64,000 nt of DNA from Acidobacteriota bacterium (GTDB lineage Bacteria > Acidobacteriota > Terriglobia > Terriglobales > Acidobacteriaceae): the NCBI GenBank assembly GCA_021800255.1, contig JAJYZC010000001.1, forward strand, positions 62,001-126,000. The letters are read 5' to 3'. The notes under the pieces were generated by a model, which had not been told where the DNA came from, did no database searches, and saw only the letters and a list, made by a program, of their open reading frames with translations. Positions within the stretch are counted from its first letter, which is position 1, and the number at the start of each line of letters is the position of its first letter. Shown piece by piece: positions 1 through 64,000 of this stretch. Both the position numbers and the translations under genes were made by a program.

Positions 1-2
1 CG

Positions 3-824
3 CAAACCTTGAGCGGACACGCCTGGCGCAAGCGATCCACCGATGATGTGGCTGCGGAGCTGGCATGGGCCAAGAAGGCCTTCCCCCAGGTCAAGGAATT
101 CTTCTTCGACGACGACACCTTCAACATTCAGAAGGCGCGCACCATCGAGCTCTGCGAAAAGCTGGAGCCGCTGGGCCTGACCTGGAGCTGCACCTCGCGC
201 GTGACGACTGACCGCGAGACGCTGAAGGCCATGAAGGACTCCGGCTGCCGGCTGCTCATCGTGGGCTTCGAGTCCGGCGATCCGCAGATACTCAAGAACA
301 TCAAGAAGGGCGCAACCGTGGAGCGCGCGCGCGCCTTTGCCAAGGACTGCCACGATCTGGGCCTTACCATTCACGGCGACTTCATTCTGGGGCTGCCAGG
401 CGAAACCAAGGAGTCGATCCGTAACACGATCAGCTTCGCCAAGTCTCTGGACGTGGAGACCATCCAGGTTTCAATCGCGCACGCCTATCCCGGCACGGAG
501 TTGTACGAATACGCCCGCGCCAACGGCTTCCTGCGCAACGCGGCCATGAGCGATGCGGCCGGGCACCAGATCGCGCACATCGAGTACCCCGGCCTGCCCG
601 CCGACTACATTCTGGAGATGGTGCACCGCTTCTACGACGAGTACTATTTCCGCCCCAAGGCGGCTCTTCGCGTGGTTTGGAAGGCGGTGGTGAACCGCGA
701 TGTGCCCCGTCTTTACACCGAAGCCAAGTCGTACCTGAAGCTGCGTGCGGAGCGCAACCGGATGGTGAAGGCCGCGCGCAGCCGGCAGGCTGAACCGCCG
801 GCGCCGGCGCGTGCAGACGCATAG
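3..824 (+). CDS. hpnJ: Hopanoid-type radical SAM protein HpnJ, C-terminal part (5' end off window)
   Basis: The reading frame is already open at the left edge, so the gene is cut by the window; the TTG at base 9 is not a credible start. The visible part begins QTLSGHAWRKRS, which in HpnJ-type proteins follows shortly after the CxxxCxxC iron-sulphur motif, so that motif should lie just outside. Further landmarks are FFFDDDTF, the SAM-contacting LLIVGFESGDPQ and LGLPGETKES. HpnJ is a radical SAM enzyme that remodels the sugar on composite hopanoids into a cyclitol ether. The last ~30 residues are basic and Ala/Pro-rich. The family call rests on these motifs; a related B12-free radical SAM family cannot be fully excluded because the N-terminus is missing. 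Confidence 0.72.
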   Translation, partial: QTLSGHAWRKRSTDDVAAELAWAKKAFPQVKEFFFDDDTFNIQKARTIELCEKLEPLGLTWSCTSRVTTDRETLKAMKDSGCRLLIVGFESGDPQILKNIKKGATVERARAFAKDCHDLGLTIHGDFILGLPGETKESIRNTISFAKSLDVETIQVSIAHAYPGTELYEYARANGFLRNAAMSDAAGHQIAHIEYPGLPADYILEMVHRFYDEYYFRPKAALRVVWKAVVNRDVPRLYTEAKSYLKLRAERNRMVKAARSRQAEPPAPARADA

Positions 825-855
825 CTGACGCGCCATTCTCCTCGCGGGGGCCCTC

Positions 856-930
856 TACAGCGGTTTTCCGGCGGATACTAGGCGAAGCCCAAAGCGCGAC
901 GTGGTTATTCCTCGAGGAAAAACCGCAGCG
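856..930. repeat. Small inverted-repeat element after hpnJ
   Basis: The left arm TACAGCGGTTTTCC (from 856) and the right arm GGAAAAACCGC (916-926) are inverted copies with one extra A, about 46 bp apart. The start TACAGCG resembles the end of the larger palindromic element at 27206. It could act as a bidirectional terminator or be a degenerate miniature mobile element; there is no T-tract. Confidence 0.45.
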
Positions 931-1020
931 CACAACCTTAAAAATGCCGCTTGGCAAATGAAAATCGCTTCATCTCAGCCTGGCGCCGGCGCCATTCATC
1001 ATGGGAAATTAGACAAATCG

Positions 1021-1479
1021 ATGGCCCATCGAAAGCTCACACCCCGGCAATATTTGATTCTGGGAGTGGTTGCCATCTCCGCACCGCTCGGCGACAGTTG
1101 TCTCTCCCGGGGGATGAGACACATGGCTTCCATCTCGCTTACCCACCCTGCGGCGCTCATCGGCGCGGTTTTCACGCCTTGGATTGCGCTCGGCATCCTG
1201 CTGCTCATCGGCTTCTTCGCCAGTTATCTGACGGCGCTGTCGTGGGCCGATCTTACCTTTGTTCTGCCCGCCACGGCCTTTGGATACGTGTTTATCGCGC
1301 TGCTGGCGAAGTTCTGGCTGCAGGAGGCCATCTCTGTGGAGCGCTGGGCCGGAATCATCGTGATTACCCTCGGGGTGGGGTTTGTGGCGCAAGGGCCTGC
1401 CCGTACTGAACAGCCTGCCTCCGTGGCCGAAGAAGCGCCATCGGAGGAGCCGGTCTGTTCGCAGGTGGAACCGCGATGA
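1021..1479 (+). CDS. Half-size EamA/SMR-like membrane protein (first of a pair)
   Basis: A 152-residue protein with about four hydrophobic segments and a hydrophilic Glu/Pro/Ala-rich tail of ~30 residues. Segments such as FFASYLTALSWADLTFVLP and AGIIVITLGVGFVAQ are typical of one five-helix EamA half or of a small multidrug resistance (SMR) unit. I chose ATG 1021, just before the hydrophobic part; an in-frame GTG at 901 would add 40 unlikely residues. The stop overlaps the next start (ATGA), so the two are co-translated. By analogy with ArnE/ArnF and paired SMR proteins, the two halves probably form a heterodimer. Proximity to hpnJ might mean lipid or polyprenyl-lipid flipping, but the substrate cannot be read from sequence. 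Confidence 0.7.
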   Translation: MAHRKLTPRQYLILGVVAISAPLGDSCLSRGMRHMASISLTHPAALIGAVFTPWIALGILLLIGFFASYLTALSWADLTFVLPATAFGYVFIALLAKFWLQEAISVERWAGIIVITLGVGFVAQGPARTEQPASVAEEAPSEEPVCSQVEPR

Positions 1480-1877
1480 TTACCCCGGCAACCGTCACCA
1501 ACCCCTGGGCCGCTGCCGCCATGATCGCCGGCGTGGTGCTTACCTCGACCACCGGAGAAGTGACGATTGCATCCGCGATGAAGTCCATCGGCGATTTGGA
1601 TGCGATTCGCGCCCGCTCGGGAATGGGCGGCGCCATCCGCGCCGTACTGACTAGCCCGCGGTTTTTTGCCGGAGTATTTTTTCTGGCCGTTGCGTTTTTC
1701 GCGATGCTGTTTGCTTTGAACCACCTGAATCTGAGTCTCGCCGGCCCGGCGACGGCCTCGCTTATGCTGGTGACGAACATGATTGCCGGCAAAATCTTTC
1801 TCAAAGAGAACGTGGACCGGCGCCGCTGGACGGCGGTGGCGCTGGTGTGCGTGGGAGTATATCTGCTGGCACATTGA
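1476..1877 (+). CDS. Half-size EamA/SMR-like membrane protein (second of a pair)
   Basis: A 133-residue protein, four hydrophobic segments, beginning MITPATVTNPWAAAAMIAGV and ending VALVCVGVYLLAH. The third segment LNLSLAGPATASLMLVTNMI and the following KIFLKENVDRRRW are characteristic of the end of an EamA repeat. It overlaps the upstream gene by four bases (ATGA), the usual sign of coupled translation and matched stoichiometry. It lacks the hydrophilic tail of its partner, so the halves are not recent duplicates. Likely an inner-membrane subunit of a two-gene drug/metabolite-superfamily transporter; substrate unknown. Confidence 0.7.
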   Translation: MITPATVTNPWAAAAMIAGVVLTSTTGEVTIASAMKSIGDLDAIRARSGMGGAIRAVLTSPRFFAGVFFLAVAFFAMLFALNHLNLSLAGPATASLMLVTNMIAGKIFLKENVDRRRWTAVALVCVGVYLLAH

Positions 1878-2149
1878 AGACGAGTTTGCGCAGCGCCTTT
1901 GCGCTGCAATTCATCTTCCCTTCGCGCCGGCTTGTGCCGCGCTGACTTCCACTCTTCAAAATTCCAGTCAAATTCAATCGATTCCAGCCTGCCCGCTGCC
2001 AACCGTCCGAATGCGTTGGCCGCGCACCTGCATCTGCATACGCCGGGAGTTCCTCGGTTCATATGCGGCAAAAATGTGCGCGCATTGTAACGATTCGGCG
2101 TGTTGATGGCTTTATTGGTATGAATGCAGACGCCAAGGACGTTTTCACG

Positions 2150-3505
2150 ATGAGATCAGGATTTGTGCGAGCACTGAGTTCCGCTCTGGCGCTGGGTTTG
2201 GGCAGTGCGGCGCTGGCCGCGCAGCAGCCTTTAACGCTTCGCCAGGCCATCGATCAGGCGCTGGGCCGGAACCCCGAGGTGGCGGCGGCTCACGCGGGCG
2301 AGCAGGACGCCGCTGCGGCCGCGCGCCTGGCGCGCACGCCGTTACTGCCGCGGCTCAACTTCACGGAAGACATCTCGCGCGGCAACGACCCAGTGTACGT
2401 GTTCGGGACCCGGCTTCGGCAGGGGCTGTTTACGCAGGCCGACTTTGGGATCGATTCGCTGAATCATCCCACTCCCATCGGCGACTTCGTCACGCGCTTC
2501 AACGGTTCCTGGCTAGCCTTCGACTCCTTCAAGACGGAGAAGCAGATTCACGGCGCCGATTTGGCCAAGAAGAGCTCCGTATCCAGCGCCAAGGCCGTGA
2601 ACCAGGAGATCGTTCTGAATGTTGTGAAGGCCTACGAGCAGGTGCTTTACGCTGAGCGCGAGGTCGAGGTCGCGCGCCACGAGGAGCAAACGGCGGAAGC
2701 GCTGTTGACCTCAGTGGATCAGCATGTGAAGGCGGGCCTGGCGGTGGAGTCGGATCTGATGTCGGCGCAGGTGAACCTGGCCGCGCGCAAGGAGGATCGG
2801 ATCGCGGCCCAAGGCGGACTGGAAGTGGCGTGGGCGCAGTTGCGCATGGCTATGGGCGTGGAGCATTTGCAGCCTTCGCAACTGGCGCCCATTGAGCCGC
2901 ACGTGTTTCCGCAGACCCCGCTTGAACAGGAATTGGCTCAGGCGGCGAAGGCGCGCCCCGATCTGACGGCGCTCCATCAGGCGCAACAGGCGCAGGCGGA
3001 GGCGGTGGGCGCGGCGCGCTCGGATTTCGGCCCGCGCATAAGCGCCTACGGGAACTGGGAGGAAGACCGGCCCACATTTGCCGGACCGGGAGGCAACAAC
3101 TGGGTGGCCGGCGTCCAACTGAACCTGGACATCTTGCCGGTGGGCAAGCGCGAGCAACTGGCGCGGGCAAAAGCCGCCAAGCAGCAGATCGACGCCCAGC
3201 GCACCCTGGCTGAACAGCAGGTGCGCCTTGAAGTAAGCCAGGCCCACATTGCGCTGCAAACAGCGGCGCTCTCAGTGGATACGGCGCGAGCAGCGACGGC
3301 GCAGGCGGCTGAGGGCCTGCGCATCGTCCGCAACCGCTACAACGCGGGACTGGCCACCATCACCGACCTGCTGCGCGCCGAAGATGCGGAGCGCCAGAGC
3401 CAAGCGAACTACTGGCGCGCCGTTTATGGCAACGCCACGGCCTATGCCGAACTGCTTTACGCGACCGGGACTCTGACTCCCGATGCGGCGGAGGGATTGC
3501 AATGA
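2150..3505 (+). CDS. TolC-family outer membrane efflux protein
   Basis: A 451-residue outer membrane channel of a tripartite pump. Start ATG 2150 is preferred because AAGGA sits ten bases upstream and the product then begins with a clean signal peptide, MRSGFVRALSSALALGLGSA, cleaved near ALAA/QQ; ATGs at 2063 and 2120 only add a charged leader. The mature protein has the two-fold OEP pattern: long Ala/Gln/Glu-rich helices with LTLRQAIDQALGRNPEVAAA at the start and NRYNAGLATITDLLRAED near the end, a hallmark of the family. It overlaps the adaptor gene by four bases and forms one operon with adaptor and permease. Length is normal for the family. Confidence 0.92.
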   Translation: MRSGFVRALSSALALGLGSAALAAQQPLTLRQAIDQALGRNPEVAAAHAGEQDAAAAARLARTPLLPRLNFTEDISRGNDPVYVFGTRLRQGLFTQADFGIDSLNHPTPIGDFVTRFNGSWLAFDSFKTEKQIHGADLAKKSSVSSAKAVNQEIVLNVVKAYEQVLYAEREVEVARHEEQTAEALLTSVDQHVKAGLAVESDLMSAQVNLAARKEDRIAAQGGLEVAWAQLRMAMGVEHLQPSQLAPIEPHVFPQTPLEQELAQAAKARPDLTALHQAQQAQAEAVGAARSDFGPRISAYGNWEEDRPTFAGPGGNNWVAGVQLNLDILPVGKREQLARAKAAKQQIDAQRTLAEQQVRLEVSQAHIALQTAALSVDTARAATAQAAEGLRIVRNRYNAGLATITDLLRAEDAERQSQANYWRAVYGNATAYAELLYATGTLTPDAAEGLQ

Positions 3506-4611
3506 AGGTTTTGTTATCGGGTTGTTTGCTCGCCGCTGCGGCGGCGCTGGTGACCGGCTGCCGCAGCAATGAATCGGCGCCCCAAGCGGCGGCTCAGACA
3601 GTGGTGGCGCACGTGGTTGAGAGCAGCCAGCAGCAGGTGCCCATCGAGCTGCGCGTCACGGGAACGGTTCACGCCAAGGAGTCAGCGACTATCTCCGCGC
3701 AGGTGATGGGGCGCATCGAGCAGGTTCTGGTACACGCTGGAGACAGCGTGCGCGCGGGCCAAACGCTGGTGGCGCTGGACGGCTCCGCGCTGCGCGCCTC
3801 GGCGGCCCAGGCGCAGGCCGCGGTCGCGGCGGCCGAAAATCAGGAGGCGGCGGCCAAAAGCAGCGCCAGCCTGGCCTCCAGCACGCTGGCCCGCTACCAG
3901 CAACTCCAGACGGAAAAGAGCGTCAGCGCACAGGAGATGGATGTGGTGACGCGGCGGGCTCAGGCCGCAGCGGCGCAGCTCCAGGCCGTCGAAGCGCAGG
4001 TCCAGGCGGCGCGCGACCAGGCCCACGCAGCCCGCATCATGCTCGGTTACACGCGCATCGCGGCGCCCTTCAACGGCATCGTAACCGCGCGCATGGCCGA
4101 TCCCGGAACCATGGCTGCGCCCGGCGTGCCCCTGCTGCAAATCGACCGAACCGGCGCACTGCAATTGCAGGTTACGGTGGACGAATCGGCGATCGGCGCC
4201 GTCCGCCTGGGCATGAAAACGCCGGTCTCCATCGATGGCGTTGCGCCGCCGCTTGAAGGCGCGGTGGCCGAGATCGTGCCCGCGGCCGATCCCACCAGCC
4301 ACAGCTTCCTGGTCAAGATTGATCTGCCCCCGTCGAGTCAACTGCGCGCCGGCATGTACGGCACGGCGCAGTTCCCCAACGGCACGCACGAGGCGATTCT
4401 AGTGCCGCAATCGGCGGTGGTCGCGCGCGGCTCGCTGGAGTGCGCTTACGTTCTCGACAGCCAGGGCATCGCCCAGCTCCGTTACGTCACGCTGGGCGCG
4501 GTTCACGGCAACCAGGTGGAAGTTCTCTCCGGAATCGCGGGCGGCGAGCGGCTCGTGGACACGCCCGAAGACCGCGACTTCGCCGGTAAGCGCATCGAGG
4601 CTCAGCCATGA
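3502..4611 (+). CDS. RND efflux periplasmic adaptor (membrane fusion lipoprotein)
   Basis: A 369-residue HlyD/AcrA-type adaptor bridging permease and TolC channel. The N-terminus has a lipoprotein signal with lipobox LVTGC (Cys20), so it should be anchored in the inner membrane facing the periplasm. Order: barrel-sandwich lipoyl half (VTGTVHAKESATISAQVMG; VLVHAGDSVRAGQTLVALDG), an Ala/Gln-rich alpha-helical hairpin (about residues 90-175), second lipoyl half (YTRIAAPFNGIVTARMADPG), beta-barrel and membrane-proximal domain. It begins inside the tolC stop and ends inside the permease start (ATGA at both ends), indicating tight translational coupling. No ion-binding motif is visible that would mark it as a metal-efflux adaptor. 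Confidence 0.92.
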   Translation: MKVLLSGCLLAAAAALVTGCRSNESAPQAAAQTVVAHVVESSQQQVPIELRVTGTVHAKESATISAQVMGRIEQVLVHAGDSVRAGQTLVALDGSALRASAAQAQAAVAAAENQEAAAKSSASLASSTLARYQQLQTEKSVSAQEMDVVTRRAQAAAAQLQAVEAQVQAARDQAHAARIMLGYTRIAAPFNGIVTARMADPGTMAAPGVPLLQIDRTGALQLQVTVDESAIGAVRLGMKTPVSIDGVAPPLEGAVAEIVPAADPTSHSFLVKIDLPPSSQLRAGMYGTAQFPNGTHEAILVPQSAVVARGSLECAYVLDSQGIAQLRYVTLGAVHGNQVEVLSGIAGGERLVDTPEDRDFAGKRIEAQP

Positions 4612-7600
4612 ATCAGAATCTCGGATTAGCCGGAAAAATTGCAAAGGCGTTCCTCAACTCCAAGTTGACGCCGCTGTTCATCATTTCGGCGCTGGCCATC
4701 GGGACCTTTGCCACCATGGTGATCCCGCGCGAGGAAGACCCGCAGATCATGGTGCCTATGCTCGACATCACCACCGCCATGCCGGGCGCGTCGCCAGCCG
4801 AGGTTGAGAAGCGCGTCACCGAGCCCATTGAGATGCTCGTACACCAGATTTCGGGGGTGAAGTATATCTATTCGACATCGAGCCAGGGCCAGAGCCTGGT
4901 GATCGTGCGCTTCATGGTCAACACGCCGCAGGAAGAGGCGCTGATTACGGTTTACAGCAAAATCTACTCCAACTTCGACGTGCTTCCGCCGGGCGCTTCG
5001 CGCCCCATGATTAAGGCGCGGTCGATTGACGACGTGCCCATCCTCACGTTCTCGCTGTGGGGCCCGAATTACAACGGCTATCAGCTTCGCACCATCGCCG
5101 ATGAGGTGCAGCACCACATCGAGCAGATTCCAAATGTTTCCGAGACCCACGTGATCGGCGGCCTGCCGCGCACTATGCGCGTGGTTCTGAACACCGCCAA
5201 GCTGAACGCCTACGGTCTTTCGCCGATGGCCATCGTCAGCGATTTGCAGGCTGCCAATGCGCGTTTGCAGGCGGGCAGCTTCTCAGAGAACAACCAGGAA
5301 ATCGCCGTGGATGCCGGCAATTTCTTTACCAGCACCAAGGACCTTGAATCGGTGGTGGTGAGCGTGGACCAAGGCCGCCCCGTTTACCTGGGCGACGTGG
5401 CAGACAAGATCGTGGACGGGCCCGCGGAGCCCACCAACTACGTGCTCTTCGGCACCACCACCACGGGATCACATCAGCCGCCCGCGCGGTACCAATCCGT
5501 GACCATCAGCGTGGCCAAGCTCAAAGGCACCAACGCTACTACCATCGCCAACGCGGTGATGGCCAGCGTCGACCGGATGCGCGGCGACGTAATACCCAAA
5601 GACGTGCACATCACCGTAGACCGCAACTACGGCCACACAGCCAAAGTGAAGGCCGACGAGCTGCTCTTTCACTTGTTGCTGGCCACGATCTCCGTCACTT
5701 TGCTCATCGCGCTGTTCCTGGGCTGGCGGGAGTCGGGCGTAGTGCTGCTGGCGATTCCCGTCACGCTGGCGCTCACCATGGCGGTCATCTACCTGATCGG
5801 CTACACCATCAACCGCGTCACGCTCTTCGCGCTCATCTTTTCCATCGGCATTCTGGTGGACGACGCCATTGTCGTCGTCGAAAACATCGTGCGTCACTAC
5901 CGATTGCCTGAGAACCAGCACCGCTCGTGCAGCGACGTCACCATTGAAGCCGTAGCCGAGGTCGGCAACCCCACCATTTTGGCTACTTTCACGGTGCTGG
6001 CCGCGGTGCTGCCCATGGCCTTTGTGCGCGGGCTGATGGGCCCGTATATGCGGCCCATTCCGGTGGGATCGTCGGCGGCCATGCTCTTTTCTCTGATCGT
6101 GGCGTTTGTAGTGTCGCCGTGGGCGGCCATGCGGCTGCTGGGCAAGCACTTCGGCAAAGCTCGCATCCTGGAGCCGGAAGGCGAAAACTGGCGCACGCGG
6201 CTCTACCGGCGCGTGATGACCCCGCTGATCGCATCGCGGCGCAACCGCGTTTTCTTCTTTACCGCCGTGATCGTGCTGCTGCTCGGGTCGATGGCTCTGG
6301 TGCCGCTAAAGTGGGTGCGCGTGAAGATGCTGCCCTTCGACAATAAGAGCGAGCTGCAGGTAATCATCAACATGCCTGAGGGCACGCCGCTGGAACAGAC
6401 GCTGCGCGTGGCGGATGCGCTGGGCAACACGCTGGCGTATCAACCCGAGGTTCTGAACTATCAGGTTTACGCAGGAACCTCGGCGCCCTACAACTTCAAT
6501 GGCCTGGTGCGCCACTACTATCTGCGGCGCCAGCCCGATCAGGCCGACATCCAGGTGAATCTGTTGCCGCCCAAGGAGCGGCGCCTGGAGAGCCACGCCA
6601 TCGCCAAGCGTTTGCGGCCCCTGCTGGACGCCGCCGGAAAAAAGTATGGCGTGCGCAGCATTCAGGTTACCGAGGTGCCGCCCGGGCCGCCGGTGCTGCA
6701 AACCCTGGTGGCTGAGGTCTACGGCCCCAGCCTGGCGGGACAAATCCGCGTAGCGCGGCAGATCAAATCCATCTTTCTGCACACGCCCGGCGTGGTAGAC
6801 ACCGATTGGTACGTCGATGATCCGCAGCCGCGGCTGGTGATCAGCGTCGATCAGGTCAAAGCCGCTGAGAATGGCATCGCCGTCGCGGAGGTTGCGCACG
6901 CTTTGGCTCTGGCCAGCTCGGGAATGCAGGTGGGCTTGCTGCACGATCCGTACTCGCGCGAGGCGATTCCCTTAACCGTAGAGATCGATCGCGCTGACCG
7001 CTCGTCTGAGCAGGGTCTGGAAAACATCAAGCTGCCGGCCGCAAATGGCTCCATGGTCTCGCTGCGCGAGCTGGTCACCGTCCAGCGCACGATCATTCCC
7101 CAGAGCATCTACCGCAAGAACCTGAAGCGCGTGGTCTACGTGACCGGCGACGTGGCCGGCGCCGAAGAAAGCCCCGTCTACGCCATCCTCAAGATGAACA
7201 AGCAGCTCGATCACCTGCGCCTGCCGGCCGGCTACATCCTGCGCCGCTACAACGCCGAGCAGCCCCGCTACACCAATCACTACTCCATGAAATGGGACGG
7301 CGAATGGCAGATCACCATCGAGGTTTTTCGGGACCTTGGACTGGCCTTTGCGGCCGTACTGGTGTTGATTTACATCCTCGTGGTGGGATGGTTCCGCTCA
7401 TTTGTGGTGCCGCTGATCATCATGGCGCCGATACCGCTGACGCTGGTGGGCATTCTGCCTGCGCACGCCATGCTGGGCGCGTTCTTCACCGCGACTTCGA
7501 TGATCGGCTTCATCGCCGGCGCCGGCATCATCGTGCGCAACTCCATCCTCATCGTGGACTTCATCGAGCTGCGCTGGCGGCAGGGAGTTCCGCTGGCTCA

Positions 7601-7856
7601 AGCGGTCATCGACGGCGGCGCCATCCGCTTCCGTCCCATGCTGCTGACGGCGGCGGCGGTGGTGGTCGGCTCCAGCGTCATCCTCACCGATCCCATCTTT
7701 CAGGGGCTGGCCATCTCGCTGATGGCCGGCGCCATCGCCTCGACGTTCCTGTCGTGGCCCGTCATTCCCATCCTCTACTACGTGGTTCACCAGCATCGCA
7801 AAGCTCCGATGACCTGTGAACCCTCAACCAATCAAGGAGAATCCAATGACCGTTGA
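4608..7856 (+). CDS. RND efflux permease (AcrB/HAE-type family)
   Basis: A 1082-residue inner-membrane proton-driven pump. The first helix (LTPLFIISALAIGTFATMVI) is followed by REEDPQIMVPMLDI and a porter domain, then helices TM2-6. The TM4 segment carries the proton-relay aspartates in SIGILVDDAIVVVENI. A second porter half and the symmetric C-terminal helix bundle (GAGIIVRNSILIVDFIELR) complete the duplicated architecture. The sequence resembles the subgroup often annotated as acriflavin resistance proteins, not the CusA metal type, because the methionine pathway is not obvious. It overlaps the adaptor by four bases and the next small gene by eleven. Substrate cannot be predicted. Confidence 0.92.
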   Translation: MNQNLGLAGKIAKAFLNSKLTPLFIISALAIGTFATMVIPREEDPQIMVPMLDITTAMPGASPAEVEKRVTEPIEMLVHQISGVKYIYSTSSQGQSLVIVRFMVNTPQEEALITVYSKIYSNFDVLPPGASRPMIKARSIDDVPILTFSLWGPNYNGYQLRTIADEVQHHIEQIPNVSETHVIGGLPRTMRVVLNTAKLNAYGLSPMAIVSDLQAANARLQAGSFSENNQEIAVDAGNFFTSTKDLESVVVSVDQGRPVYLGDVADKIVDGPAEPTNYVLFGTTTTGSHQPPARYQSVTISVAKLKGTNATTIANAVMASVDRMRGDVIPKDVHITVDRNYGHTAKVKADELLFHLLLATISVTLLIALFLGWRESGVVLLAIPVTLALTMAVIYLIGYTINRVTLFALIFSIGILVDDAIVVVENIVRHYRLPENQHRSCSDVTIEAVAEVGNPTILATFTVLAAVLPMAFVRGLMGPYMRPIPVGSSAAMLFSLIVAFVVSPWAAMRLLGKHFGKARILEPEGENWRTRLYRRVMTPLIASRRNRVFFFTAVIVLLLGSMALVPLKWVRVKMLPFDNKSELQVIINMPEGTPLEQTLRVADALGNTLAYQPEVLNYQVYAGTSAPYNFNGLVRHYYLRRQPDQADIQVNLLPPKERRLESHAIAKRLRPLLDAAGKKYGVRSIQVTEVPPGPPVLQTLVAEVYGPSLAGQIRVARQIKSIFLHTPGVVDTDWYVDDPQPRLVISVDQVKAAENGIAVAEVAHALALASSGMQVGLLHDPYSREAIPLTVEIDRADRSSEQGLENIKLPAANGSMVSLRELVTVQRTIIPQSIYRKNLKRVVYVTGDVAGAEESPVYAILKMNKQLDHLRLPAGYILRRYNAEQPRYTNHYSMKWDGEWQITIEVFRDLGLAFAAVLVLIYILVVGWFRSFVVPLIIMAPIPLTLVGILPAHAMLGAFFTATSMIGFIAGAGIIVRNSILIVDFIELRWRQGVPLAQAVIDGGAIRFRPMLLTAAAVVVGSSVILTDPIFQGLAISLMAGAIASTFLSWPVIPILYYVVHQHRKAPMTCEPSTNQGESNDR

Positions 7857-8055
7857 ACGTGGACTTCGCCTGTTAGCGGGCATCTTCGTGCTCGGCTCCC
7901 TCGCCCTTGCTCATTACTTCTCGCCGAACTGGCTGTGGCTGACTGCGCTAGTCGGACTCAACCTCTTCCAGTCGGCCTTCACCAACTGGTGCCCGGGCAT
8001 GGTGATTCTGCGCGCCCTGGGGCTGAAGGACGCCGGCTGCGACAAAGCCATCTGA
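7846..8055 (+). CDS. YgaP-like DUF2892 small membrane protein
   Basis: A 69-residue protein starting at ATG 7846, which has a near-perfect AAGGAG ribosome site seven bases upstream that lies inside the 3' end of the permease gene. Two hydrophobic segments (LRLLAGIFVLGSLALAHYF and WLWLTALVGLNLFQSAF) are followed by the family signature NWCPGMVILRALGLKD. DUF2892 is the membrane half of YgaP, where it accompanies a rhodanese; here no rhodanese is present. Family members are frequently placed next to RND pumps, as seen here. The conserved CP near the membrane may be redox- or thiol-active, which is inference. Confidence 0.85.
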   Translation: MTVERGLRLLAGIFVLGSLALAHYFSPNWLWLTALVGLNLFQSAFTNWCPGMVILRALGLKDAGCDKAI

Positions 8056-8062
8056 GGCCGCT

Positions 8063-8647
8063 ATGCACGAAAAACGCATGTCCGCTTCCCGCGCCGATCG
8101 TCTCGAAGATCCCGCGCGCCTCGTGTGGCTTCCACCCAGCGAAGTGCTGGGCGCGCTGAAGTTGCGCGACGGAGAGACGGTGGCCGACGTGGGTGCGGGT
8201 ACGGGATACTTTGCGCTGCCCATGGCGCGCGCCGTGGGAGCGAAAGGCAGGGTATACGCCGTGGATGCTCAAGCCGAAATGCTGGCGCGGCTCAAGGAGA
8301 AGCTCCGTGACGCCGCGCTCACTAACGTCGAGCTGGTCCAGGCGGAGGCGGATCGCACCGCCCTGCCTGCGTCCGCCTGCGATCTCTTCTTCCTCGCCAA
8401 CGTGTGGCACGAGCTAGACGATCACGCCGCCACGCTCGGCGAAGCCCGCCGGGTGCTGAAGCCGCACGGCCGGATCGCAATCCTCGACTGGCGGCCCGAT
8501 GTGGAGCAGGCGGACGGTCCGCCGCTGGCTCACCGGCTCGATTCCGCCCATGCCATCGGCCACCTGCGCACGGCCGGCTTCGAGCCTCTTACCCAGACCT
8601 TCACCGGCCAGTACTCCTGGCTGTTACAGGGAGAGATGCGTCCATGA
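8063..8647 (+). CDS. Class I SAM-dependent methyltransferase
   Basis: A 194-residue Rossmann-fold methyltransferase. Motif I is VADVGAGTGYFALPMA (about residues 40-55), followed by the acidic residue of motif II (VYAVDAQ) and motif post-II/III in DLFFLANVWHELDDH and VLKPHGRIAILDWRP. The pattern is that of the UbiE/ArsM-like methyltransferases that act on small molecules. It starts seven bases after the DUF2892 gene and its stop overlaps the next start (ATGA), so it belongs to the efflux operon. Substrate unknown; it could modify or detoxify the pump substrate, an idea based only on context. Confidence 0.85.
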   Translation: MHEKRMSASRADRLEDPARLVWLPPSEVLGALKLRDGETVADVGAGTGYFALPMARAVGAKGRVYAVDAQAEMLARLKEKLRDAALTNVELVQAEADRTALPASACDLFFLANVWHELDDHAATLGEARRVLKPHGRIAILDWRPDVEQADGPPLAHRLDSAHAIGHLRTAGFEPLTQTFTGQYSWLLQGEMRP

Positions 8648-8922
8648 CTGCGCAAAAAGCCGCTTCCTTGGGCGCAGCTTCCCGCCGCGGTTGCGGCGAG
8701 CGGCTCAAGGATGAGGTCTACCGTCAGATGTTCCGGCTGGAAGCGCGCCATCCCGGCGCCGACAGGGACCTCGCCGTCGCCCTGCTGCGCGCCTGGATTG
8801 CCTGCGGTTCGCCGGCTGCTCGCAAGGGAGAGATACAGTGGCTGAAGAAGATCTGCCCCATCTGTCTGGGTATGATTGACGATGCCCTGCAGGCCGGCCC
8901 ACGCCGCCTGGAAATCCGCTAA
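8644..8922 (+). CDS. Small uncharacterised protein, last gene of efflux operon
   Basis: A 92-residue hydrophilic protein whose ATG overlaps the methyltransferase stop (ATGA), which supports it being translated. The middle (KDEVYRQMFRLEARHPGADR) looks helical and charged. Near the end it carries IQWLKKICPICLGMIDDAL, a CxxC pair that could bind metal or act as a thiol pair; another Cys is at CGERLK. I do not recognise the family. It is followed by a structured inverted-repeat region, consistent with the operon ending here. Confidence 0.65.
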   Translation: MTAQKAASLGAASRRGCGERLKDEVYRQMFRLEARHPGADRDLAVALLRAWIACGSPAARKGEIQWLKKICPICLGMIDDALQAGPRRLEIR

Positions 8923-8924
8923 CT

Positions 8925-9020
8925 CAAAACCAGGGCAGATGTATCCCGGTGGCACAAACCGGGCACCAGCGAGCAGCGGCCTTCACTAACCCCATACAAC
9001 ACACCGCAGCCCTGGTTTTG
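8925..9020. repeat. Nested inverted repeats, possible terminator or structured RNA
   Basis: CAAAACCAGGGC (8925-8936) and GCCCTGGTTTTG (9009-9020) are perfect inverted copies 72 bases apart. Inside lies a second hairpin, CCCGGT (8945-8950) with ACCGGG (8958-8963) and a seven-base loop. The element begins three bases after the operon's last stop. It may end the efflux transcript, or be a small palindromic element; there is no T-run. Confidence 0.55.
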
Positions 9021-9161
9021 CCGTAAGCGCAAAGCTCCGATTCCAGCGGCGGCTCGGCACTGACAGTCAACCGGTTCCTTCCGTCAAAAACTGCCTTATA
9101 CATCTTGCCTTTGGCATTGCACGCGGGAATATACTGAAGCAGTCTCCGAACCGAAGCAACG

Positions 9162-10082
9162 ATGCGCCCCGAACTGACTCAAGCAACTGAACTTTTGCGC
9201 CGACAAACGCCTGAAGCCGTCGAAGAAGCCATCGGTCTGCTTCAGAACACGGTTTACTCCTTCAGCATGAAGGTCTGCGGCCATCCGCAAGACGCCGAAG
9301 ACACGATGCAGGAGGTGCTCTTTCGCTCTCTCGGCCATCTGGCCAAAATTCAGGACCCGCAGGCGCTTGCGGTCTGGCTCTATACCGTAACCAGAAACCG
9401 CTGCTGGCGCATGAGGCGCAAACCCGCCGGCGCTCCCGCGCGCACTCTGTCGCTCGACGAGTTGATGCCCGATCAGACGGAGTTGGGGCGCCTTCTTGAG
9501 GACGCGGCCAAAACTCCCGAGGCCAACCTTCTTGATGGCGAGCAGCACCACCTGCTGCACGAGGCAGTGCTGCGCATTCCGGCGCCGCTGCGCATCGTTC
9601 TTGTGCTGCACGATATGGAGGAACTGACCACCGAACAGGTGGCCGCAATCCTGGGTTTGCAGCCCGGAACTGTCCGTGTCCGCCTGCACCGTGCGCGCCT
9701 GAGCGTGCGCCAGCAGATGACGCGCATCCTCGAAACAACGCCTCAAGCGAAGGACGGCGCTTCGGCAACCGGAAAACGCCGCGGCGCACGCGCCAAACCC
9801 GCTCAGCGCCCGGCCGAGTGCCACAAACTGTTTGCCAGCCTCTCGGACTATCTGGACGGAAAGGTGCCGCAGCCCGCTTGCGACCAGATGCGGAAACACA
9901 TCGAGGCCTGCCCGGCGTGTGTCGCCTTTCTGCGCGACCTGCGCGCCGCTATCGATCGCTGCCGCGCACTGGAAACCCCCTGCGATCCGGCCGTCGCCAG
10001 CCGTCTGCGCGCTATCCTCACCCAGGAGTATTTACGCATGTTGGGCCTGCCGGGCAGAGAAAAGACGCGCTCCGCCATGTAA
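9162..10082 (+). CDS. ECF-type RNA polymerase sigma factor with C-terminal zf-HC2 domain
   Basis: A 306-residue regulator. Sigma region 2 lies at about residues 26-85 (YSFSMKVCGHPQDAEDTMQE, WLYTVTRNRC) and region 4 at about 125-185 (LRIPAPLRIVLVLHDMEELT, LGLQPGTVRVRLHRARL). After a basic linker comes a zinc-binding anti-sigma-like segment, CHKLFASLSDYLDGK then HIEACPACVAFLRDL, the H-x3-C-x2-C zf-HC2 pattern normally found in a separate anti-sigma factor. The fusion suggests the sigma factor senses its signal, probably redox or metal, in cis. No membrane segment is present, so it should be cytoplasmic. A TATACT at 9130 lies in the right area for a promoter. OsmC follows, a possible target. Confidence 0.9.
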   Translation: MRPELTQATELLRRQTPEAVEEAIGLLQNTVYSFSMKVCGHPQDAEDTMQEVLFRSLGHLAKIQDPQALAVWLYTVTRNRCWRMRRKPAGAPARTLSLDELMPDQTELGRLLEDAAKTPEANLLDGEQHHLLHEAVLRIPAPLRIVLVLHDMEELTTEQVAAILGLQPGTVRVRLHRARLSVRQQMTRILETTPQAKDGASATGKRRGARAKPAQRPAECHKLFASLSDYLDGKVPQPACDQMRKHIEACPACVAFLRDLRAAIDRCRALETPCDPAVASRLRAILTQEYLRMLGLPGREKTRSAM

Positions 10083-10130
10083 CGAAGACTTGCCCGCATG
10101 GATTTCATCGAATGAAAAGTGGAGGTCGAT

Positions 10131-10547
10131 GTGGAAGTTAAAATCTCGCATCTGGGACAGGTAAAGTTCGCCGTTCAGGCGCGGTCGCACACCGTTGTCT
10201 GCGACCAGCCGCTGGAGAACGGCGGAGAAGACGCAGGCGTGACGCCTCCGGAACTGCTGCTTGCGTCGCTAGGCGCCTGCGCGGCCTTCTACGCCGCCCA
10301 ATATCTCAAAACCCGCAACCTCGCCCAGGCCGGCGTCGAGGTCACGGTTGCCGCGGACAAGCTTATGCAGCCTGCCCGCTATGGCAACTTCCGCATTCAC
10401 GTTGTCTGCCCTGTTGCGCTCACGGAAGAGCAGACGCAAGCCATGATGCGCTCCGTGCGCCACTGCACGATTCATAATACGTTGTCGTCATCATCGGAGA
10501 TTGCAGTCGAGGTCGAGATGGCCACCCGCGTGGCCGTCCTCTCATAG
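10131..10547 (+). CDS. OsmC/Ohr-family protein
   Basis: A 138-residue OsmC-like protein. OsmC and Ohr are cytoplasmic thiol-dependent peroxidases that reduce organic hydroperoxides; related YhfA-type members have less certain roles. The first conserved Cys is in ASLGACAAFYAAQYLKTR and the second in RHCTIHNTL, matching the two catalytic cysteines. I chose GTG 10131 because GGAGG lies five bases upstream; a GTG at 10119 would add four residues. It lies 48 bases after the sigma factor gene in the same direction, so it may be cotranscribed or controlled by it. Ordinary length. Confidence 0.85.
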   Translation: MEVKISHLGQVKFAVQARSHTVVCDQPLENGGEDAGVTPPELLLASLGACAAFYAAQYLKTRNLAQAGVEVTVAADKLMQPARYGNFRIHVVCPVALTEEQTQAMMRSVRHCTIHNTLSSSSEIAVEVEMATRVAVLS

Positions 10548-10674
10548 CGCACTGCCCAAACATCGGCTTTCCTTGCCGCCTCGATAGGAAACGCTTGCAA
10601 AGCCTGATTCCGGACGCCTTCAAGTCAGAAGCAACCTTACGCGGGGGCACGGCATCGGAATAGAATGTGTAAGT

Positions 10675-11043
10675 ATGTTCGGCTATCTTGCGGCTTTCCG
10701 GTCAATCACGCAGACAGCTCTTGCCTTAGGGTTGTGCCTCCTGGCGCTTTCCTTCGTCATGGAAGCCAAGCTGGCGTGGTGTGGGCCTGTGGCGAGGATG
10801 GTCAGCGAGGTGCGGGCGTCAAAAGCCCTCCCCGATGACGCGCCGACAGGGGTGCATGGCGTTTCCGCCTCCTATCCTGTTTATCCTCGTACCCCGTTCG
10901 CCATTCCGGAAGTCATAGCAGCCTATTGCGCGGCGGACGCGCAACCTGTGCTGCGGCGCAGCGTAGCATCCAAGCACATTCCCTCTGTAGCCAACCGTTA
11001 CTTTGTCCCGTATAACTTCTTGCGCTCTCCGCCTCTGTACTGA
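10675..11043 (+). CDS. Hypothetical small exported protein
   Basis: A possible 122-residue protein with an N-terminal hydrophobic segment (ITQTALALGLCLLALSFVM) and a longer polar part with three Cys. I do not recognise a family. There is no ribosome-binding site, but TAGAAT (10661-10666) lies eight bases before the ATG, so the mRNA could be leaderless. Coding status is uncertain, since codon composition is less extreme than in neighbours. Confidence 0.4.
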   Translation: MFGYLAAFRSITQTALALGLCLLALSFVMEAKLAWCGPVARMVSEVRASKALPDDAPTGVHGVSASYPVYPRTPFAIPEVIAAYCAADAQPVLRRSVASKHIPSVANRYFVPYNFLRSPPLY

Positions 11044-11556
11044 AAGGTTCTGCCCCTCCGCGGCCTTCATGGGAGCAAGACTGAAGATAGGTCATAACTC
11101 ATCTGCAAGTTGCTGGAATTGCAGCATCATTCCAGGAATTGCGGCTGCTATGCATCTTCTATAATCCCATTATAAGAGATTGCAAAGGATGACCGTTTCT
11201 TGAGGGCGCTAAGCTAGCATCATAGCCGGAGAAGAGCTTGCTACCGGCAAGAAAATCTACTCTGCATGGGTTTATCCAGAAGGGACTAACTCCACGCGCG
11301 GGCGGCGCTTTAGAGCGTATTTCATAAGTCCCCATGTTGGTTTACCGGGCGCGTAAAACGCGGCTTGCCGCCGGGTTACAGACAAGTTTGGCGCGGGCCA
11401 TATCATGTTTATAGAACATGTTATAGAGCGCCAGAAAACATCTTTCGGGCGGAGAGCGTCTAACTAAGGAGCGTTTGCGATTGATCGCCTGCGCTTCCCT
11501 TTATGTTCACCCCGAAACACAAAAAAGCAAGTGCTGTAACCAGGAGTGTTACCAGG
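11044..11556. other. 513-base gap with palindrome and degenerate repeat
   Basis: No convincing gene. It contains the perfect palindrome TATAATCCCATTATA at 11160-11174 and, at 11311-11336, a copy of the left end of the 27206 element (TAGAGCGTATTTCATAAG followed by CCCCATG). Nearby are GGAATTGC direct repeats (11113 and about 11135) and the palindromic TTTATAGAACATGTTATA area at about 11408. The region is less GC-rich than the surrounding genes and may be remnant mobile DNA plus a promoter for the downstream genes. Confidence 0.5.
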
Positions 11557-11820
11557 ATGCACAAACAGATAGCCCTCATCCTTGCCGCCTTCCTCCCGTT
11601 GTGCGCAGCTTGGCTCATCTATGCAAGCCACGCAGGCGGCGGGGGCATCACGGCCCAAGCTGCCATGATTTCTGTGGCGATGGGCTTGGTAAAGAACAGT
11701 GAACCATGCGCACCCCAGGCGCGTGCGGCCATTAGTGGATTGATTTTTTCGGCTATCGTCACTTGTTCTCTGGCCCTGCTTTCTATCAGCCGATTCGCTG
11801 GCACGGCGAGAAAGGCATAG
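11557..11820 (+). CDS. Hypothetical small membrane protein
   Basis: An 87-residue protein starting at ATG 11557, with AGGA eleven bases upstream; it begins with a hydrophobic segment MHKQIALILAAFLPLCAAWL and has a second one near the end (ISGLIFSAIVTCSLALLSI). An upstream in-frame ATG at 11503 would place a polar basic leader in front and is less likely. The family is unknown. It ends 21 bases before the TolC gene and points the same way, so the two are probably cotranscribed. Confidence 0.5.
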   Translation: MHKQIALILAAFLPLCAAWLIYASHAGGGGITAQAAMISVAMGLVKNSEPCAPQARAAISGLIFSAIVTCSLALLSISRFAGTARKA

Positions 11821-11841
11821 CACTTGCGGAGGAAGTCAACT

Positions 11842-13302
11842 ATGAATAACTACCCAAGAGTCAATTCACCGGCGGACATGGGCACACTCCTTTTGGGAGC
11901 GGCTCTGCTGTGCATTTCGCCCGCCACCGCGCGGGCGCAAAAGGCGCCGCTTCCCAATGCGCCCAAGGTACAGCCGAACGTACAACTGATCGCCCAGCTT
12001 GCCCAAACCACCGCCCCGCAAATGCCCGCCGGCCCGCCGCCGGCCATGCCGGCCGCAACGCCGCCTATCGCCACGAAGGGTCCGCGGCTCACGATCCATC
12101 AAGCCGAACAGATAGCAATTCGTAACAACCCACACATCAGCGTGGCTCACCTGCTGAGCCTCGCGCAGGCTCAGGTGGCGCGCGAGGCGCGCTCTGCCTA
12201 TATGCCAACGGCCTACGGCGACCTCGAATCTGTCGGCTCACACGATCAGAGCCGCATGTCCGCCGTGGGCGATCTGCAGAGCTCGAGATTGCTGGACAAG
12301 GCTGCCGGCGGACTGACGGTGAGCCAGTTAATCACCGACTTCGGCCATACGCACAACCTCGTGCTCAGCTCCGAATCCACAGCCAAGGCGCAGCTCGAAA
12401 ACGAAGCGGCTACCAGACTGGACATTATTCTCACCGTGGACCAGGCGTTCTATCATGCGCTGACAGCGGAGGCTGTTCTCAATGTGGCGCAAAAAACCGT
12501 TGCCGAACGCAAGGCTACCGAGGAGCAGGTCGCCTCCATGACCAAAGCCCAACTGCGCTCGCAGGTTGACCTGAGCTTTGCCCAGGTGCAATTGTCGCAG
12601 GCGCAGTTGCTGCTTCTCGACGCGCGCGACCAGGAGCAGACCGCTATGGCGGACCTGAACGATGTGCTCGGCTTCGAACAGGACCGGCAATACGCGCTCG
12701 TCGATCAGACGCCGGCTAATCCCGCGCCGCCGCCTCCAAACACCGAACCGCTGGTGAGAGAGGCTCTCATCCAGCGCCCCGATCTGGCCGCGCTGAACGA
12801 TAACTATACCGCAGCCAAAGAGTACACCAAGGCCGAGCGCGATCTGTGGATGCCCACGATTACCGCCATGGCCGTAACCGGCGGCGCGCCAGTGCGCGAC
12901 GACCTGTACAAGTCGTCGTGGTACGGAGGGGCGGGAGCGGACATCAACATTCCGGTGTTCAACGGCTTCCTGTTCAACGCCGACGAGCAGGCGGCCAAGA
13001 TGCGCGCCGGCGCAGCGCAGCAGCAGGTGCGAAACCTCGAAGATAACATTGCGCGCGATGTCCGCACGACAGTGCTGAATGCGAGGGATGCCTTCGAACG
13101 CATCGGGGTCACAGAGGAGATGCTGAACGAGTCCAACTTGGCCCTTGATCTTTCCCAGCAACGCTACCAGATCGGGCTGAGCAGCATCGTCGAGCTAACC
13201 GAGGCGCAACTGGCGCAGACGCGGGCCGCAATCGCCGCCGTCAACGCCCGCTATAGCTATCAGACGGTTTTGGCTGAACTGCGCTATCAGCTCGGCCTAT
13301 AG
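11842..13302 (+). CDS. TolC-family outer membrane protein (second, orphan)
   Basis: A 486-residue outer membrane efflux protein. ATG 11842 follows GGAGGAAG at good spacing; the in-frame codon at 11824 is not needed. A signal peptide (GTLLLGAALLCISPATARAQ) is followed by a Pro/Ala-rich linker of ~55 residues that contacts neither repeat, then the OEP domain beginning LTIHQAEQIAIRNNPHISVA and ending with QQRYQIGLSSIVELTEAQLA. No adaptor or permease is adjacent, so it may serve a pump encoded elsewhere or the RND system at 2-8 kb. It is clearly different from the TolC at 2150, not a duplicate. Confidence 0.9.
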   Translation: MNNYPRVNSPADMGTLLLGAALLCISPATARAQKAPLPNAPKVQPNVQLIAQLAQTTAPQMPAGPPPAMPAATPPIATKGPRLTIHQAEQIAIRNNPHISVAHLLSLAQAQVAREARSAYMPTAYGDLESVGSHDQSRMSAVGDLQSSRLLDKAAGGLTVSQLITDFGHTHNLVLSSESTAKAQLENEAATRLDIILTVDQAFYHALTAEAVLNVAQKTVAERKATEEQVASMTKAQLRSQVDLSFAQVQLSQAQLLLLDARDQEQTAMADLNDVLGFEQDRQYALVDQTPANPAPPPPNTEPLVREALIQRPDLAALNDNYTAAKEYTKAERDLWMPTITAMAVTGGAPVRDDLYKSSWYGGAGADINIPVFNGFLFNADEQAAKMRAGAAQQQVRNLEDNIARDVRTTVLNARDAFERIGVTEEMLNESNLALDLSQQRYQIGLSSIVELTEAQLAQTRAAIAAVNARYSYQTVLAELRYQLGL

Positions 13303-13394
13303 CTCAGGCGCGGAACACGAAGAGATGCTGGATTGCGGCGCGGGCTGCGAACTTCAACAAAGATCCCGCCGCGATCCGGCTCCGCGCATACGGC

Positions 13395-14042
13395 TTACCG
13401 CAATCCGATGCTAGCGCTCTTGCCGCGAGAGAGCACGGCGGTCTTGCGCCGGTCGCTGGAGGCGTAATCGATCTGCTTCCAGAAGCCGATGAAGTAATCC
13501 ACGGCGGAGACGGCCGAAACCACCACTGTAAAGTAGATGGCGGCAATCGCGTACCACTTGACCGGAACGACGACCACGCCGATCTGCCAGTGGTCCCAGC
13601 CATGGGCCAAAATGGCGGAGACGACGGCTACGATCTGGATGACGGTCTTGAGCTTGCCAAGCTCGCTGGCGGTGATGGTGAACCCCTCGGAGGCGGCGAT
13701 GGAGCGCAGGCCGGAGATAACGAACTCGCGGCCGATGATGACCACGGCGATCCAGACCTTGACTACCTGGGGATTGTAGGCCACCAGGGCGATAAACGCC
13801 GCGGCGACCATAACCTTGTCGGCGATGGGGTCGAGCAGCATACCCATGGTGGTGATCTGGCCGCGCTTGCGGGCCAGGTAACCGTCTAGGCCGTCAGTAA
13901 TGGAGGCCAGCACGAAGAGCACCGCCGCCGCAATCTCCTGCTCGCCGCCGGGCCCCCGCCAGGGAAAGTGCGCAGAGAGGATCCACAACAGCAGGGGGAT
14001 CATCATGATCCGTGTCATCGTGATGGAGTTGGGGAGATTCAT
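13395..14042 (-). CDS. pgsA: CDP-diacylglycerol-glycerol-3-phosphate phosphatidyltransferase
   Basis: A 215-residue integral membrane enzyme making phosphatidylglycerol phosphate from CDP-diacylglycerol. The CDP-alcohol phosphotransferase signature DGx2ARx8Gx3Dx3D is perfect: DGYLARKRGQITTMGMLLD followed by PIAD. The second conserved region GREFVISGLRSIAA typifies PgsA over other family members. About five or six membrane helices are visible. Start is ATG 14042 (MNLPNSITMTRI), with AGGGG about ten bases upstream; ATG 14048 is an equally readable alternative, while a longer form from 14111 adds a polar leader. It is convergent with the orphan TolC gene. Confidence 0.93.
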   Translation of the reverse strand: MNLPNSITMTRIMMIPLLLWILSAHFPWRGPGGEQEIAAAVLFVLASITDGLDGYLARKRGQITTMGMLLDPIADKVMVAAAFIALVAYNPQVVKVWIAVVIIGREFVISGLRSIAASEGFTITASELGKLKTVIQIVAVVSAILAHGWDHWQIGVVVVPVKWYAIAAIYFTVVVSAVSAVDYFIGFWKQIDYASSDRRKTAVLSRGKSASIGLR

Positions 14043-14223
14043 GCGCATCGCGCCCCTGGTGCAAGTATCCGCAGGCGTGGCTTCATTATTGCACCAGCGC
14101 CTGCCGCGCACCGCCGCCCATGCCGAAGGCCGCTCGCAGAGCCATAGAAATGAAAAGCGGGATGTGCCTGGGCGAATCCATCCCTCTGATACGGCTACCG
14201 CGGCTGACGATGGTCCACTGGCG

Positions 14224-15501
<1,278 letters not shown>

Positions 15502-15520
15502 ACGCCTCTCCAATTTCCGT

Positions 15521-15544
15521 TTCTCTTCGACGTTCTCTTCGACG
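15521..15544. repeat. 12-bp tandem repeat upstream of gdhA
   Basis: TTCTCTTCGACG occurs twice in direct contact (15521-15532, 15533-15544), 20 bases upstream of the gdhA start on the opposite strand. Exact abutting copies in a promoter region suggest a binding site or a recent slippage duplication; no regulator can be named. Confidence 0.4.
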
Positions 15545-15939
15545 CTACAACCTGAACAACGTATCGCCCGCAACTCATTGCCGCAAAATGGATTATCCGC
15601 GCGGTCCTGGTTTTTTACCGGGCTTGGCCGCTGCGCCGGCCACGCCGTGCTTGGGCTTCGTATTTTGCATTCACAAGCCCAAACCCCTGTGAGTCTAGGC
15701 CCGGCGGAGAGTTACGTCAAGCCGCTCAGAACCAACCTGGAACCAGGGCAGGAACCTGTTTCCGGCTTGTCCCATAACGGCTCGCGGGCGTAGATGTGCA
15801 TCGCACCGCTGGCAGGCTCCATGACCTGCACGAAGGGGCTGGCAGCGTGGTCTTTGCCTGCGAGTGCCGGCCAGCGGCAATGGGGCGGCGCAGAGATCGC
15901 AGCCGGCGGCAAAAGCGATGCAACAGGTACACTGAGGCT
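15545..15939. other. Intergenic region between divergent gdhA and trpE
   Basis: No gene is convincing. TTGGGCTT (15651-15658) pairs with AAGCCCAA (15675-15682) across a 16-base loop. TACACT (15928-15933) lies six bases before the trpE start. I saw no short leader peptide with tandem Trp codons, so classical attenuation is not supported. Confidence 0.4.
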
Positions 15940-17502
15940 GTGAAATCCTCATCCCGTTCCGTCCTGCCCGGCCGCAAGGAGTTCCTGGCGCTCACCCGGT
16001 CGCACACCCTTGTTCCTGTCTGCCGCATCCTGATGGCCGACCTGGAAACGCCCGTTTCGGCCTTTCTGCGCGCGGCGTGGCCGGAGCCGGAGTGCTTTTT
16101 GCTGGAGAGCGTGGAAGGCGGCGAGCAGGTGGGCCGCTACACGTTCATGGGCCTCAGGCCGTTCAAGCGGATTGTGGCCCGAGGGCGGGAGATCACCATT
16201 ACCGAGGGCCGGAAGACCAGGCATCTCCAGGGTGACATCTTCGCCGTGCTGCACGAAGCACTGGGCGGGCATAAGCCTGCGCGGCTGCCCGGACTGCCCC
16301 CGTTCACCGCCGGCGCGGTAGGCTATTTTGCCTACGACGCGGTGCGGCAAATCGAGCGCCTGCCGGCGCGGTCCAAGGACGAGCTGGGGATTCCCGACGC
16401 CTGCCTGCTCTTCTTCGACGAGGTGCTGGCCTTCGACCACGTGCGCAAGGAGATTTGGCTGGTGGTGACGGCGGATGTGACGCGGGCCAAGCCCGCGGCC
16501 GCATACGGCCGCGCTGTCGAGCGGCTCGACCAGTTGGAGAAGCGCCTGGCGCGGCCGCTGCCGAAGCTGGAGGCTCAAAAAGGCGTTAGCGGCGCCAAGC
16601 TCAAGGTCCGGCACCGCACCGCAAAAAAGGATTTTATGCGGGCTGTTGAACGGATCAAGGAGTATATCGCCGCCGGCGACGTCTTCCAGACGGTTCTTTC
16701 GCAGCGCTTCGACGTAGATCCGGGCGTGGACAGTTTCCAGGTGTATCGGGCCCTGCGCACGGTGAATCCAAGTCCCTACATGTTTTTCCTGCGTTTTGCG
16801 CCGGAGGGGCCGTTGGGCGAAACGGCGGCGAAGCGGTCGAAGAGGGGTGTGCGAAAGACGCAGCGGCGGCAGAGCATCGAACTGACGGGGTCTTCGCCGG
16901 AGCTGCTGGTGCGCGCCCACGAAGGCAAGGTCGAGTACCGGCCGATTGCGGGATCCCGGCCGCGCGGCGCCACCGAGACCGAAGATCACGCGCTGAGCGA
17001 AGAGATGCTGCATGACGACAAAGAGCGCGCCGAGCACGTGATGCTGGTCGACCTGGGCCGCAACGATGTGGGCCGCGTCAGCCGCTTCGGCAGCGTGAAG
17101 GTTGACCGGCTGATGTTCGTCGAGCGTTACTCGCACGTGATGCACATCGTCAGCTCCATTGAGGGCAAGCTGAGGCCGGAGCTGACGGCCGTCGATGCGC
17201 TGCGCGCCTGCTTTCCTGCGGGCACGCTCTCGGGCGCGCCCAAAGTTCGCGCCATGGAGATCATTGAAGAACTGGAGCCGGCGCGGCGCGGCGCCTACGG
17301 CGGCGCGGTCCTCTACGCCGATTTTTCCGGCAACCTCGACTCCTGCATCGCCATTCGCTCCATGCTGGCTGTGGGCGGCAAGGGCTACGTGCAGGCCGGC
17401 GCAGGGATCGTGGCCGATTCCGTGCCCGAACGCGAGCACCAAGAGTCGATCAACAAGGCGAAGGCCGTTTTGCGCGCCATCGAGCGGGCGCGGGAGATGT
17501 AG
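15940..17502 (+). CDS. trpE: Anthranilate synthase component I
   Basis: A 520-residue chorismate-utilising subunit that, with TrpG, makes anthranilate in tryptophan biosynthesis. The start of the conserved part (EFLALTRSHTLVPVCRILMA) and LLESVEGGEQVGRYTFMG form the Trp-regulatory N-domain. The catalytic half has SPYMFFLRF, IELTGSSPELLV, the PIAGSRPRGATETED block and LVDLGRNDVGRV. I chose GTG 15940 because it gives a normal length; the frame stays open upstream to 15796, so the exact start is unsure. A basic insert (about residues 293-307, with SKRGVRKTQRRQ) interrupts the domain before the ITGSSPE-like motif. The gene is tail-to-tail with trpG, 17 bases apart, which is unusual. Confidence 0.93.
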   Translation: MKSSSRSVLPGRKEFLALTRSHTLVPVCRILMADLETPVSAFLRAAWPEPECFLLESVEGGEQVGRYTFMGLRPFKRIVARGREITITEGRKTRHLQGDIFAVLHEALGGHKPARLPGLPPFTAGAVGYFAYDAVRQIERLPARSKDELGIPDACLLFFDEVLAFDHVRKEIWLVVTADVTRAKPAAAYGRAVERLDQLEKRLARPLPKLEAQKGVSGAKLKVRHRTAKKDFMRAVERIKEYIAAGDVFQTVLSQRFDVDPGVDSFQVYRALRTVNPSPYMFFLRFAPEGPLGETAAKRSKRGVRKTQRRQSIELTGSSPELLVRAHEGKVEYRPIAGSRPRGATETEDHALSEEMLHDDKERAEHVMLVDLGRNDVGRVSRFGSVKVDRLMFVERYSHVMHIVSSIEGKLRPELTAVDALRACFPAGTLSGAPKVRAMEIIEELEPARRGAYGGAVLYADFSGNLDSCIAIRSMLAVGGKGYVQAGAGIVADSVPEREHQESINKAKAVLRAIERAREM

Positions 17503-17519
17503 CCGGGAATCAAAGGCGG

Positions 17520-18107
<588 letters not shown>

Positions 18108-18255
18108 GGTGAATCTTAGTGTAGCGCGCACGGAAGACGAAACGCCGGGCCTCCTCCATGTCGAGCTACCCGCCATACCCTTCAATTGACACGTCTGGCC
18201 TGCATTGCGCAATCTTTTTCTCAGGCTCGCCATTCATCGCCCCCGGAGTACTGCC

Positions 18256-18828
18256 GTGACCTTGAACATCTCTCTCACTCTCACAATCACCTGGGCAATC
18301 GTCGTTCTTGTTTGGCTCGCCGGATCCCTCCATTCCAAACGCACCGTCCAAGCGCAATCCGCGCCGTCGCGCTTGGCCCATCAGCTATTGGTCCTGATCG
18401 GCTACTGTCTCCTGGCCTTCAACCGCTTCGACGTTGGCTGGCTGGCCGTGCGCTTCGTACCCGGTGCGCATGTATGGCGCGCCGCGGGCCTCGTAGCCGC
18501 CATGCTGGGAGCGTTCATCGCCATCTGGGCGCGCATTACGCTTGGCGCCAACTGGAGCGGCAGAGTCACCCTCAAAGAACACCACACATTGATCGCTACC
18601 GGACCCTACGCGCTGGTCCGTCATCCCATCTACTCCGGCCTTCTGTTGGCGATTGCGGGTACGGCGATCGTCGAGGGAAAGCTCCGTTGCCTGCTGGGCT
18701 TCGCTTTTGTTCTTTGTGCCTACGGTCTCAAAATGCGCCAGGAGGAGCGGTTGATGATGCAAACCTTCCCCGGCGATTACCCAAATTACCGGCGCCGCGT
18801 CAAGGCTCTTATCCCAGGCTTGCTCTGA
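18256..18828 (+). CDS. ICMT/PEMT-family membrane methyltransferase
   Basis: A 190-residue integral membrane protein with four to five helices. The C-terminal half has the isoprenylcysteine carboxyl methyltransferase-type SAM site: GPYALVRHPIYSGLLLA followed by EERLMMQTFPGDYPNYRRR. Bacterial relatives methylate membrane lipids or small hydrophobic substrates; the target here is unknown. GTG 18256 is chosen because GGAG lies seven bases upstream; a TTG at 18205 lacks a site. Divergent from trpG. Confidence 0.82.
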   Translation: MTLNISLTLTITWAIVVLVWLAGSLHSKRTVQAQSAPSRLAHQLLVLIGYCLLAFNRFDVGWLAVRFVPGAHVWRAAGLVAAMLGAFIAIWARITLGANWSGRVTLKEHHTLIATGPYALVRHPIYSGLLLAIAGTAIVEGKLRCLLGFAFVLCAYGLKMRQEERLMMQTFPGDYPNYRRRVKALIPGLL

Positions 18829-18950
18829 GCGCCAATCCAAGCTCCCGAATTCATGGCGCGCATGGGGAGCGAACGGCGCCCGGTCCCTCACTGGCTCGCC
18901 GGCTTGCGCCCGCTTGCGCGCATCTGCCAAACTGGCCTTGGCCGGTCACG

Positions 18951-19232
18951 ATGGTTCTTCACTTTCTCATTCAAGGCCGCGTGCAGGGGGTTGGCTTCCG
19001 CTGGTTTGTGCACCGCGAGGCCAGCGAGCTCGACCTGCGCGGCTGGGTGCGCAACACCGAGGACGGCGACGTGGAGGTGGTGGCCGCGGGCGAAGCCGAA
19101 GACCTGGCCGATCTGCGCGCCAGCCTGCGCCGCGGACCGCGCGGCAGCCGCGTGGACCGCATCATTGAGCACTACCTCGACGAGAGCGAGGCCCGCGAGC
19201 TGAGATCGTTCCGCATCGATGGGGCGTGGTGA
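18951..19232 (+). CDS. acyP: Acylphosphatase
   Basis: A 93-residue cytoplasmic enzyme hydrolysing acyl phosphates. The signature GRVQGVGFRWFVHREA carries the phosphate-binding loop with its catalytic Arg, and WVRNTEDGDVEV carries the catalytic Asn. The frame is open far upstream (from 18186), but ATG 18951 gives exactly the family length and position of the first beta strand (VLHFLIQG). It lies 122 bases after the methyltransferase and is followed by the heptamer-repeat region. Confidence 0.92.
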   Translation: MVLHFLIQGRVQGVGFRWFVHREASELDLRGWVRNTEDGDVEVVAAGEAEDLADLRASLRRGPRGSRVDRIIEHYLDESEARELRSFRIDGAW

Positions 19233-19237
19233 AAAAT

Positions 19238-19411
19238 AGTTGTCAGTTGTCAGTTTTTTGTCAGCTTTTCAGCGCCCCGTTTGGCTCCTTCGGCTTCGCC
19301 ATTGAGTTCTTCATTGCACTTCCTTCTTGATGAGTTTCGTAGAGCCCCGCCGCTTTACGATAGACTGACAACTGACGACTGAAAACCTACGACTAAAAAC
19401 TGCGAACTGAG
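19238..19411. repeat. Inverted pair of degenerate 7-bp repeat arrays
   Basis: Left array: AGTTGTC AGTTGTC AG..GTCAG (19238-19265). Right array: seven consecutive 7-mers at 19363-19411 of the form (G/A)ACTGAN, with variants AACCTAC, GACTAAA and AACTGCG. The left 17 bases are the reverse complement of 19364-19380 with one mismatch, so a hairpin with a ~100-base loop is possible. The array ends ten bases before the apt start. Confidence 0.7.
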
Positions 19412-19420
19412 AGCCCAATC

Positions 19421-19969
19421 ATGCCCGAAGCCATGAAACCCGTGAACGTGGAAGACCTGAAGAAGCTGGTGCGCACCGTACCTGACTTCCCCAAGCCGGG
19501 GATTCTCTTCTATGACATCACCACTCTGCTGAAGGACCGGACCGGCTTTGCAAAGCTCATCGATGCGCTGGCGGCGCATTACATCGAGCAAAAGATCGAC
19601 CTGGTGCTGGGCATCGAAGCCCGGGGATTCATCTTCGGTCCGGCGCTGGCCTACCGGCTGAACGCGGGTTTTGTGCCCGTGCGCAAGCCGCACAAACTGC
19701 CCGCGCCCGTAGCGCGCGTCACCTACGACTTGGAATACGGCTCCGATGTGCTGGAGATCCATGTGGACGCGATTGCGCCCGGCCAGAACGTGCTGCTGGT
19801 GGACGATCTGCTGGCCACAGGAGGCACCATGGAAGCTACCGTCAAGCTGGTCAAGCAACTGGGCGGGAAGATCGCCGGCCTCGGCTTTGCTGTGGAACTC
19901 GACTTCCTGAAAGGACGCGCGCGCTTCCCGGAGTATGACGTCTTCAGCCTGCTGCACTACGACGAGTAG
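19421..19969 (+). CDS. apt: Adenine phosphoribosyltransferase
   Basis: A 182-residue purine salvage enzyme forming AMP from adenine and PRPP. Family landmarks are [20 protein letters not shown] near the N-terminus, [16 protein letters not shown] in the middle and the PRPP-binding loop [17 protein letters not shown] 19421 or 19433 could be the start; 19421 is retained. No clear ribosome site is visible because the heptamer array abuts the gene. Ends convergent with the response regulator gene. Confidence 0.94.
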
Positions 19970-20028
19970 GCTGCGGCTTGCTCTTTGTGACCTTATTCAA
20001 GGGCCTGGGGCGCAAGGTCGCAGTCTGC

Positions 20029-20790
20029 TCATAACCCGCCCTGCGCGCCAGCGTCTTCGCCGCCAGAGCCGTTGGCTTCCTCCTGGAGCATCTGGGCATC
20101 GGCAAAGCGATAGCCGACGTACACATCGGTGAGCAAATAAACGGGGTGGGCGGGATCATCCTCGATCTTTTTGCGCAACTGGCGGACGAAGGTGCGCAGG
20201 TACTCGACCTCTTCGCGGTAATCGGCGCCCCACACCGCGGTGAGCAGTTTGGCGTAGGTGATGACCCGGCCGGCGCGGCTCATCAGGCAGTGCAGGATGT
20301 CGAACTCCTTGCGCGTAAGGTGTATCGCCTCGCCGCGCTTGGTGAAGATGTGCTTCGCCGGATCGAGGCGGATTTCTCCGATCTCGATGGGGGCGTCTTC
20401 GGGGCGTTCGGGCGCGCGTACGCGGCGCACTGCGGCGCGAATGCGCGCCACAAGCTCACGGGTGCTGAAGGGCTTGGTCACATAATCGTCTGCGCCCAGA
20501 TCGAGGGCCTCGACCTTATCTTCCTCGCGGTCGCGCACGGTGAGCATGAGGATGGGCAGCTTGGGCGCAATAGCGCGTATGCGGCGCAGGGTCTCGATGC
20601 CGCCGAGGCCGGGCATATTGATGTCGAGCAAGACCGCGTCGTAGACGCCGGCGCGCAGCGCGTGGAGCGCCTCTTCGCCGCGCGAAACCCCCGCGACCTG
20701 GAAGCCCAACTCCACAAGCGGAGGCCGCAACGCCCTGTGGATGGCAGGCTCGTCGTCGGCAACGAGGACACGAATGGCAGGCTGATTCAT
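20029..20790 (-). CDS. KdpE-like response regulator (OmpR family)
   Basis: A 253-residue DNA-binding regulator. The receiver domain (about 5-120) has the acidic pair in LVADDEP, phosphoacceptor Asp56 in DAVLLDINMPGLGG and Lys in YVTKPFS. The winged-helix domain (about 135-235) has HLTRKEFDILHCLM and YLRTFVRQLRKKIEDDP, which resembles KdpE more than other OmpR members. ATG 20790 follows AAAGGAGGAGG. It overlaps the kinase gene by four bases. A ~15-residue polar tail extends past the usual end. No kdpFABC is in the window; the adjacent porin and permease are likelier targets. Confidence 0.9.
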   Translation of the reverse strand: MNQPAIRVLVADDEPAIHRALRPPLVELGFQVAGVSRGEEALHALRAGVYDAVLLDINMPGLGGIETLRRIRAIAPKLPILMLTVRDREEDKVEALDLGADDYVTKPFSTRELVARIRAAVRRVRAPERPEDAPIEIGEIRLDPAKHIFTKRGEAIHLTRKEFDILHCLMSRAGRVITYAKLLTAVWGADYREEVEYLRTFVRQLRKKIEDDPAHPVYLLTDVYVGYRFADAQMLQEEANGSGGEDAGAQGGL

Positions 20791-22307
20791 TGGAGACCTC
20801 CTCCTTTGGTGATGGCGGCGGGAATAGCTGCAAAGAACGTGGTTCCGTCCACATCGCCGCTGGTGACCCACACAGATCCGCCGTGAGCCGCGGCCGCCCT
20901 CTTGGCTACGGAAAGGCCGATCCCGGTGCCGGGGGCGCGATTGGAGCTGGTGGAGGAACGGTAGTAGCGGTCGAAGATACGCTCCCGGTCGGCCATCGGA
21001 ATCACCGGACCAAAACTGTGCACGGAAAAGATCGCTTCCCGGTTGGCAACCGCAACGCGAATGGTGACGGTGGTTCCGTAAATGGAATACTTGCACGCAT
21101 TGTCAATGTACTGTGTGAGCAACGCCATCATCAACTCGCGGTCGCAATAGAGCACCATGTTCTCATCGCTGAGATCAACCACCACTTTCATGCTGGCCAG
21201 GCGGTCTTTGAGACTGGTGAGGAGCTCTTCGATCATGGGCGCCACAGCCACAGGCGCGGCATGGAGAGTGATTTCACCCCCGTCCAGGCGCGCGGTGGTC
21301 AGCAGGCGGTTCGTCAGGTCGCCGAGCAAGCCGGCCTGTTCGTCAATGAGGGCCACCAGATCGGCCCCTGCCGCCGAGAGGCGGCCCATCTCAGCCAGGC
21401 CGGTGGAAGCAGCGCGGATAGCCGTGAGCGGGGTTTTGTAGGCGTGCGCCAGGCTGTCCAGAACCGTGGCCCGCAGTTGCTCCGCGCGGCGTTCGGCTTC
21501 GATGCGGCTCTCATTGGCGAAGGCGCGATAGCGGTCGAAGGTAATGGCGATCAACGAGGCAATCGCGTTGTTGATAAGGGGGTTGGTTTCGCCGCGCACC
21601 ACCAAGCTGCCTACGGGTACAGCACCCAGGCGAACCACGCGCCGCCCGATGCCGGTCGCCCGGTCGTCGTCTGAGGTTTCAAAATAGTAGACGTTGCGCG
21701 CCAGATCTCGCGGGTCTACGCTCCAGAAGCCGGCCTGATAGACCTGATGCAGGTCAGCATCGAAGACAGCGACGGCCTCCAGCGCAAAGATATCGTGAAT
21801 CAGATCGGCTAATTGCTGCCCTGGCTCCAAATGAAAATTCATCTCTAAAGTTCGGCGAGTGAACTCATAGAGATCGTGCATCTGCCTGGCGCGCGCTGCG
21901 GCCTCCTGAGCATGGCCCGCAGCCTTGGCCGAGAGCCGGCTGACCGTGAATGCCACGAGCACGAGCATCAACAGGATGATGGCATCGCCGGGGAGGGCGG
22001 CCAGGGCGAACGGCCGTGGCCCGGTTGCGACCCAGCTTTGCGCCGCCACGGCCGAGAGTGAAACGGCCGCAGCCGGCCAAAATCCGCGGCGCAGCGCCGT
22101 GGGAACCACGGCGAGCAGATAAAGCAGCGCAGCCCCTGGAAGCGTCCAGCGCAGCCAGTAAGTGAGAGTCGCGATGAGGGCTGCGGCTGCGATGCCCAGC
22201 GCGCACTCCAGCGCAAACGCCAGCCGCCGCGGCCGGAGACGGCGCCTGCCGCCAACCGTAAACACAGTACGCACGGAGCTGTAGCTTGCAGCCAACCCAT
22301 TCCCCAC
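20787..22307 (-). CDS. KdpD-like sensor histidine kinase (lacking the N-terminal KdpD domain)
   Basis: A 506-residue membrane kinase. Four hydrophobic segments (about 30-125) form a DUF4118/KdpD-type membrane block, followed by a GAF-like region, then the catalytic core. The H-box is VLDSLAHAYKTPLTAIRAAS, the N-box YIDNACKYS, and the G-box GTGIGLSVAKRAAAAHGGS. The ~400-residue KdpD and USP domains found at the N-terminus of E. coli KdpD are absent, so the sensed signal may differ. The only N-terminal start is GTG 22307 with a weak ribosome site. It is cotranscribed with the regulator (ATGA-type overlap). Confidence 0.88.
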   Translation of the reverse strand: MGNGLAASYSSVRTVFTVGGRRRLRPRRLAFALECALGIAAAALIATLTYWLRWTLPGAALLYLLAVVPTALRRGFWPAAAVSLSAVAAQSWVATGPRPFALAALPGDAIILLMLVLVAFTVSRLSAKAAGHAQEAAARARQMHDLYEFTRRTLEMNFHLEPGQQLADLIHDIFALEAVAVFDADLHQVYQAGFWSVDPRDLARNVYYFETSDDDRATGIGRRVVRLGAVPVGSLVVRGETNPLINNAIASLIAITFDRYRAFANESRIEAERRAEQLRATVLDSLAHAYKTPLTAIRAASTGLAEMGRLSAAGADLVALIDEQAGLLGDLTNRLLTTARLDGGEITLHAAPVAVAPMIEELLTSLKDRLASMKVVVDLSDENMVLYCDRELMMALLTQYIDNACKYSIYGTTVTIRVAVANREAIFSVHSFGPVIPMADRERIFDRYYRSSTSSNRAPGTGIGLSVAKRAAAAHGGSVWVTSGDVDGTTFFAAIPAAITKGGGLQ

Positions 22308-22483
22308 TTTCTCAATTCACATCGCGGTTGTAGAGACCCCGTGCCATAAATGGTTGTGGCGCATACACGCAAAGGCCGGTCGGGTCTTGCCTCAAGTTCT
22401 CAGGGCTGGGCCCCTTTGCTGAAGCGAAGCCTCTGCACAGCCAGCTCCTGAGCAAGAAGGAAACAAGAGAAATTCTATCAGGA

Positions 22484-22516
22484 TCTTCATTCCATTTTCA
22501 TGAGCTTAACGAAGAT
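22484..22516. promoter_or_regulatory. Weak tandem half-site candidate for the response regulator
   Basis: TTCAT occurs twice with an 11-base period (TCTTCATTCCA then TTTTCATGAGC), like the half-sites at 22609 and 24181 but less exact. It lies about 180 bases upstream of the kinase gene and could allow autoregulation. Confidence 0.3.
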
Positions 22517-22608
22517 CCGGGGCTTGGCATGGAGCATCCCGTCTGCAATGAGTCAATTTCCCTTCGCAATTTCCTGGCCTCTAAGGCCCTGGCATGGCAA
22601 CAGGAATT

Positions 22609-22641
22609 CTTCCGATAATCCTCATAAGTTCTTTATGGAAG
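22609..22641 (+). promoter_or_regulatory. Tandem 11-bp operator candidate upstream of porin
   Basis: Three consecutive 11-mers: CTTCCGATAAT, CCTCATAAGTT, CTTTATGGAAG. The last two share 16 of 19 leading bases with the permease-side site. OmpR-family regulators such as PhoB bind direct repeats with 11-bp spacing next to the -10. TATTAC at 22647 is a candidate -10. Confidence 0.5.
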
Positions 22642-22799
22642 CTCTGTATTACTAGCAGTAGCTCGTAACGATTCTTCGTCTGCGGAATTAGACGCTGCGA
22701 TTGCCAATTCTCGCCTTGGCGATCCAGTGGGTAAGTGTACGCAAAGAGTTGGACTCATCTCGCTACTTTCAAAAACTATTTTCAGGAGGTATTGTGCCG

Positions 22800-24044
22800 A
22801 TGTATCTGAACGCTAAAGTTGTACTGCAATTTATCGCCGGAGCCGCACTTTCCGCCGCGCTCATGGGCGCTGCTCAGGCGCCCGCGTCTTCATCTTCGTC
22901 TGTGCCGGCGCAAAGCCCCGCTCCTGCTGCCCCTGCAGCGGCGGCGCCGGCCCCGCTTTCCACCTTCGTGCTCACGGGCCCGCTGCAGTGGCTGCCTCCG
23001 GCGGTCTTCGACGCCGGCCCCTTCGGCAAGCTCTCAGTGAACGGTATTCTAACCGGGTACGCGCAGGGACAGGACAATCCTGTTGCCGGCGACGACACCA
23101 AGCAGGCCACGCTCAGCAATGGTGAAATCTTCATCCAGAAAGCCGACGGAAAATTGCAGTGGTTCGTCCAGGCCGGCGTATATACCATGCCAACCTTGGG
23201 CGCTGCGTTTCTCGACGCCCAGACTACCAACAAGGACTTCTATGGGCCGGTTCCAGTTGCCTTCGCAAAGCTGGCGACAGGAAAAACGACGACCTGGCAG
23301 ATCGGCGCGCTTCCTACGCTCATGGGCGCTGAGTCCACCTTCACCTATCAGAATACTGACATTGAGCGCGGGCTCCTGTGGGCGCAGGAGAATGCGATTA
23401 ATCGCGGACTGCAGGTGAATCAGACCCTGGGTAAGTACTTTACCGCCTCGCTGAGCTGGAACGACGGCTACTATTCTGATCGCTATACGTGGCTGAGCGG
23501 CTCTCTCACCTTCACGAAAGGCCCGAACAGTCTGGCGTTCGAGGGGATGGGAAACTACAGCCAGACGGCTTATCAAACCATAGCCACGCCAGTGCAGAAC
23601 AACAGCACGATGTACGTGGCGATCTACACCTACACCAAAGGCAACTGGATCGTGCAGCCGTACTGGCAGTATAGCGACGTTCCAACCAACCCAAAAGTAG
23701 GTGTGGCCAAGGGTGCAACCACGGATGGCGGTGCGCTGTTGATGAGTTACGCGTTCAAGCACGGCTTCTCGCTTCCCGGCCGCTTTGAGTACATCACGAG
23801 CTCGGGAAGTGCGGCAGACGGGGCCGTCAACTTGATCTATGGACCGGGCAGCTCGGCCGCCAGTTTTACCGTCACGCCCACCTACCAAAAAGGAGGCTTC
23901 TATTTCCGGACCGACCTGGCGGTGGTGCATGCAACCAACTACACCGCCGGAGACGTCTTTGGTCCGCTGGGAAACGATGCCAGTCAGTTCCGCGCCGTTG
24001 GCGAGTTCGGCTTCATCTTCGGCGACAACATTATCAAGAAATGA
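22800..24044 (+). CDS. Outer membrane beta-barrel porin-like protein
   Basis: A 414-residue exported protein. ATG 22800 lies nine bases after AGGAGGT. A signal peptide (VVLQFIAGAALSAALMGAAQ) is followed by an Ala/Pro/Ser linker of ~30 residues, then a barrel with alternating hydrophobic and polar strands rich in aromatic residues and Asn, and it ends EFGFIFGDNIIKK. Blocks such as WQIGALPTLMGAESTFTYQN and NRGLQVNQTLGKYFTASLSW match the putative beta-barrel porin-2 (BBP2/OmpL-like) group. It probably passes small solutes. An operator-like site shared with the downstream permease suggests joint control by the adjacent two-component system. Confidence 0.78.
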   Translation: MYLNAKVVLQFIAGAALSAALMGAAQAPASSSSSVPAQSPAPAAPAAAAPAPLSTFVLTGPLQWLPPAVFDAGPFGKLSVNGILTGYAQGQDNPVAGDDTKQATLSNGEIFIQKADGKLQWFVQAGVYTMPTLGAAFLDAQTTNKDFYGPVPVAFAKLATGKTTTWQIGALPTLMGAESTFTYQNTDIERGLLWAQENAINRGLQVNQTLGKYFTASLSWNDGYYSDRYTWLSGSLTFTKGPNSLAFEGMGNYSQTAYQTIATPVQNNSTMYVAIYTYTKGNWIVQPYWQYSDVPTNPKVGVAKGATTDGGALLMSYAFKHGFSLPGRFEYITSSGSAADGAVNLIYGPGSSAASFTVTPTYQKGGFYFRTDLAVVHATNYTAGDVFGPLGNDASQFRAVGEFGFIFGDNIIKK

Positions 24045-24425
24045 CAGCCATGGGGCGCTGACCCGGCAGGGTGGGCGGCGCCCGATCTTCGCAAGGGAAA
24101 ACGCACTGGTCCCGGCGGAGGATACGCCTGCGGTGACGCCATGGACTACCCGCCTTCTCAGTGCCCAAGCGGTCAAAGCGCTTTACCTTTTCTTTATTCC
24201 ATCCTCATAGATTCTTTATCGGGTCCTCATGAGACCGCCGGTAGATTTACAACAAGCGGACGGGGCCGGCCAACACTCGACGTGTAACTGGCCAGTCCCG
24301 CTTCAACCGGCAGCGGCGTTCGATCGGGCGCGCAGCCGGGGACTCTCCAGGCCACAGCTTTAGTCAATTTCCGGCAGCCCACCATCGGGAACAAGCAAAC
24401 GAAATTCAACCTTAGGAGAATACTC
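24045..24425. other. Intergenic region between porin and permease genes
   Basis: No gene is supported. It contains the 11-bp periodic operator candidate (24181-24235), a possible -10 TAGATT at 24243, and a ribosome site (TTAGGAG) before the permease ATG. No terminator with a T-run follows the porin stop. Confidence 0.5.
24181..24235 (+). promoter_or_regulatory. Five tandem 11-bp half-sites upstream of APC permease
   Basis: The sequence divides exactly into 11-mers: CTTTACCTTTT, CTTTATTCCAT, CCTCATAGATT, CTTTATCGGGT, CCTCATGAGAC. CCTCATA followed by TTCTTTAT recurs upstream of the porin. The period and the A+T-rich half-sites fit an OmpR/KdpE-type activator. A -10-like TAGATT follows about eight bases later. 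Confidence 0.55.
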
Positions 24426-26234
24426 ATGGCAGATCCAAAAGCACCGACGATGCAGGCCACCCTGGGACTCACCGGGTTGACCGCAAACGCGATGGCGCTG
24501 ATCGCCCCCGGCGCCTTTCTCTGGCTCACCTTCTACATCCAAGCCACCACCGGAGTAGCGGGCCAGCCATCTACCGCGCCTGCCATGTGGATCGGCATCT
24601 TCGCCGCGCTGCTGCTCTGCCTGGCCACCGCCGTCGCCTATGCCGAAATCTCCAAGCTCTATCCCGGCACCGGGTCCAGCTACTACTACGCCGAACAGGC
24701 CATGCTCTCCAAGGACAAGGCCTTCAAATACGCCCGCATCTCCAAGTTCATCGTGGGCTGGGGCTCGCACCTTTACTACTGGGTCTATCCCGGCGTGATG
24801 GTGGCTGTCACGGGCATCTTTGTCGGCTACGTGGTGGGCTTTCTCTATCCCAGCTTCCTCAGCGGCTCCAATCCTGGGCCAGTTTTCACGAGCCTCGTGG
24901 CGGTTGTCTTCTCCTTCTTCGTGGCCTGGATCGCCACGCGCGGCGCCGGCGCCTCCACAGCCGTCAACATCGCTGTCAACATTGTGCAGATCTCCGCTCT
25001 GATCGTCTTTAGTGTGCTGTGCCTCGGCTACCGCGCCAGCCATCCCACCGGCGCGCCCGCGTTCCAGTATGACGGACAGACGATGGCGACCTACACCTAC
25101 CAGTTCGCCACGGCAAAGGATGGCTCGATCATCCGCAACGCCGCCGGCGTGCCTCAGCCGCTGCTAGGCAAGGACGGCAAACCCGTTCCCTTCACCATCA
25201 GTTACCCGACCACCGACTCCAGCGGCAACTTCCTCACTCATCCTGACGCCGCTTCGGTTGTCGGCGTTCATCGTTTCAGTTGGATGTTTATCCAGGCAAC
25301 CGTGGCGATTTTGATTCTGGTCGGCTTCGAATCCGTCACCTCGATGGGAGGCGAGGCCAAGAACCCCACCAAACACATCCCCATCGCGGTCATCGCATCG
25401 CTGCTCATCCAGGGGCTGTTCTGTTACTTATTCGAGTATTTCTGCGCCAACTACTTCCTCAACTCGGGGTATACGATGCAGAGCGCCGCCTCCTCGGCTG
25501 CACCCATCGGCGACATGATGATCATCGTTGGCGACGCGCTGCTTGGCCAGGGCCACGGCAAGTACTTCATGCTGGCGGAAGCCCTCACCGTCTTCCTGGC
25601 GCTGATCGGAACCACGCTGAGCTGCATGAACACCGGCGCCCGCGTAACCTACGCCATGGGCAAGGATGAGGAAGTTCCTGAGCATTTTGGCATGTTGCAT
25701 ACCAAGTCTCTCACTCCGCGCCGCGCCATTTGGACCCTGGCCGGCATCTCCGCCGTCATCGGCGTGGTTGCCGCTTCGCTAGCCTTCGGTGATGCCGGCG
25801 CGCCCAGCGATGCCGCCATCGCCGCCCTGCCACACGGCATCTTCTCCAGTTTCGGCTACCCCTCGCACGCCACGCTGGCAGCGTTACCGAACTCGCTGCT
25901 CGCCATCACGCTTACCTCGAACTTCGGCACCTTCATCCTCTACGGGTTGAGCTGCTTGCTGTGCATCATCGCCTACTCCGAGCGGCATGACAAAAAGATC
26001 GTCGTGCACTACCTTATACCCGGGTTCGGCCTTCTCGCCAACCTCACTTGCATGGCCTTCTACCTCGCGGGTCCGTTCTTCAACCTAGGCACCAAGATGG
26101 AGCCGCTGACAGCCTTGGGCATCGCCGCGGCCTGGGGCCTCTACGGAGTGTTCTACTTCCTGCGCTCTTCCAAGGCCAAGGGCAAAACGGTCCTGCTCGA
26201 ATCCAATCCGGCTTTCAACCGGCAATCAATCTAA
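24426..26234 (+). CDS. APC-superfamily permease (amino acid/cation type)
   Basis: A 602-residue inner-membrane transporter with about 12-14 helices. The N-terminus GLTGLTANAMALIAPGAFLW has the unwound first helix of APC proteins, followed by YAEISKLYPGTGSSYYYAEQ. ILVGFESVTSMGGEAKNPTK is the APC motif around helix 6/7. A ~75-residue external loop after the sixth or seventh helix (about 205-280) is longer than in most amino acid permeases. ATG 24426 has TTAGGAG upstream. The gene follows the porin and shares its operator-like sequence, so the pair may be a regulon of the KdpDE-like system. Potassium or amine transport are both possible; substrate is not deducible. Confidence 0.85.
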   Translation: MADPKAPTMQATLGLTGLTANAMALIAPGAFLWLTFYIQATTGVAGQPSTAPAMWIGIFAALLLCLATAVAYAEISKLYPGTGSSYYYAEQAMLSKDKAFKYARISKFIVGWGSHLYYWVYPGVMVAVTGIFVGYVVGFLYPSFLSGSNPGPVFTSLVAVVFSFFVAWIATRGAGASTAVNIAVNIVQISALIVFSVLCLGYRASHPTGAPAFQYDGQTMATYTYQFATAKDGSIIRNAAGVPQPLLGKDGKPVPFTISYPTTDSSGNFLTHPDAASVVGVHRFSWMFIQATVAILILVGFESVTSMGGEAKNPTKHIPIAVIASLLIQGLFCYLFEYFCANYFLNSGYTMQSAASSAAPIGDMMIIVGDALLGQGHGKYFMLAEALTVFLALIGTTLSCMNTGARVTYAMGKDEEVPEHFGMLHTKSLTPRRAIWTLAGISAVIGVVAASLAFGDAGAPSDAAIAALPHGIFSSFGYPSHATLAALPNSLLAITLTSNFGTFILYGLSCLLCIIAYSERHDKKIVVHYLIPGFGLLANLTCMAFYLAGPFFNLGTKMEPLTALGIAAAWGLYGVFYFLRSSKAKGKTVLLESNPAFNRQSI

Positions 26235-26245
26235 CCGCAACCTCT

Positions 26246-26310
26246 GGGCGGCTTGGCTTCCCTTCCCTCTTAGCGGGCTGGGAAATGGCAAGCCGCCCGG
26301 TAATTTTTTT
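26246..26310 (+). terminator. Intrinsic terminator after permease gene
   Basis: GGGCGGCTTG (26246-26255) pairs perfectly with CAAGCCGCCC (26289-26298); an inner TTCCC/GGGAA stem extends it. A run of seven T (26304-26310) follows after five bases. This is the clearest rho-independent terminator in the window. Confidence 0.85.
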
Positions 26311-26385
26311 CAGAAGTGACCTTTCACAAGCCGCGCCGGCTCATCTTCTGCGCCGGCAGGCAAGACGCATCGGGCGACGGCGCCT

Positions 26386-27189
26386 ATGTTGGACATTCAA
26401 TTCGGTCAGGCGAGCGATCTCGGCAAAGTGCGCACCAACAACGAGGATGCGATGGGGGTTTTTATCCCCGCTTCCCGGCATCAGGCCCGCTCGCATGGCT
26501 TTCTGTTTGCTGTCGCCGACGGCGTAGGCGGGCTTGATCTAGGCGAGGTGGCCTCGGCCACAGCCATTACGGTGGTTACCAAGGAGTTCGCCAAGGCCCA
26601 AGCCGGGACCATGTTGAACAGCCTTATGCCCCGCCTCATCCAGCGCGCCAACGCCGCGGTGCACGACTGCACGCTGGCCCCCGAGCATCAGGGCAGGAGA
26701 ATGGCCACGACTTTGGTGGCCTGCGCTCTGCGCTACGATCAGGCGGTCATTTCACATGTCGGCGACTCCCGCTGTTACCTCGTCCGCGGCGGTCAGGCTA
26801 AGCAGGTAACGCAGGATCATACTCTGGTCAATGAACAGAGAAAGATGGGCCTCGTCACCGCCGGCCAAATAGCCGAGTCCGAATCCCGCCACGTGCTCAT
26901 TCGCTCCCTGGGGCCGGAGATGTTCGTCTCGCCCGACACGTCCTCGCTCACGCTCGAAGCCGGTGACGTGCTGGTGCTGTGCACAGATGGCCTGCACAAT
27001 GAGATGAGCGACGCCGAAATTGCGGCCATCGCCGGGCAGCGTAAGAGCGCCGGCGAGCTGGCCGGCGAGCTGGTGGCGCGGGCGGTCGAAATCGATGGCG
27101 GCGACAACGCCACCGCGCAGGTAATCCGTATCCGCTCAGTCGAGCAGGTGGGCATGTATCGCGGCCGCCCCTACCGGCTTCCCGCCTGA
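26386..27189 (+). CDS. PP2C-family protein serine/threonine phosphatase
   Basis: A 267-residue cytoplasmic metal-dependent phosphatase that reverses Ser/Thr kinase action. All PP2C motifs are present: VRTNNEDAMGVF near the N-terminus, FAVADGVGGLDLGEVAS, VISHVGDSRCYLVRGGQAKQ, VLVLCTDGLHNEM and DGGDNATAQVI. The aspartates in ADGVGG, CTDGL and GGDN provide the metal site. The family normally has this size without extra domains. A Ser/Thr kinase gene follows in the same direction across a palindromic element, making a probable functional pair. Confidence 0.93.
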   Translation: MLDIQFGQASDLGKVRTNNEDAMGVFIPASRHQARSHGFLFAVADGVGGLDLGEVASATAITVVTKEFAKAQAGTMLNSLMPRLIQRANAAVHDCTLAPEHQGRRMATTLVACALRYDQAVISHVGDSRCYLVRGGQAKQVTQDHTLVNEQRKMGLVTAGQIAESESRHVLIRSLGPEMFVSPDTSSLTLEAGDVLVLCTDGLHNEMSDAEIAAIAGQRKSAGELAGELVARAVEIDGGDNATAQVIRIRSVEQVGMYRGRPYRLPA

Positions 27190-27205
27190 AACATTGCAAA
27201 GCGCC

Positions 27206-27319
27206 TACAGCGTGTTTCATAAACCCCATGCGGATGGTTCCGTCTCGTGTGGAACCCGGCAACAAGCCGGGTTCCAGGAGTTTGGCCTGCCGCAGCGGCC
27301 ATTTATGAAACACGCTGTA
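27206..27319. repeat. MITE-like palindromic element with nested hairpin
   Basis: An 18-base terminal inverted repeat (TACAGCGTGTTTCATAAA at 27206-27223 and its perfect reverse complement at 27302-27319) bounds 114 bp. Inside is a second perfect stem: TGGAACCCGG, loop CAACAAG, CCGGGTTCCA. The whole element sits between phosphatase and kinase genes. Related ends occur at 856 and 11311. No target-site duplication longer than two bases is obvious. Confidence 0.7.
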
Positions 27320-27402
27320 AGAAATACTTACGGAATTCTTATCATTCCAACGCCGTTTCCGGCTAATCTAAAGCCAGTTGCGGGATTGGAGAACGCCACG
27401 CG

Positions 27403-28377
27403 ATGGGCTTTTATGACAGCTTGGAAACAGGTGCGCAGCTCGATTCATACCGCATCGAGACGCCCGTTGCGCGCAGCGGAATGGCTTCCATCTACCGCGC
27501 CACCGACCTGCGCGATAACCGCACCGTGGCCCTTAAGATTCCCCACCCCGATATGGAAGCCGATCCCATCCTCTTCGACCGTTTTCAGCGCGAAGCGGCG
27601 ATCGGCGAAAAGCTTCACCACCCCAACGTGATGCGCGTCTTCGCCGGCGAAGACCGCTCCCGCGTTTATATGGTCATGGAGTGGTGCGAAGGCCGTCTTC
27701 TCCGCCAGATTCTCAACCAAGGCAAGCTGCCCCAGGACCGCGCCCTCCGCATCGCCGCCGGCGTCCTGGAGGCGCTCGACTATATCCACGCCAACGGGGT
27801 CGTCCACCGCGACCTCAAACCCGAAAACATCATGGTGGATGACCACGACAGCATCAAGCTCATCGACTTCGGCATCGCCGGGGACATCGGCGCCCGCCGC
27901 CTCACCTACGCCAACTTCACCGCTACGCTCGGAACTCCGGATTACATCGCTCCAGAGCAGGTAAAAGGCAAACGCGGCGACGGCCGCACCGACCTCTATG
28001 CCATGGGCGTGATCCTCTATGAGATGCTCACCGGCAAGGTGCCTTTTTCCGGCCCTTCGCCGCTGGCCGTCATGAACGACCGTCTGTTGAACCACCCGCT
28101 GCCGCCCAGCGTGGCCAACCCCGCAATCTCCCCTCAACTGCAGGAGGTCCTGTACCGTGCTCTGGAGCGAGACCCCAAGAATCGATATGCCACAGCCCAT
28201 GACTTCCTCTGGGACCTCCAGCATCTGAACGAGGTGGGCGCGGCCCCTCGCAGCGAGCTGCGCGACTGGCGGAAGCGCAAGTCTCACCTTCCGCGTAAAT
28301 TGTTGTTTTACGCAGCCCTGGCCCTGATTCCGGTTGTTATTCTGTTGCTGATGGTGCTCATCGCACGTCACGGTTAA
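27403..28377 (+). CDS. Membrane-anchored Ser/Thr protein kinase
   Basis: A 324-residue Hanks-type kinase. Catalytic Lys45 is in VALKIPHP; the catalytic loop is VVHRDLKPEN (Asp137), the metal-binding motif DFG at 155, and TPDYIAPEQ marks the activation segment end. The glycine loop reads VARSGMASIYRA, with only the central glycine kept, so ATP binding relies on a degenerate loop. The kinase domain is followed by a basic linker (WRKRKSHLPRK) and one C-terminal membrane helix (about 300-321), with no extracellular sensor domain. It lies downstream of a PP2C phosphatase, suggesting reversible phosphorylation. Confidence 0.92.
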   Translation: MGFYDSLETGAQLDSYRIETPVARSGMASIYRATDLRDNRTVALKIPHPDMEADPILFDRFQREAAIGEKLHHPNVMRVFAGEDRSRVYMVMEWCEGRLLRQILNQGKLPQDRALRIAAGVLEALDYIHANGVVHRDLKPENIMVDDHDSIKLIDFGIAGDIGARRLTYANFTATLGTPDYIAPEQVKGKRGDGRTDLYAMGVILYEMLTGKVPFSGPSPLAVMNDRLLNHPLPPSVANPAISPQLQEVLYRALERDPKNRYATAHDFLWDLQHLNEVGAAPRSELRDWRKRKSHLPRKLLFYAALALIPVVILLLMVLIARHG

Positions 28378-28426
28378 GTCCAAGCCGGAAGGCATCTCCC
28401 GGCTAAATAGGCTCCAAGGTTCCTTT

Positions 28427-30769
28427 GTGCGCATTCTCACCCGATACATCCTCCGCGAGATTCTCTCCTACACGCTTATCGGGTGCGCGCTGTTCACTTT
28501 TATCCTCTTCATGCCGCAGTTGCCCCAAGTCCTTGAGGTCGTAGTACGGAACAGTTCCACGCTCGCGAAGGTGATGGAAGTCTTTCTGTTCACTCTGCCC
28601 AACCTGCTCAAGGTCACCATCCCCATGTCGGTTCTTGTGGGCATCCTGCTGGGCCTCAGCCGCCTGGCTGCGGACAGCGAGGTGATCGCCATGCGCGCCT
28701 CCGGCCTGGGCATCGGCTACCTTTTGCGAGTCTCCTCTATCGTGGCCGTCGCCGGCACGCTCTTGGGGCTGGCCAACTCCCTCTACCTGGCCCCGTGCGC
28801 CAATCAGGCCATCCTGAACCTGCAACACGCCCTCGAAACTTCCCAGGCCTCCTATGAGATCCAGCCGCGTGTCTTCTACGAGGACTTCCGCAATGCCGTG
28901 CTTTACGTGCAGGACGTACGCTCCGGCACAGGCGCCGCCAACTGGCGCCAGATTTTCATGGCTAACGTCAGCGACCGCTCTAATCCCACCATCCTCACCG
29001 CCGCCTCCGCCACTGTGGTCAACGACCACCAGGAGCTGTTGATGCGGCTGCGCAACGGTGCGCAGCAAGAGGCCGCGCCCGGCCATCCGCAACAGTACAA
29101 CATCTCCACCTTCGCCACCACCGATATGCCCTTACAGCTCAACCAGCCGGGCAGCGTTCACTTGGGCCGGTTGGAAACCGCCGTCTACGCTTTGCCCATG
29201 AGCGCTTTGCTCGAGCGCATTCACGGCCCTGACGCCAAACGGTACCTCATTGAGATGCACAGCCGCTTCGCCTTTCCCGCCGCCTGCCTGGTGCTGATGC
29301 TGGTGGGAGTTCCCCTGGGCGCGGCCTCGCGCCGCGGCGGCAAGAGCTCGGGCTTCGTGTTTACCATCCTTTTGGTCTTCGTCTACTACTTTCTCTCCTC
29401 CACCGGCATCGCCCTGGGCCGTCAGAACAAGCTCGACGCTTTCTTCGCAGTGTGGTCCGCCAACTTGCTATTCGCCTGCGCGGGAACCTTTCTGCTCTGG
29501 CAGATGGCCAGCGGCGGCCGCCTCCTGAACGCCCTCGCCAAATGGAGCGAGCGCATGCGCAAACCCAGGCTCGCCATCCCCGCCAAAGCCAATGGCTCCC
29601 CCGTCTCCGGCCTTCTGCACAAGCTCCATCCGGACTGGCAGCACGCCTACCCCCGCAATCCGTTTTTGCTCATTCTCGACGGGTACGTGCTGCGTGAGTT
29701 CCTCACTACCTTTCTTCTCATGCTGGCCGGCTTCGTTCTGCTCATCCTGGTCTTCACCTTTTTCGGTCTTGTCGGCGACATTCTGCGTAACCACATCGCC
29801 CTCATCATCGTCGGCGACTATCTTGTCAACCTTACTCCCAGCATGATCTACCAGATCACACCGCTGGCGGTGCTCATCGCCACGCTGGTCACCTTCGGCG
29901 TACTCAACCGCAACAGTGAGATCGTAGCCATGAAGGCCACCGGTATCAGCCTCTACCGCCTGGTCGTTCCTATTGTCTCCATCGCCGCCGTCTTTGCCGT
30001 CAGCCTCTTCCTCTTCGACCAGTCCTATCTGCCCCAGGCCAACCGCCGCCAGGAGGCTCTGTACAACGTCATCAAGGGCCGCCCTCCGCAAACCTTTTTC
30101 CAGCCGGAGCAGCACTGGATCTTCGGGCAGACCCGCCCCGGCAAGCCCGCGCGCATTTTCTATTACCAGTTCTTCGATCCTGGCCGCGACGAGTTCGCTA
30201 ACCTCTCCATCTTCGAACTCGACCCCTCCACCTTCCAGATCACGCGCCGCATCTTCGCCGCCCGCGCCTCCTGGGACCAGGCCGGCGGCGGATGGCGCTT
30301 CCAGAACGGCTGGGTGCGCGACATTCAGGGCGCTAACGTAACCCAATACCAAGAGTTCAACCAGGCCAGCTTCCCGGAGATTCACGAAACTCCCCGGTAT
30401 TTCAAGAAGGAAAATCTGGAATCCCAGGAGATGAGCTTCGATCAACTCAGCCGCTATATCCGCGACCTCGGCCAGAGCGGATTCGACACCATGCGCCTGC
30501 GCGTGGCCTTATGGCACAAACTCGCCTACCCGCTCATTGCTGTCATCATGGCCGTGCTGGCCATCCCCTTCGCGCTCTCCATGGGCCGCCGCAGCTCGCT
30601 CACCAGCATCGCCGTGGCCATCGCCGTCGCGCTCGCTTACTGGGTCGTGGACGGTCTCTTCGGCGCCATGGGCAACGTCAACTACCTGCCCGCGCCGCTG
30701 GCTGCATGGTCCGCCGATGTGCTGTTCGGCTTGGTGGGCAGCTATCTGCTCTTGCGCACACCGACTTAA
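28427..30769 (+). CDS. Fused LptF-LptG lipopolysaccharide export permease
   Basis: A 780-residue protein made of two YjgP/YjgQ units. The first (about 1-370) begins MRILTRYILREILSYTLIGC with SRLAADSEVIAMRASGLG; the second (from ~420) begins LILDGYVLREFLTTFLLMLA with LNRNSEIVAMKATGIS. In most Gram-negatives LptF and LptG are separate proteins of ~360 residues that form a heterodimer with the LptB ATPase, extracting LPS from the inner membrane; here a ~50-residue linker joins them. Each unit has its own periplasmic beta-jellyroll region. Start is GTG 28427 with AAGG upstream. Followed by an ABC exporter that may act earlier in the same route. Confidence 0.9.
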   Translation: MRILTRYILREILSYTLIGCALFTFILFMPQLPQVLEVVVRNSSTLAKVMEVFLFTLPNLLKVTIPMSVLVGILLGLSRLAADSEVIAMRASGLGIGYLLRVSSIVAVAGTLLGLANSLYLAPCANQAILNLQHALETSQASYEIQPRVFYEDFRNAVLYVQDVRSGTGAANWRQIFMANVSDRSNPTILTAASATVVNDHQELLMRLRNGAQQEAAPGHPQQYNISTFATTDMPLQLNQPGSVHLGRLETAVYALPMSALLERIHGPDAKRYLIEMHSRFAFPAACLVLMLVGVPLGAASRRGGKSSGFVFTILLVFVYYFLSSTGIALGRQNKLDAFFAVWSANLLFACAGTFLLWQMASGGRLLNALAKWSERMRKPRLAIPAKANGSPVSGLLHKLHPDWQHAYPRNPFLLILDGYVLREFLTTFLLMLAGFVLLILVFTFFGLVGDILRNHIALIIVGDYLVNLTPSMIYQITPLAVLIATLVTFGVLNRNSEIVAMKATGISLYRLVVPIVSIAAVFAVSLFLFDQSYLPQANRRQEALYNVIKGRPPQTFFQPEQHWIFGQTRPGKPARIFYYQFFDPGRDEFANLSIFELDPSTFQITRRIFAARASWDQAGGGWRFQNGWVRDIQGANVTQYQEFNQASFPEIHETPRYFKKENLESQEMSFDQLSRYIRDLGQSGFDTMRLRVALWHKLAYPLIAVIMAVLAIPFALSMGRRSSLTSIAVAIAVALAYWVVDGLFGAMGNVNYLPAPLAAWSADVLFGLVGSYLLLRTPT

Positions 30770-30793
30770 GGCTGCTCTACGCAAGGTGCGGCC

Positions 30794-30820
30794 TTGAAAG
30801 TTTGAAGAAACCCGTACAAT
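30794..30820 (+). promoter_or_regulatory. Possible promoter giving a leaderless ABC exporter mRNA
   Basis: TTGAAA (30794-30799) and TACAAT (30815-30820) with a 15-base spacer, shorter than the ideal 17. The -10 ends six bases before the ATG, so transcription would begin at or near the start codon; no ribosome site is present. Confidence 0.4.
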
Positions 30821-30826
30821 AATTCC

Positions 30827-32581
30827 ATGCTCCGCGACCTCGGCCCCCTATTCGGATACATGCGCCGCTATCGCTGGGGCTTTCTGCGCGGCACGCTCTC
30901 CTCGGTCGCCACGAATGCCGTCGCGGTGCTGTTTCCCATCGTTCTTGAAGCGGCCGTCAACGGCCTCAAAAGGGGAACTACACGCGAAACGATCCTTTTC
31001 TTAGCCGCCTTGCTGGTGCTGATCTCTCTCACCAAAGGCATCTTCCTCTACGCCCAGCGATGGATCCTGATCGGCATCTCGCGCAAAATCGAGTTCGATC
31101 TGCGCAACGATCTCTTCCGCACCCTGGAGCGCCAGGACACTGGCTTCTATCAGCGTTACCGCACCGGTGACCTGATGGCCCGCACCACGAACGACCTGAC
31201 CGCGGTGCGCATGCTGCTCGGCCCCGGTCTCATGTACAGCGCCAATACCATCTTCCTGAGCGTATTCGCGCTGATCTTCATGTTGCACATCAGTCCGTAT
31301 CTCACCCTCGTGGCCCTGGCGCCCATGCCCATGGCGAGTATTCTCATCCAGTTTTTCGGCAGCCGCATCCACGCCCGCTTCGAGCGCATCCAGGCCAGTT
31401 TTTCCGAAATCTCCGCGCAGGCTCAGGAAAACTACTCCGGAGTGCGGCTCATCCGCGCCTTTGCCCGCGAGGAAGCCCAAATCGGCCTTTTTGAGCGGCT
31501 GAACCTGCGCTACATCGGCCGCTCTCTGCGCCTGGTGCAGCTCATGGGCATGTTGTGGCCCACGCTGGAGTTCATCCTCGGCGTCTCCATGATCATTACC
31601 CTGCTCGCCGGCGGCCACCTGGTGCTAGCCCATCGCATCAACGTCGGGCAGTTCGTGGCTTTTAACACTTACATGATTATGCTCATCTGGCCCATCATCG
31701 CCGTGGGCTGGGTCATCAACATCTTTGAGCGCGGCACCGCCTCGGTTAAGCGCATCTACGAGCTGCTGCAAGCTGAGCCGGCTATCGACGACCGCCGCTC
31801 CGCGGTTTCAGCTTTTGGACCAGAGACAGTGCTGAGAGGGGAGATCGAATTCCGCCATCTCAACTTCAATTACAACGGCGCGCCGGTTTTGCGCGACGTA
31901 TCGCTCCACATTCCCGCCGGCTCCAGCCTGGCCATCGTCGGCCCCACCGGCTCCGGCAAGTCCACGCTCGTCCATCTCATCACGCGCCTCTATGAAGCGC
32001 CGGAGGGATCGCTGCTCATCGATGGCCGCCCGGTGCGCGATTATCCCCTCGCCGTCTTGCGCCGCAACATCGGCATGGTGCCCCAGGAAACCTTTCTGTT
32101 CAGTGAGACCATCCGCGAAAACCTCGTCTTCGGCGCGCCCCACGCCAGCGCGGAGGAGCTTCTAGCGGCAGCCGAAGCCGCCCACATTCGCCAGGAATTC
32201 GAGGAGTTTCCGCAGGGCTATGAAACCATGGTCGGCGAGCGCGGCGTCACCCTCTCGGGCGGGCAGAAGCAGCGCACAGCCATCGCCCGCGCCCTCGTGC
32301 GCCATCCCGCCATTCTCATACTCGACGACGCCCTGGCCAGCGTGGACACCTACACCGAAGAGCGCATCCTGAGCGGACTGCGCAACTATGCCGCCTCCGC
32401 CACCACCATTCTCATCTCGCACCGCGTGTCTACGGTTCGCAATGCGGACCGCATCGCGGTGCTCGATCACGGCAGAGTTGTGGAGGCGGGCCGGCACGAT
32501 GAGCTGCTGGCTCTCGACGGCTACTACGCCAGCCTCTGCCGGAAGCAGCAGATCGAGGAGGAACTTACGGTCGCCAACTAG
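30827..32581 (+). CDS. MsbA-like ABC exporter (fused permease and ATPase)
   Basis: A 584-residue half-transporter that works as a homodimer. Six membrane helices occupy residues 1-320, with the ABC-transmembrane type-1 fold. The nucleotide-binding domain has Walker [16 protein letters not shown]-loop GMVPQETFLFSETI, signature LSGGQKQRTAIARAL and Walker B ILILDDALASVDTYTEE. The residue after Walker B is Asp where most transporters have the catalytic Glu (ILDDA), so the site may be of lower activity. Placement after LptFG supports a lipid A or LPS-precursor flippase, though multidrug relatives look alike. Confidence 0.88.
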   Translation: MLRDLGPLFGYMRRYRWGFLRGTLSSVATNAVAVLFPIVLEAAVNGLKRGTTRETILFLAALLVLISLTKGIFLYAQRWILIGISRKIEFDLRNDLFRTLERQDTGFYQRYRTGDLMARTTNDLTAVRMLLGPGLMYSANTIFLSVFALIFMLHISPYLTLVALAPMPMASILIQFFGSRIHARFERIQASFSEISAQAQENYSGVRLIRAFAREEAQIGLFERLNLRYIGRSLRLVQLMGMLWPTLEFILGVSMIITLLAGGHLVLAHRINVGQFVAFNTYMIMLIWPIIAVGWVINIFERGTASVKRIYELLQAEPAIDDRRSAVSAFGPETVLRGEIEFRHLNFNYNGAPVLRDVSLHIPAGSSLAIVGPTGSGKSTLVHLITRLYEAPEGSLLIDGRPVRDYPLAVLRRNIGMVPQETFLFSETIRENLVFGAPHASAEELLAAAEAAHIRQEFEEFPQGYETMVGERGVTLSGGQKQRTAIARALVRHPAILILDDALASVDTYTEERILSGLRNYAASATTILISHRVSTVRNADRIAVLDHGRVVEAGRHDELLALDGYYASLCRKQQIEEELTVAN

Positions 32582-32634
32582 GGCCAGCGAGCCGCTCGCC
32601 CAGCGAGTGGTTCAGGTGGCGGCTTGAACGCCCT

Positions 32635-33114
32635 TCAGGCCGTCCAGTTAGAAGACGCCGCGGAATCTGCTTCTCTGCCGGAACTGCCGCTGCCCGCCGG
32701 GCTGCGCGGCGGCATGGTCAGCAACCGTCCCGCGGATGGCTGCGCCCCCGCGTCAATCGGTATTTCTCGGGCCACCTGGCGCCACGCATTGCGCACATTG
32801 CGCACACAGGCGATGGCGTGCTCGAACTTCGGCTTGGAGGCTGACTGGGAGGCCTGCAGGATCTGCGCAAAGATCGAGGCATAAAACTCGCTCAACGCCT
32901 GCGCCGGCTTTCCCCCTACATCCATGCGCAGCCGCGCCTGCAAGTGAAGCACGATGTCCAGCGCGCGCTTGACCGCCGCTCTGCGTTCCTCCGCGTTGCC
33001 GCGCTCTACCGCCTCCATCGCGGCGTACAAAAAGCGGATGATGCCGTCGTACAACGCCACAACAAGATCCACCGCCGACGCCCCATCCAACGCATGCTCC
33101 CGGTAACTTCCCAT
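32635..33114 (-). CDS. fliS: Flagellar export chaperone FliS
   Basis: A 159-residue cytoplasmic chaperone that holds flagellin monomers before export. The N-terminal half (VDLVVALYDGIIRFLYAAME) and KRALDIVLHLQARLRMDVGG match FliS helices. A disordered tail rich in Pro/Ser/Gly (about 120-159) extends beyond the usual ~130 residues. It is the third gene after fliC and fliD, the classical order. It converges with the ABC exporter gene with a 53-base gap. Confidence 0.85.
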   Translation of the reverse strand: MGSYREHALDGASAVDLVVALYDGIIRFLYAAMEAVERGNAEERRAAVKRALDIVLHLQARLRMDVGGKPAQALSEFYASIFAQILQASQSASKPKFEHAIACVRNVRNAWRQVAREIPIDAGAQPSAGRLLTMPPRSPAGSGSSGREADSAASSNWTA

Positions 33115-33128
33115 GAATTTCTGGCTCC

Positions 33129-35525
33129 TTAGCCGTTCATATTCTGGTCATAGCCCGTGATTGCCGAGTAGAGCTCGTTCATGCCGTTCAACTGCGAGGG
33201 CAGCTCTTGGAGAATCTCATTGGCGCTGTTCAGCTCCGCGGTCAAACTCGATTGCTCAGCCGAGATCATGCTGCTTTCCTTGGATATCTCGGCATTCAGA
33301 GTCGACTCGGTGCTGCTGTTCGAGCTCTCGGCCAGCGCCAGGATGCCGGCCGGCGAACTGGTGCCGGCGTTTGTCAGTACGTTGGCGAAGGTCGTGCCCC
33401 AACTGTTCGCGTTCTGGAAAAATCCCACCACGCTCGAATAATCGGTGTTCAGCAAGGAGTCCAGCGTGTTGGCGTCGAAGGTGAGCGAGCCATCGTTGTT
33501 CACGCTGATGCCCAGATCGGTCAGACTGCCGATGTCCGACGACGCCGTATAGTTCAGCGGGGTAGTTGTCGTATCCGTCAGGTTAGAGGTGTCCACGGTC
33601 AGCGCCCCGGCCGCGCCGTCCGTGCCTGACTGGAGGGAGAGGCTCACCGTTCCGTCGCTGTTGTTCACTACCGACGCCGTGACCCCGATGTTGGCGTCAT
33701 TGATCGCCGTGGCTAGGCCGGCAACCGTGCCGGGAGTGGAAGAGCCGCCCACGTTCACGGTTTGCGGCGTGCCGCTGCCCACCTGAATCGTGATGTATCC
33801 TGAGAGCGCGTCGCTGCTGCTGGCCATCTCGCCCACCGTGCCGCTGTCCGCCGTGGTGCCGGTATAGCCCCCTGTATCGGTGTAGCTCAGGACCGCGGGG
33901 TTTGTGGTCAGAGCGGAGGTCACCGCCAGCGCGCCGCTCGATCCATCGGTCTGGGAGGCCAGGGTCAGCATCGATTGCCCATTACTCGTGACCACGGCCG
34001 CGGTCACGCCGATGTCCGCCGAATTGATTGCGCCGGCCAGCCCGGAGAGCGTATCCACGCCGCTCCCTGTGTAAAAGGTTCCATTGCCCGAAGTGCCCGC
34101 GCCGATGACAAAGGTTTCCTCCGATCCGCTGCCCACCTGGATGGTGATCGAGCCGCTCAGGGTGGCGTTCAAATTCGTTGGAATCGAAGTGAAATAGCCG
34201 TCCGGGTTCTGCATGTTCAGGCTGCCCAAAAGCTGCTGCTGGAGCAAGGAAAGCGTGGGCGAGCCGAAGAGCGGCTCAGCGGTGCCTGAACTGGTATTCC
34301 CCTCCTGCGTATTGATGGCGCTGATGAGCGAGTTATAGTCGCTGACGAACTGGTTGACCGTGCTCTCGACCCCCGTGTTGTCGTTGCCGATGATGACCTG
34401 CACCTGCTCGGGGCTGCCGTTCGATTCCTGCGGGCTGGGCGCCAAAAGCTGGAAGGTAACGCCGGGGATGAGGTTGGACACGGTATTGGAGGCGCTCGAC
34501 AGTTCTACGCCGTCCACCGTAAGGCTGGCATTGACTCCGGTGACCGCGGAGGTATAAGCCAGCGCGGTGCTGGGGTCCACCAGGCCGGAGGTGACGGCCA
34601 GCGTCCCCGCCGGGCCGGCCGTTCCCGAGGTAAGCTGGAGGCTGGCCGTGCCGTCGCTGTTGTTCACAATCGATGCGCTGAAGCCCAGCCCCGAAGAGTT
34701 GGCGTTGATGTAGGACTCGAGGTCGGCAAGCGTGGTGCCGCCTTCGGCCGTCGCCACCGCGCTCATGTTGATCGTCTGCGGGCTGCCGCTGCCCACCGTC
34801 ACGCTCAGCGTTCCGGTCGAGGTCAGCGCTTCGCTGGTGCTGGCTACAGCGGTAAAGAGCGCGGTCGAATACGCGCTGCCGCTGCCGGCCGTTACGCTGG
34901 CGTTCAGCGTATTCGCCGCTGCCGCGCTCAGCGAGTTGTTGCTCACCGTGATGTTGCCGTCCGCGCCCGAAGTGTTGGAGACCAGGCTCAGCCGCGAGCC
35001 GTTGGCGTCGGTGAGTACGCTGGCCGTAATGCCCGCCCCGGAAGCGTTGATGGCCGAGGCCAGGCCCGACAGCGTGTCGTCGCTGGAGTTGAGAGTGATG
35101 GTCTGCGCCGTGCCGCTGCCCACTTGGAGCGTGATTGAGCCCGTGAGCGTCGCCGAGGCGCTGGCCAGCGGCGCCAGATAGCCGCTCGCGGTCTGGGCCA
35201 GGCTATTCACCACCACTGTGTGCGTGCCCGCGGTGGCCGAAGACGAGGCCGCCGTCAGCTCCAGCACATTGGTGTCCGAGCTCGACCCCGTCTTCTCCGC
35301 AAGAATCCCTTGCAAGTCAGTCAACGAGCTCATGTCGTTGGAGAGATTCGAGAGCAGTGTGCCCAGATTGGAGATCACCGTGTCCTGGCTCTCCAGGCTG
35401 CTCAACTGGTTCTGCCAGGGCGTTACCACCTGCTGGAGGTTGCTTACAATCTGGGCCACGGTCGAGCTTACGTCGAACCCCGTGCCGCTGGTCGGCGACC
35501 CGAAACTCAACCCTACCGTGCCCAT
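33129..35525 (-). CDS. fliD: Flagellar hook-associated protein 2 (filament cap), enlarged
   Basis: A 798-residue filament cap protein that helps flagellin insert at the growing tip. Start ATG 35525 has GGAGGG five bases upstream. The N-terminus (GFDVSSTVAQIVSNLQQVVT) and C-terminal coil (AEISKESSMISAEQSSLTAE) are FliD-like. The central part contains four copies of a ~85-residue module with QVGSGxxQT, LSGLAxAIN and xSLxLxSGxxGxxG, resembling Flagellin_IN. Most FliD proteins are 450-670 residues; the extra modules account for the length. Low Cys content and high Ser/Thr/Gly suit an exported filament protein. Confidence 0.9.
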   Translation of the reverse strand: MGTVGLSFGSPTSGTGFDVSSTVAQIVSNLQQVVTPWQNQLSSLESQDTVISNLGTLLSNLSNDMSSLTDLQGILAEKTGSSSDTNVLELTAASSSATAGTHTVVVNSLAQTASGYLAPLASASATLTGSITLQVGSGTAQTITLNSSDDTLSGLASAINASGAGITASVLTDANGSRLSLVSNTSGADGNITVSNNSLSAAAANTLNASVTAGSGSAYSTALFTAVASTSEALTSTGTLSVTVGSGSPQTINMSAVATAEGGTTLADLESYINANSSGLGFSASIVNNSDGTASLQLTSGTAGPAGTLAVTSGLVDPSTALAYTSAVTGVNASLTVDGVELSSASNTVSNLIPGVTFQLLAPSPQESNGSPEQVQVIIGNDNTGVESTVNQFVSDYNSLISAINTQEGNTSSGTAEPLFGSPTLSLLQQQLLGSLNMQNPDGYFTSIPTNLNATLSGSITIQVGSGSEETFVIGAGTSGNGTFYTGSGVDTLSGLAGAINSADIGVTAAVVTSNGQSMLTLASQTDGSSGALAVTSALTTNPAVLSYTDTGGYTGTTADSGTVGEMASSSDALSGYITIQVGSGTPQTVNVGGSSTPGTVAGLATAINDANIGVTASVVNNSDGTVSLSLQSGTDGAAGALTVDTSNLTDTTTTPLNYTASSDIGSLTDLGISVNNDGSLTFDANTLDSLLNTDYSSVVGFFQNANSWGTTFANVLTNAGTSSPAGILALAESSNSSTESTLNAEISKESSMISAEQSSLTAELNSANEILQELPSQLNGMNELYSAITGYDQNMNG

Positions 35526-35650
35526 CGAACCCTCCGCCATGAATGAAAGCAGCCCCGAATCCACACCGCGATCGGGCGCATTGGAAAACCCTCATCCACG
35601 CCCCGCGTCGCCGAAGATGCCTCTCCGGCGCCCACCGCCTGATGCCGCTC

Positions 35651-35677
35651 TTATCGGCGAAGGCTCGAAAGAGATGA
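35651..35677 (-). promoter_or_regulatory. Possible FliA (sigma-28) promoter of fliD
   Basis: Read on the minus strand, the -10 is an exact GCCGATAA (35651-35658). The -35 at the standard 11-base spacing (35670-35677) reads TCATCTCT, matching TAAAGTTT at only half of its positions. It lies about 130 bases before fliD. Confidence 0.4.
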
Positions 35678-35827
35678 ATCGCTCCGCCGCGGCGGCCGGC
35701 TTTGGCGCCCAAGCAGAAGGGCGCCCGTGAGAGCACCCCTTCTGCCGCTGGCGGCCTTGCGCCGCGTTCACACTACCCCGGTTGATTTCACCCCACGGAC
35801 CAGAGATCTATCCGTAGGGAGCTGTGT

Positions 35828-37123
35828 TTACTGCAACAGCTTCAGCACCTCCTGCTGCACGCTGTTGGCCTGCGCCAAGGCCGAGATGCCGGTCTGGGTC
35901 AGGATCTCGTACTTGCTCATGTTGGAGGTTGCGGAGGCGTAGTCGGTGGCCTGCACCGCGTTCTGGGCCGACTGCACGTTCTCCTGCTGCGTGCTCATCA
36001 CGTTGCTGACCGAGTTGAGCGTGTTGATCTGGGCGCCGATGTAGCCGTCCTGGGCGGCCACATCGCTGATGGCTGTGCTCAGCGCCGTCAGCGCCGCCTG
36101 CGCGTCGGCTTGTGAGGTCAGGTTAGTTGAGCTCAGATTCTGGCCGCCGCTGTCGGTGTAGCTGATCGTCGCCACGCCGCCGCTCGCGTCGTTGGCCAGG
36201 GTGGCCGGCGCGGTGCTTGTCTGGCCGCTGCTGGTGTCGTAGATCGCGGTCGTTCCCTGAGCGATCTCCTGGTCTTGATTGGCTTGCGTCGGAGCGGTTC
36301 CGCTCTCGATGTGCCCGCCGACGATCTCGATGCCGGTCTGGCTACCGGCAGCCGAATCCCCAGCCGCGGTTCCCGTGGTGAAGGTGGCTGTCAGGCCTAG
36401 ACCCGATCCGTTGATGGCGGAGATCAGTCCGTTCACGGTGTCCGTTGCCGGCGTAATCGTCGTTGTGCCCGGGTTACCCGAAGCATCGACGTAGCTGATG
36501 GTGAAGGTGCCGCCCGCGTCGAGCGAGTCGGTCGACTGAGCGTTCACGGTGGCTGTGGAGAGATCGACAAACTCGTTCTGGCCGGCGCTATAGTTCATCG
36601 CGCCCGCCGTGTCGCCCACGCTAGAGGAGGACAACGAGCGGATATTGAGGTCGTCGATCGACGAGCCGGTGCTGGAGGCGTCGCCGACAAAGATATTGGT
36701 GTTGGAGTCGAAAACAGCTTGGTCGTTATAGGTGGTCGTGGCGCCGATGTTGTTGATTTCTGACAGGATCGACTGGTACTCCTGGTTGGCGGCTGCGTCC
36801 TGCGTGGAGTTGAGCGTGCCGTTGGAGGCCTCGGTAGCCAGCGTAACCGCGCGGTTGAGCAGGCTGGTGACCTGCGACAGTGCGCCATCGGCCACTTGCA
36901 ACAGGCCCACGCCTTCGGTGGCGTTGGTCTCCGACTGGGTCAGCGCCGTCTGGTTGGCTTCCAAGCCGTCGACCAGCGACAGGCCGGCGGCGTCGTCGGC
37001 CCCGGAGTTGATCCGCGAGCCGGTGGACAACTGCTCGAGAACCGTGCTCAGGCTGTTGTTGCTATTGTTGAGTGCGTTCTCCGCATACACCGCGGAGAGG
37101 TTGTTCAAGACACCCAGGGACAT
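35828..37123 (-). CDS. fliC: Flagellin
   Basis: A 431-residue filament subunit. ATG 37123 follows AAGGAGAA at ideal spacing. The D0/D1 N-terminus has LEQLSTGSRINSGADDAAG, and the C-terminus ends LTQTGISALAQANSVQQEVL, both conserved in flagellins. The middle (about 180-350) is a variable exposed region with a Flagellin_IN-like module. The frame stays open upstream to 37693, but this start is clear. First gene of fliC-fliD-fliS; 302 bases separate it from fliD, and that gap carries a sigma-28-like -10. Confidence 0.95.
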   Translation of the reverse strand: MSLGVLNNLSAVYAENALNNSNNSLSTVLEQLSTGSRINSGADDAAGLSLVDGLEANQTALTQSETNATEGVGLLQVADGALSQVTSLLNRAVTLATEASNGTLNSTQDAAANQEYQSILSEINNIGATTTYNDQAVFDSNTNIFVGDASSTGSSIDDLNIRSLSSSSVGDTAGAMNYSAGQNEFVDLSTATVNAQSTDSLDAGGTFTISYVDASGNPGTTTITPATDTVNGLISAINGSGLGLTATFTTGTAAGDSAAGSQTGIEIVGGHIESGTAPTQANQDQEIAQGTTAIYDTSSGQTSTAPATLANDASGGVATISYTDSGGQNLSSTNLTSQADAQAALTALSTAISDVAAQDGYIGAQINTLNSVSNVMSTQQENVQSAQNAVQATDYASATSNMSKYEILTQTGISALAQANSVQQEVLKLLQ

Positions 37124-37233
37124 GGGGTTCTCCTTGTTGGATGCGGTGATTTGCGGTCCCTGGTCCGGATGCGCTCCCCTATGGATGACCCTGGGGTGCT
37201 GCTCTCGGCGCGGAACCGACGCATCTGGCCCCT

Positions 37234-37260
37234 TCTTCGGCGCGAGCCTTTCGGACTTTA
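37234..37260 (-). promoter_or_regulatory. Possible FliA (sigma-28) promoter of fliC
   Basis: On the minus strand: TAAAGTCC, exactly 11 bases, then GCCGAAGA; six of eight matches to each half of TAAAGTTT-N11-GCCGATAA. It lies about 110 bases before fliC. Confidence 0.5.
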
Positions 37261-37317
37261 TCCCCCCGTCTTTTGTGTCCCGCGGCGGACACTTTCGCCG
37301 GCTTGGTTCTAATTTTT

Positions 37318-37343
37318 TAACCTTTCCTCCGGCCTGCCGATAA
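37318..37343 (+). promoter_or_regulatory. Possible FliA (sigma-28) promoter of flbD-motAB
   Basis: TAACCTTT (37318-37325), ten bases, then a perfect GCCGATAA (37336-37343). Spacing is one base short of the consensus. The flbD start is 23 bases downstream, with AAAGGAG between. Confidence 0.5.
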
Positions 37344-37366
37344 CCTCTGCAAAGGAGTTCTTGGCG

Positions 37367-37675
37367 ATGATCGAACTGACCCGCCTCAACGGGACTGCCA
37401 TCGTGTTGAATAGCGATCTGATCAAGACCGCCGAAGCCTCGCCGGACACGATGCTGACGTTGATCAACGGAGAAAAGCTGATTGTGCGCGAGGAAACCGC
37501 GGAGGTCGTCGAGCGAGTGCTCGCCTACCGCGCGCGCCTGCTGGCGGGCGTAGCCAAGCGCCTGCCCAATCTGGCCGGCCTGGAGCGCGTTGCCGCTCTG
37601 GCCAGCCTCGACTTGGCAGGGCAACCGGGAGCGCCTGCGGCGCCGCTCCAATCGAGCCCCGGCCACGCGCATTGA
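37367..37675 (+). CDS. flbD: FlbD-family flagellar protein
   Basis: A 102-residue protein, starting at ATG 37367 behind AAAGGAG nine bases away. The conserved FlbD core is MIELTRLNGTAIVLNSDLIK followed by DTMLTLINGEKLIVREETAE. The usual protein is ~65-80 residues; a basic, Ala-rich tail of ~30 residues is added here. FlbD proteins are found beside motAB or flgE in many bacteria; the molecular role is not settled, and this is not the NtrC-type FlbD of Caulobacter. It heads the operon flbD-motA-motB, 54 bases before motA. Confidence 0.85.
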   Translation: MIELTRLNGTAIVLNSDLIKTAEASPDTMLTLINGEKLIVREETAEVVERVLAYRARLLAGVAKRLPNLAGLERVAALASLDLAGQPGAPAAPLQSSPGHAH

Positions 37676-37729
37676 AAACCGGCCAATCGGCATCCACCAC
37701 CTGCCCGGCTGAAGATCGAGGAGCGGCTC

Positions 37730-38503
37730 ATGGATAAAGCAAGCATCGGCGGCGTATTTCTAGCCCTCACCGGCATTATCGCCGGGCTTCTGATCGAGGG
37801 TGGAAACCTGGGCCAGGTTCTGCAGCCCACGGCCGCTCTGATCGTCTTCGGGGGCACGCTGGGCGCGGTGCTCTTGCAGTTCCCTCTTACTACGGTCATC
37901 GCCGCCTTTCGCAGCCTGATCCATATCTTCGCTGCGCCGCAGAAGCACGATGCAGGACTCATCCAGTTGCTGGTCGCCTTCGCCAACAAGGCCCGCCGTC
38001 AAGGTGTGGTCGCCCTCGACGCCGACCTCGAAGGCATTCGGGACCCCTTCCTCAAACAGACCGTCATGTTGGCCGTCGATGGCACCGAGCCGGCCGAATT
38101 GCGCAAAATGATGCGCGTCAGCCTCGACTCGATCACCGAAGAGGAAGAACGCCTGCCCGCCGTCTTCGAGTCCGCCGGCGGCTTCTCGCCAACCATCGGC
38201 ATCCTCGGCGCCGTCCTCGGCCTGATTCAGGTGATGCAGCACCTCGACAACATTCACGCGGTGGGCCGGGGCATCGCCGTGGCCTTCGTAGCCACCATCT
38301 ACGGAGTAGGTCTCGCCAATCTCTTCTTTCTGCCCCTGGCCGGCAAGATGCACCTGCGCATCCGCGATGGACACCGCCGCCGCGAGATGATGCTCGAAGG
38401 GGTCATCTCCATCCTTGAGGGCATGAACCCGCGTATGCTCGAAATCAAGCTCAGCGGCTTCCTCGACGACCTCAACCGCGAAAAGAAAGAGCGCGCCGCA
38501 TGA
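37730..38503 (+). CDS. motA: Flagellar motor stator protein MotA
   Basis: A 257-residue stator subunit with four membrane helices, forming the ion channel of the flagellar motor with MotB. It begins MDKASIGGVFLALTGIIAGL and has the cytoplasmic loop with LRKMMRVSLDSITEEEERLP containing charged residues that contact FliG. The second helix pair is ESAGGFSPTIGILGAVLGLI and IAVAFVATIYGVGLANLFFL. Length is typical of the MotA/PomA/MotP group. It overlaps motB by four bases. Confidence 0.93.
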   Translation: MDKASIGGVFLALTGIIAGLLIEGGNLGQVLQPTAALIVFGGTLGAVLLQFPLTTVIAAFRSLIHIFAAPQKHDAGLIQLLVAFANKARRQGVVALDADLEGIRDPFLKQTVMLAVDGTEPAELRKMMRVSLDSITEEEERLPAVFESAGGFSPTIGILGAVLGLIQVMQHLDNIHAVGRGIAVAFVATIYGVGLANLFFLPLAGKMHLRIRDGHRRREMMLEGVISILEGMNPRMLEIKLSGFLDDLNREKKERAA

Positions 38504-39318
38504 ACCCCCATTCCAACAAGGGCCGCATCGGCCACGACCGCTGGCTGGTCTCCTATGCCGATTTCATCACCCTGATGTTCGCCTTCTTCGTCGTCCTTTA
38601 CGCCTTCGCCAATGCCAAGCAAAAACAGCAGATCGCGGTTGCAGCCTCCATCCAGTCCGCCTTCCGCTCCATGGGCATCTTTCCCGGGGCCGCAAGCAAA
38701 GCCTCCAAGTTATCCGGCGGGCCCGGCGCCGGCGAGGCCGACATGCCCATGAGCACCGTGATGGAGGAGGATCTGCTGTCTCCCGCTCAGGTTAAGAACG
38801 ACCTCAACCGCATCGGCAGCGAACTCACACAAACCCTCGCCCAACAGGTCGCCAACCGCACCGTCTCCATCCATATGGGTCAGGACGGGCTGGTCATCAG
38901 CCTGCGCGAGGCCGGTTTCTTCGATTCCGGCTCGGCTACCCCCAAGCCCCAGTCCCTGCCCACTCTCCGTCAGATCGCCGCCACGCTCGGCCACACGCCC
39001 TATGACGTTCGCATTGAGGGCTTCACTGACAACGTACCCATCCACAACGCCCAATTCGACTCCAACTGGGAGCTTTCCACCGCCCGCGCCACGGGAATCC
39101 TCCGCCTCTTCCTGGAACTGAAAGCCATCCCTCCCGACCGCCTTTCGGCCGCCGGATACGCGCAATATCATCCTGTGGCCAGCAACGCGACCGCCGAGGG
39201 CCGCGCCCAGAATCGCCGCGTCGATCTCGTCGTACTGCCCCGCACCAGAATCAACTTCGCCGCTTCGAATTCCCTGCCGCCCAGCGGTTCCTGGCGCAAG
39301 ATTACCGACGAGCACTAG
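38500..39318 (+). CDS. motB: Flagellar motor stator protein MotB
   Basis: A 272-residue stator subunit. The single N-terminal helix carries the essential ion-binding Asp21 in [19 protein letters not shown] plug/linker region follows, then the peptidoglycan-binding OmpA-type domain (about 150-250), with [20 protein letters not shown] and RRVDLVVLP. Whether H+ or Na+ drives it cannot be decided from sequence alone. It overlaps motA (ATGA). The stop TAG lies in the palindrome CTAG shared with the converging yjbQ stop. Confidence 0.93.
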
Positions 39319-39746
39319 TCTGTCTCGCTCGCCGTTACTCCCAGCACCTTCACGATCACCCGTTTGCGCCGCTGGCCGTCGAACTCCGCGTAGAAAATCC
39401 GCTGCCACGTTCCCAGGTCGAGACGGCCGTTGGTCACCGGCAAGGTCGTCTCATGGTGCAAGAGCAGCGACTTCAGGTGCGCGTCCCCGTTGTCTTCGCC
39501 GGTGCGGTGATGGCGGTAATCGGGCCGCGCCGGCGCCAGCTTCTCCAGCCACTCGCCGATGTCCTCGATCAACCCGCTCTCCAGGTCGTTGACATAGATC
39601 GCCGCCGTGATGTGCATGGGAGAAACGAAGCATAGCCCGTCTTTGACGCCGCTGCGGCACACAATCTCTTCCACCTCGCCGGTGATGTGCACCATCTCCC
39701 GGCGCTTGTGGGTCTCAAATACCAAATACTCCGTGTAACTCTTCAT
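39315..39746 (-). CDS. YjbQ/UPF0047 family protein
   Basis: A 143-residue cytoplasmic protein of the YjbQ family, often annotated secondary thiamine-phosphate synthase, a weak side activity whose physiological role is unsettled. Conserved elements are [40 protein letters not shown] and [16 protein letters not shown] with the two histidine clusters. ATG 39746 has GGAG upstream. Its TAG stop overlaps the motB stop by four bases on the opposite strand. Not obviously related to flagella. Confidence 0.9.
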
Positions 39747-40105
39747 TGGGTCTCCACGCATACAGCCGCATCTCCGCCTGCTCCTTCGCCGCTTCTCCGA
39801 AGGGGCTCGATCTTGGATCCATTTTTATCTTACAGATCGCCGCACCCTGTCGCGTGCTGCCCCCTTGCTGGCCTGCCGCATGGTTTACTAAGATTTGTAG
39901 AGGCCAAACGCACCCACGCTGGGCGCGAGGCTGCCCGTGATGAATGGTATTCCCTGGTGCTGAAATTGCCGGAGATCAACACCTCTCCGCTTTTTTGCAT
40001 CCCAATCCAGAGTGGCGGAATCGCTCAGCTTTCCGCTGCGCACGATAAATAGACTTCCCGCGATGCGGCCGCGACGATGGGCCCCAACGGAGGGAAAGGG
40101 GGGTT
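39747..40105. other. Intergenic region upstream of the cytochrome operon
   Basis: No gene is supported. TTGGATCC (about 39812) with TTTTTATCTTAC could be promoter-like. A strong AAAGGGGGG ribosome site precedes the cytochrome-porin ATG. No repeat or riboswitch fold could be supported. Confidence 0.4.
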
Positions 40106-41425
40106 ATGCGAAAAATCCTGCGCGTTTTGGCGGCAGCATATTTTTTAATCGCCGTGAATTGGGCCTATGCCGTACCGAGCTTTGCCCGTCAGACGGATCT
40201 GTCCTGCAATGTCTGCCACAGCAATCCTCCGGAACTGACCGCTTTTGGCCGTAACTTCAAGCTGCACGGATATCTGCTGGCAAAGACCGGCAAAAACGAG
40301 AAGGTTGGGACTAGTAAGGCGCTCCGTCTTTCCATGAAGATTCCTCTCGCGGTCATGATGCTGCTTTCCGACACCGCATACCAGGCGAACCAGCCCGCGA
40401 CCCAGAACAACTCCGCGGGCTTTCCACAGCAGTTGAGCATCTTTCTAGCCGGCGCGTTCGCATCCCACTTCGGCGGGCTGGCCCAGGTTACTTACTCGCA
40501 CGCCGAAGACCACTTCGGCATGGACAATACCGACCTGCGTTACGCCAACCAGAGCAAGCTGCTGCACAAGACCCTGGACTACGGGATCACCATCAATAAC
40601 AACCCCACCGTCGAAGATATCTGGAACAGCACCCCGGCATGGGGCTTTCCCTGGATCTCCACCGCTTCCAGCGTAAGTCCGCTCGCCTCTCCCATCATCA
40701 ACGGCACCCTCGGCCAGGATGTGGCGGGGCTGGGCGGTTATGGGATGTGGAACAACCATCTCTACGGCGACATTACCCTCTACCGCTCCGAACATGCCGG
40801 CGCGGCGACACCCATAACGGGAGCGGGAGAGCAATATAACATCAGCGGCGCCGCTCCTTATTGGCGGGCAGCATGGCAACAAACCTGGAGCGATAACTAT
40901 CTCGAGGTCGGAACTTATGGCATGGATGTTAACTCATTCCCCAATGCGATCTCCGGGCCCGAAGACCGCTACGTGGACACCGCCTTCGATTTTCAATACG
41001 AACACCCCTTCGGCCCCAACCTTCTCGACGCTCATGGAACGTACATCCATGAGAAATCGGATTTGGGCGCAACGTATGCGGCCGCCGGAGCAAGCACGGC
41101 CTTGAATCATCTGAATACCTTCAAGCTGGATAGCACATATCATTGGCGAAACCGATACAGCGCGACCGGCGCGCTGTTTTCCACCACCGGCAATCGCGAT
41201 CCCCTGCTTTACGCGCCGGCTCCGCTGACCGGCAGCGAAAATGGCGATCCCGATACGAGCGGATATATTGCGCAGCTCGCCTTCTGGCCGGTGCAAAACA
41301 TCGACATCGATTTCAACTACTCAGGCTACTTCAAATTTAACGGCGCCAGCACCAATTACGACGGCGCCCACCGGAATGCTTCTGACAACAACACCACCTA
41401 TATGGCTCTGTGGTTGAACTTCTAG
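40106..41425 (+). CDS. Cyc2-like fused monohaem cytochrome c and outer membrane porin
   Basis: A 439-residue exported protein. A signal peptide (about 1-22, ending NWAYA) precedes VPSFARQT, then the haem motif C34-N-V-C37-H38 and PELTAFGRNFKLHGY. The FARQT-CxxCH-PxLxxFGRxFKxxGY block is the hallmark of Cyc2, the outer-membrane fused cytochrome-porin that oxidises Fe(II) in Acidithiobacillus and neutrophilic iron oxidisers. The remaining ~370 residues look like a beta-barrel with alternating strands and a terminal aromatic (YMALWLNF). Length falls in the short Cyc2 range. It is followed by Rieske and b-type genes. The substrate is not proven; Cyc2-like proteins without iron-oxidising function may exist. 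Confidence 0.72.
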   Translation: MRKILRVLAAAYFLIAVNWAYAVPSFARQTDLSCNVCHSNPPELTAFGRNFKLHGYLLAKTGKNEKVGTSKALRLSMKIPLAVMMLLSDTAYQANQPATQNNSAGFPQQLSIFLAGAFASHFGGLAQVTYSHAEDHFGMDNTDLRYANQSKLLHKTLDYGITINNNPTVEDIWNSTPAWGFPWISTASSVSPLASPIINGTLGQDVAGLGGYGMWNNHLYGDITLYRSEHAGAATPITGAGEQYNISGAAPYWRAAWQQTWSDNYLEVGTYGMDVNSFPNAISGPEDRYVDTAFDFQYEHPFGPNLLDAHGTYIHEKSDLGATYAAAGASTALNHLNTFKLDSTYHWRNRYSATGALFSTTGNRDPLLYAPAPLTGSENGDPDTSGYIAQLAFWPVQNIDIDFNYSGYFKFNGASTNYDGAHRNASDNNTTYMALWLNF

Positions 41426-41433
41426 GAGACAGC

Positions 41434-41991
41434 GTGGAACAGGAACTAAGTAAGGACAATCTAGCCGGAAGAAAAGATGTCATTATCATCAACCGGCGCT
41501 CCTTCTTCGGGGCATTGCTGGCCATTGGCTCGGCAGGAATGGGCGCCATTCTTGCCGTTCCGGTGCTGCGGTACGTTCTCTATCCGATCTATGCCAAAGC
41601 CTCGGGAATCGCGTGGGCTGACGTGGGTGATCTCAGCGAGTTTGCTGAAATCTCCGCTCCTGTCCGCAAGACCATCACCTTCGCCCAGCTCGACGGCTGG
41701 CGTCAGGTGGAGTCTGCGCAATCGGTCTACGTGAATCGCACCAGCGGGGGAGAATTCGAGGTCCTATCCGCCATCTGCCCCCACCTGGGATGCAGCGTCT
41801 CCTGGCAGAAGAATGCAGACGATTTTCTCTGTCCCTGCCACGGGAGCATTTTTTCGCCGGATGGGAAGCTCGTGAAGGGCCCGGCGCCGCGGGGGATGGA
41901 TCCCCTTCCCCACCGCGTGAAGAACGGCAAACTGCAGGTTCGTTTTGAATTTTTCCGGGAAGACGTCCCCAATAGAGAAGTAGTCAGTTAA
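41434..41991 (+). CDS. Rieske iron-sulphur protein of a bc complex
   Basis: A 185-residue protein that accepts electrons from quinol at the Qo site. GTG 41434 has AGGAG five bases upstream and lies eight bases after the previous stop. NRRSFFG (residues 20-26) is a twin-arginine signal followed by a membrane helix (about 28-50), normal for Rieske proteins that fold in the cytoplasm. The cluster ligands are C115-P-H117-L-G-C120 and C133-P-C135-H136, both motifs complete. It is directly followed by the cytochrome b fusion gene. Confidence 0.93.
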   Translation: MEQELSKDNLAGRKDVIIINRRSFFGALLAIGSAGMGAILAVPVLRYVLYPIYAKASGIAWADVGDLSEFAEISAPVRKTITFAQLDGWRQVESAQSVYVNRTSGGEFEVLSAICPHLGCSVSWQKNADDFLCPCHGSIFSPDGKLVKGPAPRGMDPLPHRVKNGKLQVRFEFFREDVPNREVVS

Positions 41992-42010
41992 CCGGGATGA
42001 GGAGCAAACT

Positions 42011-44707
42011 GTGGACGAAAAGGAAAAATTAGCTTCCGCCACATCCTCCGGCGAGAGCCTTTCGAAACGCCTATACCGTTGGCTGGACAGGCGCGCCGAA
42101 GTGAATAAGCTGATGGAGGAATCGCTCGACGAGCCGATTCCGGGCGGAGCGCGCTTCGCTTACGTTTTTGGCTCTGGGCTGCTCTTCATCTTTATCTCGC
42201 AGATCATTACCGGCATCTGCCTGGCTATTTATTACGTGCCCTCGGCTGAGACCGCCCATACCAGCGTAGCCTACATCACCAAGAAGGTCGCCGCGGGCGA
42301 CTTCCTGCGCAGCCTCCACTACTATGGATCGAGCGCGATGATCATCGTGCTCCTGCTGCATTTTCTGCAAACCTTTCTCTATGGCTCCTTCAAGGGAAGA
42401 CGCGAACTGCTCTGGATGTCCGGGGCCACACTCTCGTTGCTGGTGCTGGGCATGGGTTTCACCGGCTACCTGCTGCCCTGGGATCAGAGAGCCTATTTCG
42501 CTACCGCGGTGGGCACCAATATCGTCGGCGAAGTGCCGCTCATCGGCGGTTGGCTCACAAAGCTGATGCGCGGCGGCGACACCATCGGCACTCTTACACT
42601 GTCGCGCTTTTACGTCGCTCATGTCTTTCTCATTCCCGCCTGCATCTTCGCCTTCATCAGCATTCACATTTACCTTTTTCGCAAAGCCGGCGCGGCCGGC
42701 CCAATGCACGAAAATCCAGTTCATCCCACGCTGCCGCCGGAGGGGTTCTACCCGCGCCAGGTCCTCATGGATATGGCGTTTGCCCTGTTACTGATGGTGG
42801 GTCTGGGTTTTCTGGCCTACTTCCACCCCATCGGTCTCGGTCCCATCGCCAACCCCGCCAACACCCACTATCTGCCGCGGCCCGAGTGGTATTACCTGCC
42901 TTTCTTTGAATGGCTCAAGCTCTGGGAGGGGCCGAAAGCCGTCATCGCGGTCGTGGTTACGCCCGCCCTGCTGGCAGCGTTGTTCTTCCTTCTGCCGTTC
43001 CTCGACCGCAGCCTGGAGCGCAGGCCGTGGCGCAGGCCCATTCCCGTGCTGGCGGTGGGCATCGTCCTCGTGGGCATCTTCTTCCTGGGCATCAGGAGCC
43101 GGATCGACGACGAGGACGACCCCACCGTAGCCGCTCAACTGGCGCGTCAAGCAGAGCAGGAAAGGGCCTATACGAAAGCGCCCTTCCGTCCCTATATCGA
43201 GTCACCGGGCGCAACGGGTCCGCTGGCGCTTCCCACCGGCCCTGTGAATCCGCTGGTGTCGCAGGGCAGAGGGGTCTTTCAGTCTGAGGGATGCTCCGGC
43301 TGCCACGGCGACACCGGCATGGGAACTATGGTTGCGCCCAGCCTCGAAGGCATCACCACCAAGTTCTCGGGGCCGCAGTTGACCGCACTGCTGCACAACC
43401 CCAATGCCGCCATGAGAGCCGGTCACATGCCTTCCTTCGACATATCGAATAGCGACATGTCGGCCCTGCTCGCCTACCTGGGAGTGATCGGAACCGCCGC
43501 AGCCAACGTACAACCGACCTCCGGCGAAATTGCGCAGGCGCCTGTCGCCGCGTCACAGGCCGCGCCGGCGGCGGCCGGACTACCGCAAGCCGCCGCTCCG
43601 GCGCCCAAGCAACTCTCAGCGCAGGCAGCCGCAGGCAGCCAGATCTTCCAGCAGCACGCTTGCTCGGCTTGTCACGGGCCAGCCGGACAGGGTGCGGTGG
43701 CGCCTGCTCTTGCTCCGTTGATCGCTCATCTTTCTGGCCCGCAGCTAACACAGCTATTGCAGCATCCAAATGCCAAGATGAAGGCTGGCGGAATGCCGCC
43801 CTTCGCGGGAACGGCCGGCCAGCTTGACTCCCTGATTGCTTTTTTGCGCACACTCAAGCCGCCGGCGCAGCAGGCCCAACAGCAGCCGCAGCCGCAGCAG
43901 TCGGCGGCCATGGCGTTCGCTTCGGAAAATGGCGGCGTTCCTTATCCGGAGGAGGGTTCTGCGCCTGCTCCTTCGGCGGTCACAAATGGGGTTCGCTCCG
44001 CATCCCCAACTCTTCCCGGCGGGGCTGTCTCTTCATCTCGTGCGGTTGCTGCTGCTTCGCCCGCATCCGCTCCGAGTCCAGGCCGCGCGCTCTTTCTTTC
44101 CCAAGGATGCTCTGCCTGCCACGGACCCTCCGCGCAGGGCACGCGGTTCGCTCCCTCGCTGATCGGTATCAGTAAGAAATTCCCCGGCGACAAGCTGCCC
44201 TATCTGCTGCGCCACCCAACTCGCGCAATGCGCGGCGGGGGAATGCCGACAGTAGCTCTGAACGACCAGCAGCTAAAGCAATTGGTGGCCTATCTGTCCA
44301 CTCTAACCCCTGCCTCCGCCCGAGCGCCGGCTGCGCAGTCCAGTCCCGCTGTTGGCACGGCGAATATGCAACCCTCTGCGGCTCCGCCAGCCCCGTCCAA
44401 CACGGCTGCCCCGGCGCCCGCTCGGCCTGCCCCGCTGAGTCCGCTGGCCAAACGCGGTGAGCGCATCTTCGAGAGCATGAACTGCGAAACCTGCCACGGA
44501 GTAGGCGGGTTGACCGGGACCGTCGCCGCGCCGCCGCTGGCGGGCACGGCCTCGCTGCTCCCCGCCAATGTTCTTGAAAACCTGCTGCGGCACCATTCCA
44601 AACGCATGCAGGAGGGCGGCATGCCGCTCACCAACCTGAACCCGCAGGACATGAAATCGCTGATCGCCTATATTCGCTCCATGCCCTCGTCCTCCACGGC
44701 AAAATAA
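42011..44707 (+). CDS. Cytochrome b (b6-like) fused to four haem c domains
   Basis: An 898-residue quinol-oxidising subunit. The N-terminal ~365 residues are cytochrome b with eight helices. Haem b ligands are H103/H117 and H204/H219; the second pair is spaced H-X14-H, as in b6f-type rather than mitochondrial bc1. PEWY (291-294) marks the Qo site. After a short linker come four c-type domains with CxxCH at 428, 551, 700 and 825 (CSGCHG, CSACHG, CSACHG, CETCHG), separated by Pro/Ala/Gln-rich linkers. With the Rieske gene this makes a bc complex from two genes. Start is GTG 42011, GGAG six bases upstream. Confidence 0.9.
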   Translation: MDEKEKLASATSSGESLSKRLYRWLDRRAEVNKLMEESLDEPIPGGARFAYVFGSGLLFIFISQIITGICLAIYYVPSAETAHTSVAYITKKVAAGDFLRSLHYYGSSAMIIVLLLHFLQTFLYGSFKGRRELLWMSGATLSLLVLGMGFTGYLLPWDQRAYFATAVGTNIVGEVPLIGGWLTKLMRGGDTIGTLTLSRFYVAHVFLIPACIFAFISIHIYLFRKAGAAGPMHENPVHPTLPPEGFYPRQVLMDMAFALLLMVGLGFLAYFHPIGLGPIANPANTHYLPRPEWYYLPFFEWLKLWEGPKAVIAVVVTPALLAALFFLLPFLDRSLERRPWRRPIPVLAVGIVLVGIFFLGIRSRIDDEDDPTVAAQLARQAEQERAYTKAPFRPYIESPGATGPLALPTGPVNPLVSQGRGVFQSEGCSGCHGDTGMGTMVAPSLEGITTKFSGPQLTALLHNPNAAMRAGHMPSFDISNSDMSALLAYLGVIGTAAANVQPTSGEIAQAPVAASQAAPAAAGLPQAAAPAPKQLSAQAAAGSQIFQQHACSACHGPAGQGAVAPALAPLIAHLSGPQLTQLLQHPNAKMKAGGMPPFAGTAGQLDSLIAFLRTLKPPAQQAQQQPQPQQSAAMAFASENGGVPYPEEGSAPAPSAVTNGVRSASPTLPGGAVSSSRAVAAASPASAPSPGRALFLSQGCSACHGPSAQGTRFAPSLIGISKKFPGDKLPYLLRHPTRAMRGGGMPTVALNDQQLKQLVAYLSTLTPASARAPAAQSSPAVGTANMQPSAAPPAPSNTAAPAPARPAPLSPLAKRGERIFESMNCETCHGVGGLTGTVAAPPLAGTASLLPANVLENLLRHHSKRMQEGGMPLTNLNPQDMKSLIAYIRSMPSSSTAK

Positions 44708-44721
44708 TTCCCATTCCCAAG

Positions 44722-44744
44722 CCGGCAGCTCATCCGGCTGCCGG
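44722..44744 (+). terminator. Stem-loop after the cytochrome operon
   Basis: CCGGCAGC, loop TCATCCG, GCTGCCGG: a perfect 8-bp stem starting 14 bases after the stop. No T-run follows, so termination is possible but not assured. Confidence 0.4.
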
Positions 44745-44787
44745 AACCAGGCTTCTATCGCACGTCTCCTTTATCCTGAAGGTTGCC

Positions 44788-45678
44788 GTGCCCTTCACCA
44801 GAACTTCTACTGCCGCATCGCTCGCCCGGCGTGGACGGAATCTGCCCGCCGCCGGCAGGCTGGCTCAGGCCGCACAAGCCTCTCGTGCCGCCATCGCCGT
44901 CGATCCCGCCCGGCGCCTGCGCCGGATGCACGATCAACTTTTTCGCGCCTACGGCCCGCAGCATTGGTGGCCGGCGAAGACCTCTTTTGAGGTGATTCTG
45001 GGCGCTTATCTCACGCAAAACACGGCCTGGAAGGCCGTCGAGCGCTCGCTCGCCAGCCTGCGCGCCGCCGGCGCGCTCACCATGGATGGCCTGCGGTCGA
45101 TCCCTCTCGACGAGCTGCGACGCCTGATTCGGCCATCGGGGTTCATCACGCGCAAGGCGCCCGCGCTCAAAGCATTTGTCGCCATGCTCGACGAGGAGTT
45201 TGGCGGCTCGCTTGCCTCCCTCGCGGCCGCGCCCACGCCCGCGCTGCGCCGCCGTTTGTTGGCTCTGCCCGGCGTCGGTCCCGAGACCGCCGACGCCATC
45301 CTCCTTTACGCCCTCGACCATCCTGTTCCCGTGGCCGACGAGTACCTCCGCCGCATCGTTGAGCGCCACCAACTGCTCGCCCCGCCGCCGGGTAGGAGCC
45401 GAGTCTCCTACGACGCTCTCACCGATCTCACTCGCCGCGCCTTCGCCGCCGATCCGGCAGCCGGCCGGGCACGGCTCTACAACGAATTTCACGCGCTCAC
45501 GGTGGCGGTGGGCAAGGCTCATTGCGGGCGCGTTGCGGATTGCGAAGGCTGCCCGCTGGCCGCAGACCTGCGCTACCGCAGTGACGAGCTTTCAGCTATC
45601 AGCGATCAGCCGCCGGCTAGAACCTTGCCCCGCCAGGGGCGTACCGCCGCCGCGGTCAGGCGTAAAGCTGAATGCTGA
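44788..45678 (+). CDS. MagIII-like HhH-GPD DNA glycosylase with repeat-derived C-terminus
   Basis: A 296-residue DNA-repair glycosylase. HWWPAKTSFEVILGAYLTQN and LIRPSGFITRKAPALKAF match MagIII, the methylpurine glycosylase branch of the endonuclease III superfamily. In the helix-hairpin-helix LPGVGPETADAILLYAL, the position of the endonuclease III catalytic Lys is Glu, and the conserved Asp is in VADEYLRR. The C-terminal Cys cluster is incomplete (C-x5-C-x2-C, no fourth Cys), so a [4Fe-4S] cluster is unlikely. The last ~30 residues, from ELSAISDQ, are encoded by 7-bp repeats and spacer, so the original gene probably ended near 45590. GTG start has AAGG upstream. Confidence 0.78.
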   Translation: MPFTRTSTAASLARRGRNLPAAGRLAQAAQASRAAIAVDPARRLRRMHDQLFRAYGPQHWWPAKTSFEVILGAYLTQNTAWKAVERSLASLRAAGALTMDGLRSIPLDELRRLIRPSGFITRKAPALKAFVAMLDEEFGGSLASLAAAPTPALRRRLLALPGVGPETADAILLYALDHPVPVADEYLRRIVERHQLLAPPPGRSRVSYDALTDLTRRAFAADPAAGRARLYNEFHALTVAVGKAHCGRVADCEGCPLAADLRYRSDELSAISDQPPARTLPRQGRTAAAVRRKAEC

Positions 45679-45701
45679 CGGCTGACGGCTGAGGGCTGGT
45701 T
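45592..45701. repeat. Inverted pair of 7-bp repeat arrays in the glycosylase 3' end
   Basis: TCAGCTA TCAGCGA TCAGCCG at 45592-45612 and GCTGAAT GCTGACG GCTGACG GCTGAGG GCTGGTT at 45667-45701 are opposite-strand versions of one motif, with ~54 bp between. The left array and spacer are inside the coding frame and the stop codon falls in the right array. Confidence 0.65.
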
Positions 45702-45721
45702 CTTTGGCGTAATCTTGCATC

Positions 45722-46027
45722 ATGAGCCCAACACCGCAACAACCTCAACTCAATCTTGCTCAAACCGCCGACTACCGCGAGTCCTACGCCAACAGCGTGC
45801 AGGTGCGCGTCAGCGTGTGGGATTTCCAGCTCGTCTTCGGATTGGCCTCCAGCGACAGCCCCGAAAAGGTGACCATCCGCAACCACCAGGCCATCTATCT
45901 CAGCCCGCAGCAGGCCAAGGCTCTCTGGAACGTCCTGGGCCAGAACCTCGCCCAATATGAGCAGGCATTCGGAACCTTGAATCTGGAGCCGCAGAACCAG
46001 AATTTTCCCCGCGGGCCGGTGAATTGA
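45722..46027 (+). CDS. DUF3467 family protein
   Basis: A 101-residue hydrophilic protein. The family core is ADYRESYANSVQVRVSVWDF and LSPQQAKALWNVLGQNLAQY. Function unknown; it has no signal peptide. TAATCT (45710-45715) lies six bases before the ATG and there is no ribosome site, so it may be leaderless. A run of 7-bp repeats follows the stop. Confidence 0.8.
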   Translation: MSPTPQQPQLNLAQTADYRESYANSVQVRVSVWDFQLVFGLASSDSPEKVTIRNHQAIYLSPQQAKALWNVLGQNLAQYEQAFGTLNLEPQNQNFPRGPVN

Positions 46028-46030
46028 CAG

Positions 46031-46065
46031 GCATTAGGCATTAGGCATTAGGCATTAGGACGAGG
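46031..46065. repeat. Perfect 7-bp tandem repeat (GCATTAG)4
   Basis: GCATTAG occurs four times in exact tandem at 46031-46058, followed by GACGAGG (46059-46065) as a possible degenerate fifth unit. It starts three bases after the DUF3467 stop and belongs to the same style of repeat as at 19238, 45592 and 56254. Confidence 0.8.
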
Positions 46066-46216
46066 GAATCGGCCATCTCCGCGAATGATAGGCCGCGCGA
46101 GAGCCGGCTGGCGGCCGCAGCGGTAGCGAGGAAAAGATGAGGGGTGCGAAACAGGGAGCCGCTACTTCGGAGGGGGGCGCCGCCCTTGAGGCCGCAGGCG
46201 GGCAAGGAGCGAGCCT

Positions 46217-47878
46217 TTGCGTCTGAAAAGAATCTTGAATCCCTGGCCGGATGCGCCGCTGCCTCTCTGGATGATCTTTCCAGTGATCTTTGTGGCGCTC
46301 TATGCCAGCCACTTCACCCTCCTGCGTCTCCCTTATTACTGGGACGAGGCAGGCTACTACATTCCCGCCGCCTGGGATTTCTTCCGCACCGGCTCGCTCA
46401 TCCCCTTCAGCACGCTGAACAATGCTCATCCGCCCCTGCCCAGCATTTATCTGGCGTTCTGGTGGAAGGCTTCGGGCTTTCATCCCGCTGTCACCCGCGA
46501 GGCCGTGCTCATGGTTGCCGCACTGGGGTTGTTGGCCGTCTGGCGCCTCTCCATGCGCCTGATGGGCGTTGCCCCGGTCGCCTTCTGGACCGTCCTGCTC
46601 ACTGGCCTCTATCCCATCTGGTTCGCGCAGAGCTCGCTCGCTCAGGCCGACATATTTGCCGCCGCTTGCACGCTCTGGGGACTGGTCTATGCGCTTCCCT
46701 CGCGCGACCGCCAACCGCGCGCCGCCGCCCTCTGGTTTGCCGCCGCTGCCTTGTGCAAGGAGACAGCCATCGCCATTCCGCTCACCTTGGCCGCAATCTG
46801 CCTGGTTGAAGGCTTCCGCAGCCGTGCGTCCGCGCGCTTCCGGCTCTCTGCCCCACCGGCGAAGACCAGTCCGTGGGGCCTCCGACTGTGGCGCGAGCCG
46901 GCCTGGCTCTCGGCTTCCGTTCTGCCCCTCATCGGCTGGTACGCCTACCACTACGCAAAGACCGGCCTTTTCTTCGGCGCCCCCGGTTATGTCCGTTACA
47001 ACGCAGAATCCACGCTTGTTCCGCTTCGAATCCTGGCCGCCTTCGGCCATCGCATCTTCGACCTAACCGCGCACATGAACCTCTTCGTGCCCGTGCTGAT
47101 GACCTTCGCCGCCCTCCTGCTCACCCCGCGCCCTGACGCCGGCGGCCATGACCGGCCCACCATCGCTCCCGCCGCCTTGCGCCGCATCTTTTGGCTGCTT
47201 CTGGTCAATGCCCTTCTCTTCAGCGTCCTGGGCGGCGCGCTCCTCAACCGCTATCTGCTGCCCATGTATCCTCTGATACTCCTGGTAGCTGTTTCCACCT
47301 TTTATCGCCGCATCCCTTACTGGCAGGGCATCGCCGCGTTTTCCGCCGTGGCCTTTGTGCTGGCGCTATTCATCAATCCGCCTTACGGATTTGCCCCAGA
47401 GGACAATCTTGCCTACGCACACATCGTCCGCATGCACATGGAAGGTATCGCCGCTCTCCGCCGGCTCGCTCCCGGAGCCACTGTGCTTACCGCCTGGCCG
47501 ATGACCGACGAGCTCACCCATCCCGAGCTGGGCTATGTGAGGCGCCCTTGGAATGTGTGCCGCATCGACAATTTTTCCGCTGCGCAGATTGCCCGCGCCG
47601 CCAGAGATCCCGAAAATTACTCCGCCGCCCTGGTTTTTTCCACCAAATACGACCCGCCCTCGCCGCTCATGCGCCTGGGTCTGTATAACCAGGCTCTCGA
47701 CGAGCGTTACTTCGGCCTTTACCACGATATGACGCCTCTAGCCATCGCCGCCGAACTGGACGGTACAGTAGTTTGGCGGCGCGACGACGATGGCCTGTGG
47801 ATCGCCCTGCTTCGCTTCAACCGCCCCACGGAAGCGCGCACCGAAAATCCGGAAGCTCCGGCTTCGGACCGGCGCTGA
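46217..47878 (+). CDS. Glycosyltransferase family 39-like membrane protein
   Basis: A 553-residue protein with about ten to twelve membrane helices. YYWDEAGYYIPAAWDF holds the acidic DE motif of the first periplasmic loop that ArnT/PMT-type enzymes use for catalysis, and the following AHPPLPSIYLAF is also family-like. These enzymes transfer sugars from polyprenyl phosphate to lipids or proteins on the periplasmic side; the acceptor here is unknown. Start is TTG 46217 with AAGGAG seven bases upstream. A hydrophilic C-terminal domain (about 400-540) follows the helices. Confidence 0.8.
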   Translation: MRLKRILNPWPDAPLPLWMIFPVIFVALYASHFTLLRLPYYWDEAGYYIPAAWDFFRTGSLIPFSTLNNAHPPLPSIYLAFWWKASGFHPAVTREAVLMVAALGLLAVWRLSMRLMGVAPVAFWTVLLTGLYPIWFAQSSLAQADIFAAACTLWGLVYALPSRDRQPRAAALWFAAAALCKETAIAIPLTLAAICLVEGFRSRASARFRLSAPPAKTSPWGLRLWREPAWLSASVLPLIGWYAYHYAKTGLFFGAPGYVRYNAESTLVPLRILAAFGHRIFDLTAHMNLFVPVLMTFAALLLTPRPDAGGHDRPTIAPAALRRIFWLLLVNALLFSVLGGALLNRYLLPMYPLILLVAVSTFYRRIPYWQGIAAFSAVAFVLALFINPPYGFAPEDNLAYAHIVRMHMEGIAALRRLAPGATVLTAWPMTDELTHPELGYVRRPWNVCRIDNFSAAQIARAARDPENYSAALVFSTKYDPPSPLMRLGLYNQALDERYFGLYHDMTPLAIAAELDGTVVWRRDDDGLWIALLRFNRPTEARTENPEAPASDRR

Positions 47879-47966
47879 GGACGCACGCATTCTTTGCGGG
47901 CGCCGCTGCAACCTTCGGCGAGCCACTGCCCCTCCGCAATCTGCAAAAGCCTATAATCTCTATGTC

Positions 47967-49685
47967 GTGCCCACGCCAGGCCCATTCCATACGCGCCGGC
48001 TGCCTAGCCTCGCCGCGAAGGCGGTTTTCGCTGTACTCGCCGCTCTGCTCGCCGCAGCTTGCGCGCCTGCCCAAGCACCTGCTCGCCAGGCTTCCGGCAG
48101 CGCCGCCAACCGCGCCCACATTGTGCTCGTCCTGCCCTTTGACAACGATAGCGGGCAGCCCAGCCTGGATTGGATAGGCGAGGCGGCTGCCGAACTTCTC
48201 AGCAGCCGCTTTCGCTCCGCCGGCTTCGACGCCCTCACCCGCGAGGACAGGATGTATGCCCTCGATCACCTGGGCCTGCCCCAAGGCTTTCAACCCTCCC
48301 GCGCCAGCGCCTTAAAACTGGCTATGACGCTGGACGCCAGCTCCATCATCGTGGGCAGCTTCTCGACCCGTGCCGGAAATCTTATCGCTCAGGCGCAGTT
48401 GATCGATGTACCTCGCCTGCGCATGACCCAGCCCTTCACCGCGAGCGGCAAGTTGAGCGGCATGATCGCCATCTTCGACGCTCTGGCCTGGAAGTTGACC
48501 TGCAAACTCGATCCCCAGCTCGGCATATCAGAGGAAACCTTCATCGCCGCGGGCAGAAACCTGCGCGTGGATGGATTCGAGCAGTACATCCGCGGCGTCA
48601 CCGAGCCCGATCATACAGAGAGCCTCAGGCACCTTGATCTGGCCGTAAAGCTCATGCCTGGCTACAGTCCCGCGTGGATGGCTTTGGGCCGTGAGGAATA
48701 CAACAGCCAGGAGTACAAGCAGGCTGCCGCCGCCTTCGCCAAGGTGGACCCGAGCGGCCCAAGCGGCTTGGAGGCCGAATTCTACCGCGGTCTGTCGCTT
48801 CTGTTTTCCGGCGATTATCCTCAGTCCCAACAGTCCTTTGCAGCCGTGGCCCGCATCCTCCCACTGGCTGAGGTTCTCAACAACGAGGGTGTGGCCATCA
48901 GCCGCCAGGGCCACGACGCCACCACGCTCTTTATTCAGGCCGCCGCTGACGACCCCCACAATCCCATCTATCACTTCAACTTGGCGATCAGCCTCAAGCG
49001 ACAGGGAAAATCCCTTGCGGCGCTGAATGAATTGGCCGAGTACCTCAAGCTGCGCCCCGGCGACACCGAGGCCCAGTCGATGGAGGAGGCGTGGAAGGCC
49101 CCGGCTTTCCATCCCACGGACGAGGGCCTGTCCGTGGGGACCCCGGCTGCACAGACGGCCGCCGCGCCCAGCAGCCAGTCTACTGCCGCGGCGGACAGCC
49201 AAACCGCAGCCGATCCCCAGGAACGTATCGTCAGCACCTTTGACGCTACCGCCTTTCGCCAGGCGGCCCAAATGCTCAATGAGATGGACGCCGCCCGTCT
49301 GGCCACGCTCCCGCCCCAGGAACAAGCGCGCAAGCTGTCGCTTCAGGCCCAAGGTTATCTCGACCGCGGCTTGCTGCTCGAAGCCGAGCGGCTCTTTCAG
49401 TCTGCCGTCTCCGCCGACCCCAACCTCGCTGAAGCCCACGCCGGCTTGGCCGAGGTGCGCGAACGCGCCGGCGACGCCAGCGCCGCCCGCAAACAGGCCC
49501 AAGCGGCGCTGCAATTGGCGCCCTCAGCGGAAGCTTATCTGGTCCTGGGCCAGTTGGATCTCGCCGCCGGCCGCCTGGACCAGGCGCACACCGAAGCCAG
49601 CGCAGCCCTCCGCCTCGACCCCAGCAGCCCCGCAGCGCAGCAACTCACCCGGCAAATTGCGGCCAAGGAGAAGCGAAGAAAGTAG
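47967..49685 (+). CDS. TPR-repeat lipoprotein with FlgO/CsgG-like N-terminal domain
   Basis: A 572-residue envelope protein. GTG 47967 is preferred: the product then begins with a signal peptide (LAAKAVFAVLAALLAAACAP) ending in a lipobox-like AAAC. The next ~160 residues (IVLVLPFDNDSGQPSLDWIG, RSAGFDALTREDRMYALDHL) resemble the FlgO/CsgG-like domain that gauges a surface assembly. A middle TPR block (about 230-385), a low-complexity Ala/Gln/Ser linker and a second TPR block (about 475-570) follow. TATAAT (47952-47957) lies nine bases before the GTG with no ribosome site, suggesting a leaderless mRNA. Partner proteins unknown. Confidence 0.75.
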   Translation: MPTPGPFHTRRLPSLAAKAVFAVLAALLAAACAPAQAPARQASGSAANRAHIVLVLPFDNDSGQPSLDWIGEAAAELLSSRFRSAGFDALTREDRMYALDHLGLPQGFQPSRASALKLAMTLDASSIIVGSFSTRAGNLIAQAQLIDVPRLRMTQPFTASGKLSGMIAIFDALAWKLTCKLDPQLGISEETFIAAGRNLRVDGFEQYIRGVTEPDHTESLRHLDLAVKLMPGYSPAWMALGREEYNSQEYKQAAAAFAKVDPSGPSGLEAEFYRGLSLLFSGDYPQSQQSFAAVARILPLAEVLNNEGVAISRQGHDATTLFIQAAADDPHNPIYHFNLAISLKRQGKSLAALNELAEYLKLRPGDTEAQSMEEAWKAPAFHPTDEGLSVGTPAAQTAAAPSSQSTAAADSQTAADPQERIVSTFDATAFRQAAQMLNEMDAARLATLPPQEQARKLSLQAQGYLDRGLLLEAERLFQSAVSADPNLAEAHAGLAEVRERAGDASAARKQAQAALQLAPSAEAYLVLGQLDLAAGRLDQAHTEASAALRLDPSSPAAQQLTRQIAAKEKRRK

Positions 49686-49703
49686 GACCTCGAAAGCGGT
49701 CCT
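49684..49703 (+). terminator. Weak hairpin between TPR and NfeD genes
   Basis: AGGACC, loop TCGAAAGC, GGTCCT, a perfect 6-bp stem that overlaps the end of the TPR gene's stop codon. There is no T-run, and the NfeD ribosome site follows immediately, so read-through is likely. Confidence 0.3.
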
Positions 49704-49716
49704 GAAGGAGTAAGCT

Positions 49717-51135
49717 ATGCGTCAGTTCCCACAGCGGTTTTCTTGTATCTGTACGGCGAAACCATATCGCAGGGGACGAGAAACGCCGCATTGGAGATGG
49801 ACAACCGCTCGAAGGGCGTGCACGGCCAGGGTGGGCAGGGTTGCGCTGATGGCAATCGCGGCCTGGGGACTGGCGGTTTCGGCCTCCGCCCAGCGGCCGC
49901 TGGTCGACAAATTCATCCTCGACGACACCATTCAGCCGGTCAGCGCCTCCGAACTTCAACGCGCCATTGACCAAGCCAATGCCAACGGCGCACAGGCTCT
50001 GCTGGTTCAGATGGACACGCCGGGAGGTCTCGTCGATTCCATGCGCGCCATGGCCGGCGCCATCCTGCGCTCGCGCGTTCCAGTCATCGTTTATGTGTCC
50101 CCCTCCGGCGCACGCGCCGGCTCGGCCGGCTTTTTCATCCTCGAATCGGCAGACGTGGCTGCCATGGCGCCCGGCACTGAAGCGGGCGCGGCCCACGTCG
50201 TCTTTGAATTCGGCAAGCCCGGCACAACCGAAGAACAAAAGGTCGAAAACGACGCCCTGGCCTTCTTGCGTTCCTATGTCACCCGCCGTGGCCGCAACGC
50301 CCAGGCCGCCGCCGCGGCCGTGGCATCCTCGCACTCTTACACGGCCGAGGAGGCCCTGAAGGCGAACCTCATCGATTTCGTGGCCAACAACGATACACAG
50401 CTCCTCAACGACCTCAACGGCTTCCAGATCACGCGCATCGACGGCGCCAAGATGACTCTGCACCTGGCCGGAGCACGCATCCAAGTGCTGCGCATCTCCC
50501 TGCGCGACGAACTCCTCGGCTGGCTCGTCGATCCCAATATCGCTCTGCTGTTTCTCGTGGCAGGGGCCTTGCTCATCTATCTCGAATTCAACGCCCCCGG
50601 CACCATCGTTCCCGGCGCGCTGGGCACCCTGATGGTGCTTTTGGGCGTCTTTGGCCTGAATTTGCTGCCCATCCGCTTCACGGCCGTGCTGCTGCTGATC
50701 GCCGGACTGGCTTTTCTGGTCCTTGAGGCCAAGTTTGGCGGCCACGGCGCGCTGGCCATTGCCGGAATCATCTGCCTCACCTTCGGCACCCTCACGCTGG
50801 TCGCGGCGCCCATCCCGCAGATGGGCGTGGACCCTCTGGTCGCCATTGCCATCAGCTTGGGATTCGGGGGAATCACCGTGTTTCTGTTGCGCCTGGTGAT
50901 TCGCGCCCGAAAGCGAAAGGCCAGCATGGGCCCCGATTCCATGGTGGGCCTTGAAGCCACGGCCATGGAGCCGCTCACCCCCGAAGGCCACGTCCTGGTC
51001 GAGGGCGAAATCTGGCGCGCAGTAGCCAGCGCGCCGGTACCGGCCGGCGCCGCCTTGCGCGTGACCGGCCACCAACAGATGTTGCTGCACGTCGAGCCGG
51101 TTCCCGCGCCCCATCCTCCCGAACCTGCCCCATAG
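49717..51135 (+). CDS. NfeD-family membrane serine protease (ClpP-like)
   Basis: A 472-residue long NfeD protein. The N-terminal ClpP-like domain (about 60-240) has MDTPGGLVDSMRAMAGAILR, the catalytic Ser region VYVSPSGARAGSAGFFI and a Lys in EEALKANLIDFVA. Four to five membrane helices (about 265-400) lead to the C-terminal OB-fold with MVGLEATAMEPLTPEGHVLV. ATG 49717 follows AAGGAG. The first 43 residues are polar and basic and precede the signal-like VALMAIAAWGLAVSASAQ, so a start near 49849 is possible. Long NfeD proteins pair with slipins, and the slipin follows here. Confidence 0.88.
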   Translation: MRQFPQRFSCICTAKPYRRGRETPHWRWTTARRACTARVGRVALMAIAAWGLAVSASAQRPLVDKFILDDTIQPVSASELQRAIDQANANGAQALLVQMDTPGGLVDSMRAMAGAILRSRVPVIVYVSPSGARAGSAGFFILESADVAAMAPGTEAGAAHVVFEFGKPGTTEEQKVENDALAFLRSYVTRRGRNAQAAAAAVASSHSYTAEEALKANLIDFVANNDTQLLNDLNGFQITRIDGAKMTLHLAGARIQVLRISLRDELLGWLVDPNIALLFLVAGALLIYLEFNAPGTIVPGALGTLMVLLGVFGLNLLPIRFTAVLLLIAGLAFLVLEAKFGGHGALAIAGIICLTFGTLTLVAAPIPQMGVDPLVAIAISLGFGGITVFLLRLVIRARKRKASMGPDSMVGLEATAMEPLTPEGHVLVEGEIWRAVASAPVPAGAALRVTGHQQMLLHVEPVPAPHPPEPAP

Positions 51136-51201
51136 CGCCTGCGGAGCATAACTGGAGTACAATCCGTGCTGAGAGTCTCCGGCTTCAAGTGAGGAAAGTC
51201 T

Positions 51202-51993
51202 ATGTCATTCGCCGATCTACCGCTTCCGACGCTGATCCTGGTCGCTATCGTCGCCCTTTACCTGCTCAACTCCATCAAGATTCTGCGCGAGTATGAGCGT
51301 GCGGTGATCTTTCGCCTGGGCCGCGTCCTGGGAACGCCCAAGGGACCCGGCATCATTCTCGTCTTCCGGCCCATCGACCAGATGATCCGCATCTCCTTGC
51401 GCCAGGAGGTGCTTGAGGTTCCGCCCCAGGACATCATCACCCGCGACAATGTCACCCTCAAGGTGAACGCCGTGGTCACGCTCTATGTCGTCAATCCCAA
51501 CGACGCCGCCATCAAAGTCGCCAACTACGTCTATCAGACCTCGCAGTTCGCGCAAACCACCCTGCGCTCGGTGCTCGGCGAGGTCGAGCTCGACGAACTG
51601 CTCAGCCACCGCGACAAGCTCAATCTGCGCATCCAGAGCATCATCGATCAGCGCACCGAACCCTTTGGCGTCAAGGTCGTCTCCGTGGAAGTCAAGCAGG
51701 TGGATCTGCCTGAACAGATGTTGCGCGCCATTGCTAAGCAGGCTGAAGCCGAGCGTGAAAAGCGATCCAAGATCATCCACGCCGAGGGCGAATACGCCGC
51801 CGCCCAGAGGCTGGTGGACGCGGCTACGCTGATGGCTACCCAGCCCATGACCTTGCAGTTGCGCTATCTGCAGACCCTAGCCGACATCGGCGTGGAAAAG
51901 AACACCACCATCGTCTTCCCACTGCCCTTGGAGATGCTGAGCCTCCTGAACAAGTTCAGCGGGCTGCAGATGGGTTCGCCGCAGAAGCCGTGA
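51202..51993 (+). CDS. Slipin (stomatin/SPFH-family) protein
   Basis: A 263-residue membrane-bound SPFH protein. One N-terminal helix ([20 protein letters not shown]) precedes [20 protein letters not shown], then the SPFH domain with [18 protein letters not shown] and a coiled-coil ([20 protein letters not shown]). ATG 51202 lies 66 bases after the NfeD stop. NfeD-slipin pairs are known protease-substrate partners in membrane quality control; that is family knowledge, not shown here. Confidence 0.93.
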
Positions 51994-52184
51994 GGCGCTG
52001 CGGCGTGTTTTACCGGAGTTAACACCGGAGATTTCGTGGAAGGATTTCTAGCCGCCGGCTGATACCGGAAACCCTCATGATGGGGTCTAAAAATCAAGGG
52101 TTTGCTTTGGACCGTCATCGCCGGAGGCCGCGGAACAGTTTGAAGGGGCGTCCTTTCAAATCGCTGTAAATGCAGGGATGGTGT

Positions 52185-52928
52185 ATGAGAGGAATCTTCG
52201 AAGACGAAGAGGAAGAGACGAAGCCGAAAAAGAATCGGCGCGACACGGAGCTCACCTTGGGCTCCGGCACCCTGCTCTCCATGTTCTTCGGCTTGGTGCT
52301 TCTTTGCGGGCTGTGTTTCGGCTTGGGATACACCATGGGCCGTTATACTTCTCCGCCCCTTTCCGATTCCCTCTCGCGGCCTGCGCCCGCCGGACAGGCG
52401 CCGTTGCAGGCGAACTCCTCCTTGGCCAAGCCCCCGGCGACTCCGCCGGCTGCCGCTATTTCGCCCGTGCAGGCAGCGGGGACGGCGCTGGCAACCGCAG
52501 CATCTGAGAGCACCACGCCCTCTGCGGCTGCGCAAGAACCGGCTGCAATCGCCCAGCACGCAGCCGCCGGCAGCCCGGCGCCGGCTGCACTGCCCAGCAC
52601 ATCGCCAGCCCAGCCGGAGGTTCAGCCCGCGCTTGCCTCCCAGCCTGCGCCGCCCCAGCCCTTGCCGTCCGCCGCAGAATCCAGCGTGCATCCCGCCCTG
52701 GCGCCAACCGCTTCGTATATGGTTCAGATCGCCGCCGTCGCCCAGCCCGAAGACGCCGAGGTCCTAGTAAACGCCCTCCGCCAGCGAGGCTACGTGGTCT
52801 CCGTCCGCCGTAGTCTCGCCGATAACCTCATTCACGTCCGCATCGGCCCCTTTACCACCCACGCCATCGCCAACCAGTGGCGCCTCAAGCTCCTCAACGA
52901 CGGCTATAATGCCGTTATCCAGCCGTGA
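52185..52928 (+). CDS. SPOR-domain membrane protein
   Basis: A 247-residue protein. MRGIFEDEEEETKPKKNRRD is a charged cytoplasmic N-terminus, followed by one helix (STLLSMFFGLVLLCGLCFGL region, about 30-50), a long Pro/Ala/Ser-rich periplasmic linker (about 60-180) and a C-terminal SPOR domain (about 185-245, SYMVQIAAVAQPEDAEVLVN and RIGPFTTHAIANQWRLKL). SPOR domains bind denuded septal peptidoglycan, so a cell-division role is likely. ATG 52185 has AGGG upstream; ATG 52170 adds five residues. Confidence 0.88.
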   Translation: MRGIFEDEEEETKPKKNRRDTELTLGSGTLLSMFFGLVLLCGLCFGLGYTMGRYTSPPLSDSLSRPAPAGQAPLQANSSLAKPPATPPAAAISPVQAAGTALATAASESTTPSAAAQEPAAIAQHAAAGSPAPAALPSTSPAQPEVQPALASQPAPPQPLPSAAESSVHPALAPTASYMVQIAAVAQPEDAEVLVNALRQRGYVVSVRRSLADNLIHVRIGPFTTHAIANQWRLKLLNDGYNAVIQP

Positions 52929-52984
52929 AGCGGGAATCCAAGACGGGAACCAGGAGCTAGCAAGTTGGCTTTCGGTATATTATG

Positions 52985-53000
52985 TTGGCTGCAATTGTGC
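52985..53000 (+). promoter_or_regulatory. Sigma-54-like promoter candidate upstream of glnA
   Basis: TTGGC, then N7, then TTGTGC, giving the GG-N10-GC spacing of RpoN promoters. The -12 half has GTGC where TTGC is expected, so this is a weak match. Confidence 0.3.
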
Positions 53001-53052
53001 GCCGGGGAAACGGCGGTTCCGAGGGCGCTTGGGCGCAAGGTAAAGGAGTATG

Positions 53053-53172
53053 ATGCCGTCAAATTTCGCGTTTGTTATGATGGGAGTTCTGTTCCTTGCG
53101 CATTTGGCGGCTACGCAGCCGTCGCCGAAACTAAATCTTCATGGAATCTTTATGCGCCAAAACGTATCCTGA
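53053..53172 (+). CDS. Possible 39-residue hydrophobic small protein
   Basis: ATG 53053 lies four bases after AAAGGAG (53042-53048), and the frame closes with TGA at 53172. The product starts MPSNFAFVMMGVLFLAHLAA, a single hydrophobic segment, and ends MRQNVS. It lies between the sigma-54-like site and glnA. No family is recognised; only the ribosome site and hydrophobicity argue for it, and chance is a real alternative. Confidence 0.25.
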   Translation: MPSNFAFVMMGVLFLAHLAATQPSPKLNLHGIFMRQNVS

Positions 53173-53366
53173 TGAGGAGGCAGGGAGCATGATTCCGCCT
53201 AGCGCCCAAAAAGGAGACTCGTGTTGACTGAGCGCCGCGCAGTATGAGTTGGCGCGGGTCATTCCTCTAGTAATCTTTCCGGCTGACGGCAGAGCCCTCT
53301 GCTCATTGCACCGCACTTTTCCGCAGCACCACAGCATTTCATCTCAAATCCGATAGGAGAAGCACT

Positions 53367-54788
53367 ATGCCCCGCACTCCCAATGACGTGAAAAAGCTCG
53401 CCAAAGATGCCGGCATCAAGATCGTCGATCTGCGATTTATCGACCTGCCGGGCACGTGGCAGCATTTTTCGATTCCCGTTGAAGACCTTGAGGACGATCT
53501 GTTCAGCGACGGCATCGGCTTCGACGGCTCCAGCATCCGCGGATTCCAGCAAATTCACGAGAGCGACATGCTCCTGGTTGCCGACGCGGATACGGCGCAG
53601 GTGGACCCGGTTCTTTCGGTTCCCACGCTCGACATCATCTGTAATGTGGTCGATCCCCTCACCCGCAAGCCGTACACCCGCGACCCCCGCTATGTGGCGC
53701 ATAAAGCCGAGGCCTATCTCAAGAGCACGGGCATCGCGGACACCAGCTACTGGGGCCCGGAGGCGGAGTTCTACATGTTTGACAGCGTCCGCTACGACCA
53801 AACTGCAAATAGCGGCTACTACCACATCGATTCCAAAGAAGGCGTCTGGAATACCGGCCGGGAGGAAAACCCGAACCTCGGCTTCAAGCTCCGCCACAAG
53901 GAAGGCTACTTTCCGGTCCCGCCCGCCGACCAGATGCAGGACATTCGCTCGGAGATCATCCTCGCGCTCCGCGGAGTGGGTGTGCCCGCTGAGGTGCACC
54001 ACCATGAGGTGGGCACGGCAGGCCAGGCCGAGATCGATATACGCTTTTCGCCGCTCGTCAAAATGGCCGACCACATGATCTGGTACAAGTACCTCGTTCG
54101 CATGATCTGCAAAAAGCACGGCATCACGGCCACCTTCATGCCCAAACCGCTCTTCGGCGACAACGGCTCCGGAATGCACGTGCACCAGAGCCTCTGGAAG
54201 GGCGACACCAATGTCTTTTACGACCCCAAGGGCTACGCCCTGTTGAGCCAGACTGCCAAGTACTACATCGGCGGCCTGCTCAAGCACGCGCCTGCGCTGC
54301 TGGCCTTTGCCGCGCCCACCACGAACTCCTACCGCCGCCTGGTGCCGGGCTTTGAGGCGCCAGTGAACCTGGCCTACTCGCAGCGCAACCGCTCGGCGGC
54401 TTGCCGCATCCCCATGTACTCCACCAGCCCCAAGTCCAAGCGCATCGAGTTCCGCTGCCCCGATCCTGCCGCCAATCCTTATCTTTGCCTCCCGGCGCTG
54501 ATGATGGCCGGCCTCGACGGAATTTTGAACAAGATCGATCCCGGCGAGCCGTGGGACCAGGACCTGTACGAGCTTGAATCAGAAGAATTGGCCAAAATCA
54601 AGAGCACGCCCGGCTCGCTGGGCGAAGTTCTCGACGCCTTGGAGAAGGATCACGAATTCCTGCTGAAGGGCGACGTCTTCACGCCCGATCTCATCGAAAC
54701 CTGGATCTCGTACAAGCGCACGCGCGAGCTGGCGCCCGTCAACCTGCGCCCTGTGCCCTACGAGTTCTTCCTCTATTACGATGTCTAA
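53367..54788 (+). CDS. glnA: Glutamine synthetase type I
   Basis: A 473-residue cytoplasmic dodecameric enzyme making glutamine from glutamate, ammonia and [23 protein letters not shown] is the N-terminal beta-grasp signature. The metal-site motifs are EAEFYMF and [14 protein letters not shown], with [19 protein letters not shown] and [20 protein letters not shown] following. [11 protein letters not shown] carries the Tyr in the position adenylylated by GlnE in E. coli. ATG 53367 follows GATAGGAGA. Together with gdhA it provides ammonia assimilation. It ends 90 bases before a convergent threonine aldolase gene. Confidence 0.96.
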
Positions 54789-54809
54789 AGCGAACCGCGG
54801 GCGCCCCAG

Positions 54810-54835
54810 AGCCTGCCCTGAGCTTAGCGAAGGGG
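54810..54835. repeat. Dispersed hairpin repeat (CCTGCCCTGAG...GAAGGG type)
   Basis: AGCCTGCCCTGAG, CTTAGC, GAAGGGG. The pattern CCTG(T/C)CCTGAGC..GCGAAGGG is a hairpin-forming intergenic repeat found in many unrelated bacteria. It lies 20 bases after the glnA stop and may contribute to transcript-end stability. Confidence 0.5.
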
Positions 54836-54870
54836 GGTCTGCTTTTGGCGGCTGGGATCGAACAACATTG

Positions 54871-54895
54871 CGGCCGGCTTACTTCAAGCCGGCCG
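54871..54895. terminator. Bidirectional stem-loop between glnA and threonine aldolase
   Basis: CGGCCGGCTT, loop ACTTC, AAGCCGGCCG: a perfect 10-bp stem, followed by TTTCC in the glnA direction. The hairpin covers the last codons and stop of the opposite gene (54879-54895). Confidence 0.6.
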
Positions 54896-55937
54896 TTTCC
54901 ATCTGCACCGCAATTTCTTCCGTCAGCGCCTCGGCCGCGGTGATGCAGGCGGCGCGGTCCACGTCGCGGTGCGTCACCAGCCGCACCGCCTTTGGCCCCA
55001 CCGCCCCGGCCAGCACACCGCGCGCCTTCAGCCGCAAAACCAGTTCCTCGGCGCTGAGCCCTCCGTTCAGGCGGAAGATCACAATGTTGGTTTCCACGGT
55101 CTTCAGGTCGATAGAGACGCCTTCGATATGCGCCAGCGCCTCAGCCAGCAGCCGCGCGTTGGCGTGATCCTCATGCAGCCGTCCCGGCCCCTCTTCGAGC
55201 GCGATCAACCCGGCCGCGGCCAGCCCGCCCGCCTGCCTCATGCCGCCGCCCAGCGCCTTGCGGAAGATGCGCCCGCGGGCGATCATCTCTTCCGATCCCA
55301 CCAGCATCGACCCCACCGGCGCGCCCAGTCCCTTTGACAGGCAGAACATCACGGTGTCGAAGCCGCGCGTCAGCGTCTTCACGTCCACACCCAGCGCCAC
55401 GGCGGCGTTGAAGATGCGCGCGCCGTCGCAGTGCAGGGGGAGCTTGCGCGCCCTCGCCTCGCCCCAAATCTCCTCCAAAAGATCCAGCCGCGTGCAGCGG
55501 CCGCCGGCCAGATTGGCTGTGTTCTCGATCCCAATGAGGCCGGTGGCGGCGTGATGGGTGCTGAGGCCGCGGATCGCCGGCTCGATGTCCTTCCAGGCAA
55601 GGATTCCGCTCGCAGTGGCCACGGCGCGGATCAGGCAGCCGGAGAAGACCGCTGCCATAGCCATCTCGAAGTCGAGGATGTGCGAGCGCGACTCGGCGAT
55701 CACCTCCTGGCCGGGGTGGGTGTGCAGGCGGATAGCGATCTGGTTGCCCATGGTGCCGGTGGGAACGAACAACGCCGCCTCGCGCCCGAAGACCGCAGCC
55801 GCGCGCCGCTCCAGCAGGTTGACCGTGGGGTCTTCGCCGTAAACGTCGTCGCCCACCTCGGCTGCCGCCATCGCCGCCCGCATCTCCGGCGTAGGGCGCG
55901 TCACAGTATCGGAACGAAGATCGATGATTGCCGCCAT
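54879..55937 (-). CDS. ltaE: Low-specificity L-threonine aldolase
   Basis: A 352-residue PLP enzyme cleaving threonine to glycine and acetaldehyde. The N-terminus [20 protein letters not shown] and [20 protein letters not shown] are family signatures. The Schiff-base Lys is in [39 protein letters not shown] and [17 protein letters not shown] also match. Length agrees with the family. ATG 55937. Related PLP aldolases (phenylserine, beta-hydroxy-aspartate) cannot be excluded. Confidence 0.93.
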
Positions 55938-55953
55938 TAGCCCTTACTTCCTT

Positions 55954-56232
55954 TCACCAGGGTCGAAAATATCGGAACGGCAAGCCCGCATACGGCAGCC
56001 ATAAGAACCGCCGCTGCAACTGCCCTTCCAAGCCCTCCTGGAAACCACCTTCGATGAATCCGAAGCAATAGATTAAGGGAATCAACAGCCCACCGAAAAG
56101 CCCCCAAAGCCGCGCTGCTCTGCGCTCCCTATACTCGCAGCGGCCCGCGAAACGGCGAAAAAACCAGCGCGCTTCGAAATAGAACAGCAGTCCAACCGGA
56201 ACGTAAAACAGAAGTGCAATCGAAGTGGGCAT
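55954..56232 (-). CDS. Hypothetical small membrane protein
   Basis: A 92-residue basic protein with two hydrophobic segments (SIALLFYVPVGLLFYFEARW and GLFGGLLIPLIYCFGFIEGG). It starts 22 bases inside the 7-bp repeat side of the next intergenic region and ends 16 bases before ltaE in the same orientation. No family is recognised and ribosome-site support is weak, so the coding call is moderate. Confidence 0.5.
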   Translation of the reverse strand: MPTSIALLFYVPVGLLFYFEARWFFRRFAGRCEYRERRAARLWGLFGGLLIPLIYCFGFIEGGFQEGLEGQLQRRFLWLPYAGLPFRYFRPW

Positions 56233-56253
56233 ACCCTCTGCTTTTCCGTTGGG

Positions 56254-56288
56254 TCCTCGTCCCTAGTCCCTCGTCCCTAGTCCCTAGT
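56254..56288. repeat. 7-bp tandem repeat (CCCTAGT type)
   Basis: TCCTCGT CCCTAGT CCCTCGT CCCTAGT CCCTAGT: five consecutive heptamers at 56254-56288, followed by CCCCTGC. It ends nine bases before the stop of the exported protein gene on the minus strand. Confidence 0.8.
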
Positions 56289-56297
56289 CCCCTGCCT

Positions 56298-57275
56298 CTA
56301 CGGAATCTGATTCATGGGCAGCTCGATAATCGGCGTCCGCGTCCCATTCGACTCTGCGACGGCCCACAGGCCGTGGAAGTTGTTCCTGAAACCGGGCTTG
56401 GCCTTGAGGAAGGCGCTGAGCACAGCCAGGGCCTCGGTGCGCTGCGCAGCCGGGTCGGTGACTCCCGTCGATTGGTAAACCACGTCCAGATCGGGCTGGT
56501 TCAGAGAGACATCGATCCCCACCGCCAGAATCTTCCAGGTGCGAGCGCCGTCAGGGATTGAAAGCGGCAGTTGGCTGGGCGGCGAGGGTGTGATCCGCTC
56601 CTGCTCCTCGCGCAGCTTGTCGAGGTTGGGCGAGGTGAGAAAATTCACCGGCAGGAGCATGTAACGCGCCATATCGTAGCAGTACCAGGCGCTCCAGGGG
56701 TCTTCAATGATTAGCGAGCGAGCCCGCTCCCAGTACCAAACTCCGTCGTGACCGTCGAAGACGCCCTGGTGAATGCTCAGGCCGGCCAGTTTCCATGCCG
56801 CGTCTGGGCCGTCCCAGGCCAGAATCAATCCCAATTGCCCGCCCAGCGGCGCGCCCGCCGCGCGGGCCAGGATCAGCGCATAGCGCCCCGGGGGTAGCGC
56901 GCGCATAAAGATGGTCACGGTCAGCGAGCCGCTGGCGTTGGAGCAGTAAAATTGGGTGTCGGCGGGCGCGGTCTGATCGCTGGCGTCGAGCAGATACACA
57001 TCGCGGAGCTGCGCGTGACCGCCGCGCACCAGCGGCTGGGCCTGGTCCACCGCGGCACTGATGGTGCTCCAAGCCGATGCCTCAGCGGGCAGCAGGTTGG
57101 CTTTCAGCGTGACCAGATCTTCCATGATTACAGCTTGTGTCAATCCCTGGCCCGCATCGGCCAGCGCCGCGCGGTCTTGCGAAGACAGCTCAGCCTGAGA
57201 AGTGCAGGTGACGGCCAGGCTTGCCGCCGGTGCGGCCAGCAGAACCGCCGCTGCTAAAATTCCGCAGAAGCGCAT
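56298..57275 (-). CDS. Hypothetical exported protein
   Basis: A 325-residue protein. ATG 57275 gives a signal peptide MRFCGILAAAVLLAAPAASL with cleavage near LAVTC, and GAGG lies eight bases upstream; the frame opens earlier at 57323. Distinctive blocks are LTQAVIMEDLVTLKANLLPA, AWDGPDAAWKLAGLSIHQGV and YCYDMARYMLLPVNFLTSP. I do not recognise the family; similar secreted proteins with aromatic-rich mid regions occur in acidobacteria. Probably periplasmic. It is divergent from the next gene. Confidence 0.7.
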   Translation of the reverse strand: MRFCGILAAAVLLAAPAASLAVTCTSQAELSSQDRAALADAGQGLTQAVIMEDLVTLKANLLPAEASAWSTISAAVDQAQPLVRGGHAQLRDVYLLDASDQTAPADTQFYCSNASGSLTVTIFMRALPPGRYALILARAAGAPLGGQLGLILAWDGPDAAWKLAGLSIHQGVFDGHDGVWYWERARSLIIEDPWSAWYCYDMARYMLLPVNFLTSPNLDKLREEQERITPSPPSQLPLSIPDGARTWKILAVGIDVSLNQPDLDVVYQSTGVTDPAAQRTEALAVLSAFLKAKPGFRNNFHGLWAVAESNGTRTPIIELPMNQIP

Positions 57276-57426
57276 CTTAGACGAAACCTCTTTGTCCCGC
57301 GAAGCTCTCTGTCGAGCGTTCACGGTTCACTGCTAGTCTAGTACAGTGGAGCGGCGGCGAAACGCGGCAATCGGGCGTGTGGGGGAGCTGGCGAGCGGCG
57401 CCTTCGGCTTCGGGGAGCCGATTTCG

Positions 57427-58227
57427 ATGCGAATAGAGATAGAATCCCAACCCCGGCTTTGGATGACGCTTACCTCGCCCCGGCGGTCCCGGCGGCACAG
57501 GCTCAGCCTGCTCGCATCGCTGGCGGCTTCTGTGATCCTGCTGAATACTCAGGTACTTTCAGCCGCCACGCCTCCACCGCCCGCGGCCCGCACGCATCGC
57601 GCATCCGTCCCCGCTCACCGGCAGGCTCGCGCACGCGCGCATACGCGGCGATCCCGGCGTTCCACACCGCCGGCTGAAGCCGCGCACGCTGCAGCTCCCC
57701 TCCCGCAGGCCCCGGCGCAGCCCAAACTTCCCAACTGGCCCGTAAACAACCCTCCCAACCCGGCTTCGGTTGCCTGGAACAGCCACCAATTGAGCATCAA
57801 GGCCGACAACTCCAGCCTCCAGCAGATTCTGAACGATGTGGCCACAGACACCGGCGCCAAGATTGCGGGATTGAGTTCCGACGAACGCATCTTCGGCTCC
57901 TACGGTCCGGGCCAGGTGCGCGATGTGCTCTCTCAACTACTGGATGGTTCCGGCTATGACGTAATGATCATCGGCGGCCAAGACCCAGCCACTCCACTCC
58001 GGATCGTGCTCAGCGGAACTCCCAAGGGCGGCACAGCACTGGCGCCCATCAAGACTGCCAGCGGCGGGAACAAACATTCCGGCCCCGTGGCGCCTCCACA
58101 GCCCGACCCGCAGCAGCCGCCTATGATTCACGACGTCTTCGGGCCGCGCACTCAACGGGAGATGATGCAGCAGCGGCAACAGGAGATCGAGCAGCAGATG
58201 CAAGAGCGGCAAGTGCGGCCGAACTGA
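57427..58227 (+). CDS. Exported protein with STN/secretin-like domain
   Basis: A 266-residue protein. After the start (ATG 57427; GTG 57346 is an alternative) there is a basic segment and a hydrophobic stretch (LSLLASLAASVILLNTQVLS) acting as signal. A Pro/Ala/Arg-rich linker follows (about 45-115). The region LSIKADNSSLQQILNDVATD and VLSQLLDGSGYDVMIIGGQD has the STN (secretin/TonB short N-terminal) fold pattern. The C-terminus is Gln/Arg-rich and probably disordered. Such proteins may assist secretin or TonB-type systems; no such gene is adjacent. Confidence 0.65.
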   Translation: MRIEIESQPRLWMTLTSPRRSRRHRLSLLASLAASVILLNTQVLSAATPPPPAARTHRASVPAHRQARARAHTRRSRRSTPPAEAAHAAAPLPQAPAQPKLPNWPVNNPPNPASVAWNSHQLSIKADNSSLQQILNDVATDTGAKIAGLSSDERIFGSYGPGQVRDVLSQLLDGSGYDVMIIGGQDPATPLRIVLSGTPKGGTALAPIKTASGGNKHSGPVAPPQPDPQQPPMIHDVFGPRTQREMMQQRQQEIEQQMQERQVRPN

Positions 58228-58379
58228 GCCGTCACCGCATCTCTAGCGTGCGCAAACCGCTGGCAGGCTGAATCCATCCCGCCGGCGCAACTTCAGACGA
58301 TGGGGATCACAGCCGTGCGCACAAAACCCTTTGTATCCATTGCCAACGGCGCGCCCGCGGAGAGAGATTGCCGGCGATT

Positions 58380-58553
58380 CTATAGGCCGGAGACGCGCGC
58401 CATCTCCGCAGCAGTTTTTACCGCCGCCGGCCGGCGCCGCGGACGAATGAGCGCAAAACCCATGCGCAGGATTGCGTAGGCCGCAAAAATACTAAACGCC
58501 ATCGAAGCCATCGAGGCGCAAACCAGCATAACCAAATTCACCAGATTCACCAT
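58380..58553 (-). CDS. Hypothetical small membrane protein
   Basis: A 57-residue protein from ATG 58553, starting MVNLVNLVMLVCASMASMAF with one or two hydrophobic segments and a basic tail (LIRPRRRPAAVKTAAEMARV). The frame also opens at 58637. No family recognised; the strongest support is the hydrophobic pattern, and the ribosome site is weak. Confidence 0.4.
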   Translation of the reverse strand: MVNLVNLVMLVCASMASMAFSIFAAYAILRMGFALIRPRRRPAAVKTAAEMARVSGL

Positions 58554-58780
58554 CGTCCCGTCCAGGTTCACTGCGCTGACGGCCCCGGCGTCCGCGCTCT
58601 GACTTGCCCTCCCATTGCCTATCTGTACCTCTCGCAATCGGCAGCAGCCCTTGCTTCGGGAAAAGTCCGCCGCGAGTTCTTTGCTTTTCGTCTGCGCCAG
58701 CCCACAACCCCACCCCGCACGAACATCGCACTAAGGCGTCCGGCAATCGTCCCTACGATTGTCTCAGATGATGCGCCTCG

Positions 58781-58810
58781 TTGACCCTCATTTCTATTGA
58801 CCAATAGAAT
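58781..58810 (+). promoter_or_regulatory. uvrA promoter with an operator-like palindrome
   Basis: TTGACC (58781-58786), 18 bases, TAGAAT (58805-58810) form a good sigma-70 type promoter 76 bases before uvrA. CTATTG-AC-CAATAG (58794-58807) is a palindrome overlapping the spacer and -10, a position suited to a repressor such as an SOS regulator. Confidence 0.55.
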
Positions 58811-58886
58811 ACTCCCAGGGTCTTGTATGCGGCGATTGGCCTCACGCCGCCCCTGGAAGCGCCCGCCGGTTCCCGACTGATCCGCC

Positions 58887-61933
<3,047 letters not shown>

Positions 61934-61937
<4 letters not shown>

Positions 61938-62998
61938 ACTCTGGACTTCCGGAGAACGAACCGCACTTGAGACCGGATTGGCCGCTCAAACAGCCCGGGC
62001 ACGGCGTGGAAACACCCACTCCCTCAGCCGAAGCGCCTCCCGGAGAGGCTGGGCGGGCACAAGAGCCGCGGGACCACATCTCGCCGGCCTTCAAACTGGC
62101 GCCGATGGAGCACGCCCAGGCGCAAGACACGCTGTACGTGACTGAACGCCCGCTCTTTCAGTCATGGTATGAGCCCCAAGCGCGGCCTCCGGTGCGCATT
62201 CCTAACTTCGGCCATCTTTGCCTCCTGTGTCTCATGGGCCTGATCGGCCTTCTATGCGCTGCCATCCTGTTCCGCGTGGCCATGTCCTTCCACCTTTACG
62301 GAGTCTCCACGATTCAGCAGGCGATGGTGGAGATTCACTATACGCTGGGCCTGGAGGCGCTCCTCTACCTGTTCACCTTCGTACTCGCGCTGCTTATCTT
62401 TCCCCTGTTTTGGCACAAGAGCCTCATGTCAGGGCTGCAATGGAACGGCGCGGCCGCCTTGCGCCTGCGCAAGCGCCTGGCGGCAGCGGCTTTTATCTGC
62501 TTTTTGATTGCACTGCTCAACAGCGCGGTGCTGCCGGGTCCGGCCAACACGCCCATCGAAAAGATCTTTCGCATGCCTGGAGCCCCTTGGCTGCTCTTCG
62601 CCTTCGGCGTCACCCTGGCTCCGTTTTTTGAGGAGATGTTTTTCCGCGGCTTTTTGCTGCCTGCGTTGTGCACGGCCTACGACTGGCTGGCTGAAAAAAC
62701 GACCGGCGAAATTAGGAAGCCGCTGGATGCAAACGGCCATCCGCAATGGTCGCTTACCGCGATGGTGATCGGCTCCATCGTCACCAGCCTTCCCTTCGCC
62801 TGGATGCACGGCGCGCAGACCGGCTATTCTCTCGGCCCGTTTTTCCTGCTCGTCGGCGTCAGCCTGGTGTTGTGCGCCATCCGGCTCTGGACGCGCTCGC
62901 TGGCGGCCAGCGTCATGGTCCACGCCTGCTACAACTTCCTGCTCTTCACGCTGATGCTGGTGGGCACCGAAGGCTTCCGCCATTTGAACCGGATGTGA
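61934..62998 (+). CDS. CPBP-family intramembrane metalloprotease
   Basis: A 354-residue membrane protein, about seven to eight helices. The hallmark motifs are [26 protein letters not shown] and a third Asn/His-bearing helix ([14 protein letters not shown]). The first ~70 residues are a hydrophilic, Pro-rich N-terminal tail. CPBP (Rce1/Abi-type) enzymes cleave inside or near the membrane; substrate unknown. Starts within the uvrA stop (ATGA) and is thus coupled to it. Confidence 0.88.
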
Positions 62999-63017
62999 GC
63001 CGCCGCCCTCCAGGCGA

Positions 63018-63968
63018 TCAGCTCGCCGCGGCGCGCGCCAGATTTGCCTCTACCTCTGCCGCCAGCGCCTTTACCGCATTGGCGCTCTTGTCAAACTCGG
63101 CCCGCTCCTGCTCGGTCAGCTTGATCTCAAGAACCTGTTCGATGCCGCGCTCGCCCAGCTTGCACGGCACGCCCATGAACAGTCCGTGAATGCCGTACTC
63201 GCCTTCCAGATAGGCGGCGCAGGGAAGAATCCGGTTTCTCCCTTCGAGAATCGACTCGACCATTTCGGTCACCGCGGCGCCGGGCGCGTAGAAGGCGCTG
63301 CCGGTCTTGAGATACTTCACGATCTCGCCGCCGCCCCCGCGCGTGCGCTCGACCAGGCGGGCGATGGTTTCGCCGCCGAGCATCTCCGTAATCGGAATTC
63401 CGCCCACGGAGGAGTAGCGCGGCAGAGGAACCATCGTGTCTCCGTGGCCGCCCAGCACGAACGCCGTGACATCGGAGACGCTCACCTTCAGCTCCTGCGC
63501 GATAAACGCCCTAAAGCGCGCGGTGTCGAGCACGCCCGCCATGCCGATCACGCGATGACGCGGGAACCCGCTGACCTTGTACGCCGCATAGGCCATGGCG
63601 TCGAGCGGGTTGGAAACGATGATCAGAATGCACTTGGGCGAATGCTTCACCACCTCGGCGGTCACATCGCGCATGATCTTGAGATTGATATTGAGCAGAT
63701 CGTCGCGGCTCATCCCTGGCTTGCGCGCCACGCCCGCGGTGATGACCACGATGTCGGAGTTGGCGGAATCCGCATAATTCTCCGTGCCCTTGATCTCGAT
63801 GTCCTTTCCCGCGATGGGCATGGCCTCCAGCAGGTCCAGTCCCTTACCCTCCGGCACGCCTTCAATCACATCCAGCAGGACAATATCGGCGAGCCCCTTG
63901 GCCGCCATCCAATGCGCCGTCGTTGCACCCACATTGCCGGAGCCCACAATCGTAATCTTCTTATGCAT
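63018..63968 (-). CDS. mdh: Malate dehydrogenase (lactate-dehydrogenase-like)
   Basis: A 316-residue NAD-dependent enzyme of the TCA cycle interconverting malate and oxaloacetate. [20 protein letters not shown] is the NAD-binding start; [14 protein letters not shown] and the catalytic [20 protein letters not shown] follow. The Arg in [10 protein letters not shown] and the MDH-type Arg before it fit malate over lactate specificity. Length is normal for the LDH-like bacterial MDH group. ATG 63968; its promoter is off the right edge. Confidence 0.93.
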
Positions 63969-64000
63969 CGTAATGATCCCTTCCCGCCCGCATCTCTTGC

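Follow-up and report, generated by a model that had tools for sequence, protein, structure and literature searches.

A predicted OmpR-family nitrogen switch with an 11-bp repeat operator in a clade of Acidobacteriaceae

The two-component pair and its gene neighbourhood

The DNA analysed here, called the window, is a stretch of 64,000 nucleotides from a genome of the family Acidobacteriaceae. Its minus strand codes for an OmpR-family response regulator (RR, 20029–20796), in which PF00072 and PF00486 scored over cut-off, and for a histidine kinase (HK, 20787–22307) with DUF4118, HisKA and HATPase domains. The plus strand carries a BBP2 beta-barrel porin (22794–24044; PF07642, 7.5e-50), an APC-family permease (24426–26234; PF13520, 4.3e-20) and two genes assigned by domain match, a PP2C phosphatase (26386–27189) and a Hanks-type Ser/Thr kinase (27403–28377), both frequent neighbours of this module in relatives. 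The region at 28427–30769 encodes a 780-residue protein that was matched twice by LptF_LptG, apparently a fusion of both lipopolysaccharide-export permeases.

Relatives were sought in 150 genomes from this family; most are draft assemblies, and many come from metagenomes. The permease search matched 149 of these genomes, mostly through distant paralogues, and clear orthologues (64–82% identity) were present in 31 genomes besides the window's own, some of them cut at contig ends. A plasmid search for the permease returned distant matches only. When 29 permease neighbourhoods and 80 named loci, all from Acidobacteriota, were compared, the closer relatives showed the conserved order RR-HK and, divergently, porin-permease-PP2C-Ser/Thr kinase. 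Where the permease was missing or located elsewhere (L230–L239), the pair lay beside genes for an Amt-family protein, an unnamed glutamine-synthetase-family type (GSX), porin, PP2C and kinase, and many of these loci had the operator described below. A GlnII-like gene was found just downstream of the module in G102 and G131, and GSX in G124. With porin and APC together here and porin and Amt together there, one inner-membrane partner seems to have been exchanged for the other, a hint that the permease may import a nitrogen compound. Structure prediction with AlphaFold gave a poor model of the permease (mean pLDDT 45.7), on which no conclusion is based.

Orthologues of the RR with at least 63% identity were found in 20 of the 150 genomes, and a further three genomes had a relative at 56–58%. 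The RR combines a receiver with a winged-helix output domain, and its locus contains direct repeats of about 11 bp, as in OmpR/PhoB-type systems, to which it would presumably bind. The receiver aspartates were kept in 20 of 20 orthologues and the lysine in 19, and the recognition helix read YxRTFxRQLRKKIE in all 20. The H-box of the kinase read LAH[A/E]YKTPL in 20 of 20 kinase orthologues, an unusual form.

The original prediction implied that this pair is the KdpDE of the genome and stated that kdpFABC is missing. Neither point held. The genes kdpA and kdpB were found next to a KdpDE-like pair of their own on contig C93 of the same genome, and a regulator tree placed 23 regulators of the RR kind and 19 of kdp type on opposite sides of one branch with a support of 100/99. 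The recognition helix of kdp-adjacent regulators was YLRVFxGQ in all six compared. The best NCBIfam match of the HK was of KdpD type, its transmitter being KdpD-like. The KdpD N-terminal and Usp domains were not found in the HK by domain search; their absence does not discriminate, since the kdp-adjacent kinase also lacked them. The pair scored below the NCBIfam equivalog cut-offs for KdpE and KdpD (166.3 of 325 and 121.9 of 1123 bits), and two kdp-adjacent regulators that were scanned also fell below the KdpE cut-off (196.5 and 192.8), so that it does not discriminate either.

Tandem repeats before the porin, the permease and the kinase

Tandem 11-mers had been proposed upstream of both the porin and the permease, sharing CCTCATAnnTTCTTTAT and numbering five units before the permease, and direct reading of the sequence bore out the positions, the shared element and the number. 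The porin promoter (22609–22653, plus strand) contains CCTCAT at 22620–22625 and CTTTAT at 22631–22636, flanked in the same 11-bp register by the weaker units CTTCCG at 22609 and CTCTGT at 22642, and an extended −10 read from the sequence as TGT-ATTACT (22645–22653). The permease operator (24181–24230, plus strand) consists of CTTTAC at 24181, CTTTAT at 24192, CCTCAT at 24203, CTTTAT at 24214 and CCTCAT at 24225, and corresponding operators precede the permease gene in L033, L034, L035 and L039. With a 20-bp weight matrix, whose training loci were taken from other genomes, the porin operator scored 33.4 bits at 22618 and the permease operator 12.3, 24.8 and 15.4 bits at 24190, 24201 and 24212. 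On both strands of the window, the only other positions of at least 10 bits were 22483 and 53135.

The first of these corresponds to a weaker copy that had been noted at 22484 as a possible basis of autoregulation. The copy was confirmed as a second operator (22483–22502, plus strand; CTTCAT at 22485, TTTCAT at 22496; 19.4 bits), and its position speaks for the autoregulatory role. Two base pairs separate it from the HK-RR promoter's extended −10 (22472–22480), which reads TGATAGAAT in minus-strand orientation and follows a conserved TGnTAnAAT pattern. In 27 regions, the window and the 26 described below, a second site of at least 9 bits was present in 13, and a kinase-strand TGnTAnAAT abutted it in 10 of the 13; overall this pattern occurred 18 times on the kinase strand and never on the porin strand. 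Second sites abutting a kinase-strand −10 make it likely that the pair controls its own transcription through the copy at 22484. We also considered whether the kinase operator might be oriented on the minus strand, and rejected this, as the second site runs in the porin direction.

An EM motif search was run unseeded, from random-word starts, on the 26 named loci in which kinase and porin lie side by side. It returned the consensus ATCCTCATnnnTTCTTTATGnnnTGTTTGCGTTACT in 26 of 26 intergenic regions (40 bits). Blocks 1 and 2 of this consensus are half-sites 11 bp apart, and block 3 reads as an extended −10 (TGC-RTTACT). Half-sites directly before an extended −10 form the layout of an activator at −35, and from this position we infer activation. 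The window and the 26 regions together support a direct-repeat operator of OmpR/KdpE type with an 11-bp period, as originally predicted. At least five of the training regions (L122, L124, L135, L149 and L155) share contigs with G083, G008, G033, G102 and G131, so the porin sites there are no independent test, while the sites at glutamine-synthetase (GS) genes, amtB and glnA are.

Such repeats might arise by chance or belong to a generic promoter element instead of a specific operator, as the half-sites are AT-rich and placed at the −35 position. We consider this extremely improbable. The exact core CCTCAT-N5-CTTTAT (CCTCATNNNNNCTTTAT) had two matches in the genome of 3,359,396 bases, before the porin and the permease, and its reversed control had none in the whole 3.36 Mb; moreover, the motif was present in every one of the 26 related kinase-porin regions. 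A strict pattern, TCYTYATNNNNTCYTYATG, which was drawn up after part of the nitrogen-gene sites had already been seen, gave 29 matches in the 20 regulator-bearing genomes, against 10 for its reversal in all 150. A genome scan had been proposed as a check, with random occurrence counting against the operator; the motif proved to be rare and to lie before the porin, the permease, glnA and amtB.

Predicted nitrogen-gene targets and their co-occurrence with the regulator

The link to nitrogen genes came from a broad pattern, CYTYAT-N5-CYTYAT, written before any nitrogen gene had been seen and applied to five genomes of the genus. It matched 36 times, compared with 11 times for the reversed control, and 16 of the 36 matches preceded porin, APC, glnA, GlnII-like (GSII), GSX or amtB genes. 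The window's genome had eight matches: four at the porin and APC genes, one each at glnA and amtB, and two within coding sequence. The glnA match is the operator CTTCAT-N5-CTTTAT at 53135–53154 (plus strand, 26.3 bits), upstream of a type I glutamine synthetase gene on the same strand (53367–54788; NCBIfam TIGR00653, 651.5 bits against a cut-off of 429.15). The glutamate dehydrogenase gene at 14224–15573 was rejected as a target, having no nearby site of at least 5 bits with the weight matrix.

With the strict pattern, 27 of the 29 sites in the 20 regulator-bearing genomes preceded a porin, APC, GS or amtB gene. The targets were porin in 16 cases, GSX in five, GlnII-like genes and amtB in two each, and glnA and APC in one each, leaving two sites with no such target; the three GS types combined accounted for eight. 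The GSX protein itself (L207:1577-3007, L303-L341) was found in 35 of 40 genomes and scored below all listed NCBIfam glutamine-synthetase cut-offs.

Sites at individual genes were then scored with the weight matrix. For GSX, a site of at least 10 bits, a threshold chosen by the analyst, was present in 8 of 17 regulator-bearing genomes and in none of 16 lacking the regulator (Fisher 0.0018), and in 9 of 18 once G083 had been added later. A Mann-Whitney comparison of the GSX scores over all genomes gave p 0.22, because GSX had no site in about half of the regulator genomes. The single glnA in a genome with the regulator had a site, against none in seven genomes without it (eight loci, best 6.8 bits), and all three GlnII-like genes in genomes with the regulator had one. 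At amtB, a site of at least 10 bits was found at 4 of 19 loci with the regulator and at 0 of 8 without. Judging from the amtB and GSX counts, the regulon is patchy.

The presence of sites was compared with that of the regulator. Here "without regulator" means no match at E 1e-80, so that more distant paralogues may remain. Of the 20 regulator-bearing genomes, 17 had the strict pattern (29 sites), versus 15 of 127 without the regulator (15 sites; Fisher 6e-11, with the three genomes bearing a 56–58% relative left out and no correction for relatedness by descent). Those three genomes held two strict sites in total, spread over two of them. An operator at any GS gene occurred in 12 of the 20 regulator-bearing genomes versus 0 of 23 without the regulator (Fisher 8e-6, descent uncorrected), and a porin or permease site of at least 10 bits in 20 of 20 genomes with it. 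Among the 17 strict sites outside the 20 genomes, five were located at kdp operons or KdpDE-like pairs, one preceded the kinase that accompanies a 56% relative, and none had a GS or Amt homologue downstream.

The regulator might nevertheless control the porin and permease only, with the GS and amtB sites owned by another OmpR-family protein of similar specificity. Related sites do exist in genomes without the regulator, including those at kdp or KdpDE-like loci in five genomes, so the half-site is shared within the family. At four loci of genomes without the regulator (L050:7934, L053:6708, L056:477 and L059:6442), operator-like sites of 12.6–24.0 bits precede a Ser/Thr kinase gene, which shows that another protein can own similar sites, and no GS site was seen in 8 of the 20 regulator genomes (seven negative; the copies in G064 are cut at contig ends). 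We regard this alternative as quite unlikely, because the GS sites track the regulator (the 12/20 versus 0/23 above) and GS genes adjoin the pair in several genomes. The 11-bp motif is very likely to be the site of the neighbouring OmpR-family regulator, and the sequence evidence agrees with the original choice of the adjacent pair as operator owner. For two of the 56–58% relatives, an operator-like site was also seen shortly upstream of the kinase gene (L240:9674, L241:11374).

Potassium, known regulators and the proposed nitrogen switch

The operator could also belong to a KdpE-type regulator of potassium supply, with the porin and permease importing potassium. In relatives, the proximity of kdpAB and BBP2 porins led us to weigh the APC permease as a potassium transporter, a reading that was set aside. 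The kdpAB genes adjoin the module in L149, L151 and L155, and in L096, L105 and L107 a BBP2-type porin lies next to kdpA. By eye, kdp promoters of relatives bear related 11-bp repeats, CTTTAC- or CCTTAC-like, and KdpE of E. coli uses the half-sites TTTATA and TTTACA, hexamers repeated directly with 5 bp between them (PMC3264566). The window operator is therefore KdpE-like in form, but its targets differ. The strict targets in regulator genomes were GS, amtB, porin and APC genes and no potassium genes, the kdp operon is accompanied by a regulator of its own that belongs to a separate group, G124 keeps the sites although kdpA was not found in it, and strict sites in genomes without the regulator never precede a GS or Amt homologue. 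On this evidence a potassium regulon is unlikely. The sequence supports the earlier suggestion of a regulon other than potassium uptake, and the accompanying guess of amine supply came close.

The kdpAB genes beside the module in those three loci are unexplained by the nitrogen reading, and potassium and ammonium uptake may be linked. The kdpA-adjacent porins in L105 and L107 were 61–62% identical to the window's porin. With kdpA-adjacent BBP2 porins in other Acidobacteriaceae, it is as if one porin family were used for the uptake of potassium as well as of nitrogen.

NtrBC is a two-component system that controls glutamine synthetase and AmtB, its regulator NtrC being a sigma-54 activator. The window RR differs in having OmpR-type domains, not those of NtrC, and predicted sites that lie before an extended −10. 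None of 34 genomes had a protein scoring above the cut-off of the NCBIfam NtrC model (TIGR01818); because that cut-off was made for an equivalog, this is weak evidence that NtrC is absent.

With KdpDE the present system has in common the OmpR family of its regulator, hexameric direct repeats spaced by 5 bp and a kinase with a KdpD-like transmitter. It differs in that the window RR belongs to a separate group, with T and R in the recognition helix versus V and G in kdp-adjacent regulators, that no KdpD N-terminal domain was detected in the HK, and that the predicted targets are nitrogen genes.

A functional parallel is GlnR of actinomycetes, which is an OmpR-family regulator of nitrogen genes such as glnA and amtB with repeats in an 11-nt register; it is described as an orphan without a co-localised kinase, having lost phosphorylation-pocket residues and recognizing the box gTnAc-n6-GaAAc (PMC10704036). 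The protein family, the repeat register and the nitrogen genes, here predicted targets only, are thus alike. In contrast to GlnR, the acidobacterial RR has an adjacent kinase, as seen both here and around the RR genes examined in relatives, and keeps its pocket, and its half-sites are CYTYAT (consensus ATCCTCATnnnTTCTTTATG) and do not form a GTnAC-type box. OmpR-type nitrogen control is already known from GlnR, and full-text searches of a limited literature collection, aimed at acidobacterial nitrogen regulation and at the parts of the module, listed no paper on an acidobacterial nitrogen regulator.

Taken together, we think it probable that the adjacent OmpR-family two-component system activates nitrogen acquisition in a clade of Acidobacteriaceae via 11-bp operators. 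Nitrogen shortage would be the signal on which the kinase, whose catalytic residues are present, phosphorylates the RR. An RR dimer would then bind the two hexamers 11 bp apart, which lie directly before the extended −10, and would, as their position suggests, activate transcription of the porin and permease. Depending on the species, the bound RR would also activate a GS gene, whether glnA, the GlnII-like or the unnamed type, and in some species only, amtB. Binding at the copy beside the kinase −10 would provide autoregulation.

A wider interpretation, to which we give about an even chance, is that a KdpDE-like system was recruited in one Acidobacteriaceae clade as the master regulator of nitrogen assimilation, in which case OmpR-type nitrogen control would have arisen twice independently, here and in GlnR. 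Its specificity would have moved from CYTTAC-like kdp repeats to CYTYAT through the helix changes V to T and G to R, and three different GS genes would have been captured in different species by operator gain.

Acidobacteria are abundant in soil. With a named pair and a named operator, the proposal can be put to the test in relatives that grow in culture, such as Occallatibacter savannae (L126), and would allow nitrogen status to be read off metatranscriptomes. The system would also represent a natural experiment in which a response regulator shifts its DNA specificity and gains a new regulon.

Follow-up and report, generated by a model that had tools for sequence, protein, structure and literature searches.

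A putative cluster-2-type Cyc2 cytochrome-porin encoded in an operon with a Rieske/cytochrome b complex in an acidobacterium

Three adjoining genes of an acidobacterium (positions 40106-44707 of the window, the whole 64,000-nucleotide stretch of DNA analysed here) probably encode a trans-envelope electron conduit whose partner outside the cell is a soluble metal ion, most likely Fe(II)/Fe(III). Cyc2 is the outer-membrane protein through which known bacteria exchange electrons with extracellular iron. The first of the three genes is a member of the Cyc2 family, while the operon arrangement is new and suggests a hitherto unstudied route of electron exchange with iron, which may run in either direction.

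In the proposed mechanism, the Cyc2-family protein (predicted to be an outer-membrane porin of 16 strands whose N-terminal domain carries one c-type haem) would trade electrons with the external metal ion, for which iron is the presumed identity. The inner-membrane Rieske/cytochrome b complex would couple Cyc2 to the quinone pool. The four tethered c-type domains would span the periplasm as far as the Cyc2 haem and would presumably pass electrons to or from it directly. The operon contains neither a diffusible Cyc1 nor a copper protein, which was counted against the conduit. The features of the locus are listed in Table 1.

Table 1. Features of the operon and its 5' border, in window coordinates
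Feature	Position	Strand	Basis or detail
Divergent upstream neighbour, UPF0047/YjbQ family; outside the module, 5' border of the operon	39315..39761	-	PF01894
cyc2-like gene, monohaem cytochrome-porin (P0001)	40106..41425	+	439 aa; full-length homology to rus-operon Cyc2, trees
Signal-peptide-like segment, residues 1-22 (MRK...AYA)	40106..40171	+	Read from the sequence
AVPSFARQT, residues 22-30	40169..40195	+	AXPXFAR[Q/K][T/Y] motif of PMC8406198
CNVCH haem-binding motif, residues 34-38	40205..40219	+	Sole CxxCH of the protein
PEL, residues 42-44, after the haem site	40229..40237	+	PXL motif of PMC8406198
Predicted 16-strand beta-barrel, residues 81-438	40346..41419	+	AlphaFold2 model, general-porin fold
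Rieske [2Fe-2S] protein	41434..41991	+	PF00355, 46 bits; CPHLGC...CPCHGS
Cytochrome b (roughly residues 1-380) with a fused tail of four c-type cytochrome domains	42011..44707	+	898 aa; PF00033, PF00032, PF00034 x4

Sequence and predicted fold of the cytochrome-porin

The cyc2-like ORF begins with ATG and ends with TAG. The FARQT motif, the single CxxCH and the barrel behind a signal-like start, which had been picked out in a preliminary description of this DNA, are all present. The segment FGRNFKLHGY follows at residues 47-56, after which come about 380 barrel residues, the last of them Phe. Keffer et al. (2021) define Cyc2 by an AXPXFAR[Q/K][T/Y] motif before CXXCH, PXL after it, a minimum length of 365 residues and a porin of 16 strands, with PXL about 4 residues past the single CXXCH (PMC8406198). 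The window protein has all four features, the 16 strands being predicted. A strict version of the motif has a single match in all six reading frames of the window, against none in 20 shuffles.

The ORF is not a product of chance, because orthologues with 79% and 73% identity and the same gene order exist in the same genus and at least 584 relatives were found in the genome collection. The acidobacterial setting proposed earlier fits as well: a contig labelled 'Acidobacteria bacterium' (L095) encodes a 54%-identical protein with both partner genes (Rieske and cytochrome b) nearby downstream. No Pfam or NCBIfam model matches the porin and a PDB sequence search gave no convincing relative, so these searches neither support nor exclude a Cyc2 identity.

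The preliminary description had proposed structure prediction as a check. AlphaFold2, run on an alignment of 60 sequences, produced a model (pLDDT 84.7, pTM 0.84) with 16 strands behind an N-terminal helical haem segment (helices at residues 24-53); a single-sequence model (pLDDT 30.8) was set aside. The fold matches of the model are general porins including OmpC/OmpF, OprP and OprO (Z 21-22), and the last two are published templates for Cyc2 (PMC8406198). No solved Cyc2 structure is among these matches, and this absence was not counted as evidence. The signal-like N-terminus and the predicted barrel are compatible with an outer-membrane location.

An unrelated porin with an accidental CxxCH, whose only argument is that no Pfam or NCBIfam model matches the porin, is so improbable that it was rejected: the haem motif, the flanking motifs and the barrel are conserved across whole alignments, and the predicted fold and the tree speak against it too.

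Relationship to rus-operon Cyc2 and other clusters

The genome-collection scan had an Acidithiobacillus plasmid homologue as its first row. Chromosomal Cyc2 was not among the matches listed, and reference rus operons were therefore located via rusticyanin. In one such genome (G326) a Cyc2-like gene lies 7 kb ahead of rusticyanin with a COX1 gene in between. A second family with rusticyanin shows Cyc2, CoxA and rusticyanin in succession, at the same spacing, in four stretches. Overall, the distance from Cyc2 to rusticyanin in the rus-type reference loci is 7-8 kb, with CoxA between. For example, the gene order in L174 is cyc2, dihaem cyc1, cup, coxB, coxA, coxC, further genes and rusticyanin. 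In the rusticyanin genome G270 no Cyc2 was found; it is present in the family of G270.

The window porin aligns over its full length with the Cyc2 of G326 (35% identity) and with the rus-operon Cyc2 of the other family (27-32%). Clusters 1 and 3 (Zetaproteobacteria/Gallionellaceae; Leptospirillum Cyt572) have the same plan of an N-terminal cytochrome domain and a porin, but in the cluster-1-like (CHFQHFP) and FARKY-type sequences found here only the N-terminal part, about 113-130 residues (median), aligns with the window porin. Maximum-likelihood trees place the window porin and rus-operon Cyc2 in one clade (99/99) with cluster-1-like and cluster-3-like proteins outside. The cluster labels were assigned here by motif and operon, and long branches connect the three groups. 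All but one of the Acidobacteria-type Cyc2 sequences form a deep branch of their own (15 rows, 93/100).

The earlier identification as a Cyc2-like cytochrome-porin is thus borne out by the motif, the predicted 16-strand barrel, the full-length homology and the tree position with rus-operon Cyc2, and assignment to the cluster-2 type is well supported. The signal-like segment, the AXPXFARQT-type motif, the single CxxCH, PXL and the porin plan are common to the window protein and the Acidithiobacillus rus-operon Cyc2 (cluster 2). The surroundings differ. In the Acidithiobacillus rus operon cyc2 is accompanied by cyc1, cup, coxBACD and rus, whereas the window operon has no cyc1, cup, coxBACD or rusticyanin and contains only the Rieske gene and the cytochrome b-c4 fusion after cyc2. 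It is therefore not a rus-type operon.

The Rieske/cytochrome b partner complex

The Rieske ORF was listed from a GTG at 41410, but the GTG at 41434 is the more probable start because an AGGAG overlaps the cyc2 stop codon. The gaps between cyc2, the Rieske gene and the cytochrome b gene are 8-19 nt and Shine-Dalgarno sequences are present; the three genes are therefore read as one operon. The cytochrome b matches PF00033 with 162 bits, and the CxxCH motifs of its fused tail are located at 43292, 43661, 44108 and 44483. Together the two proteins have the composition of a bc/b6-type quinol complex, namely a Rieske protein and a cytochrome b with its C-terminal domain (PF00355, PF00033 and PF00032 above cut-off).

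The four-haem tail also occurs in the close relatives G026, G032 and G712, while distant relatives have a single c-domain. Among the loci read, four haem motifs were counted in the tails of L143, L144 and L219 and one in those of L146, L147 and L152.

The genome contains three cytochrome b genes: that of the window, one beside a Cyc2 paralogue (C90) and one beside CoxA (C30). At C30 the cytochrome b and a Rieske match lie next to CoxA in a canonical-looking bc/aa3 arrangement. The possibility that the window pair is the housekeeping bc complex was therefore discarded, and the window complex is an additional one. This agrees with the earlier suggestion that the porin adjoins its own quinol-oxidising complex, here Rieske plus cytochrome b-c4. 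In A. ferrooxidans, too, the iron pathway has a bc complex of its own, encoded by the pet operon (cycA-sdrA-petABC). However, pet is separate from the cyc2 operon and also encodes cytochrome c1 and CycA, whereas in the window the complex is encoded within the cyc2 operon and the c-type domains are fused to cytochrome b.

Linkage of a cytochrome-porin with cytochrome b is recurrent. In the 60 relatives and the window's own genome, 23 of 50 cytochrome-porin genes have a same-strand cytochrome b gene no more than 6 kb away. A rough uniform estimate predicts about 0.15; related genomes are not independent. Both porin types are linked in this way, including the cluster-3-like (FARKY-type) one. Among the full-length Cyc2-like genes of relatives, no linked cytochrome b was detected for 21 of 33, many of which are on short contigs; this was weighed against the conduit.

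A second operon of the same genome (L142, G000:C90:20000-39900, positions 2687-11043) holds the Cyc2 paralogue, which is about 50% identical to the window porin. Its order is NAD(P)/FAD/Fe-S oxidoreductase, Rieske, cytochrome b6, subunit IV-like protein, octahaem c, Ig-cytochrome c and Cyc2. In several relatives the C90-type paralogue likewise has a linked cytochrome b in a similar position. A FARKY-type (cluster-3-like) porin operon was seen in G002 (L247, G002:C1:4209000-4222000, positions 3503-10351) and comprises the porin, a small cytochrome c, an oxidoreductase of the C90 kind, Rieske, cytochrome b and a multihaem c.

Exchange of the outer-membrane partner

Relatives' window-type Rieske/cytochrome b complexes which lack a linked Cyc2 were compared. 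In G008, a member of the same genus, such a complex divergently adjoins genes for a decahaem cytochrome of the DmsE family and a barrel of the MtrB/PioB type, each scoring above cut-off (L246, G008:C27:440000-459000, positions 4218-10620). The Rieske and cytochrome b genes of G036 and G037 are preceded, on the same strand, by a DmsE-family decahaem and a large ORF (L250, 4681-10494; L251, 4952-10620). The latter, 822 aa long in G036 and 668 aa in G037, has no NCBIfam match and may be a divergent MtrB barrel, an identity suggested by position only. In G040 and G042 neither Cyc2 nor a decahaem/MtrB conduit was detected near the window-type complex, a further point against the conduit.

The presence of the same complex beside either Cyc2 or decahaem/MtrB suggests that it is dedicated to an outer-membrane conduit; no other observation argues as strongly that the two work together. 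MtrAB, PioAB and MtoAB are outer-membrane electron conduits too, and in G008 such a conduit occupies the place that Cyc2 has in the window; in G036 and G037 the decahaem takes that place beside Rieske/cytochrome b. The two kinds of conduit are built differently: the MtrAB type consists of a 26-strand barrel and a separate decahaem protein (PMC8406198), whereas the window has one gene for a porin with one haem.

In the open papers searched, neither a Cyc2 lineage of the cluster-2 type that shares an operon with a bc complex nor an exchange between Cyc2 and decahaem/MtrB was found described. Annotations of Cyc2 in Acidobacteriota already exist, and one report places it in cluster 3 (PMC9671151). 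Cluster-3 assignments have elsewhere been called uncertain for iron oxidation (PMC13264449).

Direction of electron flow

Export from quinol to extracellular Fe(III) and uptake from Fe(II) are about equally likely for the conduit. Export is marginally favoured, as the operon has a quinol complex and no oxidase. In the outward case, a serious candidate that still falls short of an even chance, the system would be a reductase of extracellular Fe(III) or another acceptor. The Rieske/cytochrome b complex would oxidise quinol, the electrons would travel through the four c-domains to Cyc2 and on to soluble Fe(III), and the Q cycle would conserve energy. The lack of RuBisCO in the genome and the swap of Cyc2 for a decahaem/MtrB conduit in relatives are consistent with this direction. 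Cyc2 has been proposed as a terminal Fe(III) reductase of anaerobic A. ferrooxidans, and Acidobacteriaceae are listed among the Fe(III) reducers of an acid lake (PMC8790237). Acidiphilium, a known Fe(III) reducer (PMC8790237), has homologues among the matches listed. However, no Cyc2 with biochemically shown Fe(III) reduction as its function was found, and conduits of the MtrAB type also run inwards (PioAB/MtoAB).

Oxidation of Fe(II) or another extracellular donor is nearly as credible. Cyc2 would take up the electrons and hand them to the c-domains, from which they would flow downhill to an aa3 oxidase and partly uphill, through a reversed Rieske/cytochrome b complex, to the quinone pool and NADH, as has been proposed for A. 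ferrooxidans. Every biochemically tested Cyc2 is an Fe(II) oxidase (sources including PMC8406198), and the nearest characterised relatives are the rus-operon Cyc2 proteins. The genome has two aa3-type CoxA genes, the paralogue operon includes an NAD(P)/FAD/Fe-S oxidoreductase, and reverse flow through bc1 belongs to the A. ferrooxidans model (PMC8790237). On the other hand, the oxidase, rusticyanin and Cyc1 are all missing from the operon, homologues are found in organisms without known iron oxidation, and a genome lacking RuBisCO has less need for uphill NADH. The preliminary description took the quinol complex as a sign of uptake. On its own, the complex does not point to uptake: export fits equally well, and in relatives the same complex is found beside a decahaem/MtrB-type conduit, a class used in both directions.

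It is rather unlikely that the partner of the porin is another small redox compound (humics, Mn, Cu or a phenazine-like shuttle) or that the porin is a redox-gated metal channel. The family is very broad and, as noted above, a linked cytochrome b went undetected for most of the full-length homologues in relatives, but the characterised members of all three clusters act on iron (sources including PMC8406198). Iron is the presumed substrate of the window porin, as it was in the preliminary description.

A more speculative proposal, put forward tentatively, extends the conduit to a modular respiration. One Rieske/cytochrome b-c complex would be served by an interchangeable cluster-2 Cyc2 or decahaem/MtrB, and Cyc2, contrary to its textbook role, would act outward as a true Fe(III) reductase that conserves energy. 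The direction matters because Cyc2 genes serve as iron-oxidation markers, and here a cluster-2-type lineage, common in a sister family within the order, is tied to a quinol complex. With outward flow the marker would be misleading; with inward flow, mixotrophic growth on iron would be added to the metabolism of heterotroph-like members of the group. The swap between Cyc2 and decahaem/MtrB also offers a testable handle on how inner-membrane complexes are paired with outer-membrane conduits.

Distribution of Cyc2-like proteins

Among the matches listed, full-length relatives come from many Proteobacteria, Bacteroidota, Gemmatimonadota, Rokubacteria and others, and many proteobacterial copies have a c-type cytochrome gene directly downstream. 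Hosts of full-length homologues include Ralstonia, Paraburkholderia, Trinickia, Acidiphilium and Bacteroidota. Some of these have no known iron oxidation and Acidiphilium reduces Fe(III), so the earlier view of the signature as a hallmark of iron oxidisers was too narrow. In a sample of the phylum some cytochrome-porin was found in 89 of 297 genomes and the full-length type of the window in about 7. The full-length type is patchy within the genus; in the sister family it is often multicopy.

In three Bacteroidota MAGs (L066, L068, L096) Cyc2-like genes adjoin a Rieske/cytochrome b pair in divergent orientation. A second Cyc2-like lineage, 38-40% identical to the window porin, was detected in the family of G270 (L154-L158, L173). 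These relatives bear rusticyanin, yet none was seen near the Cyc2-like genes within the stretches read. This lineage may correspond to the Cyc2B of the literature.

Follow-up and report, generated by a model that had tools for sequence, protein, structure and literature searches.

In the 64,000-nucleotide stretch of Acidobacteriota DNA analysed here (the window), three co-directional genes on the forward strand occupy positions 40106-44707 and encode a cytochrome-porin of 439 amino acids (40106..41425), a Rieske [2Fe-2S] protein (41434..41991) and a cytochrome b with a subunit-IV part and four haem c domains (42011-44707; hereafter cytochrome b-c4). The genes are separated by 8 bases (porin/Rieske) and 19 bases (Rieske/b), distances that hold with the start codons taken as GTG 41434 for the Rieske gene and GTG 42011 for the cytochrome b gene. 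Each gap is served by a Shine-Dalgarno sequence on the forward strand, namely AGGAGA (41424..41429), which overlaps the porin stop codon, and AGGAG (42000..42004). With these starts, the three open reading frames, their coordinates, strand and spacing all came out as an earlier note on this DNA had described them. A scan for an upstream FNR-type box common to the loci carrying this trio scored barely above shuffled sequences, and scans for sigma-70 promoters and terminators gave no excess over shuffles. The host is a soil and mine-water bacterium.

The first gene product was compared with the sequence definition of Cyc2, which combines an AXPXFAR[Q/K][T/Y] motif, a CXXCH and a PXL (PMC8406198). 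Its AVPSFARQT stretch lies upstream of a single CXXCH (C34NVCH38, the haem c attachment motif, 40205..40219 on the forward strand), a PXL motif (P42-E-L44) follows four residues downstream, and the protein is longer than the Cyc2 minimum of 365 residues. Across 34 relatives, C34, C37 and H38 show no variation. The protein has no match in Pfam or NCBIfam and, since a sequence search of the PDB also returned none, a structure model and a fold search were used instead. The AlphaFold model (pLDDT 71.7, pTM 0.74) has exactly 16 strands, as expected of a Cyc2 barrel, and its nearest folds in the PDB are 16-strand porins; the hydrophobic, signal-like N-terminus is modelled as a helix. By motif and barrel model, the product is a predicted cytochrome-porin of the Cyc2 family, in agreement with the earlier note, in a family whose members outside the validated clusters are of uncertain function (PMC8406198).

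The Rieske protein matches Pfam PF00355 (3.8e-12), carries the cluster motifs CPHLGC and CPCHGS together with an N-terminal twin-arginine anchor (NRRSFFG), and has b6f-type Rieske proteins as its best PDB kin. In the third product, Pfam recognises Cytochrome_B (PF00033, 2e-47), Cytochrom_B_C (PF00032) and four Cytochrom_C stretches. The cytochrome b part (residues 1-372; 42011..43126, forward strand) comprises a b6-like N-terminal and a subunit-IV-like C-terminal part, an assignment shared by both Pfam models, the NCBIfam cytochrome b6 model and b6 entries in the PDB, and contains the haem ligand pairs H103/H117 and H204/H219 as well as the Qo motif PEWY within PRPEWYYLP. The c domains follow on the same strand, with CXXCH motifs at residues 428, 551, 700 and 825: domain 1 (43232..43495) has CSGCH at 43292-43306 and a GxMP axial methionine; domain 2 (43604..43870) has CSACH at 43661-43675 and is preceded by an Ala/Pro-rich linker; domain 3 (44051..44320) has CSACH at 44108-44122 behind an Ala/Pro/Ser/Gln-rich linker; and domain 4 (44426..44707), again behind an Ala/Pro-rich linker, has CETCH at 44483-44497 and runs to the stop codon.

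The operon holds no separate cytochrome c1 or f subunit, the four fused c domains standing in its place, and the complex is therefore classed with the b-c fused kind, whose members share this feature, rather than with bc1 or b6f proper. More distant kin have a single c domain on the b chain, and the highest number is five. Four domains are unlikely to be the ancestral state, since the outgroup shows one or two and since two Cyc2-less members of the c4 clade, which retain only the first two domains or the first, both nest inside it. The idea that the fused domains replace separate carriers, advanced in the earlier note, is plausible because in Proteobacteria the homologous porin genes have small c cytochromes encoded separately downstream, whereas this operon has none.

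The porin, Rieske and b-c4 genes are adjacent, in the same order and on the same strand, in about 50 loci of Acidobacteriaceae, including that of Acidipila rosea. The neighbourhood survey proposed in the earlier note thus clearly contradicts the prospect, raised there, that the three would never be found together. Among 33 of these loci, no further flanking neighbour recurs in more than five, and no oxidase gene is a recurrent neighbour. Chance adjacency is ruled out by the approximately 50 loci with their differing flanks, and within Acidobacteriaceae the trio has been conserved as a unit. Its distribution is sporadic: a search of about 80 congeneric genomes, not all of them complete, found it in 13.

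Surveys seeded with cytochrome b revealed a wider pattern. Relatives were divided into a close clade (cytochrome b at least 55% identical to this one) and distant b proteins (at most 51%), and an outer-membrane electron conduit, i.e., Cyc2, a decahaem MtrA plus porin, or a trihaem protein, was counted when it lay within 5 kb. Such a conduit accompanies 29 of the 35 Rieske/b-c genes in the close clade and none of the ten distant ones (Fisher p = 2.5e-6, relatedness being ignored). Hence close relatives of this complex are linked to interchangeable conduits and distant b proteins are not, which is the new observation here. On the b tree, Cyc2 linkage changes six times and Mtr linkage five times. 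One genome (G069) has both in a row, Cyc2-Rieske-b-c4-MtrA-MtrB: immediately downstream of the trio come a decahaem gene of the DmsE family and a porin gene, and the model of this porin finds its best match in MtrB (6r2q_B, TM 0.69; others at most 0.48 among the matches listed). Cyc2 as an invariable partner of the complex is ruled out by the Mtr partners and by six close relatives with no conduit gene nearby. The pairing of the same complex with MtrA/porin modules points independently to extracellular electron transfer, and the outer-membrane-to-quinone route put forward in the earlier note is thereby supported in part.

Several known systems resemble parts of this arrangement. The Cyc2 proteins of iron oxidisers (Mariprofundus, Acidithiobacillus) share the motif, the single CXXCH, the PXL, the length and the 16-strand barrel, but are encoded with soluble c cytochromes, cupredoxin and an oxidase, whereas here the gene partner is a Rieske/b complex and the substrate is a prediction. 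The rus and pet operons of Acidithiobacillus ferrooxidans (Cyc2-Cyc1-Rus-Cox; CycA-SdrA-PetABC) likewise link Cyc2 functionally to bc1 via c cytochromes, although through two operons and soluble carriers instead of one operon and fused carriers. The complex has in common with bc1/b6f and Firmicutes-type b-c fusions the Rieske protein, the b6-type b with its subunit IV part, PEWY and c haem on the b chain, and differs from them in its four tandem tethered c domains and its tight linkage to Cyc2. MtrAB/MtoAB also form an outer-membrane conduit fed from the quinone pool, and in relatives adjoin the same Rieske/b-c complex; unlike the present system, they place a decahaem in a 26-strand barrel and usually rely on a CymA/NapC-type feed with no Rieske/b complex. 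Decahaem MtrA plus 26-strand MtrB are absent from this operon. The Geobacter sulfurreducens ext cluster (ExtI porin-like, ExtO Rieske, ExtP cytochrome b, ExtM/N/S multihaem c; PMC5877670) is a partial precedent, since it groups Rieske and b proteins with multihaem c cytochromes and an outer-membrane porin-like protein. Its b is short and separate, however, its multihaem c proteins are large, its porin-like protein is separate, and about eleven genes are involved as opposed to three with fusions. NCBIfam models scored below cut-off on the trio for ExtP (193.8 bits on the b part, cut-off 290) and ExtS (52.3 on the c part, cut-off 100), and identified in it neither an ExtI-type porin nor ExtKL/M/N/S multihaem c cytochromes. 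Like the earlier note, which knew of no described system with this exact arrangement, we found no account of the trio in the openly available literature searched.

We consider it probable, from gene content, motifs, the barrel model and the linkage to outer-membrane conduits, that the operon encodes a quinone-linked module for extracellular electron transfer, most likely one in which quinol is the donor and an acceptor outside the cell, such as Fe(III), is reduced. It would form a dedicated conduit connecting the cell surface with the quinone pool. In the inner membrane, the Rieske protein and cytochrome b would assemble into a quinol oxidoreductase of the Q-cycle type. The four monohaem c domains, carried on flexible Ala/Pro-rich linkers at the predicted periplasmic C-terminus of cytochrome b, would be reduced by the Rieske cluster and ferry the electron through the periplasm, taking the place of cytochrome c1/f and of soluble carriers. 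The electron may then pass to the one haem of the Cyc2-type porin, which would move it through the outer membrane, for instance to dissolved Fe(III) at low pH, the Q cycle saving energy during this outward flow. A quinol-bc1-c-Cyc2 path to Fe(III) features in review models for acidophiles (PMC8790237). Outward flow is the most likely direction on physiological grounds; inward flow from Fe(II) would also be possible.

This inward route is a less likely but serious alternative. In it, Cyc2 would oxidise external Fe(II) or another donor, the c domains passing electrons to an oxidase or, as in Acidithiobacillus, backwards via Rieske/b to quinone, driven by the proton gradient. Fe(II) oxidase activity has been tested and shown for the Cyc2 of several iron oxidisers (PMC8406198), aa3-type oxidases are present in the genome, and most of the relatives are known from metagenome genomes, with Acidipila alongside them. 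However, Acidipila rosea, the nearest named isolate, is described as a chemoorganotroph, Mtr modules are further partners of this Rieske/b-c clade, and the genome lacks a RuBisCO large subunit, so that autotrophic reverse flow is not suggested and would be little needed.

An ordinary aerobic complex III, delivering electrons to cytochrome oxidase via the c domains next to a porin that is merely a co-regulated outer-membrane pore, appears improbable. Oxidase-feeding b-c fusions are common, and this genome has a Rieske/b-c pair adjoining an aa3 oxidase. Yet the same genome already possesses an alternative complex III with oxidase for ordinary respiration as well as another bc-oxidase cluster, and the trio is thus not its only complex III; moreover, the trio has no recurrent oxidase neighbour in 33 loci, and the linkage to outer-membrane conduits is repeated and independent. 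Slightly more doubtful still is a Cyc2 look-alike serving uptake, sensing or detoxification (e.g., of metal ions), with the haem taking part in local redox reactions and not in respiration, since the uncertain function of the Cyc2 tree beyond tested clades, and other porin relatives that stand alone or beside unrelated genes, are set against the fact that in the trio the porin is strictly paired with a quinol oxidoreductase, and against the swaps with MtrA/porin modules.

Beyond the extracellular module itself, a wider proposal seems to us evenly balanced: that a dedicated Acidobacteriota Rieske/cytochrome b clade would provide extracellular electron transfer with its inner-membrane half, to which interchangeable outer halves (Cyc2, MtrA plus porin, trihaem protein) could be joined. 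The Cyc2 version would dispense with soluble carriers and use its four tethered c domains in their stead, and extracellular respiration would conserve energy by the Q cycle.

Acidobacteria are among the commonest bacteria of soil and mine water. A 2018 survey of their genomes reported candidate mtrA/mtrB genes in several, but in none a full mtr/omc operon of the kind known from Shewanella and Geobacter (PMC5900883). The compact, conserved three-gene unit from quinone to surface is a direct candidate for this group, and because a named isolate, Acidipila rosea, carries it, a chemoorganotroph would be at hand in which to examine which way electrons flow through Cyc2. The unit would also show that bc-type complexes, which are proton-motive, can feed differing outer-membrane conduits. 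The cell can probably exchange electrons with its surroundings, be it iron or other extracellular matter, and its relatives fit a different outer pore to the same inner part.

The earlier note described three closely packed genes with gaps of 8 and 19 bases, and this is borne out by the sequence: on the forward strand, the Cyc2-family cytochrome-porin gene (gene 1) occupies 40106-41425, the Rieske gene (gene 2) 41434-41991 and the gene for a cytochrome b with four fused haem c domains (gene 3, b-c4) 42011-44707. The gaps hold if translation of genes 2 and 3 begins at the GTG codons at 41434 and 42011; both codons have a Shine-Dalgarno sequence in front of them, and the one serving the Rieske gene overlaps the porin stop codon. 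A divergent UPF0047 gene, itself preceded by motA/motB, lies upstream and an HhH-GPD gene downstream; none of these flanking genes encodes an electron carrier. The region immediately upstream (35828-39318) holds a flagellin-like ORF with motA/motB, unrelated in function.

Gene 1 has no match in Pfam, NCBIfam or, by sequence, the PDB. Its motif string (AVPSFARQT-DLS-CNVCH-SNP-PEL) fits the published Cyc2 definition, namely AXPXFAR[QK][TY], one CXXCH, PXL four residues downstream and at least 365 residues (PMC8406198), and these residues are invariant or almost so across 34 relatives. The AlphaFold model (pLDDT 71.7, below 50 in the haem region; pTM 0.74) has exactly 16 strands, and its nearest PDB folds are 16-strand porins. 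The product of gene 2, a Rieske protein, carries CPHLGC and CPCHGS motifs as well as a twin-arginine-like anchor. Gene 3 begins with a b6-type cytochrome b (haem ligand pairs H103/H117 and H204/H219, PEWY motif), continues with a subunit-IV part and ends with four class-I c domains (c1-c4) bearing GxMP axial methionines and connected by Ala/Pro/Ser/Gln-rich linkers. The four share 35-46% pairwise identity, pointing to duplication as their probable origin.

A search of 149 relatives yielded, besides the window's own, 16 b genes sharing 70% identity or more with the query, and 14 of them had a Cyc2 gene just upstream, one deduced across a contig break; genomes G044 and G008 supplied the two without it, and one more partial b gene lay at a contig end. 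Scanning 84,980 species genomes with a Cyc2 alignment produced 80 loci. Nearly all of those with porin identity of at least 58% kept Cyc2, Rieske and b in this order on one strand, the exceptions being at contig ends. Across 33 such loci, each trio gene was present in 30-32 and any other neighbour family in at most five; the trio is therefore a unit held together as its flanks vary. The organism is an acidobacterium; its relatives in named records are Acidobacteriaceae, Acidipila rosea being the nearest named isolate.

Use of the b domain as search seed takes away the bias toward Cyc2. Among close relatives, context could be read for 28 b genes with identity of 55% or higher: Cyc2 lay within 5 kb in 19, a decahaem MtrA followed by a porin or porin-like gene took its place in three, and neither was nearby in six. 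An even draw of 396 genomes across the phylum added seven b genes of at least 60% identity, all with an outer-membrane conduit (two Cyc2, four MtrA, three of these with a clear MtrB homologue, and one 690-residue protein with three CXXCH). No conduit was found near ten b genes of 44-51% identity, two of them in short contexts. Pooled, linkage was 29/35 for close versus 0/10 for distant b genes (Fisher p = 2.5e-6, a guide rather than proof since the genomes are related), and the b tree shows six changes in Cyc2 linkage and five in Mtr linkage. Genome G069 carries both partners (L043, also L099), in the order Cyc2, Rieske, b-c4, decahaem, porin; its decahaem protein scores above the cut-off of TIGR03508, and its porin, of about 26 strands, has as best PDB match the MtrB of an Mtr complex (TM 0.69 by target length; other matches listed at most 0.43). 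Loci from other genera of the family (L208, L210, L211) read MtrA, MtrB, then Rieske and b-c1, a cytochrome b with one c domain, with a small monohaem c gene ahead of the Rieske gene in at least two (L208 and L210). Porin-like proteins beside MtrA in L162, L164 and L209 gave no identification by sequence. At L207 (2396-6992), the gene for the 690-residue protein forms a run with those for a small c protein, Rieske and b-c1; the protein may represent a third type of partner in the outer membrane.

Complexes adjoining Cyc2 mostly have four c domains (three to five among complete genes), the exceptions being five loci with one c domain and Cyc2 adjacent or near (L047, L048, L052, L122, L133); Mtr-type complexes lacking Cyc2 carry a single c domain. 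A MarR-family regulator separates b-c1 from Cyc2 in L047, L048 and L122 (checked against Pfam for L048). The c-domain tree has separate c1, c2, c3 and c4 lineages with moderate support. The two c4-clade members without Cyc2 retain c1 and c2 (G044) or c1 (G008), a pattern that would fit a loss of outer domains after Cyc2 disappears. At 30-40% identity over at least 92% of length, homologues of gene 1 occur in Acidiphilium cryptum JF-5, At. ferrooxidans YQ-N3, Caballeronia, Paraburkholderia and Methylocystis. Small c cytochromes encoded as separate genes stand next to these homologues, one to three per locus and several of them dihaem; no bc genes were found there, the plasmid gene tables being incomplete. 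These proteobacterial loci thus lend support to the idea, put forward in the earlier note, that the fused domains may replace separate carriers. Near-identical plasmid regions in A. cryptum JF-5 (pACRY03, L200) and At. ferrooxidans YQ-N3 (L204), each with the gene 1 homologue and a c cytochrome next to a transposase, suggest transfer between acidophiles.

In the proposed mechanism, the Rieske/b complex would most likely oxidise quinol, the string of c domains would span the periplasm and Cyc2 would deliver electrons outward, Fe(III) at low pH being one possible acceptor; we infer that the linkers are long enough to cross the periplasm and that the c domains touch Cyc2. A quinol-to-Fe(III) route via Cyc2, with separate carriers, has been proposed in At. 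ferrooxidans (PMC8790237). If the trio is an electron conduit, we judge outward flow slightly favoured; inward flow from Fe(II) is a credible reading to which we give clearly less than an even chance, and flow in both directions or some other mode seems improbable.

The trio's parts are known families. In the Geobacter ext cluster, Rieske and cytochrome b genes sit together with genes for multihaem c and for a porin-like protein (PMC5877670), and a survey of Acidobacteria genomes listed mtrA/mtrB candidates and no complete operons (PMC5900883). Our literature search, with most subscription papers outside its reach, found no report of Cyc2 together with a Rieske/b-c4 complex, nor of Rieske/b complexes exchanging Cyc2 for Mtr.

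The organism's own genome holds a second Cyc2-family gene, 51% identical, at the end of a second redox cluster (L061 2686-11042, contig C90: NAD(P)-linked flavoprotein, Rieske, b6, subunit IV, octahaem c, monohaem c, then Cyc2). This cluster recalls anammox-type Rieske/b complexes that have an NAD(P) subunit; anammox Rieske/b complexes are thought to produce NAD(P)H (PMC12954380); similar clusters occur in L067, L069 and L070. At another of the surveyed loci (L051 3204-7440), a Cyc2-family gene precedes genes for a pentahaem cytochrome c and a subunit of the molybdopterin type, as are found in alternative complex III. No RuBisCO large subunit was found in the organism's genome. A decahaem cytochrome of the DmsE family, paired with an MtrB-like porin and close to an NrfH-like protein with five haems (L194 6294-13684, contig C52), would make up a separate Mtr-type route, and the genome also encodes an alternative complex III with an oxidase and a Rieske/b-c adjoining an aa3 oxidase. 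Given these other quinol/oxidase and conduit systems, the trio would be an additional, specialised branch of the genome's electron transport.

Follow-up and report, generated by a model that had tools for sequence, protein, structure and literature searches.

A cytochrome b fused to four cytochrome c domains, encoded with a Rieske protein and a Cyc2-like porin in Acidobacteria

Gene cassette and fused cytochrome b

The analysed window, a 64,000-nucleotide stretch of an Acidobacteriota genome, harbours on the forward strand a cassette of three genes: (i) porC (40106–41425), encoding a 439-aa Cyc2-like fusion of a monohaem cytochrome with a 16-stranded outer-membrane barrel, (ii) a gene for a Rieske [2Fe-2S] protein (41410–41991; Pfam PF00355, E 3.8e-12) with a probable GTG start at 41434 and both cluster-binding motifs (CPHLGC and CPCHG), and (iii) cytb (42011–44707), an open frame with GTG start for an 898-aa cytochrome b that carries four cytochrome c domains in the same chain. 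The original prediction, made from the DNA alone, was right about the domain make-up of the last protein, but overlooked the conserved porC/Rieske cassette; the span it gave (43261–44707) suits the c part alone and not the gene, which starts at 42011.

The CxxCH motifs at residues 428, 551, 700 and 825 can be read directly from the single chain. Pfam matches to Cytochrom_C and Cytochrome_CBB3 (four each, besides Cytochrome_B and Cytochrom_B_C) bear out the claim of four genuine c domains, and together with the invariance of the haem ligands they rule out chance occurrence of the motif. A frameshift or assembly artefact, originally considered as an objection, is likewise ruled out: about 40 independent assemblies concur, and intact full-length orthologs share 74 % and 72 % identity in two genomes of the same genus and 62 % in another family of the same order.

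The cytochrome b core (residues 1–362; 42011–43096, + strand) unites cytochrome b6 and subunit IV, with an NCBIfam match for the subunit IV half at residues 265–363 of the same chain. The haem b ligands are His103-X13-His117 and His204-X14-His219; these four histidines and the PEWY motif (residues 291–294) identify the protein as a cytochrome b of the Rieske/cytochrome b type. The closest solved chains are those of cytochrome b6 (E 2e-46), and the ligands align without gaps to His86/100/187/202 of b6 (2zt9_A), so that the label "b6-like", first given for the H-X14-H spacing, stands. In contrast to cyanobacterial b6f, both halves are joined in one chain, and Cys35 of b6, the covalent cysteine of haem ci/cn, aligns to Val52. 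As judged from the sequence, the core hence resembles b6 in the spacing of its ligands, yet lacks the ci cysteine and is fused to the C-terminal half. AlphaFold2 modelled the core poorly within the whole chain (pLDDT about 35–70 over most of it), the alignment being shallow. Identity with the selenite/tellurite protein ExtP was rejected, as the score lies under the NCBIfam cut-off and the match concerns the b6 core only.

Tail domains and linkers

The tail comprises c domains d1 (residues 414–493; 43250–43489; CSGCH 428, Met473), d2 (residues 537–616; 43619–43858; CSACH 551, Met595), d3 (residues 686–765; 44066–44305; CSACH 700, Met745) and d4 (residues 811–893; 44441–44689; CETCH 825, Met871), all on the + strand. 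Domains d1–d3 were delimited by motif, alignment, AlphaFold2 and c-domain tree, and d4 clusters with the ancestral terminal domain. The compact domains measure about 80 residues and repeat at a spacing of 123–149, in place of the 100–120 residues per domain first assumed. They are separated by linker 1 (residues 494–536; 43490–43618), which is Pro/Ala-rich (81 % P/A/Q/S/T/G) with pLDDT <50 over 504–532, and by linkers 2 (residues 617–685; 43859–44065) and 3 (residues 766–810; 44306–44440), which were assigned by composition, conservation and AlphaFold2 (all + strand). The three linkers thus span 43, 69 and 45 residues, and about 51 more precede d1.

All four methionines and every CxxCH motif are invariant in 31 aligned proteins. 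Mean conservation is 0.88 for the b core and 0.69–0.80 for the c domains versus 0.33–0.44 for the three linkers. The structure prediction proposed earlier as a check yielded confident c domains (pLDDT mostly 70–92) and linkers of about 25–35. Each tail domain is therefore predicted to be a separate class-I His/Met cytochrome c. Invariant ligands combined with drifting linkers that are predicted to be disordered suggest beads on strings rather than a packed wire: the proposed periplasmic extension of the chain is supported, whereas ligand type and linker disorder rule out a rigid wire and speak against the term "wire-like". A flexible tether fits the tail better than stacked haems. By rough estimate, the fully stretched linkers could exceed the width of the periplasm by far, while the average coil of this linker length covers roughly half of it; electron transfer along the tail would need transient contact between domains. 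Class-I His/Met haems are usually of high potential.

The porin-like cytochrome PorC

Cyc2 proteins are defined by the motif AXPXFAR[Q/K][T/Y], one CXXCH, a PXL motif, a length of >365 aa and a 16-stranded porin (Keffer et al., PMC8406198). PorC contains AVPSFARQT followed after 3 aa by CNVCH and then PEL, and agrees with Cyc2 in the first motif, the single CXXCH and the length. Its PEL, however, lies 3 residues past the His of CNVCH, versus 4 for PXL of Cyc2. The AlphaFold2 model comprises 16 strands (mean pLDDT 69), and its Foldseek matches are outer-membrane barrels, some of them porins. PorC, known from sequence and model, further differs from Cyc2 in being encoded with Rieske/cytochrome b rather than with Cyc1, rusticyanin or an oxidase.

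Distribution and conservation of the cassette

The same four-haem architecture is present intact in about 40 other genomes of Acidobacteria, including that of cultured Acidipila rosea. Spread beyond the order was judged from the best 80 loci, among which 39 encode four and 5 encode five haems (44 multi-haem loci in total), the remainder having one haem, two haems or an interruption by a contig end. Many of the metagenome bins bear names resembling putative mine-site codes. Both porC and the Rieske gene accompany cytb in every multi-haem locus that includes upstream sequence (42 of 42); the other two loci begin within cytb. The remaining genes near the cassette of the window recur in just one locus. 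In a five-haem locus (L105), porC (9001–10317) lies downstream of cytb rather than upstream, indicating that the porC/cytb pairing outlasts rearrangement. PorC is also found with single-haem complexes, so that pairing is possible without four haems.

Gain and loss of tail domains

In the cytochrome b tree, every four- or five-haem form falls into a single clade. The c-domain tree, which rests on 86 columns and is weak in detail with uncertain inner order, resolves clades for d3 and d4, and one for d2 once d2 of the two-haem locus L096 is included. The single domain of one-haem relatives joins d4/d5 in this tree (support 100/93), which places the three added domains after the b core and ahead of the original terminal domain and rules out addition of the extra domains at the C-terminus. 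Domains 1–4 of the five-haem form L106 (palsa_252, cytb 5692–9090) are nearly identical copies, as if recently duplicated or homogenised.

Two loci with shorter tails are nested in the multi-haem clade: L104 (strain AB60) has one haem of type d1, and L096 has two of types d1 and d2. This position together with the domain types indicates truncated forms. No porC match was detected in the whole genomes of either, that of L096 being a draft bin. At the level of gene content, this joint loss, in one or two events, links the porin with the distal domains; a test of tail versus porin by independent pairs was consistent in direction, with 2–3 pairs being too few for significance.

A small separate cytochrome c gene, often directly upstream of the Rieske gene, is present in 24 of 30 one-haem clusters versus none of 42 multi-haem clusters (Fisher value 7e-14, relatedness ignored). 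The simplest reading of its absence from multi-haem loci is that the tail takes over the role of a soluble carrier. Origin of the tail by fusion of this neighbouring cytochrome is unsupported, its sequence type being, by eye, unlike d1–d3.

Further clusters and porC homologs

A second cluster of the same genome (L156, contig C90, 22686–31039) encodes an NAD(P) oxidoreductase with Fe-S domains, a Rieske protein, a b6, a subunit-IV-like protein, an octahaem cytochrome c (689 aa), a cytochrome c lipoprotein and, at its end, a PorC paralog. It resembles the b6f-like complexes of anammox Kuenenia, which have an octahaem c and an NAD(P) oxidoreductase (PMC12954380), and adds a Cyc2-like porin. In one genome, two dissimilar Rieske/cytochrome b complexes are each encoded with a porin of the Cyc2 type, which lends weight to the link between complex and porin.

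Other multihaem genes were noted on contig C52 (L158, 6264–13684), where an open frame for a decahaem cytochrome (377 aa) is accompanied by a membrane protein (483 aa, five CxxCH) and by four small monohaem cytochromes c in tandem. Within the genus of the window, L027, L030, L031, L033 and L034 encode a different type of Rieske/cytochrome b with a nine-CxxCH protein directly after it.

In Ignavibacteria/Bacteroidota/Kapaibacterium (L126, L128, L131, L107), a one-haem cytochrome b and a Rieske protein are encoded with porins of the FARQT motif close by; the porin/cytochrome b pairing may accordingly extend past Acidobacteria. Homologs of porC also occur in Caballeronia, adjoining a HiPIP gene, and on plasmids of the Fe(III) reducer Acidiphilium cryptum JF-5. 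One such homolog (33 %) neighbours a transposase and a c-type cytochrome, a layout common to plasmids of A. cryptum JF-5 and Acidithiobacillus ferrooxidans YQ-N3 (L159, L161); its presence in two different acidophiles makes horizontal transfer likely.

Proposed function and direction of electron flow

The cassette is proposed, with modest confidence, to form a quinol:cytochrome c complex with its own periplasmic carrier that trades electrons with the Cyc2-like porin and probably reduces extracellular Fe(III) in acid surroundings. The Rieske/cytochrome b complex would oxidise quinol and carry its own, probably high-potential, four-domain c tail on flexible linkers. Electrons would pass from the Rieske centre to a proximal c domain and hop down the tail through domain contacts to the haem of PorC in the outer membrane, the tail thereby replacing the separate small cytochrome c known from single-haem relatives. 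A more tentative suggestion, drawn from gene sequences, is that the inner-membrane chain itself spans the periplasm and exchanges electrons directly with PorC, such that the quinol complex would be hard-wired to the surface without a soluble carrier. Beyond the observed domain make-up, conservation, cassette, domain history and joint loss of porin and distal domains, we infer the contact with the porin, the iron substrate and the outward direction.

Outward flow, i.e., Q cycle-coupled oxidation of menaquinol with reduction of extracellular Fe(III), would be the most likely use, Fe(III) being strongly oxidising under acid conditions. With menaquinol at about -75 mV (PMC6195509) and Fe(III)/Fe(II) at +770 mV at pH 2 (PMC8406198), such flow would be strongly downhill and could allow energy conservation. 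Acidicapsa species and Acidobacterium capsulatum are reported to reduce Fe(III), and for Acidithiobacillus a route of Fe(III) reduction from bc1 to Cyc2 was proposed (both reviewed in PMC8790237).

Fe(III) reduction is favoured, with oxidation of Fe(II) as its main rival. In the latter case PorC would oxidise extracellular Fe(II), and the tail would pass electrons to a terminal oxidase or uphill via cytochrome b to quinones. Fe(II) oxidation has been demonstrated for Cyc2 (PMC8406198) and is its best-known activity, the bc1 complex of Acidithiobacillus operates uphill (PMC8790237), and the genome of the window holds three COX1 genes. However, RuBisCO, the sole CO2-fixation route looked for, is absent from this genome, and uphill flow for that route would hardly be needed; known acidophilic Acidobacteria are heterotrophs, several of them reported Fe(III) reducers (PMC8790237), and flow to an oxidase requires no tail on the quinol complex. 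We therefore regard inward flow as distinctly the less probable direction.

Two further readings concern the tail itself. It could simply link bc complex and terminal oxidase, in the manner of the dihaem c of actinobacterial bcc-aa3, with porC as an incidental neighbour. His/Met domains are suitable for donation to an oxidase, Actinobacteria do use two tethered c haems, and the NCBIfam model QcrC matches domains 3–4 weakly, below its cut-off. This appears improbable, as porC is present in all multi-haem cassettes with flanking sequence and missing where the tail is shortened, and as the cassette contains no oxidase gene whereas the third Rieske/cytochrome b cluster of the genome (contig C30) adjoins cytochrome oxidase genes. 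Very unlikely is a role of the tail as electron capacitor, in which charge would be stored on several equivalent haems whenever acceptor is in short supply, and the repeat number would drift by neutral duplication. A varying haem count (4, 5) and the near identity of domains 1–4 in L106 would agree with it, but d2, d3 and d4 can each be followed as a lineage of its own through many species, their ligands being invariant, and loss of porC is accompanied by loss of the distal domains.

Relation to known systems and significance

The complex shares with b6f/bc complexes the Rieske protein, the four b-haem histidines with X13/X14 spacing, the PEWY motif and a c-type acceptor, and differs from them in its 4–5 separate c domains, long linkers, missing haem-ci cysteine and the Cyc2-like porin in the cassette. 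A cytochrome b with a fused dihaem c domain is known from Kuenenia (Kuste3096-3097), with similar fusions in Gram-positives (PMC12954380). Geobacter GSU2930-2937 likewise combines Rieske/cytochrome b with many c haems and was suggested as the place where extracellular respirers oxidise quinol (PMC2825233), but there the haems reside in separate proteins of 2, 5, 10 and 12 haems, versus a single chain of class-I domains here. The bc1-CycA-rusticyanin-Cyc2 chain of Acidithiobacillus (PMC8790237) also joins the quinone pool across the periplasm to an outer-membrane Cyc2; its periplasmic carriers, however, are separate soluble proteins instead of domains of cytochrome b. In contrast to the close-packed wires MtrA and OmcS (clustered CXXCH, bis-His), the tail has one CXXCH per class-I domain of about 80 aa and an invariant Met.

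Within the open-access literature searched (subscription literature excluded), neither this fusion nor the cassette is described, and no named pathway was found there for iron-reducing Acidobacteria. Electron passage through the periplasm between quinone pool and outer-membrane cytochromes of the Cyc2 type is little understood. The pattern of tail and porin loss yields a specific prediction, and the presence of the three genes in cultured Acidipila rosea makes both the crossing of the periplasm and the pathway of iron reduction in Acidobacteria directly testable.
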